From Polytrichum commune (taxonomy: Eukaryota; Streptophyta; Polytrichopsida; Polytrichales; Polytrichaceae), in contig OX485807.1 in NCBI GenBank assembly GCA_950295325.1, forward strand, positions 49,630,440 through 49,694,439: DNA of 64,000 bases, read 5' to 3'. Of this stretch, positions 1-64,000 are shown piece after piece (position 1 is the stretch's first letter; every line of letters starts with the position of its first letter). The position numbers and the translations under genes were made by a program. Under the pieces are notes generated by a model. That model saw nothing but the letters and a program-made list of their open reading frames with translations, was not told the DNA's origin and ran no database searches.

Positions 1-1014
1 GGTCGCTTTACGATCTTGTAGTGATTTTTTCCTCATTGTATAGCTCTCAATACCTTGTATAAAGTCTTTTCCTCATAATTATGTAACTAGGTATGGATCA
101 GTGTTGGACTGTATCGTTTTTATTTTAATACCATTTGGGTATCTATAATGAGGTTTTCACATTTTTTGATACCATTAGGATATGGGTACTTGAGGATACC
201 TTTGTTTTTGATATCATTTGGGTCTATAGACCTTGCAAAAACTTTTATACGTAAGTAAAATTATCCTAGTATCAATATGTCTTAGAATGTTATTGACCCA
301 AGTAAAGACTCCTTCACCTTGAGATATCCACCAAATATCAATATTTGACTGGTATTACAATCTTGATACCCATGGGTAGGTTCTTTGATACAATTATTGA
401 TGTTGATTATTGTTACCATGCATTGACTTATGTACTGGTCCAACATTGGTGTTGGCTTTGGGTGATCCCTCATGAGCTTTCACAGAAGTACCCAGGCTGC
501 ATTTTTTGCTATCTCATGCCCACATAGCTGTGGGTGATTGAGATCATCTTGTCCTGTGTCCAGTAGAAAATATTCAGAATTAGGGTAATTATTATTGCCT
601 CTTTGTTGCCCACTGCATCACTGACCTCCAGCAAAACTCACAGATTGCTCATCGGTATTCATCTCTATCAAGAGCAGAAGGGGAACAGAAGGACAAAAGT
701 TTTTTGCAATTGGTGGTGCTCCTTCGTTATTGAGAACTCCAAACCCCACACCCTTTCTCCTCATAACAGAGAGCAATCATGGTTTAGGTCATCAAATAAA
801 AGGAGATACTCAATTGTCGAGTTTTATTGCTGCAATTACCGTGAGCTGAACATCACTGGTGTCATCAATATTGAAGAAGGAAACACACATTTATTGAACA
901 GGTGTGGGATTGGATTGCCTTTGATACCTGTACATAATTTTTCTATAGAGAGGATTAGGCGTGTGAATGAAAGGCTCTTAAACTTTTGGGTGCTGGACTG
1001 CGGCATGACGGTCC
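1..1014. other. 5' flank of the mTERF gene
   Basis: No gene is recognised here. Between about 110 and 270 the sequence repeats short variants of a 'gatacca-tttgggta' phrase, which looks like local slippage or an old repeat. The promoter and 5' leader of the mTERF gene should lie in the right half. An open frame at 603-1124 has no recognisable domain and overlaps the mTERF start in another frame, so it was not called. Confidence 0.4.
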
Positions 1015-2490
1015 ATGGTTATGATTGCAACATATCTGAACAACATGCTGCCTCCTCATCCGGCTTTGCATCTGAAGCATCATGGAGCTATGGTACCAAG
1101 AGCAAGCAAGATGGAGGTTATTAGCTTATGTAGCCAGGCTTCATCACCAACCATCGGACCACTGTGGATGCAATTGCAACTACAAAAGTGCTATGGTGGG
1201 TCCGGCAAAGTGACTGTTCGAACAAGCTGCAATTTGATAGGTCAATCGAGTGTCATCGATGCAGAGCCCAGTGTATCGGACACCTCAGGGTGGCACATGG
1301 AGCCAGGCTTCTTGACATCAGCCAGTGATGAGCTCTCTGGATGGGAGAAAATCCATGGAGGGAAGAAGCAGTGTGCGTCTTCACAGAGCGCCCTTGGTCG
1401 CAAGTTTATCAAGAATCTGCAAGACTCCATGAATGTTGCCACTCACACGGAAGAAGGCGAAGAGGAAGGGGAGAGGTCATCTGGTTACATACCAGGTTCG
1501 GAGGCCACCAGTGCACATTCTCCTTGGTATAGTAATGAGGATGTGAAGACAAAGTATATGCAAGCGCGGCGACGCCAAGAATGTTCAGCAACAAGGCCTG
1601 ATAAGGTGAGGTGGCGGTTGTACTTGGAGGGTGTGCGGAGCCCACCTTGGGAAGAAAGAGCTCAATTGATGCGTAATCGATTGAGTTTTCAACAAAAGCT
1701 TCAGGAAAAGATTATGTTTCTGGAGAGCTTGGGGCTGGATTCAAGTACATTGCTTGCAGATTGTCCCTTGCTTAGCACCTGCCCTATTGACAACATCCAG
1801 GCTGTGGTTCAGTTCCTGGAAGATTGTCAGCTTCGCAGGAAGGATATTGTGCGCATCCTGACTCACAATCCCCACTTGTTGGGGCAGAGTGTGGACACCA
1901 CGTTTCGGCCAGTGGTGGAGTTTCTCGTCGACGAGGTCGGGTTGCAGGAGAATGATGTTGGCAAAGTTGTGAATCGATGTGCACGCATCCTAACGACAAG
2001 CATTGACGAGCGATTGCGTCCCACGAAGCAGTTCTTGCAATCTCTAGGATTCTCACACATGCCCATTGTGGTGTTGAATAATGCGACCCTTCTCACTTTC
2101 AGTATAGAAACCAAGCTCGTGCCAAAGATTGACTATCTTCAGAGCCTTGGCTTTACAAATGAGGAGGCAATTCGAGCTCTCATCCGGTTTCCTGCGATAT
2201 TCAATTACAGTGTTGAAAAGAACCTGCAGCCAAAGTATGCCTACCTTGTCGAAGACATGGGGCGGGGTTTGGACGATCTTAAGGCTTTCCCCCAGTACTT
2301 TGGTTACAGTTTGGAATCCCGAATCCAGCCCAGGCACCAGTTCCTTAAGAAGCAGAACCTGGTCCTCTCACTGCCCAATATTTTACGGCCAAGTGACGAG
2401 GAATTTTATGCACGAGTTCGAAATCGAAAGGTTGCAACCTCACCAGTCATTAGAAAAAGTGGCCACCTTTGTGAAAGTATGACGTCTTAG
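1015..2490 (+). CDS. mTERF-domain protein, probably organellar
   Basis: Single-exon frame of 491 residues. Residues about 233-455 hold successive mTERF helical repeats of roughly 33-36 residues, with recurring 'FLESLGL', 'RILTHNPHLL', 'FLQSLGF', 'ALIRFPAIFNYSVE' and 'AFPQYFGYSLE' motifs; the conserved Pro in the second helix of each repeat is visible. Plant mTERFs bind nucleic acid in plastids or mitochondria and act in organelle transcription, RNA processing or ribosome biogenesis. Residues 1-200 are low in structure, rich in Ser, Lys and Arg, and may hold a transit peptide. Met1 at 1015 is the first in frame; Met at 1021, 1045 or 1081 are equally possible starts. The C-terminal 'RPSDEEFYARV' is typical of plastid mTERFs. 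The exact subfamily was not determined. The last codons and 3' flank are tandemly duplicated. Confidence 0.85.
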   Translation: MVMIATYLNNMLPPHPALHLKHHGAMVPRASKMEVISLCSQASSPTIGPLWMQLQLQKCYGGSGKVTVRTSCNLIGQSSVIDAEPSVSDTSGWHMEPGFLTSASDELSGWEKIHGGKKQCASSQSALGRKFIKNLQDSMNVATHTEEGEEEGERSSGYIPGSEATSAHSPWYSNEDVKTKYMQARRRQECSATRPDKVRWRLYLEGVRSPPWEERAQLMRNRLSFQQKLQEKIMFLESLGLDSSTLLADCPLLSTCPIDNIQAVVQFLEDCQLRRKDIVRILTHNPHLLGQSVDTTFRPVVEFLVDEVGLQENDVGKVVNRCARILTTSIDERLRPTKQFLQSLGFSHMPIVVLNNATLLTFSIETKLVPKIDYLQSLGFTNEEAIRALIRFPAIFNYSVEKNLQPKYAYLVEDMGRGLDDLKAFPQYFGYSLESRIQPRHQFLKKQNLVLSLPNILRPSDEEFYARVRNRKVATSPVIRKSGHLCESMTS

Positions 2491-3092
2491 CTTCTCTCAC
2501 TTTCAGAAACTCAGTATTGTCGGGCTTGTTGAGTCCGTGTATCAACAATTCACTTACCCTCAGGTTCTGCTTTCTGTGTGTATGGATGTATATGATGTTG
2601 AGGTTGAACCATGCAAGAAGTAAAGGCAGCAGGACTTGGAAGGTTTTTTTGTGCGTTTAATGGGTTCTTTCATCCCCCTCGTGCTTTCTTTTTGATTGTC
2701 TATTTTGCTTGTTTCTCGAACTTCGTATGCCGTGAAGCAATTGGTGCAATCTAGATTTTGTAATCGGAGAGGAGCATAATATGTGAAAGTATGACATCCT
2801 AGCCTCTCCTCTTTCAGAAACTTAATGTTGTGGGGCTTGTTGAGTCCATGTATCAACAATTCTTTTACCCTTGGATTCTACTTTCTGTGTGTAATCGTAT
2901 ATGATGTTGAGGTTGAACCATACAAGACGTGAGGCAGCAGGATTAGGAATTTTTTATTTCTGTTCAATGGGGTGTCTTCCCCTTGTGCTGTCTCTTTAAT
3001 TTGCCTATTTTGCCAGTTACTCTTTGAAATTTTGTTTGCTGTGAAGCAATTGGTGCAATCTAGGTATTGTAATTGTAGAGAAGCATAATATG
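2471..3092 (+). repeat. Tandem duplication of mTERF stop codon and 3' flank
   Basis: Two diverged copies with a period of about 311 bp: 2471-2781 and 2782-3092. Both begin with 'gtgaaagtatgac', which in the first copy encodes the last residues of the mTERF protein and its TAG stop, and both end near 'gcataatatgtg'. Shared blocks include 'gttgaggttgaaccat' and 'gtgaagcaattggtgcaatc'. The second copy therefore carries a displaced copy of the stop-proximal sequence and a full second set of 3' UTR or polyadenylation signals. Confidence 0.85.
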
Positions 3093-3640
3093 TGCATAAC
3101 TTGAGAGAGGTTAAATAGTAGTTTTGAATTTAAACTTACTCCTTGCCAACGTTGGACTTCCATCAACAAGGTGTAGGCTATAATCTGATTTTTCATGGGG
3201 TTTTAATATATCAAACTCTCAATGACTTCATATCACGGCTGGCACATGATAGGTTTCCCACAGATTTTGACCTGACATATTTTTCTTCAAATTGTTTCAT
3301 GTACTTCAGAGATACAGGTGATGAGGTTTTTAGCTTCCATAATTTTTAGTGAAGCTGCATTCGCATGTGTGTATACTTGTCTATTTCAGATTGATATCCT
3401 TTTACTTGACCACATGGTCTGCTGGACTTTCAACACTAGCAAAGTTGGAAGTGCCACATTCCACCACTGGAGTGCTGATGCGCAGTATTTAAGCATCAAG
3501 CTGATGAAAATAAGTGATTAACACTCCAATCGCAAGAACTGGCTGGTGGCACTTGTTTGGACAAGTTTTGCCAAATGCCCACACCCTGAACACCATTCAG
3601 AGGTAGTGATTCAAGGTTATACTTCCGAAACTCATACGCC

Positions 3641-4135
3641 AACTTCTCTGTACAAGAGGATAACTATTCATGTTGATCAAGCAGTTGATGGGAAAACTTC
3701 CAACATACTGTTTAACCCATCGTTACCTAAAAATTGTAGAATTTTAGATTGAGCAAAGCTCTTGTGTTATCATTAAACCTTTACTTCATAAGCAGTAACA
3801 TGCTGTACAAGATGTGCAGGATAAACATTTAAAGCTCCCAAAATCAGGCGAGAGGCACTTGCCAAACTTGAACATCCCATTCGGAGCTAAGTAGTATTTC
3901 AAGCATAAAAGTACTCATCGTACACCAACATCCTGATCTGTACAACAGGATCACTTTCATGCTGATAAAAGCAGTTGAAGAGAATACTTACAAGAGTTTT
4001 CTGAAACCAAAAGTAACCGAAGTCCGTACGCTTTTTCGATTGACCAAAACTCTATGTACAATCACTAATTGAACACCTGCTTCATAAGCAGTAACATGCT
4101 GTACAAATGTACATGTGGACATTTGAAAGCTACCC
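3641..4135 (+). repeat. Diverged tandem repeat, period about 296 bp
   Basis: The segment around 3641-3840 recurs at about 3935-4135. The best-preserved block is 'cttcataagcagtaacatgc', at 3784 and again at 4080, followed by 'tgtacaa' in both. Flanking blocks ('tctgtacaa.aggat', 'aagcagttga.g.gaa') keep the same order. No coding content was recognised. The repeat lies between the convergent mTERF and MADS genes. Confidence 0.75.
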
Positions 4136-4482
4136 TAAAATTCTCTTCCGGATAGTCCACCTGACTTGCAAACTGACTGGTGAATTGCAAGCACAGGACA
4201 CCATCATCTATGTAACTCTTTATAGATCTCAACCTGGTTTCCAAGCTCCTACATGTCTCAACCTGAAGGTCTTGTGTTTCAGTGGACCGAACTACAGAAC
4301 ACCAGGTTTGGTTGCCGTTGGACTTGTCGGCCTTGTACACAAACAGGCAGCTCAACCTTGTACAGAATCAGTTGGTGTGGACAGAATATTGATGTAATCC
4401 ATCAGCATTTGAGTGATTCATGAAATCGGTGATGGGTCTAGCCTGGTATTGACGATGTTACAAAATTGATTACTGTGGAAAT

Positions 4483-5688
4483 TTAAGGCATTTCGTTCTT
4501 CGCATTTTCTGCTACAGCCATTGCGAAGAGACCACGACCACCTTGGTGGTGGTGGTGGTGGTGGTGGTGGTGCTGCTGTGGCTGATTTGGCCACAGCGAT
4601 GAGTTGGCTTCAAAGCCTGAGGGCGATGGCTCTGAAAAACAGCTATCCATAAGTGCAGGTGACACTTCTCCAGCATCGAACATGGCAGCTTCTTCTCCTC
4701 CAACTTCTCCTTCAACCTCTTCTCCCTCTTCCGGTAGGGTTAAGCTTCTCACGGCGGGGAGCTTTTCCTTCACCTTATTGGACAACCGATCACGACCTAA
4801 CTCTTGTTTCGAATTGGAGATCGTCAGTGAGTCCCCTGCCCCTGGATCGGCGTCTTTTATCTGCACAGATTGGGTTAACTCAACCGACGAGGTTGCACCA
4901 TCGTCCTGCTGCTGCTGGCTGGTTAACACTGACACACGGTTGAGGAGCATTTCATACAACCCGTCCAACCGTTGCATCATGTACTGCAGATCGTGGACGT
5001 CGTAGCTCGTGATGGCCTTCTGCCACCAGAAAGGGTACGAGAGTAGCCTATGCTGAAGCTCCCTCTCCGAAGCCAACATCTGCACCACCTGTTGGAATTT
5101 AAAGAGTCTTAAGTTAGCTCAACCACCAAAACAAAAGGTCTAATTAATTGACCTTATACATTCTAGATGAGGAACTTAAGCTTCAGAGTAGATGAACCAC
5201 CAAGTGATTGATGGTGTTCTAGTATCTTGACAAAATTAGTGTCAAGAGCCTACAAGTGTAATCTAGATATGCATAAAAGAAGCTCGGAGGTGAGAGGAAA
5301 ATTATTAGCTTATGTGACTTCCTTCTCTAAGGTGGGGTGGAGAGTCTCTCGCATTTGTTTATTTATTTATTTTTGTCTCTAATTCTAACATGGTATCAGA
5401 GCTGATATATCCTTAGATAGATGAGATCTGATACTTATTGGAATTCGAAGGGTCTAAGTTAGCTTAGTCACCAAAAGGTCTCAAATGACCGTATACATAC
5501 TAGATGAGGAACTTGGAATTAAGAGTACAAAAAAACCAAGATTGATGTTCTAGTATCTTGACACGAAGTGTTAACAAGAGATTACAGGTGTAATCTCCAA
5601 ATGAATAAAAGGTGAGGCTCAGGGTGAGAGGAAGATCATCAACTTATGTAACTTCCTTCTCTATGGTTAGCTGGAGAGCCTTTCTCAC

Positions 5689-5728
<40 letters not shown>

Positions 5729-6046
5729 CTGCTTCTGTTGCTGCTGCAGGGCCTGCACTTGCTGCACCTTCTGGTGTGCTGTCTCTGCGACACTTGAAGA
5801 GTGTTCGGAGTCAGGGGAGCCGGAGGAGCAGTCTCCTACAGTCTTGTCGATCACGTATTCGATGGACGGGTGACCGAATGCGAAGGCTTTCCCTGCCTGC
5901 GAGAACACGATCACGCCCACGTCGGAGCCGCAGAGGATTGATAGCTCGCTGGCCTTTTTGATCAATCCCCCTCTGCGTTTGGAGAAGCATACTTGGCGAG
6001 CGCTGGGGTTCTCGATCTTCTTAATTTCTATCTTGGCACGTCCCAT
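4483..6046 (-). CDS. Type I (M-alpha, AGL62-like) MADS-box transcription factor
   Basis: Two coding exons: 6046-5729 (106 codons) and 5088-4483 (201 codons plus stop), 307 residues in total, joined in phase 0. Residues 1-58 are a MADS DNA-binding and dimerisation domain ('[12 protein letters not shown]', '[20 protein letters not shown]', '[15 protein letters not shown]'); the '[13 protein letters not shown]' ending is typical of the M-alpha group of type I factors, which in flowering plants act in gametophyte and endosperm. There is no type II K-domain. Residues about 107-165 form an amphipathic region with 'PFWWQKAI', comparable to the WW-containing segment of AGL62-like proteins. The C-terminus is acidic and Ser-rich and ends near a nine-His tract. 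The intron is an LTR retrotransposon. If it is retained, the frame runs through an Arg-Glu repeat to a stop 29 codons later, leaving a MADS-domain-only protein. Confidence 0.88.
4545..4572 (-). repeat. GGT/ACC trinucleotide run encoding poly-His
   Basis: A run of GGT triplets on the + strand encodes nine consecutive His residues near the C-terminus of the MADS protein, preceded by Gln residues. Such runs are slippage-prone and are expected to vary in length between individuals. Confidence 0.9.
5090..5724 (+). mobile_element. Miniature LTR retrotransposon forming the MADS intron
   Basis: The left LTR is 5090-5390 (about 301 bp), starting TGTTGGAATT and ending AATTCTAACA. A primer-binding site complementary to initiator tRNA-Met (TGGTATCAGAGC) follows immediately at 5391. 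Only about 46 bp of internal sequence separates it from the second LTR, about 5437-5724, which aligns along its length but loses its last ~25 bp into a CT microsatellite. There is no gag or pol, so it is TRIM-like. The flanking 5-bp duplications are ccacc (5085-5089) and ctacc (5725-5729), with one mismatch. The element lies antisense to the MADS gene. Confidence 0.85.
5391..5402 (+). other. tRNA-iMet primer-binding site
   Basis: TGGTATCAGAGC directly follows the TG...CA-bounded left LTR. This is the standard minus-strand primer-binding site of many plant Copia-type and TRIM elements. Confidence 0.85.
5692..5726. repeat. CT microsatellite at the MADS splice donor
   Basis: About 17 CT dinucleotides. 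On the MADS strand this reads as GA repeats directly after the GT donor (CAG|GTAGAG), so repeat length affects intron sequence only. It has replaced the end of the second LTR. Confidence 0.9.
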
Positions 6047-6229
6047 GGTTGCTCGCTTGCTAACCTTCAAAACCTTCAGCAAAACATCAAGCATCATCAT
6101 CATTATAACCAAAGTTGTTGCAACCAATTGAAACACAATTTCGTACAGCACAAAGTAGGTTCGATAGCTGCACTTTAGTTTTCCTTCTGCCATCTTCCGG
6201 TGTGAAGCAAAGGATTGCTTCAAGCAGTG

Positions 6230-8570
6230 AGTTTAGGTGCACAGTGTGTACAAGATTACGATTGCTCCGAGATCTTGCATTCCATGTCAATAACAAAATT
6301 CTCTACCCTCACTTCTCTGTAAGTGCGAATCCACCTGGTGAAATTAGTGGTCATTGTGGTGACATATGAATTTCATACATCGAGATTGAAAATGTATTCG
6401 GTGGAGAAAATGTAACTGCAATGTATCACACATGGATACGAAACTTATTAGATCTTATGCCAAGATGTTGTTGTTCGGTTTGTAACTGTACAAGAGCTTC
6501 TAACACCTCCGAGAAGCTTGACAGCGAGGATTAACTACAAAGTGTGAACCGCCAGACAGCTAGATACACCCCCTCAAATTCTTCCTGCAAACAAGCAATT
6601 AAAATGCAGTAATTACATGAAAGTAGTGTCGATAGATGAAATTTCTCTGCCTGCTTCCAAGAAGCAGTAGATTCATTGCAAACAGTCTGAGTCCACCAAG
6701 TGAACAGGATTTACAAGTACTCCGAGATCTCTCATTCCATGTTAATTAACAAAGTTGTCCAGCCTCAAATTTTCTGTAGATCTAATCATTAAAAGATGTT
6801 CTTAAATTTTCATCAATTTCTGACTAGTAACAACAAGAGATTGTTTTACCTCAAAGCACTTTCCAGAGCTTTCCAACCAAATGAGGACCAGATGCGCCCT
6901 CAAATTCTTCCTGCAAACAAGCACAAAACTGAACTAATCACATGAGAGTAGTATCGATAGCTGTAAATTTCCTCTACTCCCAGTAAGAGCTTCAAACAAT
7001 CTGGGTCCACCATGTGTACATACTTAAAAGTGCTCCGAGATGTCGGATTCCATGTCAACAAAAGACTTCTCTTACCCTGACTTCGCTGTAGATCGTCTTA
7101 TGTAGAGATTTAATTTTTGTTCATCAGTTTCTAACTGCCCAAGAGGGGCCCAAGAGGGGCCCAAGAGGTTCTTCTCCTACCTCGAAGCATGCTATGTATG
7201 AAATGACACACTCCTACAACCTTGGCAGCGAGTGTAAATGAGTTAATTGCGCTCCTAAAACTTGTACTTCATGCAAAAATAAGATTTATACCCTGACTTA
7301 CTTTATTTGCAGATCTTGTGCAAAGGTTTTTTTGTTGATGTTCATCAGTTTCTATCTTAAGGGAGCAACAAGATCTTACTCCACCTCGAAGCAACTTATC
7401 TCTCGCATTGCATGTCAACAACAAGCTGATTTTCTACCCTGACTATTTCTCTGCAGATCTTGTGCAGACATTTTTGTTGAATATTTCATCAGATTCTGAG
7501 TTAGTAACACAAGCTGTCTAGCTTCTCCACAATTCCAACCAGGCTGCAGGACCACAACACTCGGCGAACGACGTGTGCGTGAAATGACATGAAATGGCAC
7601 TGCCTAAAGCTTGCAGGCAGCGACAATGCATTAACTATGTCAAGAGCAAGGGCGACCTCAGGACGCAAATCGCACCTCGGAGAAGCTTGAACCACCAGGC
7701 AGCTACATACACCCTCAAATTCTTCCTGCGAACAGGCACGAGAAAGAATACAGTAATTTACATGAGAGTAGCGACCAACGAACTTCAAACAGTCGACTCC
7801 ACGATGTGTCCACATTTATTCAAGTGCTCCAAACTCTCGCGTTCCATGTCAACAACCAAATTTTCTCTACCTTGACTTTCTCCAGGTAGTCTTATGCAGG
7901 AAAAAAAAATGATGTTCTTGATGATGATGAGGTTCATCAGTTTCTGACTACACAGGAATCTCTTCCACCCCGAAAAAAGCAGTAGTCAGGCTGAAATGAA
8001 AAGTAATTAGGTGAAAATGGCGGCACTGGCAATAATAAGGTTGGAAGCGAGAATGAATCAATCAACTAAGTGAACCTAAAGGACGTAAATCTCACCTTGG
8101 AGAGGCTTGGACCGCCAGGCAGCTCCCTCAAATTCTACCTGCAAACAAGCACAACAAAGTATGCACCAATTTGCATGAGAGTAGTGAGCACGATGATATG
8201 TCCAGAATTACAAGTGCTCCAAAACCTCGCATTCCATGTCAACAACCAAATTCTGTCTACGTTGACTTTCGGTGCAGATCTTATGCAGAAAAAAAAACAG
8301 ATGATGTTGTTGTTGTTGATAATTATGAACTTCCTCAGCTTCTAACTACACAAGAGGGGAGCTGAGCTTCTTCTACCTCGAACGAAGAAGCAGTCAGGCT
8401 GAAATCAAATTGAAAAGTGGGTGAGATGGCGGCACTGCCAATATCAATAATAAGGTTGACAGCGAGAATGAATGAATGCATGAATCAACTACAAAGTGAG
8501 AGGACGTGAATCTCACGTTGGAGAGAGAGGGGCTTGAACTTTCTAAATCTCACCCCCGCTATGCAGACGT
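6230..8570 (-). repeat. Degenerate tandem array upstream of the MADS gene
   Basis: At least six copies of a 310-450 bp unit. The anchor phrase 'cattccatgtcaa' or a close variant recurs near 6277, 6731, 7043, 7410, 7839 and 8229. A second anchor, 'caaattcttcctgcaaaca', recurs near 6574, 6901, 7715 and 8129. Read on the MADS strand, the second anchor has the form of a short exon: 'tttgcag' then about 45 nt, then a donor such as AAG|GTGAGATT. The array may therefore be a series of duplicated 5' leader exons or promoter modules of the MADS gene. No coding potential was seen. Copies differ by many substitutions and indels, so it is old. Confidence 0.7.
7137..7168. repeat. 11-bp minisatellite, three units
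   Basis: Three head-to-tail copies of 'gcccaagaggg', the last lacking a base, inside the larger array. Confidence 0.9.
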
Positions 8571-9520
8571 GTCTGCGAGATCTCCGAAATATCTCAACGA
8601 AATGCGAGTGACGGACCGGCATCCCTCCCTCTTCGGAGATTCGGTAGATACAGCAGCATGTGAAAGGTTTGAGGGAGGGAGTCAATCAGGTCACCGCTTC
8701 AACGATGGACCACCGGAAACTCCCCCGCTTGCGCCAAGTAGACCTGTCTGACACCATGATGCCTGCCACCACTCATTGTTCTCCCAAGGCACGTGTTTAA
8801 CAAAATTAGCATCGACTTATTACGCTAATCATCACCGCTAATTTCTTTGAGACTACTTAATCACACATTAACAACTACCCATCCATCCATCATCAACCCA
8901 TCATTCATCATCGCCAGTTACACCTACACTACTCCTGCTACTTTGAAGCTTGACAACCCTGCAACTCGATCGCTGGTCAGAAGGTTTGATTGATTGTTGA
9001 CTGAATGTATGAAGACCTATGCTTGGGAACCCAATTTTCTCCACACATTCCAAGTAACTATCCACACAGTTCAAAGCACTAAACTTGGCAGCTTGCTCCC
9101 AAGTCGCAGTTGTGAAGGTCGATAGTTGAGTGGAGAAATTCAAGACTTGCACTTTTGTCTAGATGATCCATCCCACAAAACAGCTGGCAGGAGTCATTAC
9201 GAAAGTATGTATCCCAGTGATCTGGCACCACACTGATGCCGTGTTTCTAATTTCCATTCTGCATTGTGACGTCGGCCAACAAGCAATTTGGGATTAAAGG
9301 CCCTCCAGCTATTCGATTTGCAGCTACAAACTGGTCGATGTGTCCCAGTGAACTCAAGCACGGGTGCAGAAAGGTACGGCCGGGTACCAGTCCAGGTACC
9401 ACCCGTGCATGAAAAGTTCTCACCTCTTTACGACTACTTACATACTTTACGTAGTACTGTTCACACTGGCACGAGCTGCCGCTTCCTAACGCGCGTCAGT
9501 GTCCTTACCAGCCGCTGCCG
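8571..9520. other. Intergenic region between divergent genes
   Basis: No gene is recognised. It separates the probable 5' end of the MADS gene (left, minus) from the leader exon of the RRM gene (right, plus), so it should contain both promoters. It includes a short 'cggtac..gggtaccagtccaggtacc' cluster of GGTACC-like palindromes near 9360-9405. Confidence 0.45.
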
Positions 9521-9545
9521 TGACGTGACGTGGCCTGACGTGACC
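9521..9545. promoter_or_regulatory. Cluster of three ACGT (bZIP-type) sites
   Basis: TGACGTGACGTGG is followed three bases later by TGACGTGACC, giving three ACGT cores within 25 bp. Plant bZIP factors of the TGA and G-box groups bind such sites. The cluster lies about 50-60 bp upstream of the probable leader exon of the RRM gene, a sensible proximal-promoter position. Function is inferred. Confidence 0.6.
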
Positions 9546-9569
9546 TGCCGTTGGTTTTTGACGCAGGAA

Positions 9570-9738
9570 GACGCAGAGGAGCCTTAAACCCTGGTGCTTA
9601 AACCCTACCCTGCAACCTCCTCTGTTTTCTCTTGTCCCCTTTCTGTGCTGGAAGAAATCTTTGCATAGTTCGCAGAGGTGGGGTTTGGCGAGAGGATGCT
9701 GGTTTGCGGTTTCGAAAGCTCGAGGAAGAGATTGAAGG
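9570..9738 (+). other. Probable 5' leader exon of the RRM gene, with a uORF
   Basis: A CT-rich leader-like stretch ends at the consensus donor AAGG|GTAAGTTT (exon end 9738). Joining it to the exon beginning at 11192 (acceptor 'tttttgtgcag') gives a 16-codon upstream frame, from ATG at 9696 to TAA at 11197-11199, ending 33 nt before the main ATG at 11232. Additional leader exons between the two cannot be excluded. The transcription start is an estimate. Confidence 0.5.
9586..9607 (+). promoter_or_regulatory. Two telo-box-like motifs
   Basis: AAACCCTGG at 9586 and AAACCCTA at 9600. The AAACCCTA telo-box is common near the transcription start of plant housekeeping and organelle-biogenesis genes. 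Here it lies at the start of the presumed leader exon, with the ACGT cluster upstream. Confidence 0.6.
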
Positions 9739-11231
9739 GTAAGTTTGTGCAATGTTGTGGGATTTGCTGCCACGGTGGTTTGGGACTTCCAGCGTCATCG
9801 TCTGGTTTTTGCTTGACCTAATTAGGGTGAAATTTTAGCCTGAAGTATGTGATGCAAAATGGGAGACCATTCGATTGCATGAGTATTGAGAGTTTTGGTG
9901 AGTGTATATTTATTTCAATACTTTGATGCAATAGTTCCTTGTCTTTGCTTGACGATTATGTATGTATTCAGAAGATATAAAGGCCCTTCAAACTTCGAAA
10001 ATAATTTCAATTTCAAGAACCAGAAACGCTCTAAGACAGATTGGCTCCTTTATTTTGTGTGGGTGTCCTTATTGTCTCTCGTGGCAATTTTACTAAGAAG
10101 CTTAATCATCAACTGTTAGGCTTGAGAATGGATTTGATTTTCTTGAATCCATTTTAAGGGTAGTACAGGCAGGGCAGGATGAACATGGTCGGAAAGGTGT
10201 TGCAATGTAGGATGATGGGAGTGATATGTAATTTCATGTGACATTATTTGTGATTGTTCTGAGGATCTTGAACATGGTCTACAATCTCAAATTTCAATAT
10301 ATGGGATTAATGTGTTAATTCGAATATATGCGAGAAATGACCTGACTTTGGAGTTGGAATTCAGGTCCTAAATGAATCTGGGATCGAAATATCACTACAT
10401 TACCCCTTGCAAGATTTTGAAATCAATCTCATTGTACTTATTGCCTGGGTGTAAGGAAGGTTCTGTCACAATTGTCAAATTCCCTGTAGGTTCAACAGTT
10501 TTGAAATTAATACTTGTGCTATTGGTTGAAATTTACAATATCCAATCTTGAGTAATTTAATTTTTTATGTAAATTTGAAAAAGTTACTCCAATTTTAGTA
10601 CATTTGAGGGTTTAGTAGGCTCTACTGTTTTCCCTGTACAGTTGTTTTGTGACTATTTTCAGTGCGTTTAGAACTTAAATTTGGTCTCACTGTGATAAAA
10701 ATTACTCCTTAATTGATGACTGACAAGTGTGATGTATTGGATTATCACTATTTGGTTGAGAAAAAGCCATCAAAATCAATTAATCAGCACTCAATGGTGG
10801 GTAAGGGCTGTGCACTAGCATAAATCGAAAGTAATATGTATATTACTCGCAGCGTGACTTGTGGATGAAAACATGAAATGAGGAAATTTAATGGAAGTAC
10901 AAGGACAATTGTGATGGAAGTAGCTCCAATCCCCGCCTTTTCGTCTGTTTCCTGTTTTCGTTCATCTTGAAATCTTTCTAGTGGCATCAACCATATTTTT
11001 CACATTTAATCCTTCTCACATACTGAAGATGCTAATGTGATACTGATTGTGCGTTTGGGTTTGAGGCAGAAATAAGCTCTGGTTAGAAACAACCCAGTAA
11101 ATGTCAGAAAGAGGCAGTAGAGATTCAATGAGGGATATCAACGACAAGCAGGAGATGCTGTCTGGAAAGCAAAGAATATGTTTTTGTGCAGGAGTTTAAC
11201 GCACGAACGCCTGCTACACGGGGAAGGCCAA

Positions 11232-14200
11232 ATGGCAGTCTCACGTTTTTGGAGTAGCAGTATGCAGGGTATTTCGTCCGTGGTTTTGCCACGATTGCGA
11301 TTGTCCTATCAACTTAATCGACATTTTTGTAAGTTTCTTATCCACATGTTTGGCGGAGTCATGTGGTGATCTTGAAACATAATGTGTTGTGACTTATATG
11401 GTTGTAAAGACATAATCATCGAAGGATCAGTTGGGAAATTGAGGCATAGTTGAAGATAAATCACTCCTAAGATGAGTTGGTGCTGTATCAATCACATGTG
11501 TATATTGGTATGCTACCTGAATGTTCCATGTAATTGTGACCTACATAAATCATTATATGTAAATTTCAAATTATATCCCATTTGTAGCATGAGCAGTGTT
11601 CCCTTTGAAGGCATTGCAAATGCCACCATTGTTTCTTCCATCTTCTTTGTAAGAACTAATAATACAATATCATCGTGAAAAGGTCCAAATCACCTCAACA
11701 TCCGGAAATTCCTCCTTAAATTTCAATGTGTACAGTGCGACTAAGGTAGACCGGTGTTAACCAGTGTTTTTCCAAACCACTGAAATGTGGACACCTATAT
11801 TTGAGTGGTGTGTGGTTAGGTTTGGATATAAGAATAGGCATTCAACAGGCATGAAAAAAGACATAGTGTGTTTAAAAGAGATTGGACTACAGGCTTAAAA
11901 TATGTTAACCATTCTAGGCTCAATAGTCAACATAATTGGGGGGATCTATATGACCACTTAATAAGAATGAGAATCTTCACTTTGATAATGAATAAGATAC
12001 TCATAATTATGAGGAAAATGGCCACGGGCACGATTTGACTTTGCTAATCATCTTGCACTAATTGCATGTTTCATATCCCACAAGAAGTAGGTGCAGAGAG
12101 AAAAGTGTGCAATCAAGGCCCACTTACCTTAATGCGAATTCAAAAGACTGAAGCCTTTTTTAATAAAGCCCCGAGAATTCACTCTCAGTAACTACAATAG
12201 CCTCATAGGCTTGAGTCCTATTATGGAATTATTTAATAATACATCCTATAATTAATTTGTTCACACACCACATTTTGCGTATGCAGCAACAATGACGGCA
12301 TCCCGCATAAATGTGGCTTGTCAAGCCAAAGATGCTGGAAGCTCAGCAGGATTGGAGGAGCTGACTTCAGAGTCGAGCAAGAAAAAAGAGAGGTTGTCGA
12401 GAAAGGAACGGACTGCACTGGTTGAATCTTTTGTTCTCAAGTGAGTTGAACTTGGATTTCCAAGAAAAAATGTTCTACATCTGCATATGGACTTGGCTCT
12501 CAAACCCACTAGAATTTTTTTGCACTGTACTATTGTGGGAGTCACATAAGTAGTGTAGATGGGTAACGGTTTGTGTTTAGATGCTTAATGTCTGCCAGAG
12601 GTTACAGAATCTCCCTGCAAGCCTTTCTATGTTTAGAGGTGAGTAAATGCAATCAAAATGTATGACCTTAGATGCATGTAACGACAGTTCCAAGGGTTGA
12701 TGGTTGTAGTCTGCTTTTGTCGGTTCTATTTTTGAGAGAGGTGCATTGATAACAACTACAACCACAACTACTCTTAGTTGCCCAACTACGATACAAGGTG
12801 TAGTTGCGAGTAGTAGTTGCAATGGGTGTAGTTTTTCTTCCTTTGGATCTACTTTGTTTGTAGTTTCGATGTCGCTCAAGGGGAGGATTTGTAGGAGGCA
12901 ATCACTCTTAGCCAAACTTGCCACTAGAATCCTTAAATCATTTGTCTTTACTCCACAGATTGCACCAATTGGAGGAACCATAATTTAGGTCAAATCCACT
13001 TGCAACTACAACTACACCTTGTGTGTAAATGGTTTTGTTGTTGCTGTTGAGGTTGAAAGTGGGCCCCAACCACAACAACAGCCACTCGAGTAGTTGTGTG
13101 TAAATGCCTTATTCAGGAATTATGTGAGGAATTGTCTATTTGGAGATTCGCCTCTGATCCAGTCCCTGATTTCCACAGGCAAATGGATGCTCACTAAAAA
13201 TCATCCCATTTATCATACACATTATTCTATTTGGAGTATACATACCATAGAATACATATATTATATATATGTATTGATTCATAGGGAGATTTGACCTTGA
13301 CTCAAATACATACCATGTATATCTATCACCATTGTTACATATGACTTTATCCTCACTTTTTTCTTGAATAGGTTGTGCACTAAACATGGATTCAATATCT
13401 CCCAGTAAAATATTATTCTAATACTTGTTGTGATCCTACAGGCACATGGAGGCTCATCAAGGAGCATTCCCAAGCATGAAAGTTGTGCTCAAAGAGACAG
13501 GGGGGGCCAGGAATGTAGTTAAAGAAATTCTTTCTACTATGGAGGGTCAGTTTGCCAAAACAAAAAAGGTCACAGATTCTTTCGCCTCCGAAGATCTTCC
13601 ATGCGAAGTCCCTGTCTCTTCCTCTACCCATGACTTAGCCGCAACAGGTGAAATTATGTCCAGTTCTGAGAATTCTTCTTCGGACTCATCTAGTGAAGAA
13701 GAATCTGAGGATGAAACTGAAGGCGATGATAATTATCCAGGATTTGAGAGCAGAAGATTGTCAAAGGAGAAAACGGAAGTTGAAAGGAAACATGTAACAA
13801 TCACCAATGGACAAATGATTGGTTCCAGTCAAGGAGAAATTGAGACTCACAGTGGATTATGGTCGCGACTTTGTGGGATGGGAGCTAAAAAAACAGCAAA
13901 TCAAGGTTACGAACAGCAATCTGGAAACTTCAAGGACGCACGTGCTCAGACCGAACGTTTGTTGTCAAGAAGAGTACTCGACCAGCAATCTAGGCAAGAA
14001 ATAAATCCTGAAATTAGGGCTTCAAAAGAGAACAGATCTTCTACTATTGACTCTGTGGCCCTAGGTTACACTGACCCTACAAAAAGGCTTTTCAACCAGA
14101 ATCGCAACCAGAATGGGATTATGGTACCAAAAGATTCACCAGACAGGCATGGTTTGTTTGTTCGATATTTGTCCCCAAACGCCACAAGTGCAGACATGGT

Positions 14201-17191
14201 GGAGGCTTTTGCTGATTGTGGGGAAATTGTGAGGGCTCAGGCGATCAAGGGACGGTCCACTTCAATGTACACATATGGATTTGTGGATTTCAAGGTTTGT
14301 TCTTTCTAGGTCTGGTAAATTGGATCTACCTCTGAGATGTTGCCAATGTGGCTATGTGGCCATGCTGATCCATGTTGATCGTGCCAAGGAAAGTTGTGAA
14401 GTCAGGTATGACCTTTTATAGAGTTACCCTTAAAGTTTCTTAAAATTTCATGTTTTGGTAGGGAGGTTCACCCCACTTTTGACAATTTATAATGTTTGAG
14501 GAGTGTTCCAGTGGCATCGGAACCCCGAGTTTTAGTGAATTGATGCGGAGGTGTCTGACTTTGGCCAAGAGACGGTTATATAAAAATGAACTCCTTTTAA
14601 GGAAACTTTCCAGAGCACCATTTCACCAGAATTGGGGGTTCCAAGACCACTTGAGCACTCCACAAACACTATAAATTGTTGTAAAATGGGGCGAAAATTC
14701 CCTGCCAAAACATGAGTTTTTGAGAAATTTTAAAGATAACCTCATTACATAGCAGCCATAATAAAAGGTCACACCAGATTTTTGAGAGGTTCACTTGCTT
14801 TTAGATGTGTAGGTAAAAAGATTGGCAGAATAGGTTGGATCATAATGGTAAAAAACATTCTTGTTGTCTAAGCCTTCTTTTGTGTCTGAAGATGCATTTG
14901 AACATGTCACATGACCGCTTACCATGTCATTTTTTTGCAGACTATTGAAGGCTTACAGAAAGCACTAGACAAAGAGAATGTGTATATCAAAGGAACAAGG
15001 ATACAGAAAGAGCCAAGCTCAAGTGCTCGTAGGGTAGTCGAAAAATCGTTGAGAGCCAATAGTTGGGCAACAGACCTTCACTCTTCAGCAATGGAATTAA
15101 GTACGAATAGTTTGGTGGGCACATCCAAAATTGATTCAACCATAACAAGTGGGTGTAAGGTTGCCGTGGGGGGAATACCAATGCACACATCCTTACTGGA
15201 CGTACAGAGAGCTTTATCTAAGTATGGAGAAATTATTTTAACGACAATGAAACAAGATGATTCAGGATCATATACTGCATACCTGGAGTTCAAGGTAACA
15301 AAGTTTTGCGGGTTTTATTTACTTCTGAAGTTCCTGTTGGTCACAACTGGAGTTAAGGTAGACCGGTGTTAATCCAACACCCCAAATGTGGACATCTATA
15401 TTTGAGTGGTGTGTGGTTAGGTGTGGATCTAAGAATGGACACCACAAAGGCATCATGTGTTTAAAAGAGATTGGAGTAAGTGCTCAAAATATGTTAATCA
15501 TTCTAGGCTCAATAGTCAACATAGTTGGGGGGACTTATATGACCATTTAATGAGCATGAGAATCTTCACTGTGATAGTGAAGATGATATTCATACGAGCT
15601 CTTAAAATTATGAGGGAAATGGCTACAGGCAGGATTTGGATTTGCTAATAATCTTGCACTAATTGCATATTTCATATTCTACAAGAAGTGGGTGGAGAGA
15701 AGAGTGTCCTATTAAGGCCCAATTACTGTATGTGGGATGGCCTAGCAGATATCAAAAGAACTCCATGGTTGTGTGGTCTAGCAGATTATTTTATTTTTAT
15801 TTCATTTTATGTTCTGTTAATAATCTGATTCATTGCCTTGCAGAGAGGCGATGCAAGAGAGAAAGCTTTATCTGAGGGATCAGTACAACTAAATGGGGTT
15901 CAATACTCAATTTTAAGAGATGATCCTGTGAAGACCTCAGTGGTTCGTGTGAGCAATGTCAGTTCAGAGCACAGTATTGACCAAATTAGAGCAACATGCA
16001 TGCTTTTTGGGCAGGTTGAGAAAGTTATAATTCGCTGTAATGGTGCAGTTGATGTTCACTTTCAATCGTCAGAGGCAGACAATTTCCCCAGAATTTTGAG
16101 CAGGTAATTTATCTAACAGTGTGCCCTTCTAAGATTTCTGTGCAAGACCAGTACATTTTCTCCTTGTGAGGCTACTCGATCACTTAGAGCTAAATTTTTG
16201 ATATATTCTATGAAATCATTTACAGCTTTTATAATACCAATGAACATTAAAGCACATAAGCAATTTGTTACCATTTTGTGGACATTGTGACATCCTAACT
16301 TGAGTGATCAAACCAAGTTCTAGAAAGGTTGTTTTTGAGAAATTAAATCACTCGATGCCCTGGGATCTTGAGGGGCTGGTTGTAAGTTGTTCATGATTAG
16401 TTTTATGTCCCATTAGCCTTTTCTGCGTCCGGTACTTCAATCAATTTCGTTTCATTTCATTTCACTAGGCATATTAGAGTTATTTTTTAAATCAATGGGA
16501 CTTTTTGTCAGGAGTTGGGCCCCTATGATTTTCCAGTGGTTGTTTTGCATACAAAATCAAGAATTTCTTTCCATTTGTGGCGCATGCGCGGATGTAGTGT
16601 TTGAGAATAAATGAAGAGCAACTTATGTCGGTTCAGTGAGGGCTAAACTTGTTTTGCACCTCTTGGCATGCCAAAATTAGTTTCCCCCTTGCTGAATTCA
16701 TGTAGAATGTTCTTGGTTCAAACCTCCACACTATCTCCAACCATGCACAGAAAGCTTATCAAACATGGAAGGTCTTTTATGCAAACTAACGTACTCCTGG
16801 CCAATTTAAAGTCACGTTGAGTTAGCAGATAACTCTAATGGCTTATTAGAAGGGACTTAGTTTCTAGAATTTTTGTGTCTCCTTTAAAATTTTGAATACT
16901 TATGTTGTTATATATTGCAGACTTAACAACTTGAATATGGAGGGGCAGCATTGGCAAGCACAACCAGCTTTTTGCCTACTGAGTGGTTCTTCTGATGCAG
17001 TTTTAAGAACAAGGGATGGTCAAGAATGGGTTCAACTTGAAACTGAGAGAATGCTCAATAAAGTTGATACCTCGCTTAAGAAGTTAGTTGTTGACATTGA
17101 AGACTTACAAGAGCTGGTCAAGGTTAACTCGAAATCTATCACTGCACAGAAGATCAATGAGACCATATCTGGTACATCCGCATTTTTCTAA
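11232..17191 (+). CDS. Organelle-targeted protein with three RRM domains
   Basis: Coding exons 11232-11328, 12287-12440, 13442-14294, 14941-15294, 15844-16103 and 16921-17191 sum to 1989 nt with every phase closing: 662 residues. Residues 1-40 lack acids, are rich in Ser, Arg and Leu and pass through 'RHFST', typical of a mitochondrial or plastid presequence. Residues about 64-126 ('RLSRKERTALVESFV', 'HQGAFPSMKVVLKETGG', 'VVKEIL') match a conserved plant N-terminal domain seen in proteins labelled DNA-binding, such as Arabidopsis AT3G52170 by memory. Residues 156-181 are Ser/Glu/Asp-rich. RRM1 starts near 322, RRM2 near 440 and RRM3 near 519; introns cut RRM1 and RRM2 after 'VDFK' and 'LEFK'. 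The RNP1 aromatic residues are only partly kept. A possible donor at 17170 means a further 3' exon cannot be excluded. Confidence 0.82.
11743..12130 (+). mobile_element. Non-autonomous TIR element, AAGGTA family, copy 1
   Basis: A 388-bp element starting AAGGTAGACCGG and ending TTACCTT, so the short terminal inverted repeat is AAGGTA. It matches 15355-15730 along its whole length in the same orientation, and a minus-strand copy near 60.7-61.0 kb. It lies in the first coding intron of the RRM gene. There is no coding capacity. Confidence 0.75.
12441..13441 (+). other. Second coding intron of the RRM gene
   Basis: A 1001-nt intron. Between about 12750 and 13100 it carries many direct and inverted copies of 'gtagttg/caactac', probably a decayed MITE. 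Near 13250-13275 there is a TA-rich stretch. No gene was seen. Confidence 0.6.
15355..15730 (+). mobile_element. Non-autonomous TIR element, AAGGTA family, copy 2
   Basis: About 376 bp in the intron between the second and third RRM-coding exons. It is collinear with copy 1: 'gtagaccggtgttaa', 'ctatatttgagtggtgtg', 'ctaggctcaatagtcaacat' and 'cttgcactaattgcat' occur in the same order. The right terminus is degraded (TACTGTA). Confidence 0.75.
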
Positions 17192-18000
17192 AGTACTTTG
17201 GGTCCATATTTACCTCTGTTAGCCAAGGGAAGCTTTGTTAGGAATAGGAAATTTCAATTGCTTGTTGTGATACTTAGATGATTTTTTTATCCATTGGTTT
17301 CATCTCCAAGTAACTAGTCCAGATTAGCAAACCTCCTTGGTCAGGAAAGAGAACCAGACCCCGTACCATTCACCGAGATTTAACTTACTGTAGTTAGGGG
17401 TTTATTTTTTTACCTCAGCAATGTCTCCTTTCTGAAGAAGGAAAGTGAGTAGAGTCAAAAAAATCAGAGTCAGAATGTTAACCTGAGTTTCTTCACCTTT
17501 GCTGGATATTTGTGGACAAAGAAGATATGTTGATCTGCACATACCCTTTTTTATTATTGTTTAGTGTATTAGGGAATTGGCGTCTTCAGACATAGGAAAA
17601 ACATGTGCTTAGTATATAGCACTCAATTTTGGAAGAGTAGGGACTTGGGAGATGTGGTTGTGCACATCCAACACCAAGCTTGTACTAGTCAAAATAGTGG
17701 CATTTTCTAAGTTAACCTTTCACTTGTTTGCCATTCTGAAGTTTGAACCTGCTGCCTTCTGTGCTTTTTATGAGTCTCTCTATCTTGGGGATTTTTTTAC
17801 TAGAAGACAGATTCATGCAAGTAGAGGTGTAATTTTAGTGTGTTAAGGAGCTGGCAACTTCAGTCATACACAAGCATCCTGTGCATAGTATACAACGCTC
17901 AATTTTGGGAGACATGCAGTGTAGGGCTTTGTTCGGGAGGGTCTTAAATTGTATTAGTATGATTAGGCATCTTGGGTCTACATGTCTAGAGAGTTGGTGG
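17192..18000. other. 3' flank of the RRM gene with a short duplication
   Basis: No gene is recognised. Blocks at about 17560-17650 and 17834-17925 are diverged copies of each other ('cttcagacata.' / 'cttcagtcata.', 'gt.cttagtatat..c.ctcaattttgg' / 'gt.catagtatac..cgctcaattttgg'). Confidence 0.5.
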
Positions 18001-18529
18001 GGGTTGGGTTGAGGGCTATTATGAATGTGTATGGTTGGTAGTGTAGTGAGTATTTCAAGAAATGACTGTCAACAGAGGACCAGAATTTTCAGGAGCCAGA
18101 ATGCGTGCCAGTTACATATGACCAGGTGGAGTTGCACAAGTGGGAAACCCTTGTTATGGTTGGTTGGGGTGTTTTGTGATATATAAGGTTCATATAGTTA
18201 TTTGAGGTGTAGATAGTGGGTTTGAGTCTTAAGGTGTTTGGCGTGACGTATTCCTTTTGTTTATGTGTATACTTCTTTGGAAGGTTGTTGAGGATTTGTG
18301 TGGGCCCAGGTTGGGTAGTATATTCCCTCCCAAGAGTATGGAGGTCTGAAGTGTATGTTATGATTTTGGTGGTTTTTGGGTGTTTGTTGGATGTCTTTAT
18401 TTGTGGTCTAGATGGTTAGTGAGGTTATGTTAATTTGAAGTATGTTGATGTTTTCTTGATTTAGTGTTTGTGGTGAGGGTTGTTGATGGGAGATTGAAGG
18501 TGTGTGTATGAATGGGTTTGTTGTGATGT

Positions 18530-20110
18530 GTCATGCGTGTGTTTTATTGTGATCAATGGTGGTTTGCTTTGTGGGGTGGTGTGGTTTGAGTTTTTTTATG
18601 GCAAGTTGGGTTTGGAGTTGTGTTAGGTGATTATTTTGTTGGTAGTGGGCATGAGGTTTAGTAGCATAAGTAGGATTAGTAATTTTTTTTGGTTTATTGG
18701 GTGCTGTTTCGGTGGGCGACTTTGTGTTCTGATTTTGAGATCCGTCTTCATTATGTGACTTTGTGGTGTGGTTTTTGTCATAGGAAGGGGTCGGTTGGTG
18801 GTAAATTATGTGGAAACATTTGGGAAGATAATAAAAATCCAAAGTAGGAGCTTGTACTCTCTATTGAAGATAAAGTATATTAAACAAATCATAAACACAA
18901 GTAGCCATTGCAAAATATTCACAGATTTCCTATTCATTGAAATTGTTGAAGTCTTGGTTGAAGCTTTGTGGAGGATTGCCATTGAATATTGGTGGTGCTT
19001 GAAGTTATAGAGGCATGCGTTAGGAGCGTTGGTCAAAGATGAATTCGGTGCTTGCAGAGGAAAAGGTGTAGGAAGCCTTTGGAAGAGCTTTGGGAGGTTG
19101 GATGCCCATCCTTGGATGATTCCATACATACGGATGTTTGAGTCTTGGAATTCTTTCACTATAGATCTGATGAATGTTTGGATGTGGAAACTTGATTGTA
19201 GAGTATTGTTGTGGTTGCCTTGGTCCTAAAACCACAACACCATGTGAGTGTTGATGGTGGTGGTTAGCATGCCAAGATCTCATGAATCTTCACTTCAAGC
19301 TCTTTCATGGATTTTATGGGTTGTTGTTTTGAGACGAGTGAGTTGGTGTCGGTGACATTACTCAAGGCTTGCATTTTCTTTGCTATTGCCTCTTGAACGG
19401 GATTAATATTTCCATGGTGTGATTTGAAGTCCATCCTTGTCCTCAGTATTCAAGTGAATTTGTGGAGCTACCCTATGTACACCATGGCGTTGAGGCATTG
19501 TATATGACACCGATCCAATTGTTTATCAGCTCCTTGGTTGGTGTTGTTGAAGCTCACTCCAACTATGTTGTTTGCTTCAAAGATTTACTTAAGGTTTGTG
19601 TCTCCTTTTGTGGAAGGTTGTTGGCAATTAGTGTCGTATTAATCTTCAATTCCAATGGATTATCAGTGTCTTGGTCTCTCGTGATGTTAATTCGGAGCCT
19701 CTCATGATTGTATGCAAGTATATCCTTGCGTACGGCATCTCGTGTTTTTTCTGTTGTCATAGTGAGGAATGCAAAGTCCTTGTCGAACTCCAGCTTAGAG
19801 AGGCCCATAAACTCATGTTGCTTCCCTTCATAGTAACTCTTGAAGACAAATGTCTTATAGATGCTAGATACATGATTGTTGCAAAGTGTTTCGCCTTTGA
19901 GGTGTACTTTAAGGTTGTGTGCTCTCATGATAAGTATTTTTTTTTCTTTCCTTTACCTTGCATATCACCAATTAGCAAATGCTTCATGTCCATGGCGAAT
20001 GCTTGTTCTCCATAGAGAAGTGCTAAGATCTCCCTTGCCGGATTCGTAAGGTGGAGTTTGATGAAGCCCAGCCAATTATTGGTAACCCCATTCAAAGCCT
20101 ATGCCAAGTG
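18530..20110 (-). mobile_element. Decayed LINE, ORF1 region
   Basis: On the minus strand, 20110 to about 19880 encodes a segment with 'WLGFIKLHL', 'PAREILALLYGEQAFAMDM' that resembles the ORF1 RNA-binding region of plant LINEs and the plus-strand LINE segment near 22020-22110 ('VAKVHLLIP', 'LLKGRRLFMLQL'). It continues through broken frames into an A/C-rich (on this strand) low-complexity tail near 18530-18840. Several stops and frameshifts interrupt it. Endonuclease and reverse transcriptase were not found. Confidence 0.45.
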
Positions 20111-21479
20111 GATTTGCGCATGTTGATTCGAGACAGATATCCATGCTTCAAAGTCTCTCAAAGCATGTTACTCATATTTCATATCTACTAATGTTTTTGA
20201 AGCTGGAGGCTCGTCAACATTGTTTTGGGGACAAAATTGTGTCAGAATGGAGAGCAAGTAAGCACAGTGCGCCGATGGGGAAGAGGCTTGAGATTGTTTG
20301 TGAGATTAGATGCATGTAGAGTAATGCTAAGCAAATCGCTAGGAGTGAACCACGAAATGAACATTGCATGCTAGATTGACCAAATTTGGCAAAGTTTTTT
20401 TCATATCCAGATCTGAACTTAACACCCCAAATCTGGATGCTTGGTCTTGGAAGTATGTGAAGTGGAAATTGCACTGTGGATTACTGAAGCAATTGGGAGT
20501 AAGTGCTAAGAATCACACATGGTCACAACCCAGGTAGTTTGCACAAAATAGATCATCCAAACCTCAAAGCCACCCCCTAGTTGCCCCCGCATATAAAATT
20601 GAAAGGACACCAACAGAAGCATCACCCCGGCAACAACTTCATTACACCCACACTCACGGCAACCAAGACAAACAAAGTTGTCCTCTAATCATCCCTTTCA
20701 TTTCTACAAATGTTGCATTTGTTTTGAATATGCTTACAATCCTTGTTTATTTTGGATCCAGTAATATGCAATGCTATAACCCTAACACTACAGTACTAAA
20801 CTTGCACCGAGAATTAGATTGTTATGTCCACAAATGCTGCCTTGTGGAGATCCTCATGCAAACCGAACTCCAAGGCAACACCAAGCCAAACTTGGGCCAC
20901 CGCACCAATTACACATAGAGGTAAGCTCCTAGACCTCTTCCTTTACATTCTCATTTCCCTTTCGACTAAGTAAACCAAAACAAAACCTTAATACAACAAA
21001 CTCCTCATTTACTCCACTCTTCACCATACCTGCCATGCTAACCCACAGAACTCCACATTCAACACTCAACAAACAAAAACTACACATGACAGAATCGTTT
21101 GCGTTTGCATCAGTTGTTACTCGGAAGGTTAAATTTCTTAAGAAAATTTACAAAACTACAACACTCACCTTCCTAGAGTACCTATTGAGATATTGCATGT
21201 TGTTAAAATTCACACCTCACAAAGCATTAAGCCTACTAGGGTCTAAGAGAGGAATAACCATTAAACTACATGACAAATCAACATTAATAAACACAACAAC
21301 TAACCCTAATAACACTACATTTGCAAGGCTGGGTAGTATGTGCACTGGTGAAACACAAGAAAACACGGGCCTGCTAGGACATTCGGTAAGCAGAGCTATA
21401 CTCCTAGAGACAACATCGAGGTGGACAACAATTTGCCACCGGGGACGATTATGGAGGTACACCAAGTGATCTCACTAAA
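20111..21479. other. Region between two oppositely oriented LINEs
   Basis: The two LINE copies diverge from here, so the 5' untranslated parts of both probably lie in this interval. It is C/A-rich from about 20500. No gene was recognised. Confidence 0.35.
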
Positions 21480-21884
21480 GAGGACCACCCCAGATGGAAC
21501 TGTCCAGACCAGCAACAAGAGACCGAGTGAGCCCCAACACCGAATCTTAATCCCTACAATACACATGCCCAAGCTTTAGATGGGCTTCAATGAAATGGAG
21601 CAACTTGCTATAGATGGAAATATGCTCATATGCACAATGGATGGATCACTGCAGGACTTAATAGTTTAAGGCTATAGGGAAAGCGAGGCTTGGAAGTTGT
21701 TTTGTAGAAGAAGTTGTCTATCCAAGAGTCCCCCAAATGTTGTGACCTTCATCACAAGACCCCATAGTGTTAATTCAACACTTCAACATCACGCAAATTC
21801 CATCATAAGTGGAAGTAAACCCCACTACATGACTCTCTCTGGACTTCCAAATTACCCTACACTTAAAGCAACCACGCAAGGCAT

Positions 21885-22971
21885 TTGAACACGATCACAT
21901 GCTGGACGTCACCACATGAAGATTCAAAGACAAGAAGATTCAAAGAAATGGGGATTCCGCTAGGCAAGGACCTGAGATACCTTATTGCGGTAAAGTGCAA
22001 GAACAATGAAAGCAAAGATGGGCCTTGCTTATGGGTCGCCAAGGTCCACCTACTAATCCCAGCCATAGACGTCATTGATCTTCTTAAAGGACGAAGACTC
22101 TTCATGCTACAACTCAACAACACAACTCACCTAGCCAAAATCGCCAAAGGTTTAAATTCTGTGGCAAAATGAAACCTGGTGTCCGTCAAATTTCAAAGCG
22201 AAACCTTGAGACATATCGGAGCCCACACGCCATTCCGTGACATCCTAGAGGACAGCGTCCTCCGAAAGTTGGACTTCGAAAGTTGGTGATAAACAACCTC
22301 CCACCAACAATGTCCATTTCCACAATCACAGCAACCCTATGGAACACATGGCTGCAGACAAGATAAGTGACCTCTTCTTCCACAATGCAGACATAGACAA
22401 ACACTCTGGAAAAGCTCATATATACAAAAAATATTTAGACAAGAACGTTTTACTCCATGGCAAGGACGTGGAATTCACGCCACATCCAAGAAGCCTCACA
22501 GGAGAGGCCCCGCCATCACAGGACACCATTGCCCAGTTCAACAACGAAGCCCTTCTAACCATACCCACGCCACCTCATGCTGCCCACGTCATAGCTGCAT
22601 CTAACATGCTTGAAACACTCACCAAACGAGAAATCTCGGCCATCGTCGACTTCAAACTAGAGAAAGGCAACAAGAAACTTACAGCCACCATACAAAAGGA
22701 GCTCTTCTCAATTAAGGAAAACACCATCGGCAAGGAAGAAGCACCCACACTCCTTGAAACAGAAATTGAAATCAACAATGAAAACTCAAAGCTGGAGAGA
22801 GAGGGAGAATTGCTTTCCTTGAAAGAGACGACGGTTGTAGAATCAAATGCAGACACACTGAAGCTTCATGACCCCCTCGAGAGATGGAACAGATTCAAAA
22901 ATCACTCACAAGAGCCCTGGAAGGACTCCAGAAAATCACATGCTGCACCAAGCCCACATGAGTGCAACTGA
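21885..22971 (+). pseudogene. LINE ORF1 remnant
   Basis: The first part (21885-22172) contains 'VAKVHLLIPAIDVIDLLKG' and resembles the RNA-binding core of plant LINE ORF1. After a frame change, 22339-22971 continues for 210 residues and is rich in Lys, Glu and Thr, with a probable coiled coil around its residues 95-165 ('LEKGNKKLTATIQKELFSI', 'ETEIEINNENSKLEREGEL'). This fits an RNA-binding and self-associating ORF1 protein. It is broken by at least one frameshift. Confidence 0.5.
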
Positions 22972-23196
22972 AAAAACCCAAGCAAATAAACAAGACTGCA
23001 GCTTAATCTTCGCTCAAAATAAGATATGCTCTAGCCACTCCCGGCTTCACAATCACTAACTTTGACAGACAAATATTGATTTTGACGCAAGCAAACAAGA
23101 ATGCCACTTAAGAAGATTACAGGAAAACCGTACAGACTACATTCCTGAAGAAGAAGAAGAAGAAGAAGAGGTCAGAGCACACAATATACAGCCTGG

Positions 23197-24205
23197 GTCT
23201 GCTTACTCGAGATCATAACGACTTATCAAGCTGCCATACTATACTATGTCGCCCTCACAAAAGTGTAATAAACTAATATTTTTAAATGCCACATACATCT
23301 TTCTGAAATACTTAATACCAGTATAGATAAATCATACAAAAGACTACCTTTAAACGACAACAACAACAAAAAAAACACAAAAAACCAAACCAAAAGACAA
23401 ACATACATTGATGCCTCATACAAACAAAATATTACATACTCAGCCTTACTAACAACCTCATCTTTAACAAAAGGCTAGTCGCACGAGTGCACTGTCCTAG
23501 TACTTTCTTGCACATGTGACCAATAATGGTTGGTTGTCTAGCCAAGGCCAAATTTTGGCTCATTATAGAGATATTTTTACATCAACAGTCACTTGCAATC
23601 AAACTCTATTTGAAGAACGAGTTACTAATACCATATGTGGTCAATTCTAGTTGGTTGCCAAAATTTGGTCCAATATAATAACCACCCCTTGGTCTCTTCC
23701 CACATAGTAAAGCCAATAAATAACAAATAATTAAAATATTACAGAAAATTCAAAAAATACAAATTCCACAAACTCACATAGATTCAAGAACGACAAACTC
23801 CACCGATATCAAATCTTTACTCATCCCACAAATTCACAATCAAAGGGGCCACTTACTTCAGATTATAACTGCTTACCAAGCTGCCACATGTCACCTTCAC
23901 AAAAAATACAATAAATCAGTATTTCTACCTACCACATATCCTTCTAAAATGCTCAAAACCCTCATAAATATAACATACAAAAGACCGCCTCTAAACAATA
24001 ACAACATCGACAAAAATATACAAAAAAGCCAATAAATCCACAATAAAAAGATTACATGAAAAACCAAAATACTACAAAACTATGAATGACAACACCAATG
24101 AACAAGAAAGACATGAATTGCACACATTACATGCATTTAAGAACGACAGACTTCACCAATACTAAATCTTACTCATCCCACATATTCACAATAAATGAAA
24201 TTTCA
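23197..24205 (+). repeat. Internal duplication between LINE ORF1 and ORF2
   Basis: Sequence at about 23197-23400 recurs at about 23851-24045 ('ccaagctgccacatgtcacc' matches 'tcaagctgccatactatac...gtcgcc', then 'aaaagac.gcct.taaacaa'). Sequence at about 23785-23840 recurs at about 24137-24200 ('aagaacgacaaactccacc', 'actcatcccacaaattcaca'). The pattern suggests successive partial duplications in the inter-ORF region. Confidence 0.6.
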
Positions 24206-24261
24206 CAAAAACCCACGCGAAAAAACCAAAATAGCTAAAAGGATATTTTATCCCCAATCAT

Positions 24262-24306
24262 CTCTTTTTGTTAATCTGGAGCGACATTGAATCCAACCCT
24301 GGTCTT
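24262..24306 (+). other. 2A-like ribosome-skipping motif, terminal Pro mutated
   Basis: In one frame the sequence reads 'LFLLIWSDIESNPGL'. The 2A consensus is a hydrophobic Leu-rich stretch followed by (G)D-[VI]-E-x-N-P-G-P. Every key position is present except that the final Pro codon CCT is CTT (Leu, 24304-24306) and the Gly before Asp is Ser. The motif lies at the start of the ORF2 region, about 600 nt before the endonuclease, where 2A peptides occur in some non-LTR retrotransposons. With Leu in place of Pro it should no longer skip. Confidence 0.65.
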
Positions 24307-24849
24307 ATGTCAAACCTCCTATCAAAGCATCCAAGTCCACACAAAATAAGACATAAAACTTATTTTTTTACCAAGTGCTATAAAATTCTAATCAAAGTAC
24401 CAATGCATTGCAAAAATCTTCATCATTGACACTTGCAACATGTACCTACAACAAAGACTAATCAACGAATAGACCTTGAAACTCTTTGATAAGGCTACCT
24501 AACCCACCAAAAAGTCACATAAATACCCAACATCCATACATTTAATTTTGTAATATACACGCAAATTAAAGTACCCCTAGATACACCATCCATAAAACAT
24601 TAAATGATTAAATTCATCACAATCCAGAACCCTTGAGCATCCAAAAATTTGGGTATTTTCATATGTGTCCAAGCAATTTCTCTCCAAGGCACTAAGATGC
24701 AATAAGCCTCTAACTGAATACATACACCCTCCACCAATACCAAATGCCCATGCACTACCACGACAAAGTACACCTATGACTAGCCAAGATTCATACCTCA
24801 TAACTTGCAATGCATAATCACTTAACACAACCATGTCTTGCATCCAAGA

Positions 24850-25918
24850 CCTTGTTACAAACACACAAATACCCCATCAATCATCTTTATACAAGAAACC
24901 AAACTAACAGCCACAAAATTCACAAAACATATATGAGGATTATTCCAATAGCATAATTTTCTTTAAAAGTTACACATAATATTACACAGATCATGCATCA
25001 AAAAATGACATGCAAAGGCCACAGAGGAGGTCTACTCACACTAATTCACAACAATTATGCATTTCCCAACAACGTTTCTAAAATATCCACTACGGCCAAC
25101 ATATAACCGTTTCTCCAGATAGTCCGAATTGCAAATCAACCAGTCAACCAATGATAAATATTTATATGCCACCTCACGAGGAAGACCTACACCTCATACC
25201 TACCACACAAACCACCATATTGGACCAAATAAACACTCACCTTGACCACACATATATACAAGGTGGAGACTTCAATTGCGATATTTATTCAATGGGCGGA
25301 CAAAATGACCAACCACAACACCACTACAAATTGAAGATTACCAAAAATAATCCAAACTCTATTACAATACTAGTAACACCAAATCAAAATTGGTATCACA
25401 ACTTTAACCCCCATATCACTATATTCGTTAATTTGAGACTTTCTCTTGTCTCAAATTAATATATGGACCACAACAACATGGTCTAATGTTTGGGTCGTCC
25501 TACCTAAACCATCTTGATATGAGTTCTTAATTGGGTTCTTGATATGAACACCCGCTTCAAAGTATTTGCATCTTACAACATTCTCCAATATCTGTGTGAC
25601 TTTATCCATGTTCTTATATTTGTAACTGTCTCAAAGTGCTGAAAATTTCCCAAATTAACAAATATAGTGATCCATAATGGACCCTTCCTAGACTCACATG
25701 TCATCTCACACTTCAAAGCAAACACAATCACTTACGAAGAACCAACAAACCCGCCAAAATTGAAAATAAAACCTAGAATTGAAAATTGTGTCCTCCATAT
25801 ACTTTGCATCCATCAAAAAAATAAATTCATTGGATTTGATGAACATACACAACAAATGAACACCATTGCCAACACCCTACAAGTTTCCGCAATGTTCACA
25901 AAATTACGCCATCTATGA
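24850..25918 (+). pseudogene. LINE endonuclease domain, interrupted
   Basis: 'FIQETKLTATKF' near 24880 is the catalytic Q-E-T-K motif of apurinic-type LINE endonucleases. 'GHRGGLLTLIHN' follows near 25020, then 'INIYMPPHEED' at 25154, then 'GGDFNCDI' near 25263 (the G-D-F-N motif). A MITE at 25415-25671 interrupts the frame; beyond it 'HNGPFLDSHVISHFK' continues in the frame expected for the S-D-H-x-P region. Stops occur between the QETK and GGLL motifs. Confidence 0.65.
25415..25671 (+). mobile_element. 257-bp MITE inside the LINE endonuclease
   Basis: The terminal inverted repeats are ATCACTATATTCGTTAATTT at the left and the complement of ATCACTATATTTGTTAATTT at the right, about 22 bp. The flanks carry a direct CCAT at 25411-25414 and 25672-25675. 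Removing the element plus one CCAT joins AACCCCCAT to AATGGACCC and keeps one open frame through the junction, which supports these boundaries. Confidence 0.75.
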
Positions 25919-25959
25919 CACTGGACACCCCTAAAAACCACAATACAAAATGTTCTAAA

Positions 25960-26724
25960 CTCACATACCCACCCCCCCCCCCCCACCCCCAACCAATTAC
26001 CAACCTAGAATACCCACTACAATTATGTTACTATACAAATGGATCATTCAAGCCACCCAAAGAAATACCCCAAGGACATTGGAAACGTGAAAAAATAGGC
26101 TATGGCATCTATAGCCCCATCCAAAATCTAAAAATTGCTAAAAGATTACAAGGGCTGCAAAACATTCTAAGAGCAAAAATTATGGATTTACACCACACCC
26201 TCTTACTCTTCACCACTACATCCGGAGGCAAACCAACCCATATCTTCATAGATGGCCTTAATGTCTTGTATGTACTAAACACCCAAATTAAACATCCCAC
26301 TATATATAGCAGCCAACAAAATAAAAATGTCCTTGAATCAATGGTCCAAATGCTACAATCCCGCATAGAAACTACCACACCCCACAAAATTAGAGCCCAC
26401 GCTAATATCAAAGGCAATGAACAAGCGGACACACTAGTCAAATGGGGATGCAAATTAGACCATAGAAATGCCGAAGCACCACATGAACACGCACACCCTA
26501 CACCATATTACCTCCAAAAAGATTTGTGGCACTCAATGCAAGAAACACCAGACAAAGGCCCATCCGACACCTTCAAAAACACATCCTCAAATATGACAAA
26601 AAAAACAAAACCTAGCAAAGAGCAAACACATCAATTACACAAATGGCTCAAAAATGATGATATAGATAGAACATTGTCGATTGATTTTTGGAAAAATCCC
26701 ACTATTGGAAGTCTTTTTTATTGA
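25960..26724 (+). pseudogene. LINE RNase H domain
   Basis: 'LCYYTNGSF' near 26019 corresponds to the first RNase H motif (Y-T-D-G-S), with the catalytic Asp replaced by Asn. 'IFIDGLNVLYVL' near 26243 gives the D of the third motif, and 'KIRAHANIKGNEQADTLVKWG' spread over 26386-26450 gives the fourth (G-N-x-x-A-D). The frame is otherwise open to a TGA-free end at 26722. It begins after a 13-bp poly-C run at 25972-25984. The minus-strand LINE at 52.6-53.1 kb carries a homologous domain. Confidence 0.7.
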
Positions 26725-27239
26725 TTGAATTCTTTATGAACATTGGGAACATTGGGATCATAACATTTTTCATATTCTTGCATGAGAAATAAACATATTT
26801 CCAAATATAGTAATGACCTTAATCATAACAAAACATAAACCAAAATTGTATTTCAATGACATAAATTTACATTATTGAATTTGTTACACCAAAAGGATTT
26901 ATGGAGTCCAAAAATAACCAAATGATATTATAATTATAGATTATTGGATGTGCATCCATAACATAAGGGTCATACTGAATTAAAATTTGGATTATATAAT
27001 TGTAATTACACAATGTCAATATCATAACATGTACAACACATTTAATAGCACATGGAAAGTTGGTTTCCACATCCGTAAACTAATGTAATCATGCAAACTA
27101 TAGAATTGAATATCTTAAATTGAACCTCAAAAAATGCACCTAATCCAATCTTTGACCCCCATATCATATAATTCCCAAAATAACGAATACATATTTCAAA
27201 CATTGACCCCCAAGCTCCTCCATTATCATTCACCATCTT
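26725..27239. other. AT-rich interval, nothing recognised
   Basis: No gene, RNA or clear repeat was seen between the end of the LINE RNase H and the end of the DUF7869-type relic. Confidence 0.4.
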
Positions 27240-29110
27240 CATCTTCATTTTCATTCTCAACATCATTGTTTGTAGCAACAATAAGAGCCAAGTTAACTTT
27301 AGTAAAATGCGTGTGCTTCTGGGGGATGGTCATTACCTCCAATTTTGAACCTTTTTGCAGCTTCCAAACACAATGTATAATATCCGTGTTTATTCAAACT
27401 AGTGCATATGTTGAGTTCATTGTCCATTTAAAACCCTTCTTATTGTCCCAACCTGAATAGGTGCGCAACATATCTGGGTGTGCTTGGACAACAATATTCC
27501 AACTCAATTTGACAAAAATTTGGGCTAATTGGAACCAAGATTGATAACAACAATGTTTTTACCACCATATGGGTTTGGATTGCTCCCCATTTCCAACATG
27601 TATGAGGACCATATATCCTTAATGGCAATCAATAGCCACACAAAATGACGGAGCTAGACGATTACAAGTAGGGCCAACATAGTGTTTGTCTATAATGAAC
27701 TCTTCGTGGACGTCCCCATTGCTTAAGAACATGGCATCAAACTCCACATTAGTCACTCGACTTTGTGGCCAAAATCCTTGGGTCAAATTGACCGGTATCA
27801 ATACCCACTATCTGCTAAGTAGACCAAATGCAATCCCAATACACTATCGGTGGTTCACGTGTATCCCAAACAACCCTTGTAATGTCATTCTCACACAAAA
27901 AAATTTAATATCCAATGAGCCCCGATATACCCTTAATGATTTCCAGCCCATTCTTCATGGGGTTGGGTGTGCAAGGATTTGGCTCTTCATTTGGTAACAT
28001 ACATTTGCCATGTTCATCTTGGCACCAATGAAGTATTCCATCCTCTAGACCCCAATTTGTTGATGTGCACAAAATGTTGAATTGCATGGTCAGTATACCA
28101 TTGTCACACATATAGAAGCAAAATTGTTGAGCTTTGGCATGGCCAACTAAGCGGTCACCTCCTTTGAGAATGAATGGTTTGATGATTTTGCCTTGAATTT
28201 GGGTACTTCTTCAATCAAATGCAGCATGACTAGCACAATATTTAAATCCATGTACAATTTTATGAGAAGTAGAATTGTTGGAAAATCCTCTTCGTGCAAC
28301 TTCATACTTCAACGTCCAAATGAAACATCAATATTGGCATGTGTATGCCCAACCATCAAGAAAGAAACAAAGACCTTCTTGAAAATCCCTTTGGCTACAA
28401 GCAACAATAGAATACATATTGATATTTGTTGTCCTTTGGACAACTATCAAGTTGCTTATGCAAAGTTGACGGCAATTGTTTACCAAAAACGGGTTGTTGA
28501 GGGGATTTGCTAATGAAGTTAAACACACATTGTTCCCATCAAGTGATGCCTCATAAAGAGATGTTGTTCCAAAACCCTTGAATAAAGCAAACAACGAAGA
28601 CGTTGGTGGTTTTTCAAGATTTTGTAGAAGTTTTGCAAAAGATCCCACTGTATGATTGGCATGACCAAGGTAGAAGTCCAACCCATAATGGACATACTTC
28701 ACATCCACATGGCCATATGTGATCATACCGTGGGGGGGGGGGGGGGGGGGGGGATGTGTGAAGATGAAGATATTGTGTAAATCTTTATAAGATCATGCAA
28801 ACAAATTAAAAATCTCTAACCAACATATGGAAATAGTTAACTTGCGGATGCAAATTTTTAATTGTAAACAAATTGCTAACATATTGCAAATCTTACAAAC
28901 TTGTGACTGCTATTGGGAGCTTGAATAATCCATTTGTGGTCTTCATTTTGCGAGCATAACAAAGGCAAGCAATCTTGGCATTGTCCTTCTTGTCATGAAT
29001 AATCATTAAAACCTCCTTTGGCCTCATTATGGAAAGTGCACAACTTTTCCAAGAAGACTGCAATTTAGGAAACGTACGCACAAGTAGTTTTTCACAACCA
29101 AGCATTTATG
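27240..29110 (-). pseudogene. DUF7869-type transposon protein, decayed
   Basis: Read on the minus strand from 29110: 'RPKEVLMIIHDKKDNAKIAC', 'GLFKLPIAVTSL', then after a 22-bp poly-C run 'HVDVKYVHYGLDFYLGHANH', 'SFAKLLQNLEKPP', then a decayed 'DN-CW...GHTH..D' core, then 'IIKPFILKGGDRLVGHAKA' and 'NPMKNGLEIIKGISGLIGY', and a C-terminal 'EFIIDKHYVGPT' region. This order matches a dispersed plant repeat protein family carrying the DUF7869 (RNase-H-like) domain as I recall it. Many stops and frameshifts interrupt it. Its N-terminal side is cut at the TIR element beginning at 29217. Confidence 0.55.
28732..28753. repeat. 22-bp poly-G tract
   Basis: Uninterrupted G run inside the DUF7869-type relic, which reads as poly-C in that gene's sense. 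Confidence 0.95.
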
Positions 29111-29216
29111 GAGTGGACAATGATGACAGAGGGAGCACCACAACCCAAAATGCATCATTATTTGAAGACTATGGAGATTCACAACACCAAACTGAGGTAT
29201 TGTATCCTTGAAACTA

Positions 29217-30672
29217 AGGGCCGGTTTACACTATGGACCATGAAGTCAGACCATGATAGAGGGTCTTTTTCAATAGTCCGAGTTCATGGTCCAACTTTCA
29301 TGGTCCGACTTCTTTAAAAAATAGTTTTGAAAGCCTTGGGCCCCTCACTAGGTGTAAACCGAATGTGGACCAAGAAGAATGACCATGCACCAAAAAGTGA
29401 ATGTGTTGATTTTTTTAATACATGCCCAAAAAGAGCGCTCTTGAAAAAAAATCAAGTTTGACCATTCTCTTATCTTCTCTTGGGCTTCATGTGTCTTCAC
29501 TTCTTGTTAAATGTGTCGAAGATGTGGCTTGCAAATCTTCTCACAAAACATTTTACAAAAAAATGAGCAATTTAGTTTGTACATGTGACATGTACCTTGT
29601 GTTGTCACTACACTAAACAAGATATTTAATGTTTGATTGTATTTAATGTTGTTACCACAGTACCTTGCTCAACATAATTTTCAATTCTTTGATAATTAGT
29701 GTTAGAAGACTTGCTAGAAGATATGTTGTAATTCTCCTTTTATCATTGTTATTTTTTTTCATATCCTTACTAACACTAAATTAAAACATATAACTTCCAC
29801 ATATTACCATATTTGATATTTAGTGTTTGAGTTTACATTTACTTACTTTCATAGGGTTATTGATATTTAGTGTATGCGTTTGTATTTAGTGTACCAAACT
29901 CTAAATATCCTATTTAATGTAGTAGAAAACTATGAGAAAAAGATTTGCAATTGTTTTCCCATTGCGGTTCTTTTGATCACCCTGATCTACAGTCGCTAAA
30001 CGACTACAGATTTTTCTTTTTCGTTTTGCAACTGTAATGTTTTAAAGATTTGGGGCGTGTAATATACCGTTGGAAAGGTATTCTCAAGACCTTTCCAGCG
30101 GTATATTAAAAGCCCCCAAATTCCAAACACTTCAGTTGGTAGACCCAAGAAAACAAATCTGCACTCAAATTCTTGAGTTCTAGATGTCCCACATTGTTTG
30201 ATGAAACATGTGGGAGCAAGTTTAAGGGGTAGGGCATGGAAGAAATGGTATGTCTCATAGGCTTTGATGTGATCTAGGCACATTAAGGGTGGACTTGCTT
30301 CTCAAGCTTCATTACGTCAATATAGATGCTGAAAAGTGTGCCTTATGAGCCTTGTCTAGTGGAAAATGTTGTATATGAAGTCCCCGAAAATAATTTATAA
30401 AAAAGGTATTATAATAGCATTTCTCTGCCATGGTACCCTGCCTTTTCTAACCAGATCACCTCTTTTGCCTCTCTCATCGCAAAACCCGTTGGACCGTGTC
30501 AGTGCATTTATTAGGGCTTGAAAACTTTATTTTGGGGACCTTGACTTCAATGGTCCCTCTGCCATTTTTAACTTAGTGTAAACCGAAGTGGTCCTGGGTT
30601 AAATTCAACCGCCAATCAACGCTCTTACAACGCCCTGGTCCAACTTCCTGGTCCATAATGTATACCGGCCCT
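29217..30672 (+). mobile_element. 1.46-kb TIR element, AGGGCCGGTTTACAC family, copy 1
   Basis: The left end AGGGCCGGTTTACACTATGG and the right end, whose complement is AGGGCCGGTATACATTATGG, form a terminal inverted repeat of 30 bp or more. The interior matches 49804-50927 in the opposite orientation, apart from a roughly 240-bp extra segment near 29711-29950. No transposase frame was recognised. The AGGG termini and loosely matching 8-bp flanks (tgaaacta / aaacccta) are compatible with a hAT-like derivative, but this is weak. Confidence 0.75.
30050..30120. repeat. Conserved hairpin inside the TIR element, copy 1
   Basis: 'ggggcgtgtaatataccg' followed by 'ttggaaaggt' pairs with downstream 'acctttccagcggtatatta' and 'agcccc', giving a stem of about 27 bp with a short loop. 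The same hairpin occurs at 50253-50320 and 53251-53320. Confidence 0.75.
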
Positions 30673-31133
30673 AAACCCTACAAAACTTCTCCCAACGTGG
30701 CATTGTGACTGTATTTTTCTCAAGGAATATGATGTTGGGTTTACGCAGAGTGGATTGTTTTCTTAATTCGACCTCTAGATTTGATTGGTATGTGGCTCAG
30801 TGAAGTTCAAAGAGCAAACACCATGAAGACACATGTTTTAAATATATTAGAATCTGAAGTAAAAAAATCAAGTTAAAAAAACTACTTAAAAAATCAATTA
30901 AACATGCACTATCAATATCCCTAATGAAATCAAAGGAGGTCCAATTTTTACATATATTTCATTGTAGGGTTGCTAATGCAACAAGAGTTTTGTTGTGTAG
31001 ATGTAAATGGTAGAAGTGCCTTATCTTTTTGGTATTTGCCTTTATCTTTTTGGGTGGGTGGGGGGCTAGCACAACGCCCCCTAAATGGCCCACCAAGTCC
31101 TCACTCGGCCCCATTTGAATGTGGCCTCTCCAG
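30673..31133. other. Flank between TIR element and methyltransferase relic
   Basis: No gene was recognised. The right part (about 31050-31133) may be the 5' leader of the relic gene that starts at 31134. Confidence 0.35.
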
Positions 31134-31547
31134 ATGGACAATGACCAGAAGAAGACTAAAAGAGGGGAGGAAAAGGAGAGCCAAACAATGCAAGAGGAGA
31201 GCCTCGTGATGCAAGAGAACAACTAGAATGTTGGATGCGATGGCAATGGCAATGGCAAAGCGGGAGCAAGACTAGCTACTAGAGGCGACCCCAAAGCCGG
31301 TAACTCTTTTGCATTGCTTGTTTGCTTGCTCAAGATCTTGCTCTTGCTCTAAATCTTGAATGCTAAAGTTTGAAAATTAAAAAATTAAAAAATTAAAATG
31401 GAATTGTATTTTCAGCACCACAATTCCACTCTTTCTACTCTTTATGATCTTTATTTTTTCATGTTTTATGGTTTGTGTGTTTGCATTTTTGCTCTTGATT
31501 GCGGCCCTTTTTGCTCATGATTGTGGTTTGCTTGGAAGGGTGTGCAT

Positions 31548-31940
31548 GTGAGAGGGGGTGAAGGGGATGGGTTGAGTGTTTGTCAGCCTCCCTCCTTCAA
31601 CCCAGCATGTAGGCTTGAATTTGGATTGGTCCACTAGACCTCAAATGGTCACTCTTTGAATGTGTGAGCTTGACAAACAATATTTTACTTTTATAATTAT
31701 TTAAAAAATAAAAATTGTAGTTTCATCACCGAAATCACAACTCCACTTTTGATTGTGGCTCATCTTGCACCTGATTGTGGCTTGCTTGGATGGGTGTGCA
31801 TGTGAGTTGAGGGGGGGGGGGTGAAAGGGATGGGTTAAGTGTTTGGCAGCCTCCCCTCCCCTAACTCAATGTGTAGGCTTGAGATTGGGTTCAGTCCACC
31901 AGAATTCAAGTGGGCACTTTACAAATGTGTAAGCGTAGGG
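31548..31940 (+). repeat. Tandem duplication inside the relic gene's first intron
   Basis: About 31548-31680 and 31793-31940 are diverged copies with a period near 245 bp ('gggtgtgcatgtgag', 'gggatgggtt.agtgttt', 'tgtaggcttga', 'cca.cagaa.tcaa'). The second copy begins with an 11-bp G run (31811-31821) and is followed by a CT microsatellite. Confidence 0.7.
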
Positions 31941-34182
31941 TAAAAAAAATCTCTCTCTCTCTCTCTCTCTCTAGATATATATTTGTAATTGTAATTTCGT
32001 CACCAAATCAACAATTCCACTCGTTTTGCTCCATTTTAAAAAAAGCAAATTGCATGTTGCTTGTGATTGTGGCTTTCTTGCTCTTGAGTGTCTAATTTAA
32101 TTTGCCTAAGAAGAAATTAGTGAAACATAGTTCAGTTCCATAATTTCTAGCTTATGGGTGTGTCTTTTCTCTAATTCTCATTTTATTATCCCCATTTGTT
32201 GTTTGGAACCATTACCACTAGTGAGGCCAATACTAGTAATAGATGTCCAGTTATTGGAGAATGAATTTGTTGTTGGATATAGAGAGGGGGATCGGGTGTT
32301 GTATGTTTCAATTGTCCACAACCTTGGAGTCAATTCAATGATGAATGAGGAGAAGTTGAAAAGTTGGAGTCCGTTATGGCAGCATGTAAATGATAATTTT
32401 GAGAAAACACTTTCAATAGACAAGTATTTGACAATTTCAAAGGAAAAATGTTTTGGGTGTGGGAGGGAAACCATAGGGTCACTTCATGGCGACACCACAA
32501 TGACCAATACCACGACACTAAGATAGATTGTCACTTGTCACTTTAGTGTTGATTATATATGCTTGGACTCAATTGGTGCCATTGGTATTCTCCTTGATGC
32601 AATGAAGGACATTAATAGGTTGTATTTTCAAATCCTACAGTTTTTACATGCATATATGTCCATGTTCTAAAATCATTGTGTTCTTATAGCCTGCTTGCTT
32701 GAAATCCAAGTTTACGGAGAATGACCATGTTAAATTGAACTTGATGCATAAGATACATAAGATTTGTAGTTTTGGATTTTTGATGTTTCATGAATTTAAG
32801 ACTCTTCTAACACCTGATGATTATGCAAGATGAAAGAAGAAACATCCAAGAAGTACTTGGTACCCTCTTACTTTGGACGTACTTGTAGGATTCATTTATA
32901 AGGTGAGAATATAACCTCTTTTATATTGTGATGTTTAATACAAATAATTCATTATTATAATTGTCTTACACTAACATTTTATTTGGTCATTAGCATGATG
33001 TAGTGTCAGCTTTGGAATAAGTACATGTGAATACAAAGACAAGACTCCAATAGATAAGATATCCTCATTTCTTGAATTGGAGGTTATGAATGACGTAGTG
33101 AAGAAATTGTAAGAGCGTACTGGAGTAAGTTATTTGACAAATTCCTTTCAGTGGCAAATCCGGAAAATGGTGTCAAATTTCTTGATGAGGCGAGCATATG
33201 CATATTCGATATAAGATTTAATTTTGCGAAGTTCATTTGCTTCAATAATGAGATTATTGGTTTGCAGATAAATACACATTAGAGCAACAATCCTAAACCA
33301 TAAATTTCTATGGAGAAATTGCAACAACTCTTGTAAACAAAAGCCACAAAGGAAAAAGGTTGACCTGGTGGAATTCCACTCCAATGTCACATGAGTCCCT
33401 ACGATTTCCACCACCCAATTTTAGGACATTGATCTTGATGCTTGGTTGGTTATAGTGAGTTTCTAGGCCCAAGTAATTTGAATTGCTTCATTGATAAGAA
33501 TTTTGAGTGTCTTAATCATGCTTTTATTTGTGTTGCATTGGATATATGCATTTATACGTATTTTATTTTCCCAAGGTTCATGTGCCTTCCCAAATTAAAA
33601 AGAGCTTGTCCTTGAAGAATTTGATGGCATACTGGCAAAGCTTGGTGTAGTCAATTGGGAGAATGTTGTCAAATCTGCAAATTTCGTGGAATGTTGGAGA
33701 TGTTTCCTATGGGCTAAAGCTTTTATTCCATTTTTCAAGGTGAGAGACCTTTAACAAAATCCACAATTCTATTGAACACTCCAACATGGGAATCAACTAT
33801 GAGACATGTGATTTATATGTGTGCTTCACTTCCATAAACAATCTTGAATTAAATTCCAATATAATTATATTTTTGATTGCATGATATTGTTTTGTTCTAT
33901 TGATACCTGACAAGGGGGTTGTGTACTTGCAACGCTATTCCATTGCAAGCCTTTCCATCATGCTTAGATTCATGGGTTGACATGACTATCGTAGTGACCT
34001 CTTCATATTCTCCGTTTTGCAGCTGATGTTCTAGACTCATATCTTTTTAATATTTTGTTCATGGTTTATCGAGTGTCCAACAAATTTCCATCCAGTTGAG
34101 GAGGAGGCTCTAAGATTGTTTGCGGTGCCATCACAAAAGTTGGAGGAAAAAATGAAAGAAGCACCTTAATTGATTGGGAGAG

Positions 34183-34217
34183 GCATCTATCTATCTATCT
34201 ATCTATATATATATATA
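34183..34217. repeat. CTAT/TA microsatellite
   Basis: About six CTAT units followed by TA repeats, inside the relic gene. Confidence 0.9.
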
Positions 34218-35880
34218 CCACCTAAAATTGTGGCATCTAGTATGCCTCCCACTCTTCCACCACTACCTCTTCTTCCTATTGCATCCCAATCTAATAGGGG
34301 ATAAAATGTTTTACACCTCGATGACATTGCTCTTACTATGAGTTCATTGTAGTCCAATATTGCTCTTGCATCATTTGCTTTTATAATTCAATCTTAACAA
34401 GTGACTTCCAAGTATTATGATATTCCCAAGGGTTCAATGTTTATGAAACATGCCTCTATCTCCAACATTCTTGAGAATGATGCGACAGAATACCTGATGT
34501 TAATTCCAGCCTTCAAATTTGTCAAGAAGGTTAGTGGGCTTGTGAAACTTCCATTCAAGTAACTTCATTTTTTTTGCATTCCTTGTCTGGTTCAAACAAG
34601 TGTTTGATAGATTTTGAAATTGTGCTATATGTGCTCTTTGTTTGTACGTTGGTCAAACTCGGAAGGCTCAAGTTTCATCCGACATTTGCAAATTTGGTGG
34701 ATTTGATTTGATCGTTGTCAACTTGCTAGAGTGACTACTAATTCCAAATGTTTTGTCTCCTCCGAATTCAATTCCCTCATGGAATGAATACAACCCTAAG
34801 GACATAGATGCACTGTTTGAATTTGCAAATGATTTCTTAACAAATAACGGTGCATTGCTTTTATTTCTTCCCAAGTTCAAAAAATGAGGAATGATGTGAA
34901 AACATACACTACATCGTATGGTTTTTTAGTGGCAAAGGATTGGTCGGCAATTAATGAGTTGCCTTTATGCTTGTATGTGGCCACAACAATATCGGTATGT
35001 GATGTCCCTAAAACCTTCAATTGTTGTGTTTGTCGTCTAGTATTTGTTGTTTCTTGCTTCATACTAAAAATGATGGTTTTGCTTACAAACTTGACACTTT
35101 AGAATCATGTTGCTCTTCCATGATGAACTCGTCTTGAATTTGCTTTCAGTAGAGGAGGTGGTCTTTCAGTGGCCAAGGTGGAGTCTCTTTACATCTTCTT
35201 CAATCGTACTACAACAAAGACTCAAATAATGCAGGGTACACTCCCATGGAGAGGAGCACATGAGCAAGGCCAACGCTCTCTACAATTCCTAATCGAAGCA
35301 TTGACGAGGCTGGGAGATGTTGTACTTGATGCTTACGCATCTACAGGTAAGACTAATCTTTTGGCCTAATATTTCGTGTTTTGAGTTTCAATTCTATCAT
35401 CAATGGATGATCGCTTATGGCATCAATGTTCGTTTGTGTTGCATGCGCATCAAGTCATGCTTGTCGACGGAGTGGTCATTACCTTGTTGGATTTGAGAAA
35501 GACGTTGTAATGCCATGTTGTCCCCTTCGCATAACTCACCACCATCTCCTTTGATAGACGGCTCGCAATCCTCGAACACAGTCACAGAAGATGACAAAGA
35601 GCATGTTCGAAAAGTTCCGAAGAAATCATGTTGCAGTGCGTAAGTTGGATGCTTTAGAACATTTTATGATTTTGGTTATTGGAGTGAATCGTTATGTCCT
35701 TGCTGGTTGTGTCCAACCTTCTTGTTCACTAATTTGAACCTGGGAACCGGCAAACATGCATGTGAATGTGATGATTGTGAGTCGGCCAAACATGGTGATG
35801 ATGCCCACATGTTCTTTAGTGCCAACAGGAGAAAAGAAAAAGAAAAAAAAGAAGCCAAACTGCAGCTGGAACAAGTGATG

Positions 35881-36073
35881 ATTTAGTACTTTGAGCCCAT
35901 GTCATGTCGCCAATGGGGTTGTCCACGACTGCCATGGAGTTCGACTGCAGCCGTCACGTGAGTAAACCCCACTTTATGGGAGAGCCAATGCAACCAGGAA
36001 TCTCTCAAGCATACCGTTTATGGCAACTCCATCCATTCCTCTAATGTCTAATAAGTTATTCACACCAGTGTCT
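35881..36073. other. 3' flank of the relic gene
   Basis: No gene was recognised; it may contain the end of the methyltransferase relic. Confidence 0.3.
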
Positions 36074-36303
36074 GGGGAGGATTTTGACCTTAATCGGTCA
36101 AAATCCTAGTGTTTCCAAGTCCAACCGCTTATATGTTGTGATCGTTAGATTTTCTCTATTAGTTTGAAGTGTATTTTATAGATTCCTCTAAAACGATCTA
36201 TGATTCTCCTTAAGTCTTGAACTTCCACCGGTTATATCTTAAACTCAACAAGTTATATCTCAAACTCAATCGGTTCATATGTAACTAAGCTGTCAATTCT
36301 CCC
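36074..36303 (+). mobile_element. About 0.21-kb MITE, GGGGAGA family, copy 1
   Basis: It begins GGGGAGGATTTTGACC and ends AATTCTCCC. It matches copies at 58337-58544 (opposite orientation) and 61536-61745 (same orientation), and a fragment at 40818-40935. Shared internal blocks are 'atcctagtgttt.caagtcca', 'attcctctaaaa.gatc' and 'ctcaaactcaa.cggttcat'. There is no coding capacity. Confidence 0.75.
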
Positions 36304-37082
36304 AGGTAATTGCTACTTACACCATGCTTCCACCTATGTAAGGTAGAGAGGGTACATTAACCAACACTATGAGCAATTCAATGCACATGTGACCGAATGT
36401 GGAAAATATTATAGAATATTTTGTGGACAACTATCAGTCCCACATAACATTATTATGAATCTGAATAATGTTAGAAACACCCTTAGAAATAGATAAGACA
36501 AAAAATTAGCAAAATGGCAATATTCTTCGACATTCTGAAATGACAGAGCCTAGCTTCCTAAAGGAGACTCGTAGGCCCAGCAAGAGGCATCCTCCACTTA
36601 GCCTAGACCATGCCTTTCAGAATGGCAAGCCAACACTAATTATATGGCAGTTGGACTCCGGAGGCCTTCAAAGCCGCCTTGCATGAAGATAACAATGTGG
36701 TCCGTCATTTGGTGCACCCTCTTGGGTTTAGGCGAAACCAACCCAACCAAGCATCACGGGTTCCTACCACGCATCCCCTAAACTAACTCACTTATCATCT
36801 ACTTCAAACATGGCTATCTTAGGGCTTGGCCGCACCAGGGGGTGTTGGGCTAGATCCAGAGAAGGCCAAGGTGAGTTGGGAAGCTCCCAACCGGGTAGGG
36901 GTTTACGCAATCCTGGTTGTTGGTGCCATGCCGAAGATCGCAATGGTCAGGTTTGTGACGGAGACGGCCATTGATTATTCAACCTCTATTACGTCGCCGC
37001 GCTTCCAAGCTCCAAGGGCTCTCCGACCTCCCATCATGATGATGATGATGGTGATGACAGTTGCCAAGAATGCGATGGAGTA
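36304..37082. other. Interval with no recognised gene
   Basis: An open frame at about 36826-37113 has no recognisable domain and runs into the pogo element, so it was not called. An ATG run near 37039 encodes consecutive Met codons only. Confidence 0.4.
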
Positions 37083-37755
37083 CATTAATCTCCTGCTTAA
37101 GTACGCACTTTGAACCGGAGTTGTTGGCGCGCACTTAGTTGGTAGGTGCATACTTTACTCATATCGCTTTCTAGACCCTCTGAATTGATGAATCGCAACG
37201 GGAAACGGATGAAACATGAGGCAACTTGCTTGACCAAAGCCCAGTGATGTGAACATTGCAAAGTTGAGCAAGTTGAACACGTCGAGCAAGCGGGCGCTGA
37301 GGCGGGAGTATGAAGTTAGTGAAGGCGCCATCCAAAAAGTCAAGGACTATTGGGAGAACATACTGCAACGAACGGCGCTAATGTCTAATGATGTTAAATT
37401 GAAAATGTTTCGCGCCTCTGTTGGCCGATTTTTTAGAGTTGGAAGATTGGCTTTAAAGGCTTTGAAGCTCTACATAGCATTGTCCTCAACATCGACAACC
37501 AATTTCTTTGCTCTAATGTTCAAACGGAAGTTGGACAAATGTATGATGAACTGCGACAATCATTTGAGATGTTTTAGCAAAACGTCAACAAACTGATATT
37601 GGATGTGAAGCATAGAAAACTCATGCATTCGCGACAAATGACTCTGCATGACATGTTCGAACAATAAAGTATGAACCCTGATTTTTGTCAAAAAAATTGC
37701 GCACTTAACCAAGATGCGTACTTAAACAGGTGCATACTTAAGCGGGAGATTATTG
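37083..37755 (+). mobile_element. Pogo/Tigger (CENP-B-like) transposon, internal deletion
   Basis: Flanked by TA at 37081-37082 and 37756-37757. The left end CATTAATCTCCTGCTTAAG and the right end, whose complement is CAATAATCTCCCGCTTAAG, form a TIR of about 28 bp. The N-terminal part (37249-37420) encodes a helix-turn-helix segment ('SKRALRREYEVSEGAIQKV', 'ENILQRTALMSNDVK') like the CENP-B/psq DNA-binding domain. The C-terminal part (37540-37660) encodes 'MYDELRQSFEMF' and, near the stop, 'SRQMTLHDMFEQ', the expected tail of a pogo transposase. The DDE catalytic domain is missing. Confidence 0.8.
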
Positions 37756-37984
37756 TAAGTCAGCCACAGCTATGGCCTCTTATCAGCTTCAGCTTCAGCT
37801 GTGCAGCATTCGGGCGAGCTTTCCCTTGTGCAAAACAGGTTGGAAACAGAGCAACTTTGGCAGCACCAAGGTGGATGATGGAACCCTTGCTCAGTCATTA
37901 ACTTAGGGTTGCAAAGAAATTGTCAGATGGTTATGGCCAAAAGCGTGGTTGTCGCCTGGCAGCGAGAAAAGGGAAAAACAGACC

Positions 37985-38007
37985 AAAAAAAAAAAAAAAA
38001 AAAAAAA
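37985..38007. repeat. 23-bp poly-A run
   Basis: Uninterrupted A run. It could be the tail of a retroposed sequence, but no body was recognised upstream. Confidence 0.9.
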
Positions 38008-40817
38008 CCTTTGTTTCTCTTTGTCCCACTCTTTTCCACTATGTTTCAGTGCTGTTTGGTTTTAATTCAGGGCACGATGGCTCTTCTTAGGTTCAGTCGA
38101 TTGTCTTCTTCGAGGGCTTAATTTTTTTGCTGGAGAGACGGAAGGAAGTGGCAACATTTTTTTGGCCTGTGTTGTTGCTTAGTTCGCACTTGTCAACAAG
38201 TGGGAGCGGTTTGAGTTTCGAGCTTTGAGTTATTTGTCAGGTGGAAGATCATTTGTTGTGGTTTGGTTTGATTTGGTTGTGGTGCGGGGATCGGTCTAAT
38301 CACACCTCCCTCAAATCGCTCAAGCAACGTCACAATTCTGGTATCTAGGAAGCAAACTCAAAATAAACATGCAAGGCATATGCAACAAGATCACATGGAG
38401 CAGACCACATTCAATTTTGTGGAATGACTACAAACAAAATTTGTCCACAAAATCATATTCTCATCCAGGCTCACTCCTAACGTTGCTTGGGACTGGCGGT
38501 TGAAAACCTTGGTTTCATTGCACTTGGCTCTGTTATCCGGGAGGAACATGCCTCCGACCACCTCTGACACTGCTACTAAATTTCCAGTACATTACCCACC
38601 GAATGCAGGTTTTGTTTCAGGTTGGAGTTCAGTTACCACATTGGTTTAGGGCTCCGGGTGCCCCCAACCCTTTAAGTTGTTCATTGGTCCAATTCTCGTT
38701 CTTCCAAAGGTTTGGGCATGTTTGATCTATATGTATATATCAATCATCCACATTGTGCAAACCAACACCCTCATTAGTATTTATTTAATTATGTTGCAAC
38801 CCTTGCTAGTGCCCCTTAACTTATCTTGACCGCTTTGCAACTCTAGCAAGTGTCACGAGCGCTAACTTGCACATCCCACACACATGCATGGTTAGCTCCC
38901 CATAACATGGACCTTCAAGTTTGGGCAGGGCCCCTACCCCACCATCAAGTAACCTTTTGTCTCTCTCCTAAGGATTGAGGCCAGGATGACATTTTCCTTT
39001 AGTGTTGGGGCTCGAAGCCCCCAACATATTCAAACCTACATAACTTCGTTGTATGATCTTTGTTTCTATCAAACAACCACTCCATCGACATCTACTCGTC
39101 ACTTGGATGTTGATAGACTCATGACTTGCCGCATTCAAGCAAGTATGGAAGAAGTTATGCTTGTTCTAACATGGGCAATCCCTGGCGCCACTCCCAAGTC
39201 ACTGTTGTCCCAGGGCGTTGTCCCTAGGCAGCGCCCCACTCAAATTGCCATATCTCCTAGCTCACACCTCCAGTTGGGAAGTTCTTGAGCACTCTAGAAT
39301 CCAGAATCCAGATGCCATAAGCTACTCAATGCTTATGGCCTCACCCTCCTGACTTCTAGTCTCCATGGGTGGAAGGCGTTTTCAACACTCGAGGCCCTCA
39401 CCCACACTAAGATCACTTGGGCCCTCTCACTTATGATGCCACAAGTCTTGGGCATCACTCTAGGGTCCCCCTTATGCCCATGGTGTTGTGGACACTCCTC
39501 ATGGAGAGGTGCGCGACAATTCCTTACCTATGCTATGGGAATGTCTATTTTGAGATGGTGTGGAATCATTGAAATGCCCCCTCAATGCATTATTGTGAGC
39601 AACTCTAATTGGAGCTGCATTGGACCTTGGGGGCAACCCATTCGACTATGACCATGGTTATCGCTAGAACTACCCACTGCATGGGCCATGAGACAACCAA
39701 GGTGGTTGTCATGAGCAACCATCATTTTGGGTGATGCCATTGTAGGGGCATTGGTTGTGCCACGTTCTGACATAGCCACTTCACCAGTTTCAACCAAAAT
39801 ATTAATGGCGACCCCTCTCAATACATTTAAAGTGGGGATTGCCTTTGGTAATTGCACAAAGACAACAAAGCATTCTCCATCGCATGGATCATAATGTTCC
39901 CCCCCCCCCCCCCCCTATCATATTCTTCCAAGTGAATACATGGTCAACCACAACGTGGACATCCGGAATGTGATCAAAGAATTGCTGTGTTTGGTTATCT
40001 AAACTTGCAATGTAATCTCGTGCGTGTGACCTACTCCTTGTCATGTTTGCACACAATTGAAGTGAAACATTAGGAATAACCCAAGAACCCAATTACCCTA
40101 TGTGATTGAAATGTAAAAAAAGTTATGGCTAATGTACATAACCTAGTGTGATTATCAATTATATAAAACAGAGTAAATGGTGTGATTGACATGTATTGAT
40201 TTTGAATGACACAACCTTTTGTACCTTGTGTGAAATAAAAGAACGAACCTAAAATGAACATCGGTAAAGCCATTGGATTTGTCTTGAATGACATAACCTT
40301 TTACACCTTGTGTGATGAAAAAAAGGTGAACATGAATTCAACATTAGTTTACATTAGGGTATAGGTGATTGAATTCCCATTCTTGAGGTATATGCACAAT
40401 AATGACCAAATGAATGTGGTGAAGGGTAACATAACATTGATTATATAACCCAAGTACTATACATGTTAGAATGCTTCATATGAAATGTTTCCAATACCAC
40501 TATGCCATAAATATTGACCACATAACCCGCACGACTTATGTAATTGGATGCTCAATCCTGCAATATATCTAGAAATCCCTAATTTGAGATAAATGGTGAA
40601 CCCTTATACAAGTGAACATGGCACATGATGCAATGTGAGACTTAAGTGGCATTAAACCCTTCAAGCATTGGATCGGCCATCTGATAGAGAAGAGGATCAA
40701 CGGTGAGAGAGTGACACCGTTGGTGTGTTCCTTGCATTATGTGGCGAGTTGAGGTTGGACAAGTCCAAAAGTTAGTGTTGCCCTAAAACTTAAGCACTAC
40801 ATAGACTTCAAGATTGT
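38008..40817. other. Long interval with no recognised gene
   Basis: Only short, unsupported frames were seen. An 18-bp poly-C run lies at 39899-39916. The rest is probably old transposon sequence not recognisable by eye. Confidence 0.4.
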
Positions 40818-40935
40818 TTTGGGGAATTTATGGAATATACCTCAAATTAATAAGGAAAACCTGAAAGATCACAACATGTAACCGGTCGGACTTGGAAACA
40901 ATAGGATTTTGACCGGTTATGCCCAAAAATCTCCC
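40818..40935 (-). mobile_element. GGGGAGA-family MITE fragment
   Basis: The minus-strand end of the family: 'atataccTCAAATTAAT', 'aaccggtcggacttgg', 'gaccggttatgcccaaaaat' and the terminal CTCCC. The other end is missing. It abuts the TIR element starting at 40945. Confidence 0.7.
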
Positions 40936-40944
40936 TAGACGTTG

Positions 40945-41442
40945 AGGGTCACTTCACACACGAGACTAAGAGCCCGTGATCATACACTTTAAGCACTCTC
41001 ATTGGTGGAAAAGGCAGAGCCGGTCCAAGTTCGCTTCACACTACGCTTGAGCGACCAACGAAGTATGCGAATGCAAGATGGATGTAAAGTCTACATGGAT
41101 TCCTACGTGGCATCAAACGGATCATGTTTCATGGTCACTTGGACTACTTTCAAGAACCACCTCCTGGAGGTAGGCCTAACACAAAACCGGGAGGCCATGA
41201 CACTCCAAACGCTCACAACCGTTGATTTATTCTATTTTATCATGTGTGAGGACCCGCATGAATGAAAATTCATTGAAACAACATTTGGTTGAGGGCCCAG
41301 TCACATATGACTTCACACTACACTTAAGGATCCGTGACCACACTACATGATGTTGGAGATGTCTTGGGACAGCTTGGACACTTTCTTTTGGGCTCTCACA
41401 ATTTCATGGTCACGACTCTTGGCTCGTGTGCGAAGTGGCCCT
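40945..41442 (+). mobile_element. MITE, AGGGCCACTTCACAC family, copy 1
   Basis: 498 bp. The left end AGGGTCACTTCACACACGAG and the right end, whose complement is AGGGCCACTTCGCACACGAG, continue inward as a TIR of about 40 bp. It is collinear with 44106-44610 and 61769-62265. A conserved open stretch inside it ('LLEVGLTQNREAMT') is frameshifted in copy 2 and is not taken as coding. Confidence 0.85.
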
Positions 41443-44105
41443 GGAGCTGAACAAGGAGATGGTCAGAGAGGTAAAAGGGATGAATGCAAGAAATAGGGAA
41501 GCATTTGGTCAGAAGGCAAAGTACGAGACAAGTCCTTCAACGGAGCTTCATATTGGTGACCATATGTAAGTCTCAGTACACTTATATCATTTATTCCTTT
41601 GTACAGTCTTGTGGATAAACTTATAAGCCGTAGCATGTGGGTGTCCAACCATACATCTACTTGTCTCCTGAATATAAATCACATTTGAAGACACACTTTT
41701 CAGCCCCTTATTGCTGACACCAATTGGTGGCATTCCCTGGGCCACACCGCAATTGAGGGAAGAGTGTTGAAGAGGAGGCCACACCTCAATTGCATTGTAC
41801 GGTATAAGCTTACATGTGGCCCTATTTCGGGCACTTCAAACTCCACGGACAATTTTGATGGTTGGATTGAATTGGGAAGTGTCTCATGTGGAGAGAGAGA
41901 AGGGGGGGGGGGGGAATTATCGTACGTGTGCGTACCTCTTGTTCATCCAACATAGAAGTCATGAAGTACTATGCAGCCCAGATGTTACTATATCTAATGA
42001 TACGACACCAAAGTTGGGCTTGAAACACCCTGAGTTCGTCTACTTCAAGTCATTTGTGATGAGCCGGCCACGAATCTATAGGGGTCGAGTTTATATGTTG
42101 AATGGATGAGAGGTATGCTTGTAATGCAACGATTTCCTCTCTTCGTCTCGTCTAGGCAAGAATTGTTCATCACGCAGCTTGACATTTTTAGGTTTTAGAA
42201 TCATACTTGAGATGTAAAAGTTATGGGAGGTCCAAGTGAAGTTCACTTTCTTATGAAGTGATCATACAAACCTCGCAATCATGTTGATGTTTCAATCTAA
42301 AATGGTTAGAGTATTATGAGATAACTAGTTCAATCTCGTTTTAACACATGATGTATGTTTGGTATTCATTCTTAACTACAAAAGCTAACCATAGACCCAT
42401 TCAAATATGTTTGTTTCAATTAAGAAGAATGACCACATGAGGTCCACATACCTTGCTTGAGGTAGAAGTGCGTGTAACAGACACTTTGAGCAATTAGAAA
42501 AACTTCACAAAAATATCAAAATTTTGTGAATCCGTAAAGAGGCAGTTGCAATTTAGTTTATAGAATTATGATGTTGTGTGATTGAGAGATGTTTCACCAA
42601 ACACCGTGACCAACTGGAGGGGCTACATAGGGCCACCTTAGCAAGTCCAAATGAGGAACAACTTAAACATGCTATTTCAGGAGTCTATGATGGGAGAGCA
42701 TGTTCAACATGTCCCCCGTTCGGACTTGCTATATATCTATGGTTGTCGGTTAAATCTGAAAAGTAAACTCCTAAATGACATGTAAGAAATTGTTTTCTTA
42801 CGAAGACATACATATCAAACTTTAATATGTATTTATAAGTTAGAACTATGTGTAAGTCACTATGCACAATAATTGTACCCACCTTGATTGACAATCCTCT
42901 TTAACATATTGAAAACATTTGCATCCAAGTCATAGATGTAAATTCTAACATTCAATACCAAGAATTCATTTTTTTGAATTTGATTATTATATCCACAACA
43001 CAATAAGAAGGTTTTTGTCCAAGTCGATTTTAGAATTTTAGGACATCAAATTGGTGTGATCCAATCATCCATATGGAACCGGCTTTTATAAGTGATCTCT
43101 CTCTCTCTCACTACGTCCAATTCCTTCCCTTTGTCTCACTCTCTTCAATGTTGGTAGATGCAATAAATGCATGGGCAAGGTACGTTCGATGTGGTCTTAG
43201 TAGAAGAGCAAGACTCTCATTCATCTCAAAGCTACAAGTGAGTCCAAAGCACTCACCGTCATGCCATGCAAGAGGATTTCCTTTTCATACTTGGGAATGT
43301 TTTTGCACAACTCTTTATAATTGAGACAACACCGAAAAAGGTCTAAGGGGCTCAATGTACGACCTATCTACATCATTTCTAGGAGTCCTCACCAAATCTT
43401 GAGATCAAATTTTTATTAAAAAAAAATTACATGTATTGAAATTGCATTTGATACATAATCTCATATCACTTAGTACGGTAATCATCAATGTCACATATAA
43501 TGAGAATTTTACTTTCTTAATTTATTGTTGCATCTACGAGCTCTTAGATTGTGCACTCGAATCCCAAAACGTTAATGACATCGAGATATTAAACTAAAAA
43601 GTTAAAGTTTGTATTTCATGAATGAGTTGAATTTGGTCTCGGCCGTCCACGTATTTAGAATTAGAAGATTATAATGTAAACATATATGTTGGTATTGTCG
43701 CGTAGTAGTGACTGCTTGGACATAAACCTCCACCTTGCTTTTTAGGGGTTAATGGATCTTGATTTCGGACTCAAGGTTGGATCCAAGTTTCAAGATTGGT
43801 TCCACAAACTAGGAGGAGTATTATCTCAAGTGGGGACTCTCGAGATTTGGCTGGAAAACAATGCCACATGACGCTAGTTCGTTTTATTATGAATCGTTTA
43901 ACTACTACATCTTACCAACCAAGTTGGGAGACCATGGCACTTCAAAATCTCAGAGCCCCGGGGTTGCCAACACATGACAATTTTGAGCTTTAATTCATCT
44001 CATTTGTTAGAGAGTTATGTGACTTCAAATCTCATTCCCAAGAAATAATGTGGAATAGTGGAAGATTGGTGACTCCCCACTATCATACCCCATTTTCCAA
44101 TAACA
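41443..44105. other. Interval with no recognised gene
   Basis: Short frames only. There is a 13-bp G run at 41902-41914. Nothing matched a known family by eye. Confidence 0.4.
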
Positions 44106-44610
44106 AGGGCCACTTCACACACGAGATTGAGAGCCCGTGACCATCGCACTTCAAGCACTCTCATTGGTGGAAAAGGCGGAGCCAGTCCAAGTTCACTTCA
44201 CACTACGCTTGAGGTACCAACGGAGTATGTGAATGCAAGATGGATGTAAAGTCTACATGCATTCCTACATGGCATCGAGTGGATCGTGTTTCATGGTCAC
44301 TTCGATTGTTTTCAAAAAACCGCCTCTTGAAGGTAGGCCTAATAGAAAACCGGGAGACCATGGCACTCTGAACGCTCACTACCGTTTGATTTATTCTATT
44401 CTATCACGTGTGAGGACCCGCACGAATAGAAATTCATTGAAATAGCATTTGGTTGAGGGCCCAGTCACACAATACTTCACACTACACCTGAGGAACCTAT
44501 GACCACACTACATGGATTTTGGAGGTGTGTTGGGACAACCTTTGGACACTTTGTTTTGGGCTCTCACAATTACATGGTCACGGCTCTTGGCTCGTGTGTG
44601 AAGTGGCCCT
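44106..44610 (+). mobile_element. MITE, AGGGCCACTTCACAC family, copy 2
   Basis: 505 bp, with the best-preserved ends: AGGGCCACTTCACACACGAG at the left and its exact complement at the right. The inner TIR continues as 'gagcccgtgaccat' against 'atggtcacggctc'. No clear target-site duplication was seen. Confidence 0.9.
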
Positions 44611-47281
44611 TCTTATCCCCATAGTCCTTCTCCAGACCTATCATTTACAAACTTATCTCATTACAACTTGGAACCTTCTCTAGGTAAACCAAAAGTACCC
44701 TAATGATAAGAACGTCGTCTCTATGGTAATAATCCAGCTGACAATACCCCATTTTCCTTAACATTGGGTGATAGTGGGATATGATTGCGACCACAACAAA
44801 AGCGTCTCTTGCCATTTTTCAGACAATTGTTTTTGCAATCAGTTTTGGACATTGTGAATTAAAAAATACATGAATCAATCAGGACTAACGAACAAAATCC
44901 TCTTAGATTTCATTCCATAGAATACCAATACCTCCAAATGTGATCAACTTATGTTGGAAGTAGGATACCTAGTGGACCTCTTATCACTAGACCCATTCGT
45001 TGTTGTTGTTGTTGTTGTTTTTTCTTTGTTTAATATATCCGAGGGGTTCACGTGACGAGCCGTGCATCTTTCAATCTTAGAATATAAGTAGGTGGGCTTT
45101 TATTCGGAGTCCAACACACCTACTTGAGTTGCAATTCTTGGGATCTTTCAAGGGGGCGATGGGGGAATCAATTGAGACTTGGCTCCGATTGTCATGGTTC
45201 CCTTTACGCGATGTCATTTGGAAAGGAGAGACCCCCACTTTTTCGTACTTGTTTGTCACGACCTCCTTGGAAGATTTTGGGTGTCGGTTGTTGTTGGTGA
45301 TAAGGTTGGACCATGTTACAAGGGTGAGTTCCGAATACGTAATAAGGTATTGAATTTCACCGAAATAAGCTTTTAAAACTCACAACACTTATCATAAGGA
45401 CATACATATAAGTTGTAGCTTTGCCCGTGGTGTATCATAAGGTGTGTTGTTCAATTAGGGTTTCTTCCGGTTCTCCAATCTATTGACAATCGATTTATGT
45501 TAGTATTCACTAATTCATGTCAACTTATTTCTAGCATTCACTTCTATCATATTATATTAATGTTTCCGAATGTGTTTTGTCTTCGAAAAAACCATGATGT
45601 AACAACATCAATAACAAACCATATTGAAAGTGGGGCCCTCCTTGGTTTAGCTAAGGTTAACATATATATATGTAGATATATATATCATTTGTGCTAAAAT
45701 TTTAACTAGATGCGTAAGTCTCTATCTCCCCCTCCAAGAAAAATGAAAAAATGAAAAAATGAAAAAAAAAAAAAAACTTTTGCTGATTGTTGAGTGTAGA
45801 GTTGTTGATTAAGTAAGAAGACGCCATCCAATCTAATACATCTTCAAGGCGTTTGTTCCTAGAATTACACCTAATCACACACTTGTGAATACACAGGTGT
45901 CCGATTAAGAAAAGTAATTGGATGTCACATGTGTACCATTTCATCTCGTGTGTTGGGGATTGGGCAAATTGTTTGGGATTGCAATTTCATTCATTCATGT
46001 AACAAATATCAATGTTGTGTGGTTATTGTATTGCTTTGATTACTAGTGGGTATGAGCATCCAAACCTATATCATAGTTGATGACACCCACAACAAGTATT
46101 CAAGTAACATTCAAAGAGGGGTGAACAACGTGCCACTGGAAGTCTAAGATAAATTTAAAGTATTCCAAATTTATGCTAAGAAAATACAAGGTATATTTCA
46201 ATAATACTTACTAAAAAAATTGGCATATGTGAAATATCCCATGAATGTGCACATTATTTCATTGGCCCCCTTCCCCTAAAAAACACCCCTTTGCAAACAT
46301 GCAACAAGGTTTGCATAGTCAAAATTCATCTATACAAGATTAACTACAATACACTACATATTGTATTTACTATAACTTCTTATTTAGAATTATGCAATGC
46401 CATAAAAAAAATTATATCTCCTTTTTGCCAAAAAAAAAAGGGTCAAATTGATTGTTTGGACATTATAGAACATGAACATCTTGTATGGTAAAAATATACA
46501 TTATTAGTAAAAATATATAGCATTGTGTAAATTCTAGATAGTAAGTGGCACTAAATAAAATATTTAGTGTAGATAATATGTAAATCATTCCTATTTTATT
46601 TTTTTAAATCACATACATGAGAAAGTGAAATTGTATCAATTATGAACACATAAAAACATTAGTGCAGAATTCAACCTCCAAAATGTTTTTCTAGATTTCA
46701 AAAATTCCCAAAAAAAAATCAAATTTTCTTGAATATATGATCCACTTGATAACTGGCATTCAAATTCCTGATTCTCATTTTTAACTTTTTGATATTCTTG
46801 GACGTTTTGGTCTCTCTTAGTAGTTGTATGGAATGAAGTAGCCTCACAATTTTGGTAGGAGTCATTCAACTTGAACTTCTTCTCTATAGTCACATGTTGG
46901 ATCCAACCCTAACATATGGTAGAGATGTTTAGTAGACATCATATAATTCCTACTTATGATTTTAAGTCAACCAATTTTCTTTACACAATTTGCACTTAAA
47001 AATGTAACGGAACTATGTTTCATGTAAATCTTTTCTTGTAAGGGAGATGAAGGGGTGCAACTGAATAAATCCTTTATTTACATATTTATTAAAATTTATG
47101 AAATTAAAATTATGCATAAAGGTGTATCAATGAGAAACTAGAACACCAACAAGATAAATGGTGATGCATGGTGGCTCAAGTCCATTATGATCATAACTAG
47201 TCTTATTTTCTTAATTACCTTGACTCTAGCAATGTTTTGTTTAAAGAAACACATAAACCTTGCACTCTTCGAAGTCTTACG
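44611..47281. other. Interval with no recognised gene
   Basis: It contains a GTT run near 45000-45018, TA-rich sequence near 45660-45685 and an 'aaaaatg' run near 45740-45775. No gene or transposon ends were identified. Confidence 0.4.
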
Positions 47282-47795
47282 GACCTTGGACAACTGCCAA
47301 AATAACTTTAGTTAACTAGATTTTTTTTTCAATACATTTTAGGGAATAACTATAATTAACTAAAGAAATTTATGACCAGATTCAAGAACAACTATAGTTA
47401 ACTAGAAAAATCCAAGTATTATTACATATTCGAAGAACTTCGCCTCTTGATTTGCTTCACTTGAGGGTCTTTAATATGCTCGGGCTACTGAGGATCAGCA
47501 AGAAACGCCTTTATATGATCACTCACAGTGTTGGGCTTCGGAACAACCTCCATGTAAACCACCAAAACAAAGGGCACAGTAGTGACAGTGCAACACTTCA
47601 ACAAAATTCCGTGAACAAGTTGCACTCAACTTTTGTTAATCAAATATAACTATAACTAACTTAAAAATATGGCAAACGGAATTAGGACAACTATAATTCA
47701 CTACATTTTTTAGCAAGTCAAATCGCAAACAACTATAGTTACACAAGACGACTAGTTAACTAATAGTTGAATTAGTTTATTAGTTGTCCAAGGTC
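47282..47795. mobile_element. 514-bp TIR element, GACCTTGGACAACT family
   Basis: The left end GACCTTGGACAACT is matched by its exact complement at the right. The interior is built from many direct and inverted copies of 'aactatagttaacta'. An 'aagtctt' block occurs just outside both ends (at 47269 and near 47799) and may mark a target-site duplication, with a few unexplained bases between. No transposase was seen. Confidence 0.65.
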
Positions 47796-47985
47796 TAAAG
47801 TCTTGTCTTTTTGTGTTGTGAGATAAGACAACCCCTAAAGAGAAACTGTAGTTCTAGTTGTCTTTCCTCTAAAGTAGGACTTTGCAATTTACAACCCCGA
47901 GTTGCAAACCTTCTCATCCACCCTACTTTGGAGCATGTTACAATCCTTCTCACTATCTTCTTCTTCTTCTTTTCACTGTTGAAAG

Positions 47986-48110
47986 GAAATGAAATCGACT
48001 TTAAAGTCCAAGAAGCTGAAAAGGCTAATGGGACTGAAAGCACATGACGATGATTGCATACCAGCTAAATTATCTACAGTGGTGGAGTGCGGTAGCCTCC
48101 GTGAGATAAA
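47986..48110 (+). repeat. Dispersed repeat, copy 1
   Basis: It shares 'ttaaagtc.aagaag.c.aaa', 'gctaatgggact.aaa' and downstream 'gtagcctc' blocks with 59098-59200 in the same orientation. The family was not identified. Confidence 0.55.
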
Positions 48111-49803
48111 GGTTAATATCTTGATGCTATCACATTGATTACAAACAAATGCATGTAAGAAGTTCAAAATTAATATGATTTTTGTATTACACTGTCCATG
48201 ACAAAACAATACAAAACAAACACTACACTTGTAGAAAAGCCAATACTTGAGGATCAATTTTTTTTTTAATAAAATTCTAAAAATTGGAACAAAGGAGGCA
48301 CATGGCCATCTTGCTAGGTTTTCCGTCATGTAGATAGAAGATTTCGTGGCGAGGAATGGAACCGCCATCCACTCCATTCAGTTTTGAGTACCAATCTACT
48401 ATCTTAGTAGTTTAGGGTTATCTTGGACCTCAAATATTTTTATCTCAAATTAGAGTGTAATTGTTTTTCAATCATCATGGTTTGATTTCATAGAGGTTGC
48501 CTTTGGCATTATTGATCTAATTCGATTTGTGGGCTTCAAAAATGCATATAAGTCGTTAATTGGTAGACTCGAAGTCTACTTGCATTTGGTAGTGATTTCG
48601 TGACAAAAGAATTTGAGTTTATCATTCATGTTTCATCTTCAAAAAGCATGATCTTCGATGAATACCGTGGTTTTTGTTGCTCAGAGTTTGTGATAATGAA
48701 GTTAACGGAACGATAAAAACATATAAAATTCCTCCCTATAGGTTTGTGGCTGATTCATTCCAATTTTGTTTTATTAGACTATTTTGGTGTTCTTGGTTTC
48801 AATAATAGATTAAGAAAAATCTAATATACTACAATGAATGGCATGTAAGTTGAATTTTTGGTCAAAAATGGAGTAGAATAATTATCACCCGGTGTCTAAG
48901 AATGCAAACTTAAGAATGTTGAAGAGGAAAGAATCTCTAAATTGACCTCATTGTATCTAATCTTCAACTATGAAACTTGAAATGACAATCTTCATGATTC
49001 ACAACTGCTAACCGTCCTCAACACTACCAGTTATTTAAGGTCGATTTTATTGGATGAATAAGCGGTATGTAAATGTTCCTATGTAACTATAGTTTATGTG
49101 CTTGATGTGTGTGCAAGGAATGCAATTTGAGTTGGACTAGAGTCTTGTGATGGCTATAAAAATCCATGGAGGCCCTATGAACAATGATTTTTAATTTGGC
49201 GATTTATTAGAGTTATCCGTAAAGTTGTTCAAAGAGGGATGAAATCGTGGGTTGTTAAGAGCTCGCTAGGCCCATCAAGTCTTGGAGCTTATTTTGAAAG
49301 TCGGGTTCATGTTGTCCTAAATCCCAGATTGGCCTATGCAAGGCTAGCTTGGTCCAACATCCTAGTGGGACAAGCTAGAAAGTTGATTATTAATAGCCCA
49401 ACACCACTCCTTGCGGATGAAAATTTAAACATTAAGAAAAGTTGGATGACTTTGTGTAAATTCTCACAAACTCATGGTTTGGGATTGTACCCATGGATTC
49501 ATCCACTTTACTTCATGAATAGCTCTATTGCTAACTTGAAAATCTAAAAATAAATAACAATTAATTTATAGGTTTTTTTATGTTTATACATGGACAAAAT
49601 CATCCCCCAAAAAAACCCTTAAAATCATGGATATTGGATGAAATCGTCAAGTTTAGATAAATATGTACAAATTTGGATCATACAAAATTTTGTCACTCCA
49701 ACAATGGTAACCAATGCTCCTCTCTTGAAATTTAAAAAAAAAATTATTGTGTATGAAATAATTCCTTTTGAAACAATTCATGGTTGATTCTTCTACATTG
49801 ATG
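48111..49803. other. Interval with no recognised gene
   Basis: An open frame at 49239-49547 (102 residues) has no recognisable domain and was not called. Confidence 0.4.
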
Positions 49804-50927
49804 AGGGCCGGTTTACACTATGGACCATGAAGTTGGACCAGGGCTCTGCAAGGCAGCTGATTGGTTGTTGAAGTTCTCCCGGGACAACTTCAGTTTACAC
49901 TAAGGAAAAAATGGCAGAGGGACCATGGAGGTCCCCAAAATATAATTTTTGAGGCCTACTAAATGCACTGACATGGTCCAATGGGGTTCGCGGTGAGAGA
50001 GTCAAGAGAGGTGGTCTGGTAGGAAAAGGTAAGGGCCCATGTCAGGGAACTACCATTTCAATAAATGTTTAATGAATCTACCTATTATGTGCCTTAATTA
50101 TACCATTGCTCATGACGCATACCTATGCTACCTTGCCCTACCCCTTAAACCGGCTCAAACGTGTTTCACCAAACAACGTGGGACATCTAGAACTCAAGAA
50201 TTCAAGTGCAGATTTGTTTTTTTGGTCTACCAAATGCATTGTTTGAAATCTCGGGGCTTGTAATATACCGTTGGAAAGGTCTTGAAAATACCTTTCCAAC
50301 AATATCTTACACGCCCCAAAATGTTTAAACAATGCAGTTGCAAAACAAAAAAGAAAAATCTGTAGTGGTTTAGTGACTGTAGATCAGGGTAGTCAAAAGA
50401 AGTGCAATGGGAAATCTTCTAACATTAATTATCAAAGAATTGAAAATTAGTGTTGAGCAAGGTAGGGTGGTAACAACATTAAATATAATCAAACACTAAA
50501 TATCCTATTTGGTGTAGTGACAACATAAGGTACATGTCCTATGTAAATTACATTAAGCATGTATAAATTAAATTGCTCTTTTTTTGTTGTAAGAATTGTT
50601 GTGAGAAGATTTGCAAGCCACATCTTCGACACATTTAACAAGAAGTGAAGACAAGTGAAGCCCAAAAGAAGACAAGGAATGATCAAACTTAAATTTTTTT
50701 TCAAAATTGTCCTTTTTGGACATGTATTAAAAAAATCAGCACCTTCACTTTTTGGTGCATGGTCATTCTTCTTGGTCCACATTCGGTTTACACCTAGTGA
50801 GGGGCCCAAGGCTCTGAAAACTAATAATTTATGAAGTCGGACCATGAAAGTCGAACCATGAACTCGGACCATTGACAAAGGCCATCTTCCATGGTCCGAC
50901 TTCATGGTCCATAGTGTAAACCGACCT
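49804..50927 (-). mobile_element. 1.12-kb TIR element, AGGGCCGGTTTACAC family, copy 2
   Basis: The left end is AGGGCCGGTTTACACTATGG. The complement of the right end is AGGTCGGTTTACACTATGG, and pairing continues through 'accatgaagtcggaccat'. It is collinear with copy 1 at 29217-30672 in the opposite orientation but lacks the extra segment of about 240 bp found there. It contains the conserved hairpin at 50253-50320. Confidence 0.8.
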
Positions 50928-51691
50928 TGAGTCTCATAAAATAACCCCCACAAATTGGACACGGCGTTGTACTTGCAAGTGATAAGATCCCATTCTTCCA
51001 TAGCCTCGTTGCCTTGGAAAGATCCGAAGTCACAATATTCCTTCTCGCCCCATTGGGTTACATGTATTCTTCATGCACAATGATCTTTTTGGCATGACTA
51101 GATTGAGGTTTAAAATATTTGTGTGCAACATGGGAACAATTTACATTGATTTATCCCTCAAAACACAAATTATTGCATGTTGGGAAGTCATGGCACACCA
51201 TTTACTTCCAACAACCACTTTCATATGTTTTATCCAATTGGAAGGTATTTTTTTGTTTTTTTAAAACTCGGTTTCCCCTTCTTAACTACACTAAATTTAG
51301 TATCACTATTTGGACTTCCCCAATGCTATTTTTTTCTATTAATGTAAAATTTTACCATGTAAAGATGTTGATGTTCCATGATGTCTAAACAACCAATTTG
51401 ACCTTTGTTGGCAAAAATTGAGATAGACAATAATTTACAACATTGTGTATTCCAAAGGGAGTGACACTAAATAAAATATTTAGTGTAGTACTATGAAAGA
51501 TAAATTTAGATATAACTTTCTACTAATAATATCTATTTTTATCCAACTAACATAATTAGTTGCACTCTTATTTCTATCTAGTGTGGGTTGTTGAAAGGAA
51601 AGAAAAAAAATAACGTTGGTTGTCTAACGTGAAGATGGCCAGTTAGCCATTCTCATAATAGAATTGTAAGGTCCTATAAGAGGAGGATGGG
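50928..51691. other. Interval with no recognised gene
   Basis: No gene was recognised; short unsupported frames only. Confidence 0.35.
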
Positions 51692-54370
51692 TTAGTGCCT
51701 ATCTTTCAATAGGTGGACTCGTGTGGGAAAATATCGGGGATTAAGAGAATGGGATTTATGTTTTTTTTTTTTTTTTTTTTTTTGCGAGATTTCTTTGTTA
51801 AGGATAATATAATTGAGGTATTTGATGTGTTTAAGGAGATGGTTTGCATGGGATTGTGAATTTTGTTTTGGGGGGATTCTCATGTTGAAGAGGTGTTTGA
51901 TGGATGGTTTGTGAACAATGCTTCTGATGCCAATGGTGATAATTAAGGGTGGGAGTGTATTCCACCCGAGTTGTTGGAGGCGGGGGATTAGAATATTATA
52001 TTTATCTTGCTTACGGGCGATGGACGTTTCCGGGAATTTTTCATTACAATATGTGAATTCGATAAATTGAACAAGGATATCTAAGGAAGGGAAGAAAGGG
52101 GGGGGGGGTTCATCAACGGGAGATTTGCTTTTGATACAAGGAATGTTGGGTCAAAGGTGGGCAAGACATTTACATTGAGGCAGCAAGATCGTACATGGTA
52201 GTAGCCAAGAGGGCAGGGTGTTTTCAAGGTGACGATTATTATGGATGCATGCATGTATCAAGGTGAAATGTCGTGAGGTGGGGTGGGAGAGGAGGGTGGC
52301 CGATAGGGCGTGGACTGCTTTGTTATGTCTATATGTGTGCAAAGTGTTGATGTGTTTGTTACTGCATCATGATAATAGGTGAAGGCATGTATTGTTTTGG
52401 TTAAGTGGACACAAATTGCATATAGGCAATAATTGAGGATTAAAGATTTGTTGTTGATGTTGGTTTCCCATGTAATGTCCGTAGATAGATTTGAAAACTT
52501 GTGAGATTTGGGCATCAATAATAACTTAGAGTCCCCATAAAGGTTTGACCAAGGTTGATGGATTTGTGAGTCATTAACCATTTTGAGACATAAGGGTATG
52601 CATGGGTGGAGGAAGAGATGGTGTAACTATGATGTCATTTTCTATATACCGTTTGATGTTCTGAATGGACATGTCGTGTTGTGTGGATGTGGGCACACTA
52701 GTGGGCCAATATGGAATGCGGTGATTGATAAGATGGAAGGGTGTATGGTCTACATGGATTGCGAGACTATTGGATCCTCGTTTGGCAAGTTTGTCAGCCT
52801 CATTGTTTCCAAAAATGTTTGCGTGAGCTCTAACCTTGTGAATCATTACTTTATGGATAGTGAGGTAAATATGGAAAATGATATTAGCAATAAGTAATTT
52901 ATTTGGGTGGAATGGTTGTGAAGAAGATATATAACGTTCACATTATCTATGAAAATATGTACATCATGGGAGAGAGGTTTTGTGTGTTGCATTGCTTAAG
53001 AGGAGGGCGTACAATTTTTCTCAGCGAGTATTGGGGTATTTGGGGAGTTTAGTAGCGATAGAGGTTTGGGTAGGGCCATTAAAGACTCCAAAGCCAACAA
53101 TGTTACCCTTTCCTTTCGCTAGTAGAAAACTATGCCAAAAGGAACCACAACCAAAATTGGATGTGGTTCTTTTGACCAACTTTATTTGTAGGTGCTAAAC
53201 GATTGCAAATTTTTATTTTTTTTGGTTTAGCAACTAAAAAATTAGGAATTTTGGGGCGTGTAATATACCGCTAGAAAAGTCTCAAAAATTAACTTTCCAA
53301 TAGTATATTACATGCCCCAAAAAAATTTAAATTGCGGTCGCAAAACGGAAAAGATATGGTGATGGTAAGAGGGGGGATGGTGAGGACATGGTGTATATCC
53401 AGGTGGTTGAGAATAAAGGTTGGGTTGTGGGACCAATCATTGTGGGGAATGACAATAGTGGTGAGGTTATGTGGGTTATGTTGGGAGGCGATGCGGGTCC
53501 ATCAGATAGCTTTAGGAAGGTAGGTGGGGCTAGGAAGATGTGCGTAACCATGTCCATTCCATTGATGGGAATAGGCTGGACCAAGGGAACCAAAGATGAC
53601 GTTGTGATGGCAGGGAGAATTGTACTAGTTAGAATGTAAGGGCATGTAAAAGGAAATGAGAAGTAAAAGTGAGTTAGGTGGAGATGTTCAAATATGAGGT
53701 TGAGGATCAGGGAGGGTAAGGCGTTGTGTGTGTTGGTGGGAGAGGTGGTGAAGGGGGGGGGGGGGTTGGAGAAGTATTATGAGGTATCTATCAACCAAGA
53801 GAAAGAGTTTAGTAACAAAATCATTAGGGGTTGGATTAATTTGTGATTGAGAAGAGTGGATAAAGGTGGAGAATTGTTCATAAAGCTAGATGAATCTAGG
53901 AAGAGGTATGGATGTTTGGTAGGTTCTCATGTGGTTATGAATTTGGGCAAAGGGGAGGGGTTTGGTATTGTTGGTTATATAGTGATGATATATTTATCCG
54001 GTGAGTTGAGGGATATGTAAAGGAGCATGTATGTATCGGCGATCTTTATATTGTGAGCGTGAGAAGGTGGTTAGCAATTTATCTAATGGGGTTTTGAAGC
54101 CGTATTTTATAAGTAGGAAGAGATGGTGATCATAAAAAGTGTTAAAATAAAACAAATGTTTTGTGGTAGGCATGTGGTGAAGGTGTGGGGATGGGGCCAT
54201 GTGCATAGGAAGGAGTATGAAGTTTTAATATCACCTGTTTATCTTTACAACTAGTAGGTTCGATGGCTCTTATTTTCGCGAATGGAAGACTATTTGGGGG
54301 GAACAGGTGTCCCAGTGGAGTTATGAGATGACCATGTACATGTGGAAAGGGTAGTGCAAGAGAGTGCATT
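51692..54370 (-). mobile_element. Decayed LINE with RNase H, minus strand
   Basis: On the minus strand, 53090 to 52570 encodes an RNase H: 'FGVFNGPTQTSIATKLPK', then 'MMYIFIDNVNVIYLLHN' near 52950 and 'KVRAHANIFGNNEADKLAKRG' spread over 52840-52775, homologous to the plus-strand LINE at 26.0-26.5 kb. Poorly conserved open stretches continue to about 52258 and 51692. A 24-bp poly-T run (poly-A in element sense) lies at about 51761-51784. Upstream, to 54370, are fragments of probable ORF2. A small hairpin-bearing repeat (53100-53350) interrupts it. No intact reading frame remains. Confidence 0.55.
53100..53350 (+). mobile_element. Small insertion sharing the hairpin core of the AGGGCCGG elements
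   Basis: It carries 'tttggggcgtgtaatatacc' with its inverted partner, plus upstream 'ggttcttttgacca' and 'gtgctaaacgattgcaaat', which match the middle of the 1.1-1.5 kb TIR elements. It interrupts the LINE just before its RNase H. Confidence 0.6.
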
Positions 54371-57129
54371 GTCGTGATGTGGGCCGATTAGTGTTTAAAG
54401 TGTATGCATTTGTGTGTGTTATTATTATTCAAAGTATGCATGTAGATGGATGTTAATATGATGTTGTATTAATCATGTTCTAATTAGTTGTTTAGTTAAG
54501 AACCGGTCTTGAGTTCAAGACCAGGAGTGTTTGGTAGGGAGGACTTGATAAGAAGGATTTGAGGTTTAGGAAAGGTTAGGGTTTACTGGCAGACCCATCA
54601 CTTAGCTACTTAAGGTTCTTGAATACCTTGAACCTAATGGTTTCCTATTGGCAAAAAATGTCACCGCGGAAGAAGATTGAAGGGCTAGAAGAAGGGTGTT
54701 GAGGCATTCTTGTGGGTATTCTTGAGGGGTTTGAAGGGTTTTGTGTTTAGGGAGCTTATGTGGTTGAGAGAGTGAATGTTTCTAAGTACTTAGAGAACTT
54801 GAGGGTGTTGAGGTTACTTGGTGGAATGAGGGGAAAATGATATATCTTCTACATTTGGTTTATAAGAAAGGAAAGAATTGGCTCTTGGATTTTGGTTTAT
54901 TGTGCATGATATATAGGAGAAGTATCTTGTTGTAATATTTTAAGAGATTGTTCTTAGTGACGTACATTACTTGTATGAAAAGTTCGAAGGCGTGATTTAT
55001 GGTTAAAGAAGAGCAATCAAGCGTTGAAACAATAAGGATTTAAAACTATCGTAGTTAAGTTACCCAACTTTAAGGGCTTGGTTCTCCGCAATTATTATAG
55101 CCATGAATGTGAGATTTAAAGGGTAGATTTGAAAGATATCTTCCAACAATTGTAGTGAAATTATAGCTCCATAGGTGTCACAAATTAAGAATTATTGGTC
55201 TTGATGCAACTGGATCTTTAAGGGATTGTTGAGAACATAGATAAGTTTATTGTTGAGAAACTTTTGATAATGCTTACCTCGTCCAACTTCAGCATTTGGA
55301 GGGTTCAAACCTCCAAAGGATAGCTCTTTCATCTTCATTTTTCTTTCAACCTTCCTCTTGCTTCACGTCTACTTTCACTTGAGCGAAGGATGTACTAATT
55401 AGTTTCCATAGCGTAGTGTGATATTATTGAATAGTAAATTACTTAAGGTTAGTCGGTGTGAGGCAATTGACTGATAATTTAGTGTTGTAGAAAATGAGAA
55501 AGTAAGTTCTCTAATTACGATTTTTTAAAATTATTTAAAAAAACCCTCTTTTAAGGCTTACTCTTTGTTTTTAGTTTGTGTGACTTGTCAGCCATATTCA
55601 TGAGTTGTTAGTTGGTAATTAGCTTCTAGAAGACAATTGAGTACTAGAAAATCTTGAATAGATAGGAAATAAATAGAAAGTCTTAGAAACACAAAAACAA
55701 GGTTGGACTTTCATATGCTTTGTATGAATATCTAAATCCATTTCGTTCACCAAGACTTCCGAATTTCAATCTTAGTTTATTTGCGACTCAAAAATAGGTA
55801 CAAAAACACCCTTGATTTGGAAAGTAAAGGGATATCTATTTTTCCTCACATAAGTGGAGTGGATATTGATTATTGTTCAAGTGAAAAATGATATTTGTAT
55901 CAATGCTAACCCGATCACCAAGTATTGTAGCAAAGAGATGGAAGTTAATTACACACAAAAATGTAGCATACCAAATTAGACTATTAAAAATAATGTGGTC
56001 TATGCCAACACTCTACCTCCATGATATTGTTGACAATGGAATATATAAACACAACTTGCGCACCCCAATTGATGGATTACTTGTTTAATGGTCGCCACAA
56101 AACATTGCCCATAAATTTGATATCTCAAACACATAGGATAAAATACAAATGCGAGAAGAGTGTATGACACCGGTGAATCAAACGAAAAGGAAGGGGGATT
56201 AAAATTCTCTAGCGCAAAGCAATTACATAGGGCGAGAATGGATCTTCAAATGGGTGGGTGGAATTGCACATTGTGACACAAAGGACACTATGCAAACAAT
56301 AGAATTCTCTGCGATCGAGGATAATATCAATATTAAAACAAAGACATAAGAGAATGCACAACCCCACATATTCGCTCACCACGACAATAATAGAGTGGCA
56401 TGATTGTCAGTTGGTAAAGGGGAAGAGAATTCCATTTACACTAGTAAGTTTCTCAAATTTTTAAACTAATGATCTTTAGTCATTTCATACACACGCAAAA
56501 ATAAATTAATTTTAAAAAATAAAAAAATTGTATGTTGTGTAATGATCTTTTAGTTTAAACACCCCAATTTATTGTGCCTTATATGTCATAATCTTCTCCA
56601 CAACATTTTTAAACTCCATTAGCAAGTAGGACATGTAGGTATCCTCACCCACGTTCTAGATAGTTTTCTTGTGGTGTAGAGCTAGGCAATGTGGGTGGGG
56701 AGAAAGCAACCTTACCATTTTCAAATGCCCTTTAGGCTGATGTGATGGTTCCAAGGGGAGGCTGCAAGCCCAAGTGAGGTAGGAGAGGTATGTTGAAGGT
56801 GGAGCATTAGATTGCTCATAATCATAGAAATGTAATACTAAAAGTAATTATAAAAGATAGAGCATTAGATTGCTCATAATCAATAAAAATGTAATGAAAG
56901 AGGTATGAGAAACAACAAGGTTGGAATAAGGCCACAACGTTAGTCCAAGAGTTATCCCATATTGTTTGTATGAACCACGGAAAAGAAGAAAATTAATAAA
57001 AGACAAAGCAAAGAGAGCATGAGACCATCTCCCTCTAAGCATTGTTCATATACCTTTGTGTATGTGTATATGCTTGTGCAATCTCATCTCTAGTCCTATT
57101 GACTTCCAAAAAGGTAAGCCGACAACATA
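54371..57129. other. Interval with no recognised gene
   Basis: AT-rich, with short unsupported frames only. No element ends were identified. Confidence 0.4.
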
Positions 57130-57700
57130 TAATAATCTCCCACTAAAGTTCGCACCCATTTAAGTATGCATCCTTGTTAAGTGCGCAATTTTTTTGATGG
57201 AAATCAAGGTTCATACTTTATTGTTTTGAACATGTCATGCATAATCATTTGCCGCGAATGCATGAAATTTTTACACTCGACATTCAATGTTAGTTTGTTA
57301 ACGTTTCAGTGAAACATCTCAAACGATTATCGCAGTTCATCATACACATGTCCACCCTCCGTTTGAACATCATACCAAAGTAATTGGTCGTCAATGTCGA
57401 AGACAATGATGTGTAGAGCTTCAAAACCTTTGAAGTCGGTAGCACTTTCACATTCAACAAATGTCTCAATAGGCTAGATTTCGTCATCGATAGGTGGTTC
57501 TTCTTCAATTCGCATCGATTCCAAAACCTCATCAACGTCCTCCAGCATAACAACACAATATTTTTCGTTGTTTGCATCATCAATATTTAACAAACCGTTC
57601 ATTTCTTTTGGTGTGATGGAGAACTACAAAGTACGCACCTACCAACTAAGTGCGCACAACGGCTCCGGTTCAAAGTGCGTACTTAAGCGGGATATTACTG
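57130..57700 (-). mobile_element. Pogo/Tigger-type element, deletion derivative, copy 2
   Basis: 571 bp, flanked by TA at 57128-57129 and 57701-57702. The ends TAATAATCTCCCACTAAAG and the complement of the right end, CAGTAATATCCCGCTTAAG, match copy 1. The minus strand encodes 'KLYTSLSSTLTTNYFGMMFK' and 'CMMNCDNRLRCFTETLTN', the same segment that in copy 1 precedes the transposase C-terminus. The helix-turn-helix region and the catalytic domain are absent. Confidence 0.75.
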
Positions 57701-58000
57701 TAAGGGCAAGCAATGGACACTCCAAAAGAAAAACCCCAACACAAGCAAAATAGCTAAAAACCTTGGGCATTTTTAACCCCGCCCCAATGACCGGTTTGAG
57801 ATCGTGGGATAAATTATGAAGGTTGCTAAATTTCTAAATTGCTTGTGCATAGGTGACACATTCTTAGCTATCACCGCCGCCATGTCAAGAAGACACTTAA
57901 GTAGAGACAGGTCTGGGTATGAGACCCACACCTAATCCCTTTGCCAGACCTGGTTGCACCCTACATACCATGGACCCGCATCTAACAACCAATTCTAGAG

Positions 58001-58252
58001 TTAGGACCCGGTTTTTGTTAAGGCCAAGTGAAGAGGGGCCATAAGCCAATAACCTTCCGAAGCTATGGAAGGAGTGGGTGAAGAAGCTATGGAAGAAGGG
58101 GTTGTTGTAGAAGCGCTAGAGGAAGCGGGTGGGGTATCGATGGAGGAGGATTTTACACCAAATGAATGAGCAGCCACCTTCGCCGAAACCGAAGGCGACA
58201 ACATCGAAAGCCAACACCACAAAATGGCAACAAAAACCAACATCTTTTGCAA
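58001..58252 (-). CDS. Small secreted Ser/Thr/Pro-rich protein, AG-peptide-like
   Basis: 83 residues. The N-terminus 'MQKMLVFVAILWCWLSMLSP' followed by 'SVSA' is a good secretory signal peptide with a likely cut after Ala24. Residues about 35-65 are Ser, Thr, Pro and Ala-rich ('PPASSSASTTTPSSIASSPT'), the composition of arabinogalactan peptides whose prolines are hydroxylated and glycosylated in the wall. The C-terminus ('EGYWLMAPLHLALTKTGS') is only weakly hydrophobic, so a GPI-anchor signal is doubtful. The ATG is preceded by leader-like sequence with 'aaaccctg', and a MITE sits 85 bp upstream. It could also be a chance frame or a decayed copy. Confidence 0.4.
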   Translation of the reverse strand: MQKMLVFVAILWCWLSMLSPSVSAKVAAHSFGVKSSSIDTPPASSSASTTTPSSIASSPTPSIASEGYWLMAPLHLALTKTGS

Positions 58253-58336
58253 GTGAGCAGCTCAAGCTCAAGCACGCATCAGGGTTTCTCGCAAATTCAG
58301 AATTTCGAAGCGAATGTCCATTCTCTCTCTATGATG

Positions 58337-58544
58337 GGGGAGAACCAGTGGTTAGTTACAGATGAACTGGTTGAGTTTGAGAAATAACCGGTTGAAGTTC
58401 AAGACTTCGGGAGAATTAACGATCGCTTTAGAAGAATCTATGAATATACCTCAAATTAATATAGAAAAACCGAAGGATGTCAACGTGTGACCAGTTGGAC
58501 TTACAAACACTAGAATCTCAACCGATTATGCCCAAAAATCTCCC
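58337..58544 (-). mobile_element. GGGGAGA-family MITE, copy 2
   Basis: 208 bp. It begins GGGGAGAACCAGTGG and ends AAAAATCTCCC, the reverse of the copy at 61536. Several CCGGTT/AACCGG motifs lie inside. It is directly upstream of the small secreted-protein frame. Confidence 0.8.
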
Positions 58545-59529
58545 TGATCACTGAATTTCTCTTACCACCTCAGATTTTGACTTTGACTCGATGGCAGTAT
58601 CGGCTTAAGTTCCTGTTTGGATTCAGAGTTTGACTTGACGGCATTATGTGGGCCTCAGTTGAAGGTTGAATGTGTGCACTTGAGTTTGATTGAAATGGGT
58701 TCAATCCCAATCTGAAAATTGAAAGTAAACCCCAAAAAAACATGCGTATCAATTAGTATTGATTTCTTTCCAGTTTTGCTTGAATCTCAGTTATTAAAAG
58801 TTTCCAAGCTTTGAACATCTATATCGTTAGACGTTAACGCCCACTAATACACCGCCAGTACTAAACCTTCAGTGTGATAGAGGCCCACGGAGGCCAATGG
58901 ATAGGGATGTTTTAAGGTTAATTTTGACTTTTACCAATTCCATTAAATGTGTATATTAATCCACTTGGAAAACAGAACTATAAAGAACTATATTGATAGA
59001 TTTAAAGGTATTGATTAATTTGATACGATCTATGATCTCAAGACTAGCACCACAAACCATAAAATAATGTACACTTTGGACCCTGAATGGAATGAATGAA
59101 TTTGATTTTAAAGTCTAAGAAGTCAAAAGCCTAATGGGACTAGAAGTACATCAAGATGTTGTCAAAAAGGTTCATTCCCTAGCGCAGTGGCCTCAATAAG
59201 AATTAGCCACCAACTTAGAGGAGGCAATTTTTTACCAATCTTTCTTCTCAATAGCAACAAATGAATTCACACGTTATCTAACGTAATTTTCATCTAGAAC
59301 ATAATATATACATCAACAAGGAGATCTGTAAACACTTATATATATAGTTTGGGAAAGAAGCCAATAAACAAAAAACCAACAAATGCACCCACTTCGAGGG
59401 GAGGCAAGGCCCTCAAGCACGAAACACTACCATGTAAGAAGTAACAAGACAAAACAAACCATCATGGACAACTCATGGAAGCCACCAACTAAGGACCACC
59501 CCCACACCACCAAAGAAACTAAAACCTAA
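58545..59529. other. Interval with no recognised gene
   Basis: Apart from the dispersed repeat at 59098-59200, nothing was recognised. Confidence 0.35.
59098..59200 (+). repeat. Dispersed repeat, copy 2
   Basis: Matches 47986-48110: 'tttaaagtctaagaagtcaa', 'gcctaatgggactagaag' and downstream 'agtggcctc' in the same order. Confidence 0.55.
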
Positions 59530-60420
59530 CTATGTCGTCGCTTCCGGTTCCACATAATCTTCATGTTATCTCTTCTACAAAACACCAAGGTTGCCCAAAA
59601 TCTTGATGAAGAGCCTCCACCGAGAAGGGCTTGATTTCAACTAACTTAATGATCATGACCCAAGCGGTTTTTCATGTACATGATAAGGTTGTCCCAAATG
59701 AGGTATTTGACCTTGGTTTCATGCCATCATACTTGGTTAAAGACCTTGTCGTTCCACTTAGTTTGAATTGTCCAGAGGATGGTCCTCCTAGGAGGTGCCA
59801 AATAGAAATTCACTTGACAAATTTTTGGGGATTTTTTCACCAAAGAGGGCTTGCTTCAATGAGAGTTGTCATAGTTGCCAGTCCCGGACCCCACTAGAGC
59901 TCATGCATAATGAAGGTAGCCCTCCGTCACAATGTCTTAGCTTGAATGCAATCCCGAGTTTTGTGTTTAATCAATCCACTAGTGTTGAGGAGACAAATGA
60001 AACATTGTTCTAAGATGGATGTCGTGGCAATGCGAGTATCCCATTGATTAATTGCCACTACTTTTGTGCCAAATGGACCACATGAAGGCGGTTTCCTTTC
60101 TATAGCAAAGAGGGTCCCAAACATGTGACCAATAGGACATGTAGTTCCAAGGGAGATATCCTTGTCATTTCTCCACCGCTTAGGCTGTCCCCGGAATCAT
60201 GTTAATGATGTAATCACTGCCAAACTTGGTGAAGTGGTCAAGAATTTGATAATCCTCTCCAGCATTCCACATCCCAACTAAACAAGCGTTTTACCATATA
60301 ATAAAAGGGAAAGCTCTTGCTCCTTCTAACCTCTAGTAATGTGAATGTTTTTAACCTCGTGGAAGTGACCAACCATGTTAGCCATGGGATCCTCCATTCG
60401 GTGAGGCATCTAGAGTGGGG
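59530..60420 (-). pseudogene. Reverse-transcriptase C-terminal (zf-RVT-like) remnant
   Basis: On the minus strand: 'KVVAINQWDTRIATTSILEQ', then 'CFICLL' and 'IKHKTRDCIQAK', giving the C-x2-C ... H ... C pattern of the zinc-binding domain that follows plant LINE reverse transcriptases. Further on come 'ATFIMHEL', 'GPGLA' and 'VFNQV*WHETKVKYLIWDNL', also typical of that region. Stops and frame changes show it is dead. The rest of the element was not found. Confidence 0.5.
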
Positions 60421-60684
60421 CCAACCGCGAAGCATTGAACCAAGAAGGGAAGGGGGAAATAATTAGTTGCATACAAGTAGGTGTGAAGTTTGCAAAGCAA
60501 TCCATAAGAAGCGTCGGATTTGCAAACATTTTGTCATACAATATGAAATGTTTTTAATAAGGTGGATATGATTGGAAATATGAATTTGGACAGATGGCAT
60601 GCCTTAGTTAGTCTCTTCCCAATTAAAACTCATGGTCAATGAAAAGCTCCTTGTCTAAGGCAAACATGCCTAACTTTTGATATT

Positions 60685-60995
60685 TTTCTCTCTGCACCCA
60701 CTTTTGGTAAGATATGAAACACACAACTAGTGCGAGCTGACTAGTTAATCCAAGTCATGCCTATAACCATTTGCCTCGTAACTTTTGAAGCTCACATGAA
60801 TACCTTATTCATGATCAAAGTGAAGATTCTCGTACTCATGAAATGGTCATAAAAGTCCCCTTAATTATCTTGACCATTTGGACCTAAAATGGTCACCGCA
60901 TTTTGAACAGGTAGTCCAATCTCTCTTTAAACATATGACTTTTTGATATCTATTCTTGGAGCCACACCCAACTACATACCACTCAAACATACACG
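60685..60995 (-). mobile_element. AAGGTA-family element, copy 3 (ends degraded)
   Basis: The complement of this segment follows the order of the two copies in the RRM gene introns: 'gtttgagtggt.tgtagttggg', 'agagattggactac', 'gagaatcttcactttgat', 'cgcactagttgtgtgtttcatatc' (in two blocks), 'gtgggtgcagagagaaaa'. It is more diverged, and both termini are lost. Confidence 0.65.
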
Positions 60996-61535
60996 TCCAT
61001 ATTATTTCTATGTTGGAATTATGCATGTCTACCTCATACGAAGACGTGATCAACATTTGTCTCTCATTTGCTACACTCGCGTAAATCAAGGCGAAATAGT
61101 GATTGCCCCAAACAAGCCGACATCCACAAATTGGGTAGCCGTCACTTTAGAGGTTACAAGGTAACTTATTCTTGGGATGCGAGATCTTACTAGAAGTGGG
61201 ATTCCAACCGGGCCGGCCCCCATGGGCCCACTCAAATTCTTTCACGGGGTGATCGGTATATAGTACTACAAGTTTCCTACATGCTCAAAGATTCATCCAC
61301 TTGTCATCATATAATAGTACTCATCGGAGAATATGTCACTTCACTTGTACTTTTGAAATACTACACAAACACTTTATCATATACGTATGTATGGACGTGA
61401 ATATTATTCCCTTTGCCATGGCGAGTGGGATCCGGCTAGATGCCCAAAGCATGTGCTCGACAAAGCAAAGCACGTTGTGACTCCATCATTGCATGATGCA
61501 TCCCACAACTTATAAGTAAGGGTGGGTTAGTGGTT
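60996..61535. other. Interval with no recognised gene
   Basis: Short unsupported frames only. Confidence 0.35.
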
Positions 61536-61745
61536 GGGGAGATTTTTGGGCATAATCGGTCGAGATCCTAGTGTTTGCAAGTCCAACCGGTTACATGTTG
61601 ACATCCTTCGGTTTTTCTTTATTAAATTGGGGTATATTTTATAAATTCCTCTAAAATGATCGGTAATTTTCTTGCAGTCTCGAATTTCAACCGGTTGTTT
61701 CTCAAACTCAACCGGTTCATTTGTAACTAATTGCCGGTTCTCCCC
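61536..61745 (+). mobile_element. GGGGAGA-family MITE, copy 3
   Basis: 210 bp. It begins GGGGAGATTTTTGGGC and ends GGTTCTCCCC, so the strict TIR is only GGGGAGA. It has four CCGGTT motifs. It ends 23 bp before the AGGGCCACTTCACAC-family element at 61769. Confidence 0.8.
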
Positions 61746-61768
61746 GATCATTGGGGTGGGTATATGTT

Positions 61769-62265
61769 AGGGTCTAAGGGTTGAGATTGAGGGCTTGTGA
61801 CCTCTACACTTCAAGCACTCTCATTGTTGGAAAAGGTGGAGTCGGTCCAAGTTCGCTTCACGCTACGCTTGAGGGACCAACGGAGCATGTGACTGCAAGA
61901 TGGATGTAAAGATTACATGGATTCCTACATGGCATCGAATGAATCGTGTTTCATGGACACTTGGACTATAATTAAAAACCACCTCTTGGAGGTAGGCCTA
62001 ACACAAAACCGAGAGACCATGGCACTCCGAACGCTCACAACCGTTGATTTATTCTATTTTATCATGTGTGAGGACCCCGTGAATATAAATTCATTGGAAT
62101 AGCATTTGGTTGAGGGCCCGGTCACATATGACTTCACACTACACTTGAGGGTCCGTGACCACACTACATGATTTTGAAGGTGTCTTGGGACAACCTTTGG
62201 ACACTTTCTTTTGGGCTCTCACAGTTTCATGGTCACGGCTCTTGGCTTGTTTGTGAAGTGGCCCT
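61769..62265 (+). mobile_element. MITE, AGGGCCACTTCACAC family, copy 3
   Basis: 497 bp. The right end is intact apart from one or two changes (GAAGTGGCCCT). The left TIR is rearranged: AGGGTC, then eight unrelated bases, then GAGATTGAGGGC. The interior is collinear with copies 1 and 2. Confidence 0.8.
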
Positions 62266-64000
62266 AAGACCAAAGAAACTCCAAAATTGAGTGACCCAAT
62301 TGGTCAAGAGCAAAATATTGGATCCAAGGAGTTCACACTATGGACTTGGCCCAAGACATGAAAAAAATGATGCGGTGCTAATGTGGCATCACTTTCTTGT
62401 TAGATCTCGAAGGTCCCCACTAAAGAAAATATTCATCCCGATTTGTGAAACTAATCTTCAAGCTTGGGTCACTCCAATCTTGAGTCCTAAAGTAAAGTCC
62501 ATGAAGGAGTATTGTGGATCCCTAGTTTCTTGGGCCCAAACTTTAAAGTAAACCCACCTTAAGAAACATATTCCACTTTTTGAAACACTAATGGACAATG
62601 CCTTCTTCAAATGTAACGACTGCATTCACTCTCAAATTAAAACCTAACGATTGATGTTCATGAGATGTACTCGGGGGGGGGGGGGGGGTAGTCATTGGTT
62701 GGAGTAGCAATATACGTGCGAACAAATGATAGGGTATTTTAAAAACATGAGGGCTAAAAATTATAAATGGACTTAAGAGTAATATAGGGTATCAAAAATG
62801 GCATTGGACATCTTTAAAGTACTATAGGGTATGGAATAATAGGTAATTTGGAATTATAAGTAATGCAAGCCATTTTTCTATTAACCCAAAGTAGAAATTT
62901 ACATAATGATAGCATGTGAAAAAAAAAAAGAGAATTGAAAGTAATACCCCCCTATAAAATAGTGGTTGTTCGCACCTATATCCTTAACTTTTTAACACAC
63001 TGCCCCCCCCCCCCCGAGGAGATGTATAACTACAACCAACACTATGTACCAAATGTGTACCAACGTCATACATATGAGGGCTTTGAATATACAACAATGG
63101 TAAATAATGTCAATTTTAGGTTATATCTTGATTATGGGTATGTGTCCCTTACTGTGCATCCTATGTCACAATTCATGATAGGTGCAATCACTTTATAGGA
63201 AGGACAGAATGTGATGGACAATGACATTACGTGACTCGTAAGAAATTGATCTATGCTACACTAAAGGACAACGTCATGTAGAATGATTGGGGGAAAATTG
63301 GTTCATTACAATCATCCATTGCAACTTAAGCATTGCAAACTTGTGGCAAGGAAGCATTCTTCTTGTCAACCACATGGTTTTTGGTTGCCATTCGTCCAAA
63401 CACTACAACCAAAAAACCTCTTATTGACAACCAAATTTATTTGTTTATGTATTTTCTCGCTATGAGTTGCAATCACCATGTTGCAACATGTGATTGTATG
63501 GACAAGTTTTCTTCTAGTGAATGTTTTAGCTCCATTCATTCCTAATAAACTAAAATCTACGAATGGTGTTCATAAAATGAGTATCCAAAACCAACATTGA
63601 ATGCAAACTCAACACTATGTACCCAATAATGTACCAATGTCATATATACAAGGACTTCGAATATACGAAAGTGGTACGTACTATTGCTTTTAGGTTATGT
63701 GTTGGTTCTAGGGTCGCCTCTCTTACTATGGATGTTAAGTTGCGGTTCATGATAGGCGCACTAAGCTTTAGTGGCCGGATGGAACGGGTCGGACAACGTA
63801 CCAACCTACTAGCTAGGTCTTTGTACACCTTGTGGGGGATGGAATCATAAGGATGGATGAATGGATCTATGGATAGATGGATGATGTTGGTTTCTATCCC
63901 ATATCCATGTTTGTCATCATTTTCAATTCACTTGATATTTGTTGGTTCTATCCCATAGTCCCAAACTTGAGATTTAGGTCTTTTGGGGACTCACTTTGAG
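62266..64000. other. Right end of the window, no recognised gene
   Basis: It contains a 16-bp G run at 62673-62688 and a 14-bp C run at 63003-63016, plus the diverged duplication at 63030-63195 and 63606-63790. Short frames only. Confidence 0.4.
63030..63790 (+). repeat. Diverged duplication with similar predicted peptides
   Basis: 63030-63195 and 63606-63790 share 'caacactatgtacc', 'tgtaccaa.gtcatata' and 'ttcatgataggtgca'. Their predicted peptides also align ('YEGFEYTTMV' with 'YKDFEYTKVV'; 'QFMIGAITL' with 'RFMIGALSF'). This suggests a duplicated piece of an unidentified, probably transposon-derived, coding sequence. Confidence 0.5.

Follow-up and report, generated by a model that had tools for sequence, protein, structure and literature searches.

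The window, a stretch of 64,000 nucleotides from Polytrichum commune (contig OX485807.1, positions 49,630,440 to 49,694,439), carries on its reverse strand a MADS-box gene whose predicted intron coincides almost letter for letter with an LTR retrotransposon. This raises the question of how such an intron could be born, and whether the gene is a single case in its genome.

The MADS-box gene and the element in its predicted intron

Exon 1 encodes a MADS domain (Pfam SRF-TF PF00319, E 7.9e-26), the SRF-type DNA-binding domain that marks a Type I (M-alpha) MADS-box gene, and we take the gene to be of the M-alpha class with a WW-type C-terminal motif (Type I MADS-box). M-alpha MADS genes usually have no introns. 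Exon 2 gave nothing above the cut-off against Pfam. The features of the locus are, in the order of the forward strand:

4483-5088, minus strand: exon 2 of the MADS-box gene, 606 nt including the stop, 201 codons plus stop
5085-5089, no strand assigned: target copy on the acceptor side, CCACC, read as GGTGG in the gene, with the first G as second letter of the acceptor AG
5089-5728, minus strand: predicted intron, 640 nt, phase 0; frame restored on joining
5090-5390, plus strand: LTR1, TGTTGG...TAACA; read in gene direction, its TG end gives the acceptor's CA
5113-5117, minus strand: branch-site-like motif CTAAC, about 25 nt before the acceptor; putative function
5391-5402, plus strand: primer-binding-site motif TGGTATCAGAGC, exact match, directly after LTR1
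5403-5435, plus strand: rest of the short interior (whole interior 5391-5435, 45 nt)
5436-5724, plus strand: LTR2, with a TC run at its end; LTR terminus lost
5725-5729, no strand assigned: target copy on the donor side, CTACC, read as GGTAG in the gene and altered relative to CCACC at 5085-5089
5729-6046, minus strand: exon 1 of the MADS-box gene, 318 nt, 106 codons, ATG at 6046; open frame

Excision of 5728-5089 as an intron is a prediction from the sequence. The earlier note had described the intron as the element plus one 5-bp target copy, 640 nt in all, with the donor GT in one target copy and the acceptor AG composed of the LTR terminal base and the first target G; this was confirmed base by base, the right LTR end being altered. 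The predicted intron starts with GTAGAG and its 3' end reads TCCAACAG / TTCCAACAG. The restored frame that had been claimed was also found: on predicted splicing exon 1 and exon 2 join as AAGCAG|GTGGTGCAG, in frame and in phase 0. Read unspliced, the gene runs into a stop 29 codons past the junction.

Two direct repeats with a spacing of ~330-345 nt fill most of the intron and form an element of ~635 nt with the order LTR, primer site, interior, LTR. With two LTRs, a short interior, a size below 1500 bp and no coding capacity, the element (and likewise the copy L013 described below) has the size and structure of a TRIM, and the tRNA primer site after LTR1 is a TRIM feature as well. We assume that TGGTATCAGAGC is a tRNA-Met-type primer-binding site; by chance, 0.32 matches with at most one mismatch are expected across the window. 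A polypurine tract before LTR2 was not evident by eye in the 45-nt interior. Terminal inverted repeats, a feature of DNA transposons, are absent; the LTRs are direct and only the TG..CA dinucleotides are inverted.

The left end in the window is a true element end, because other copies in the genome begin at the same TG with differing flanks. The right-hand end is not intact: LTRs of the family end in ..TAACA or ..GCA (window LTR1, L007, L014 and L013), but in LTR2 the TC repeat runs directly into CTACC. The difference between GGTAG and GGTGG may thus go back to a small deletion, of 6 bp, where LTR and target meet, instead of a point change. The GG-to-AG change that had been proposed to help the donor is indeed seen, but it would be explained equally well if the LTR had lost its terminus on that side. 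Similarly, the GA repeat at the donor is present but not peculiar to this site; it corresponds to the TC run near the LTR 3' end, which is common in the family.

Rfam and ARAGORN scans of the window found nothing. The MADS-box gene is adjoined by an open frame of 493 codons (1009-2490, plus strand) with an mTERF domain (E 9.2e-45), and a tandem repeat with a 309-bp period is present in two copies at 2470-3094. Upstream of the MADS-box gene, at 6259-8409, there are diverged direct repeats with ~300-800 bp spacing, and a frame at 25843-26724 (plus strand) has a weak RNase H domain (E 1.8e-6) and is perhaps a retroelement remnant.

The LTR family and the splice design in four further genes

The earlier note had named the rest of the genome as the place to look for the same LTR, and the search was successful. 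With the window element as query, at least 52 matches were obtained (40 of 128 candidates scored), and the splice design of the window recurs in four further genes, in which the same LTR family lies antisense: an isocitrate lyase (L023), a GH32 invertase (L022), a class-3 lipase (L013) and L012, whose protein had no match against Pfam. All five intact genes, the window gene included, have the acceptor CAACA|G, a gene-strand target GGT.. and a restored frame; the element is antisense in 5/5, a count to be read with the fact that the searches were built on the antisense pattern. The predicted introns are:

Window: 640 nt, phase 0, target AG|GT, donor GTAGAG
L012: 537 nt, phase 0, target AG|GT, donor GTGAGA
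L013: 520 nt, phase 2, target AG|GT, raw donor GTACTG
L022: 366 nt, phase 2, target TG|GT, donor GTAAGT
L023: 289 nt, phase 0, target AG|GT, donor GTGGAG

The donors of L013 and L023 look weak; those of L012 and L022 are presumably nearer to the consensus. The five predicted introns match the LTR family with ~66-85% similarity per matched piece, and at least four similar predicted introns, as expected of introners, are therefore present in different, unrelated genes of one genome. Since this LTR end occupies the corresponding splice position in four more genes as well, the pattern in the window exceeds what chance would give. In L012, as in the window, the LTR terminus is missing, as though 6 bp had been lost. 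L023 (C3:39778500-39780200) has at its intron start an imperfect exon duplication of ~18 bp, beginning with GTGGAGCATCTGTT, instead of the usual 5 bp; its acceptor fits the rule, and the donor side may have arisen differently. L021 (C4:28530000-28531600), a decayed isocitrate-lyase copy, carries the same LTR at the same codon, with other sequence inside.

Copies elsewhere document the mode of integration. L007 is a solo LTR with GAGAA on both sides (a 5-bp target duplication), and L013 is a complete copy, LTR, primer site and LTR, with GTACC on both sides, a perfect 5-bp duplication. The primer motif TGGTATCAGAGC is found in L013 with one mismatch and is absent, within 2 mismatches, from the introns of L012, L022 and L023.

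In L012 and L013, which were among the first copies fetched, ACC precedes TGTTGG as it does in the window. When the genome was searched for the LTR start with ACC ahead of it, allowing up to 3 mismatches, 28 matches were obtained, against 1 in the reversed control, and ACC was intact in 6 of the 28: the window, L023, L021, L022, L013 and L041. Two other pattern searches gave 7 and 43 matches with 0 and 0 in the reversed controls. A pattern with a variable gap was not discriminating by itself (4 matches against 3 in the reversed control); its matches, the window, L012, L022 and L023, were recognised by their LTRs. For a census of reading frames, 54 left ends were available from 49 fetched loci and the window, of which 53 remained after L041 was left out. 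The antisense frame was open to the exon or flank end in 5/6 left ends preceded by ACC but in only 1/47 others, L011 (Fisher p 1.2e-5, for a set that is partly selected, as some copies were sought by ACC; it also includes L021 and L023, which go back to a duplication, and 2 of the 47 are internal LTRs belonging to the same elements). In the 43-match search, which did not require ACC and from which 42 of 43 loci were fetched, 2/2 ACC copies were located in frames, against 0/40 others.

Several candidates were discarded. L041 (C1:40494210) fits ACC-TGTTGG at 3 mismatches but is a sequence unrelated to the LTR family and outside any long frame. L011 (C1:42472600-42474000) has a long open antisense frame and no acceptor, the copy being located just ahead of where the coding sequence of an ALMT gene probably begins. 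The open sense frames of L049 and L001 (147 and 141 codons) look non-coding by eye, and L024, with ACT before TGTTGG, has no coding context.

The joined proteins were then compared with known enzymes and with paralogues. Across the junction, the spliced proteins gave gap-free alignments to solved structures of isocitrate lyases (L023), GH32 enzymes (L022) and phospholipase A1 (L013), and each junction falls within a matched Pfam domain (ICL, Glyco_hydro_32N and Lipase_3, respectively). Paralogues in the same genome cross the junction without an intron in 1/1 case for isocitrate lyase (L066), 5/5 for invertase (one of these matches contains a stop) and 4/5 fetched for lipase, the fifth lipase match being left uncounted because it begins 7 residues before the junction. 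For L012 it was 3/3, with weak alignments (52, 35 and 32% identity) and, in the closest paralogue, small gaps near the junction. Paralogues of four genes (L012, L013, L022 and L023) thus point to sites that were formerly intronless. The fifth gene is different: a genome search with the window's exon 2 at E 1 revealed no further copy, apart from two weak matches, a second copy of the gene was not found in the genome as an empty site, and three fetched MADS loci share with it the DNA-binding domain as their sole common part. As no exon 2 paralogue was found in the genome, the empty site of the window gene is inferred, and with it the intronless state of the MADS-box gene before the insertion.

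Origin of the introns, their age and competing explanations

These data argue strongly that the window intron was born by antisense insertion of a TRIM-like LTR element into the MADS frame, and that the family did the same, in the manner of introners, in at least four more genes. The earlier note had already proposed an LTR retrotransposon insertion as the source of the intron, with the element's ends as splice sites, and this view is now backed by the four further genes with their intronless paralogues. We infer the following order of events. A TRIM-like LTR element would insert antisense into the open frame at the proto-splice site CAG|GTGG, and integration would duplicate 5 bp, GGTGG. In the upstream target copy the old GT would become the donor. 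An LTR element bounded by TG...CA finishes in CA on either strand, so that CA and the first target G would make the acceptor CAG; a GGTNN target would give the donor GT in the other copy, and the intron would amount to the element plus one target copy. The antisense LTR end would add TTCCAACA and, in the window copy, also the branch-site-like CTAAC. Splicing would then take out the element with one target copy and restore the frame. The donor sides would have been altered later, in the window probably by a small deletion.

CTAAC was found 24-28 nt before the element end in 14/53 copies, against 0.95 in shuffles, and the exact motif is present in only 3/5 introns; the antisense LTR end is thus a putative source of the acceptor and, sometimes, of a branch-site-like motif. 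A wider proposal, to which we incline with some reserve, is that this land plant has a true introner in the family, whose antisense LTR end would bring most of a 3' splice module ready-made (often CTAAC, then TTCCAACA) and require only a target G, and that any LTR insertion with a GGTNN duplication can give an exact intron. If so, LTR-born introns could be traced across plants by the rule TG...CA plus GGTNN.

An older history could be imagined, in which ordinary introns already occupied these sites, LTR copies inserted into them, the remaining intron was lost and the element came to reach the acceptor by chance. TRIMs and SMARTs do often sit in introns, according to the excerpted texts of PMC3281118 and PMC4717578, but the LTR terminal base is at the acceptor in 5/5 genes, target copies flank the element (perfectly at L013) and the four genes that could be tested have paralogues without an intron there, which makes this course of events very improbable.

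A slightly smaller probability still is given to the view that the genes are pseudogenes broken by the element, unspliced, with a coincidental in-frame GT/AG join. The decayed isocitrate-lyase copy with the same LTR, and the weak donors of L013 and L023, would fit this, but the frames are open on both sides in all five genes and the gap-free alignments to enzymes across the junctions speak against it. So does the constraint on the isocitrate-lyase exons: L023 and its paralogue L066 gave dN/dS values of 0.056 for exon 1 (118 codons) and 0.053 for exon 2 (168 codons), at dS values near saturation (1.6 and 1.1) and over a time that includes the period before the insertion. By this measure of ~0.05, both exons are under strong constraint. 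For lipase exon 2, dN/dS was 0.17 against L056; against L057, dS was saturated.

The age of the insertion bears on the same point. LTR1 and LTR2 of the window differ at 58/242 aligned sites (K2P 0.29) with six gap events, and the two LTRs of L013 gave 0.42 on a shorter alignment. As a clock this is rough, because the two window LTRs do not pair as closest relatives (rank 4 of 52 in a star-like family). Taken at face value, the divergence speaks against a recent insertion, and the word 'recent' that had been attached to the gain has to be dropped. When neutral evolution of the window's exon 2 was simulated (5000 copies) at the full LTR age, 3.6% of the copies were stop-free and 0/5000 were without stops and frameshifts; the latter fraction rose to 1.5% at half, 11% at a quarter and 39% at a tenth of that age. 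Provided that the LTR age is correct, neutral evolution would have broken exon 2, which is open; this speaks against a pseudogene.

Equally improbable is that some introns, L023 foremost, started as a tandem duplication of an exon piece with AGGT and received the LTR later: the imperfect ~18-bp duplication of L023 and the recognition of tandem AGGT duplication as a route of intron gain (excerpts of the review PMC3443670) are in its favour, but it fails to explain why five genes have precisely the LTR terminus at their acceptor, and why L013 and L007 show TG..CA ends together with 5-bp duplications.

Relation to introners, TRIMs and single insertions

Antisense LTR insertion, the favoured origin, has parallels in several known systems. 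Introners as surveyed by Gozashti et al. 2022 (PMC9860276) are, in the excerpted text, families that resemble DNA transposons in their target duplications and terminal inverted repeats, or that show neither; the same excerpts report them absent from land plants and do not mention LTRs. Like introners, the present family is a mobile-element family whose copies are (predicted) introns in different genes, with splice sites supplied by target duplications and element ends; unlike those described, it is an LTR retrotransposon, it resides in a plant, and its splicing is predicted from sequence. The mechanism proposed for the window corresponds to the proto-splice transposon model in the review PMC3443670, as excerpted, in which insertion at AGGT lets the target duplication supply donor and acceptor. 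These excerpts list 35 events (Oryza, Drosophila, Oikopleura, Zea), leave open whether any transposon is predisposed to intron-making, and contain neither the term LTR nor retrotransposon.

The closest single case is ONSEN in Arabidopsis, where splicing removed the full length of a newly inserted exonic Copia LTR element (PMC12112155, in the part of the text available, where the exonic gene is AT5G32415 in the results section and AT4G34215 in the discussion). ONSEN is, on that text, one exonic case in laboratory plants, whereas here a set of old, retained predicted introns is found. Among the matches listed for open-licence PMC titles and abstracts, none reported a land-plant set of introns made by LTR elements. 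Introners and TRIMs were already known; new here, against those listed matches, would be an LTR-retrotransposon family as a candidate introner in a land plant. The birth of spliceosomal introns in land plants is poorly documented and one LTR family would show one route: there are five candidate cases, for four of which intronless paralogues were found, and the sequence rule is clear, which makes the question directly testable with RNA and sister species.

With TRIM and SMART elements, as excerpted from PMC4717578 and PMC3281118, the family shares small size, LTRs, a primer site, 5-bp duplications, lack of coding sequence, solo LTRs and tandem arrays. The elements described in these excerpts are mostly located inside existing introns or near genes and alter gene structure; the excerpts do not speak of exact new introns in coding sequence, which the present family is predicted to form. 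L014 (C1:70327000-70329000), where there is no long frame and GGTTG precedes one unit, is a tandem array of ~3 LTR units and resembles the tandemly arrayed TRIMs in the excerpts of PMC4717578.
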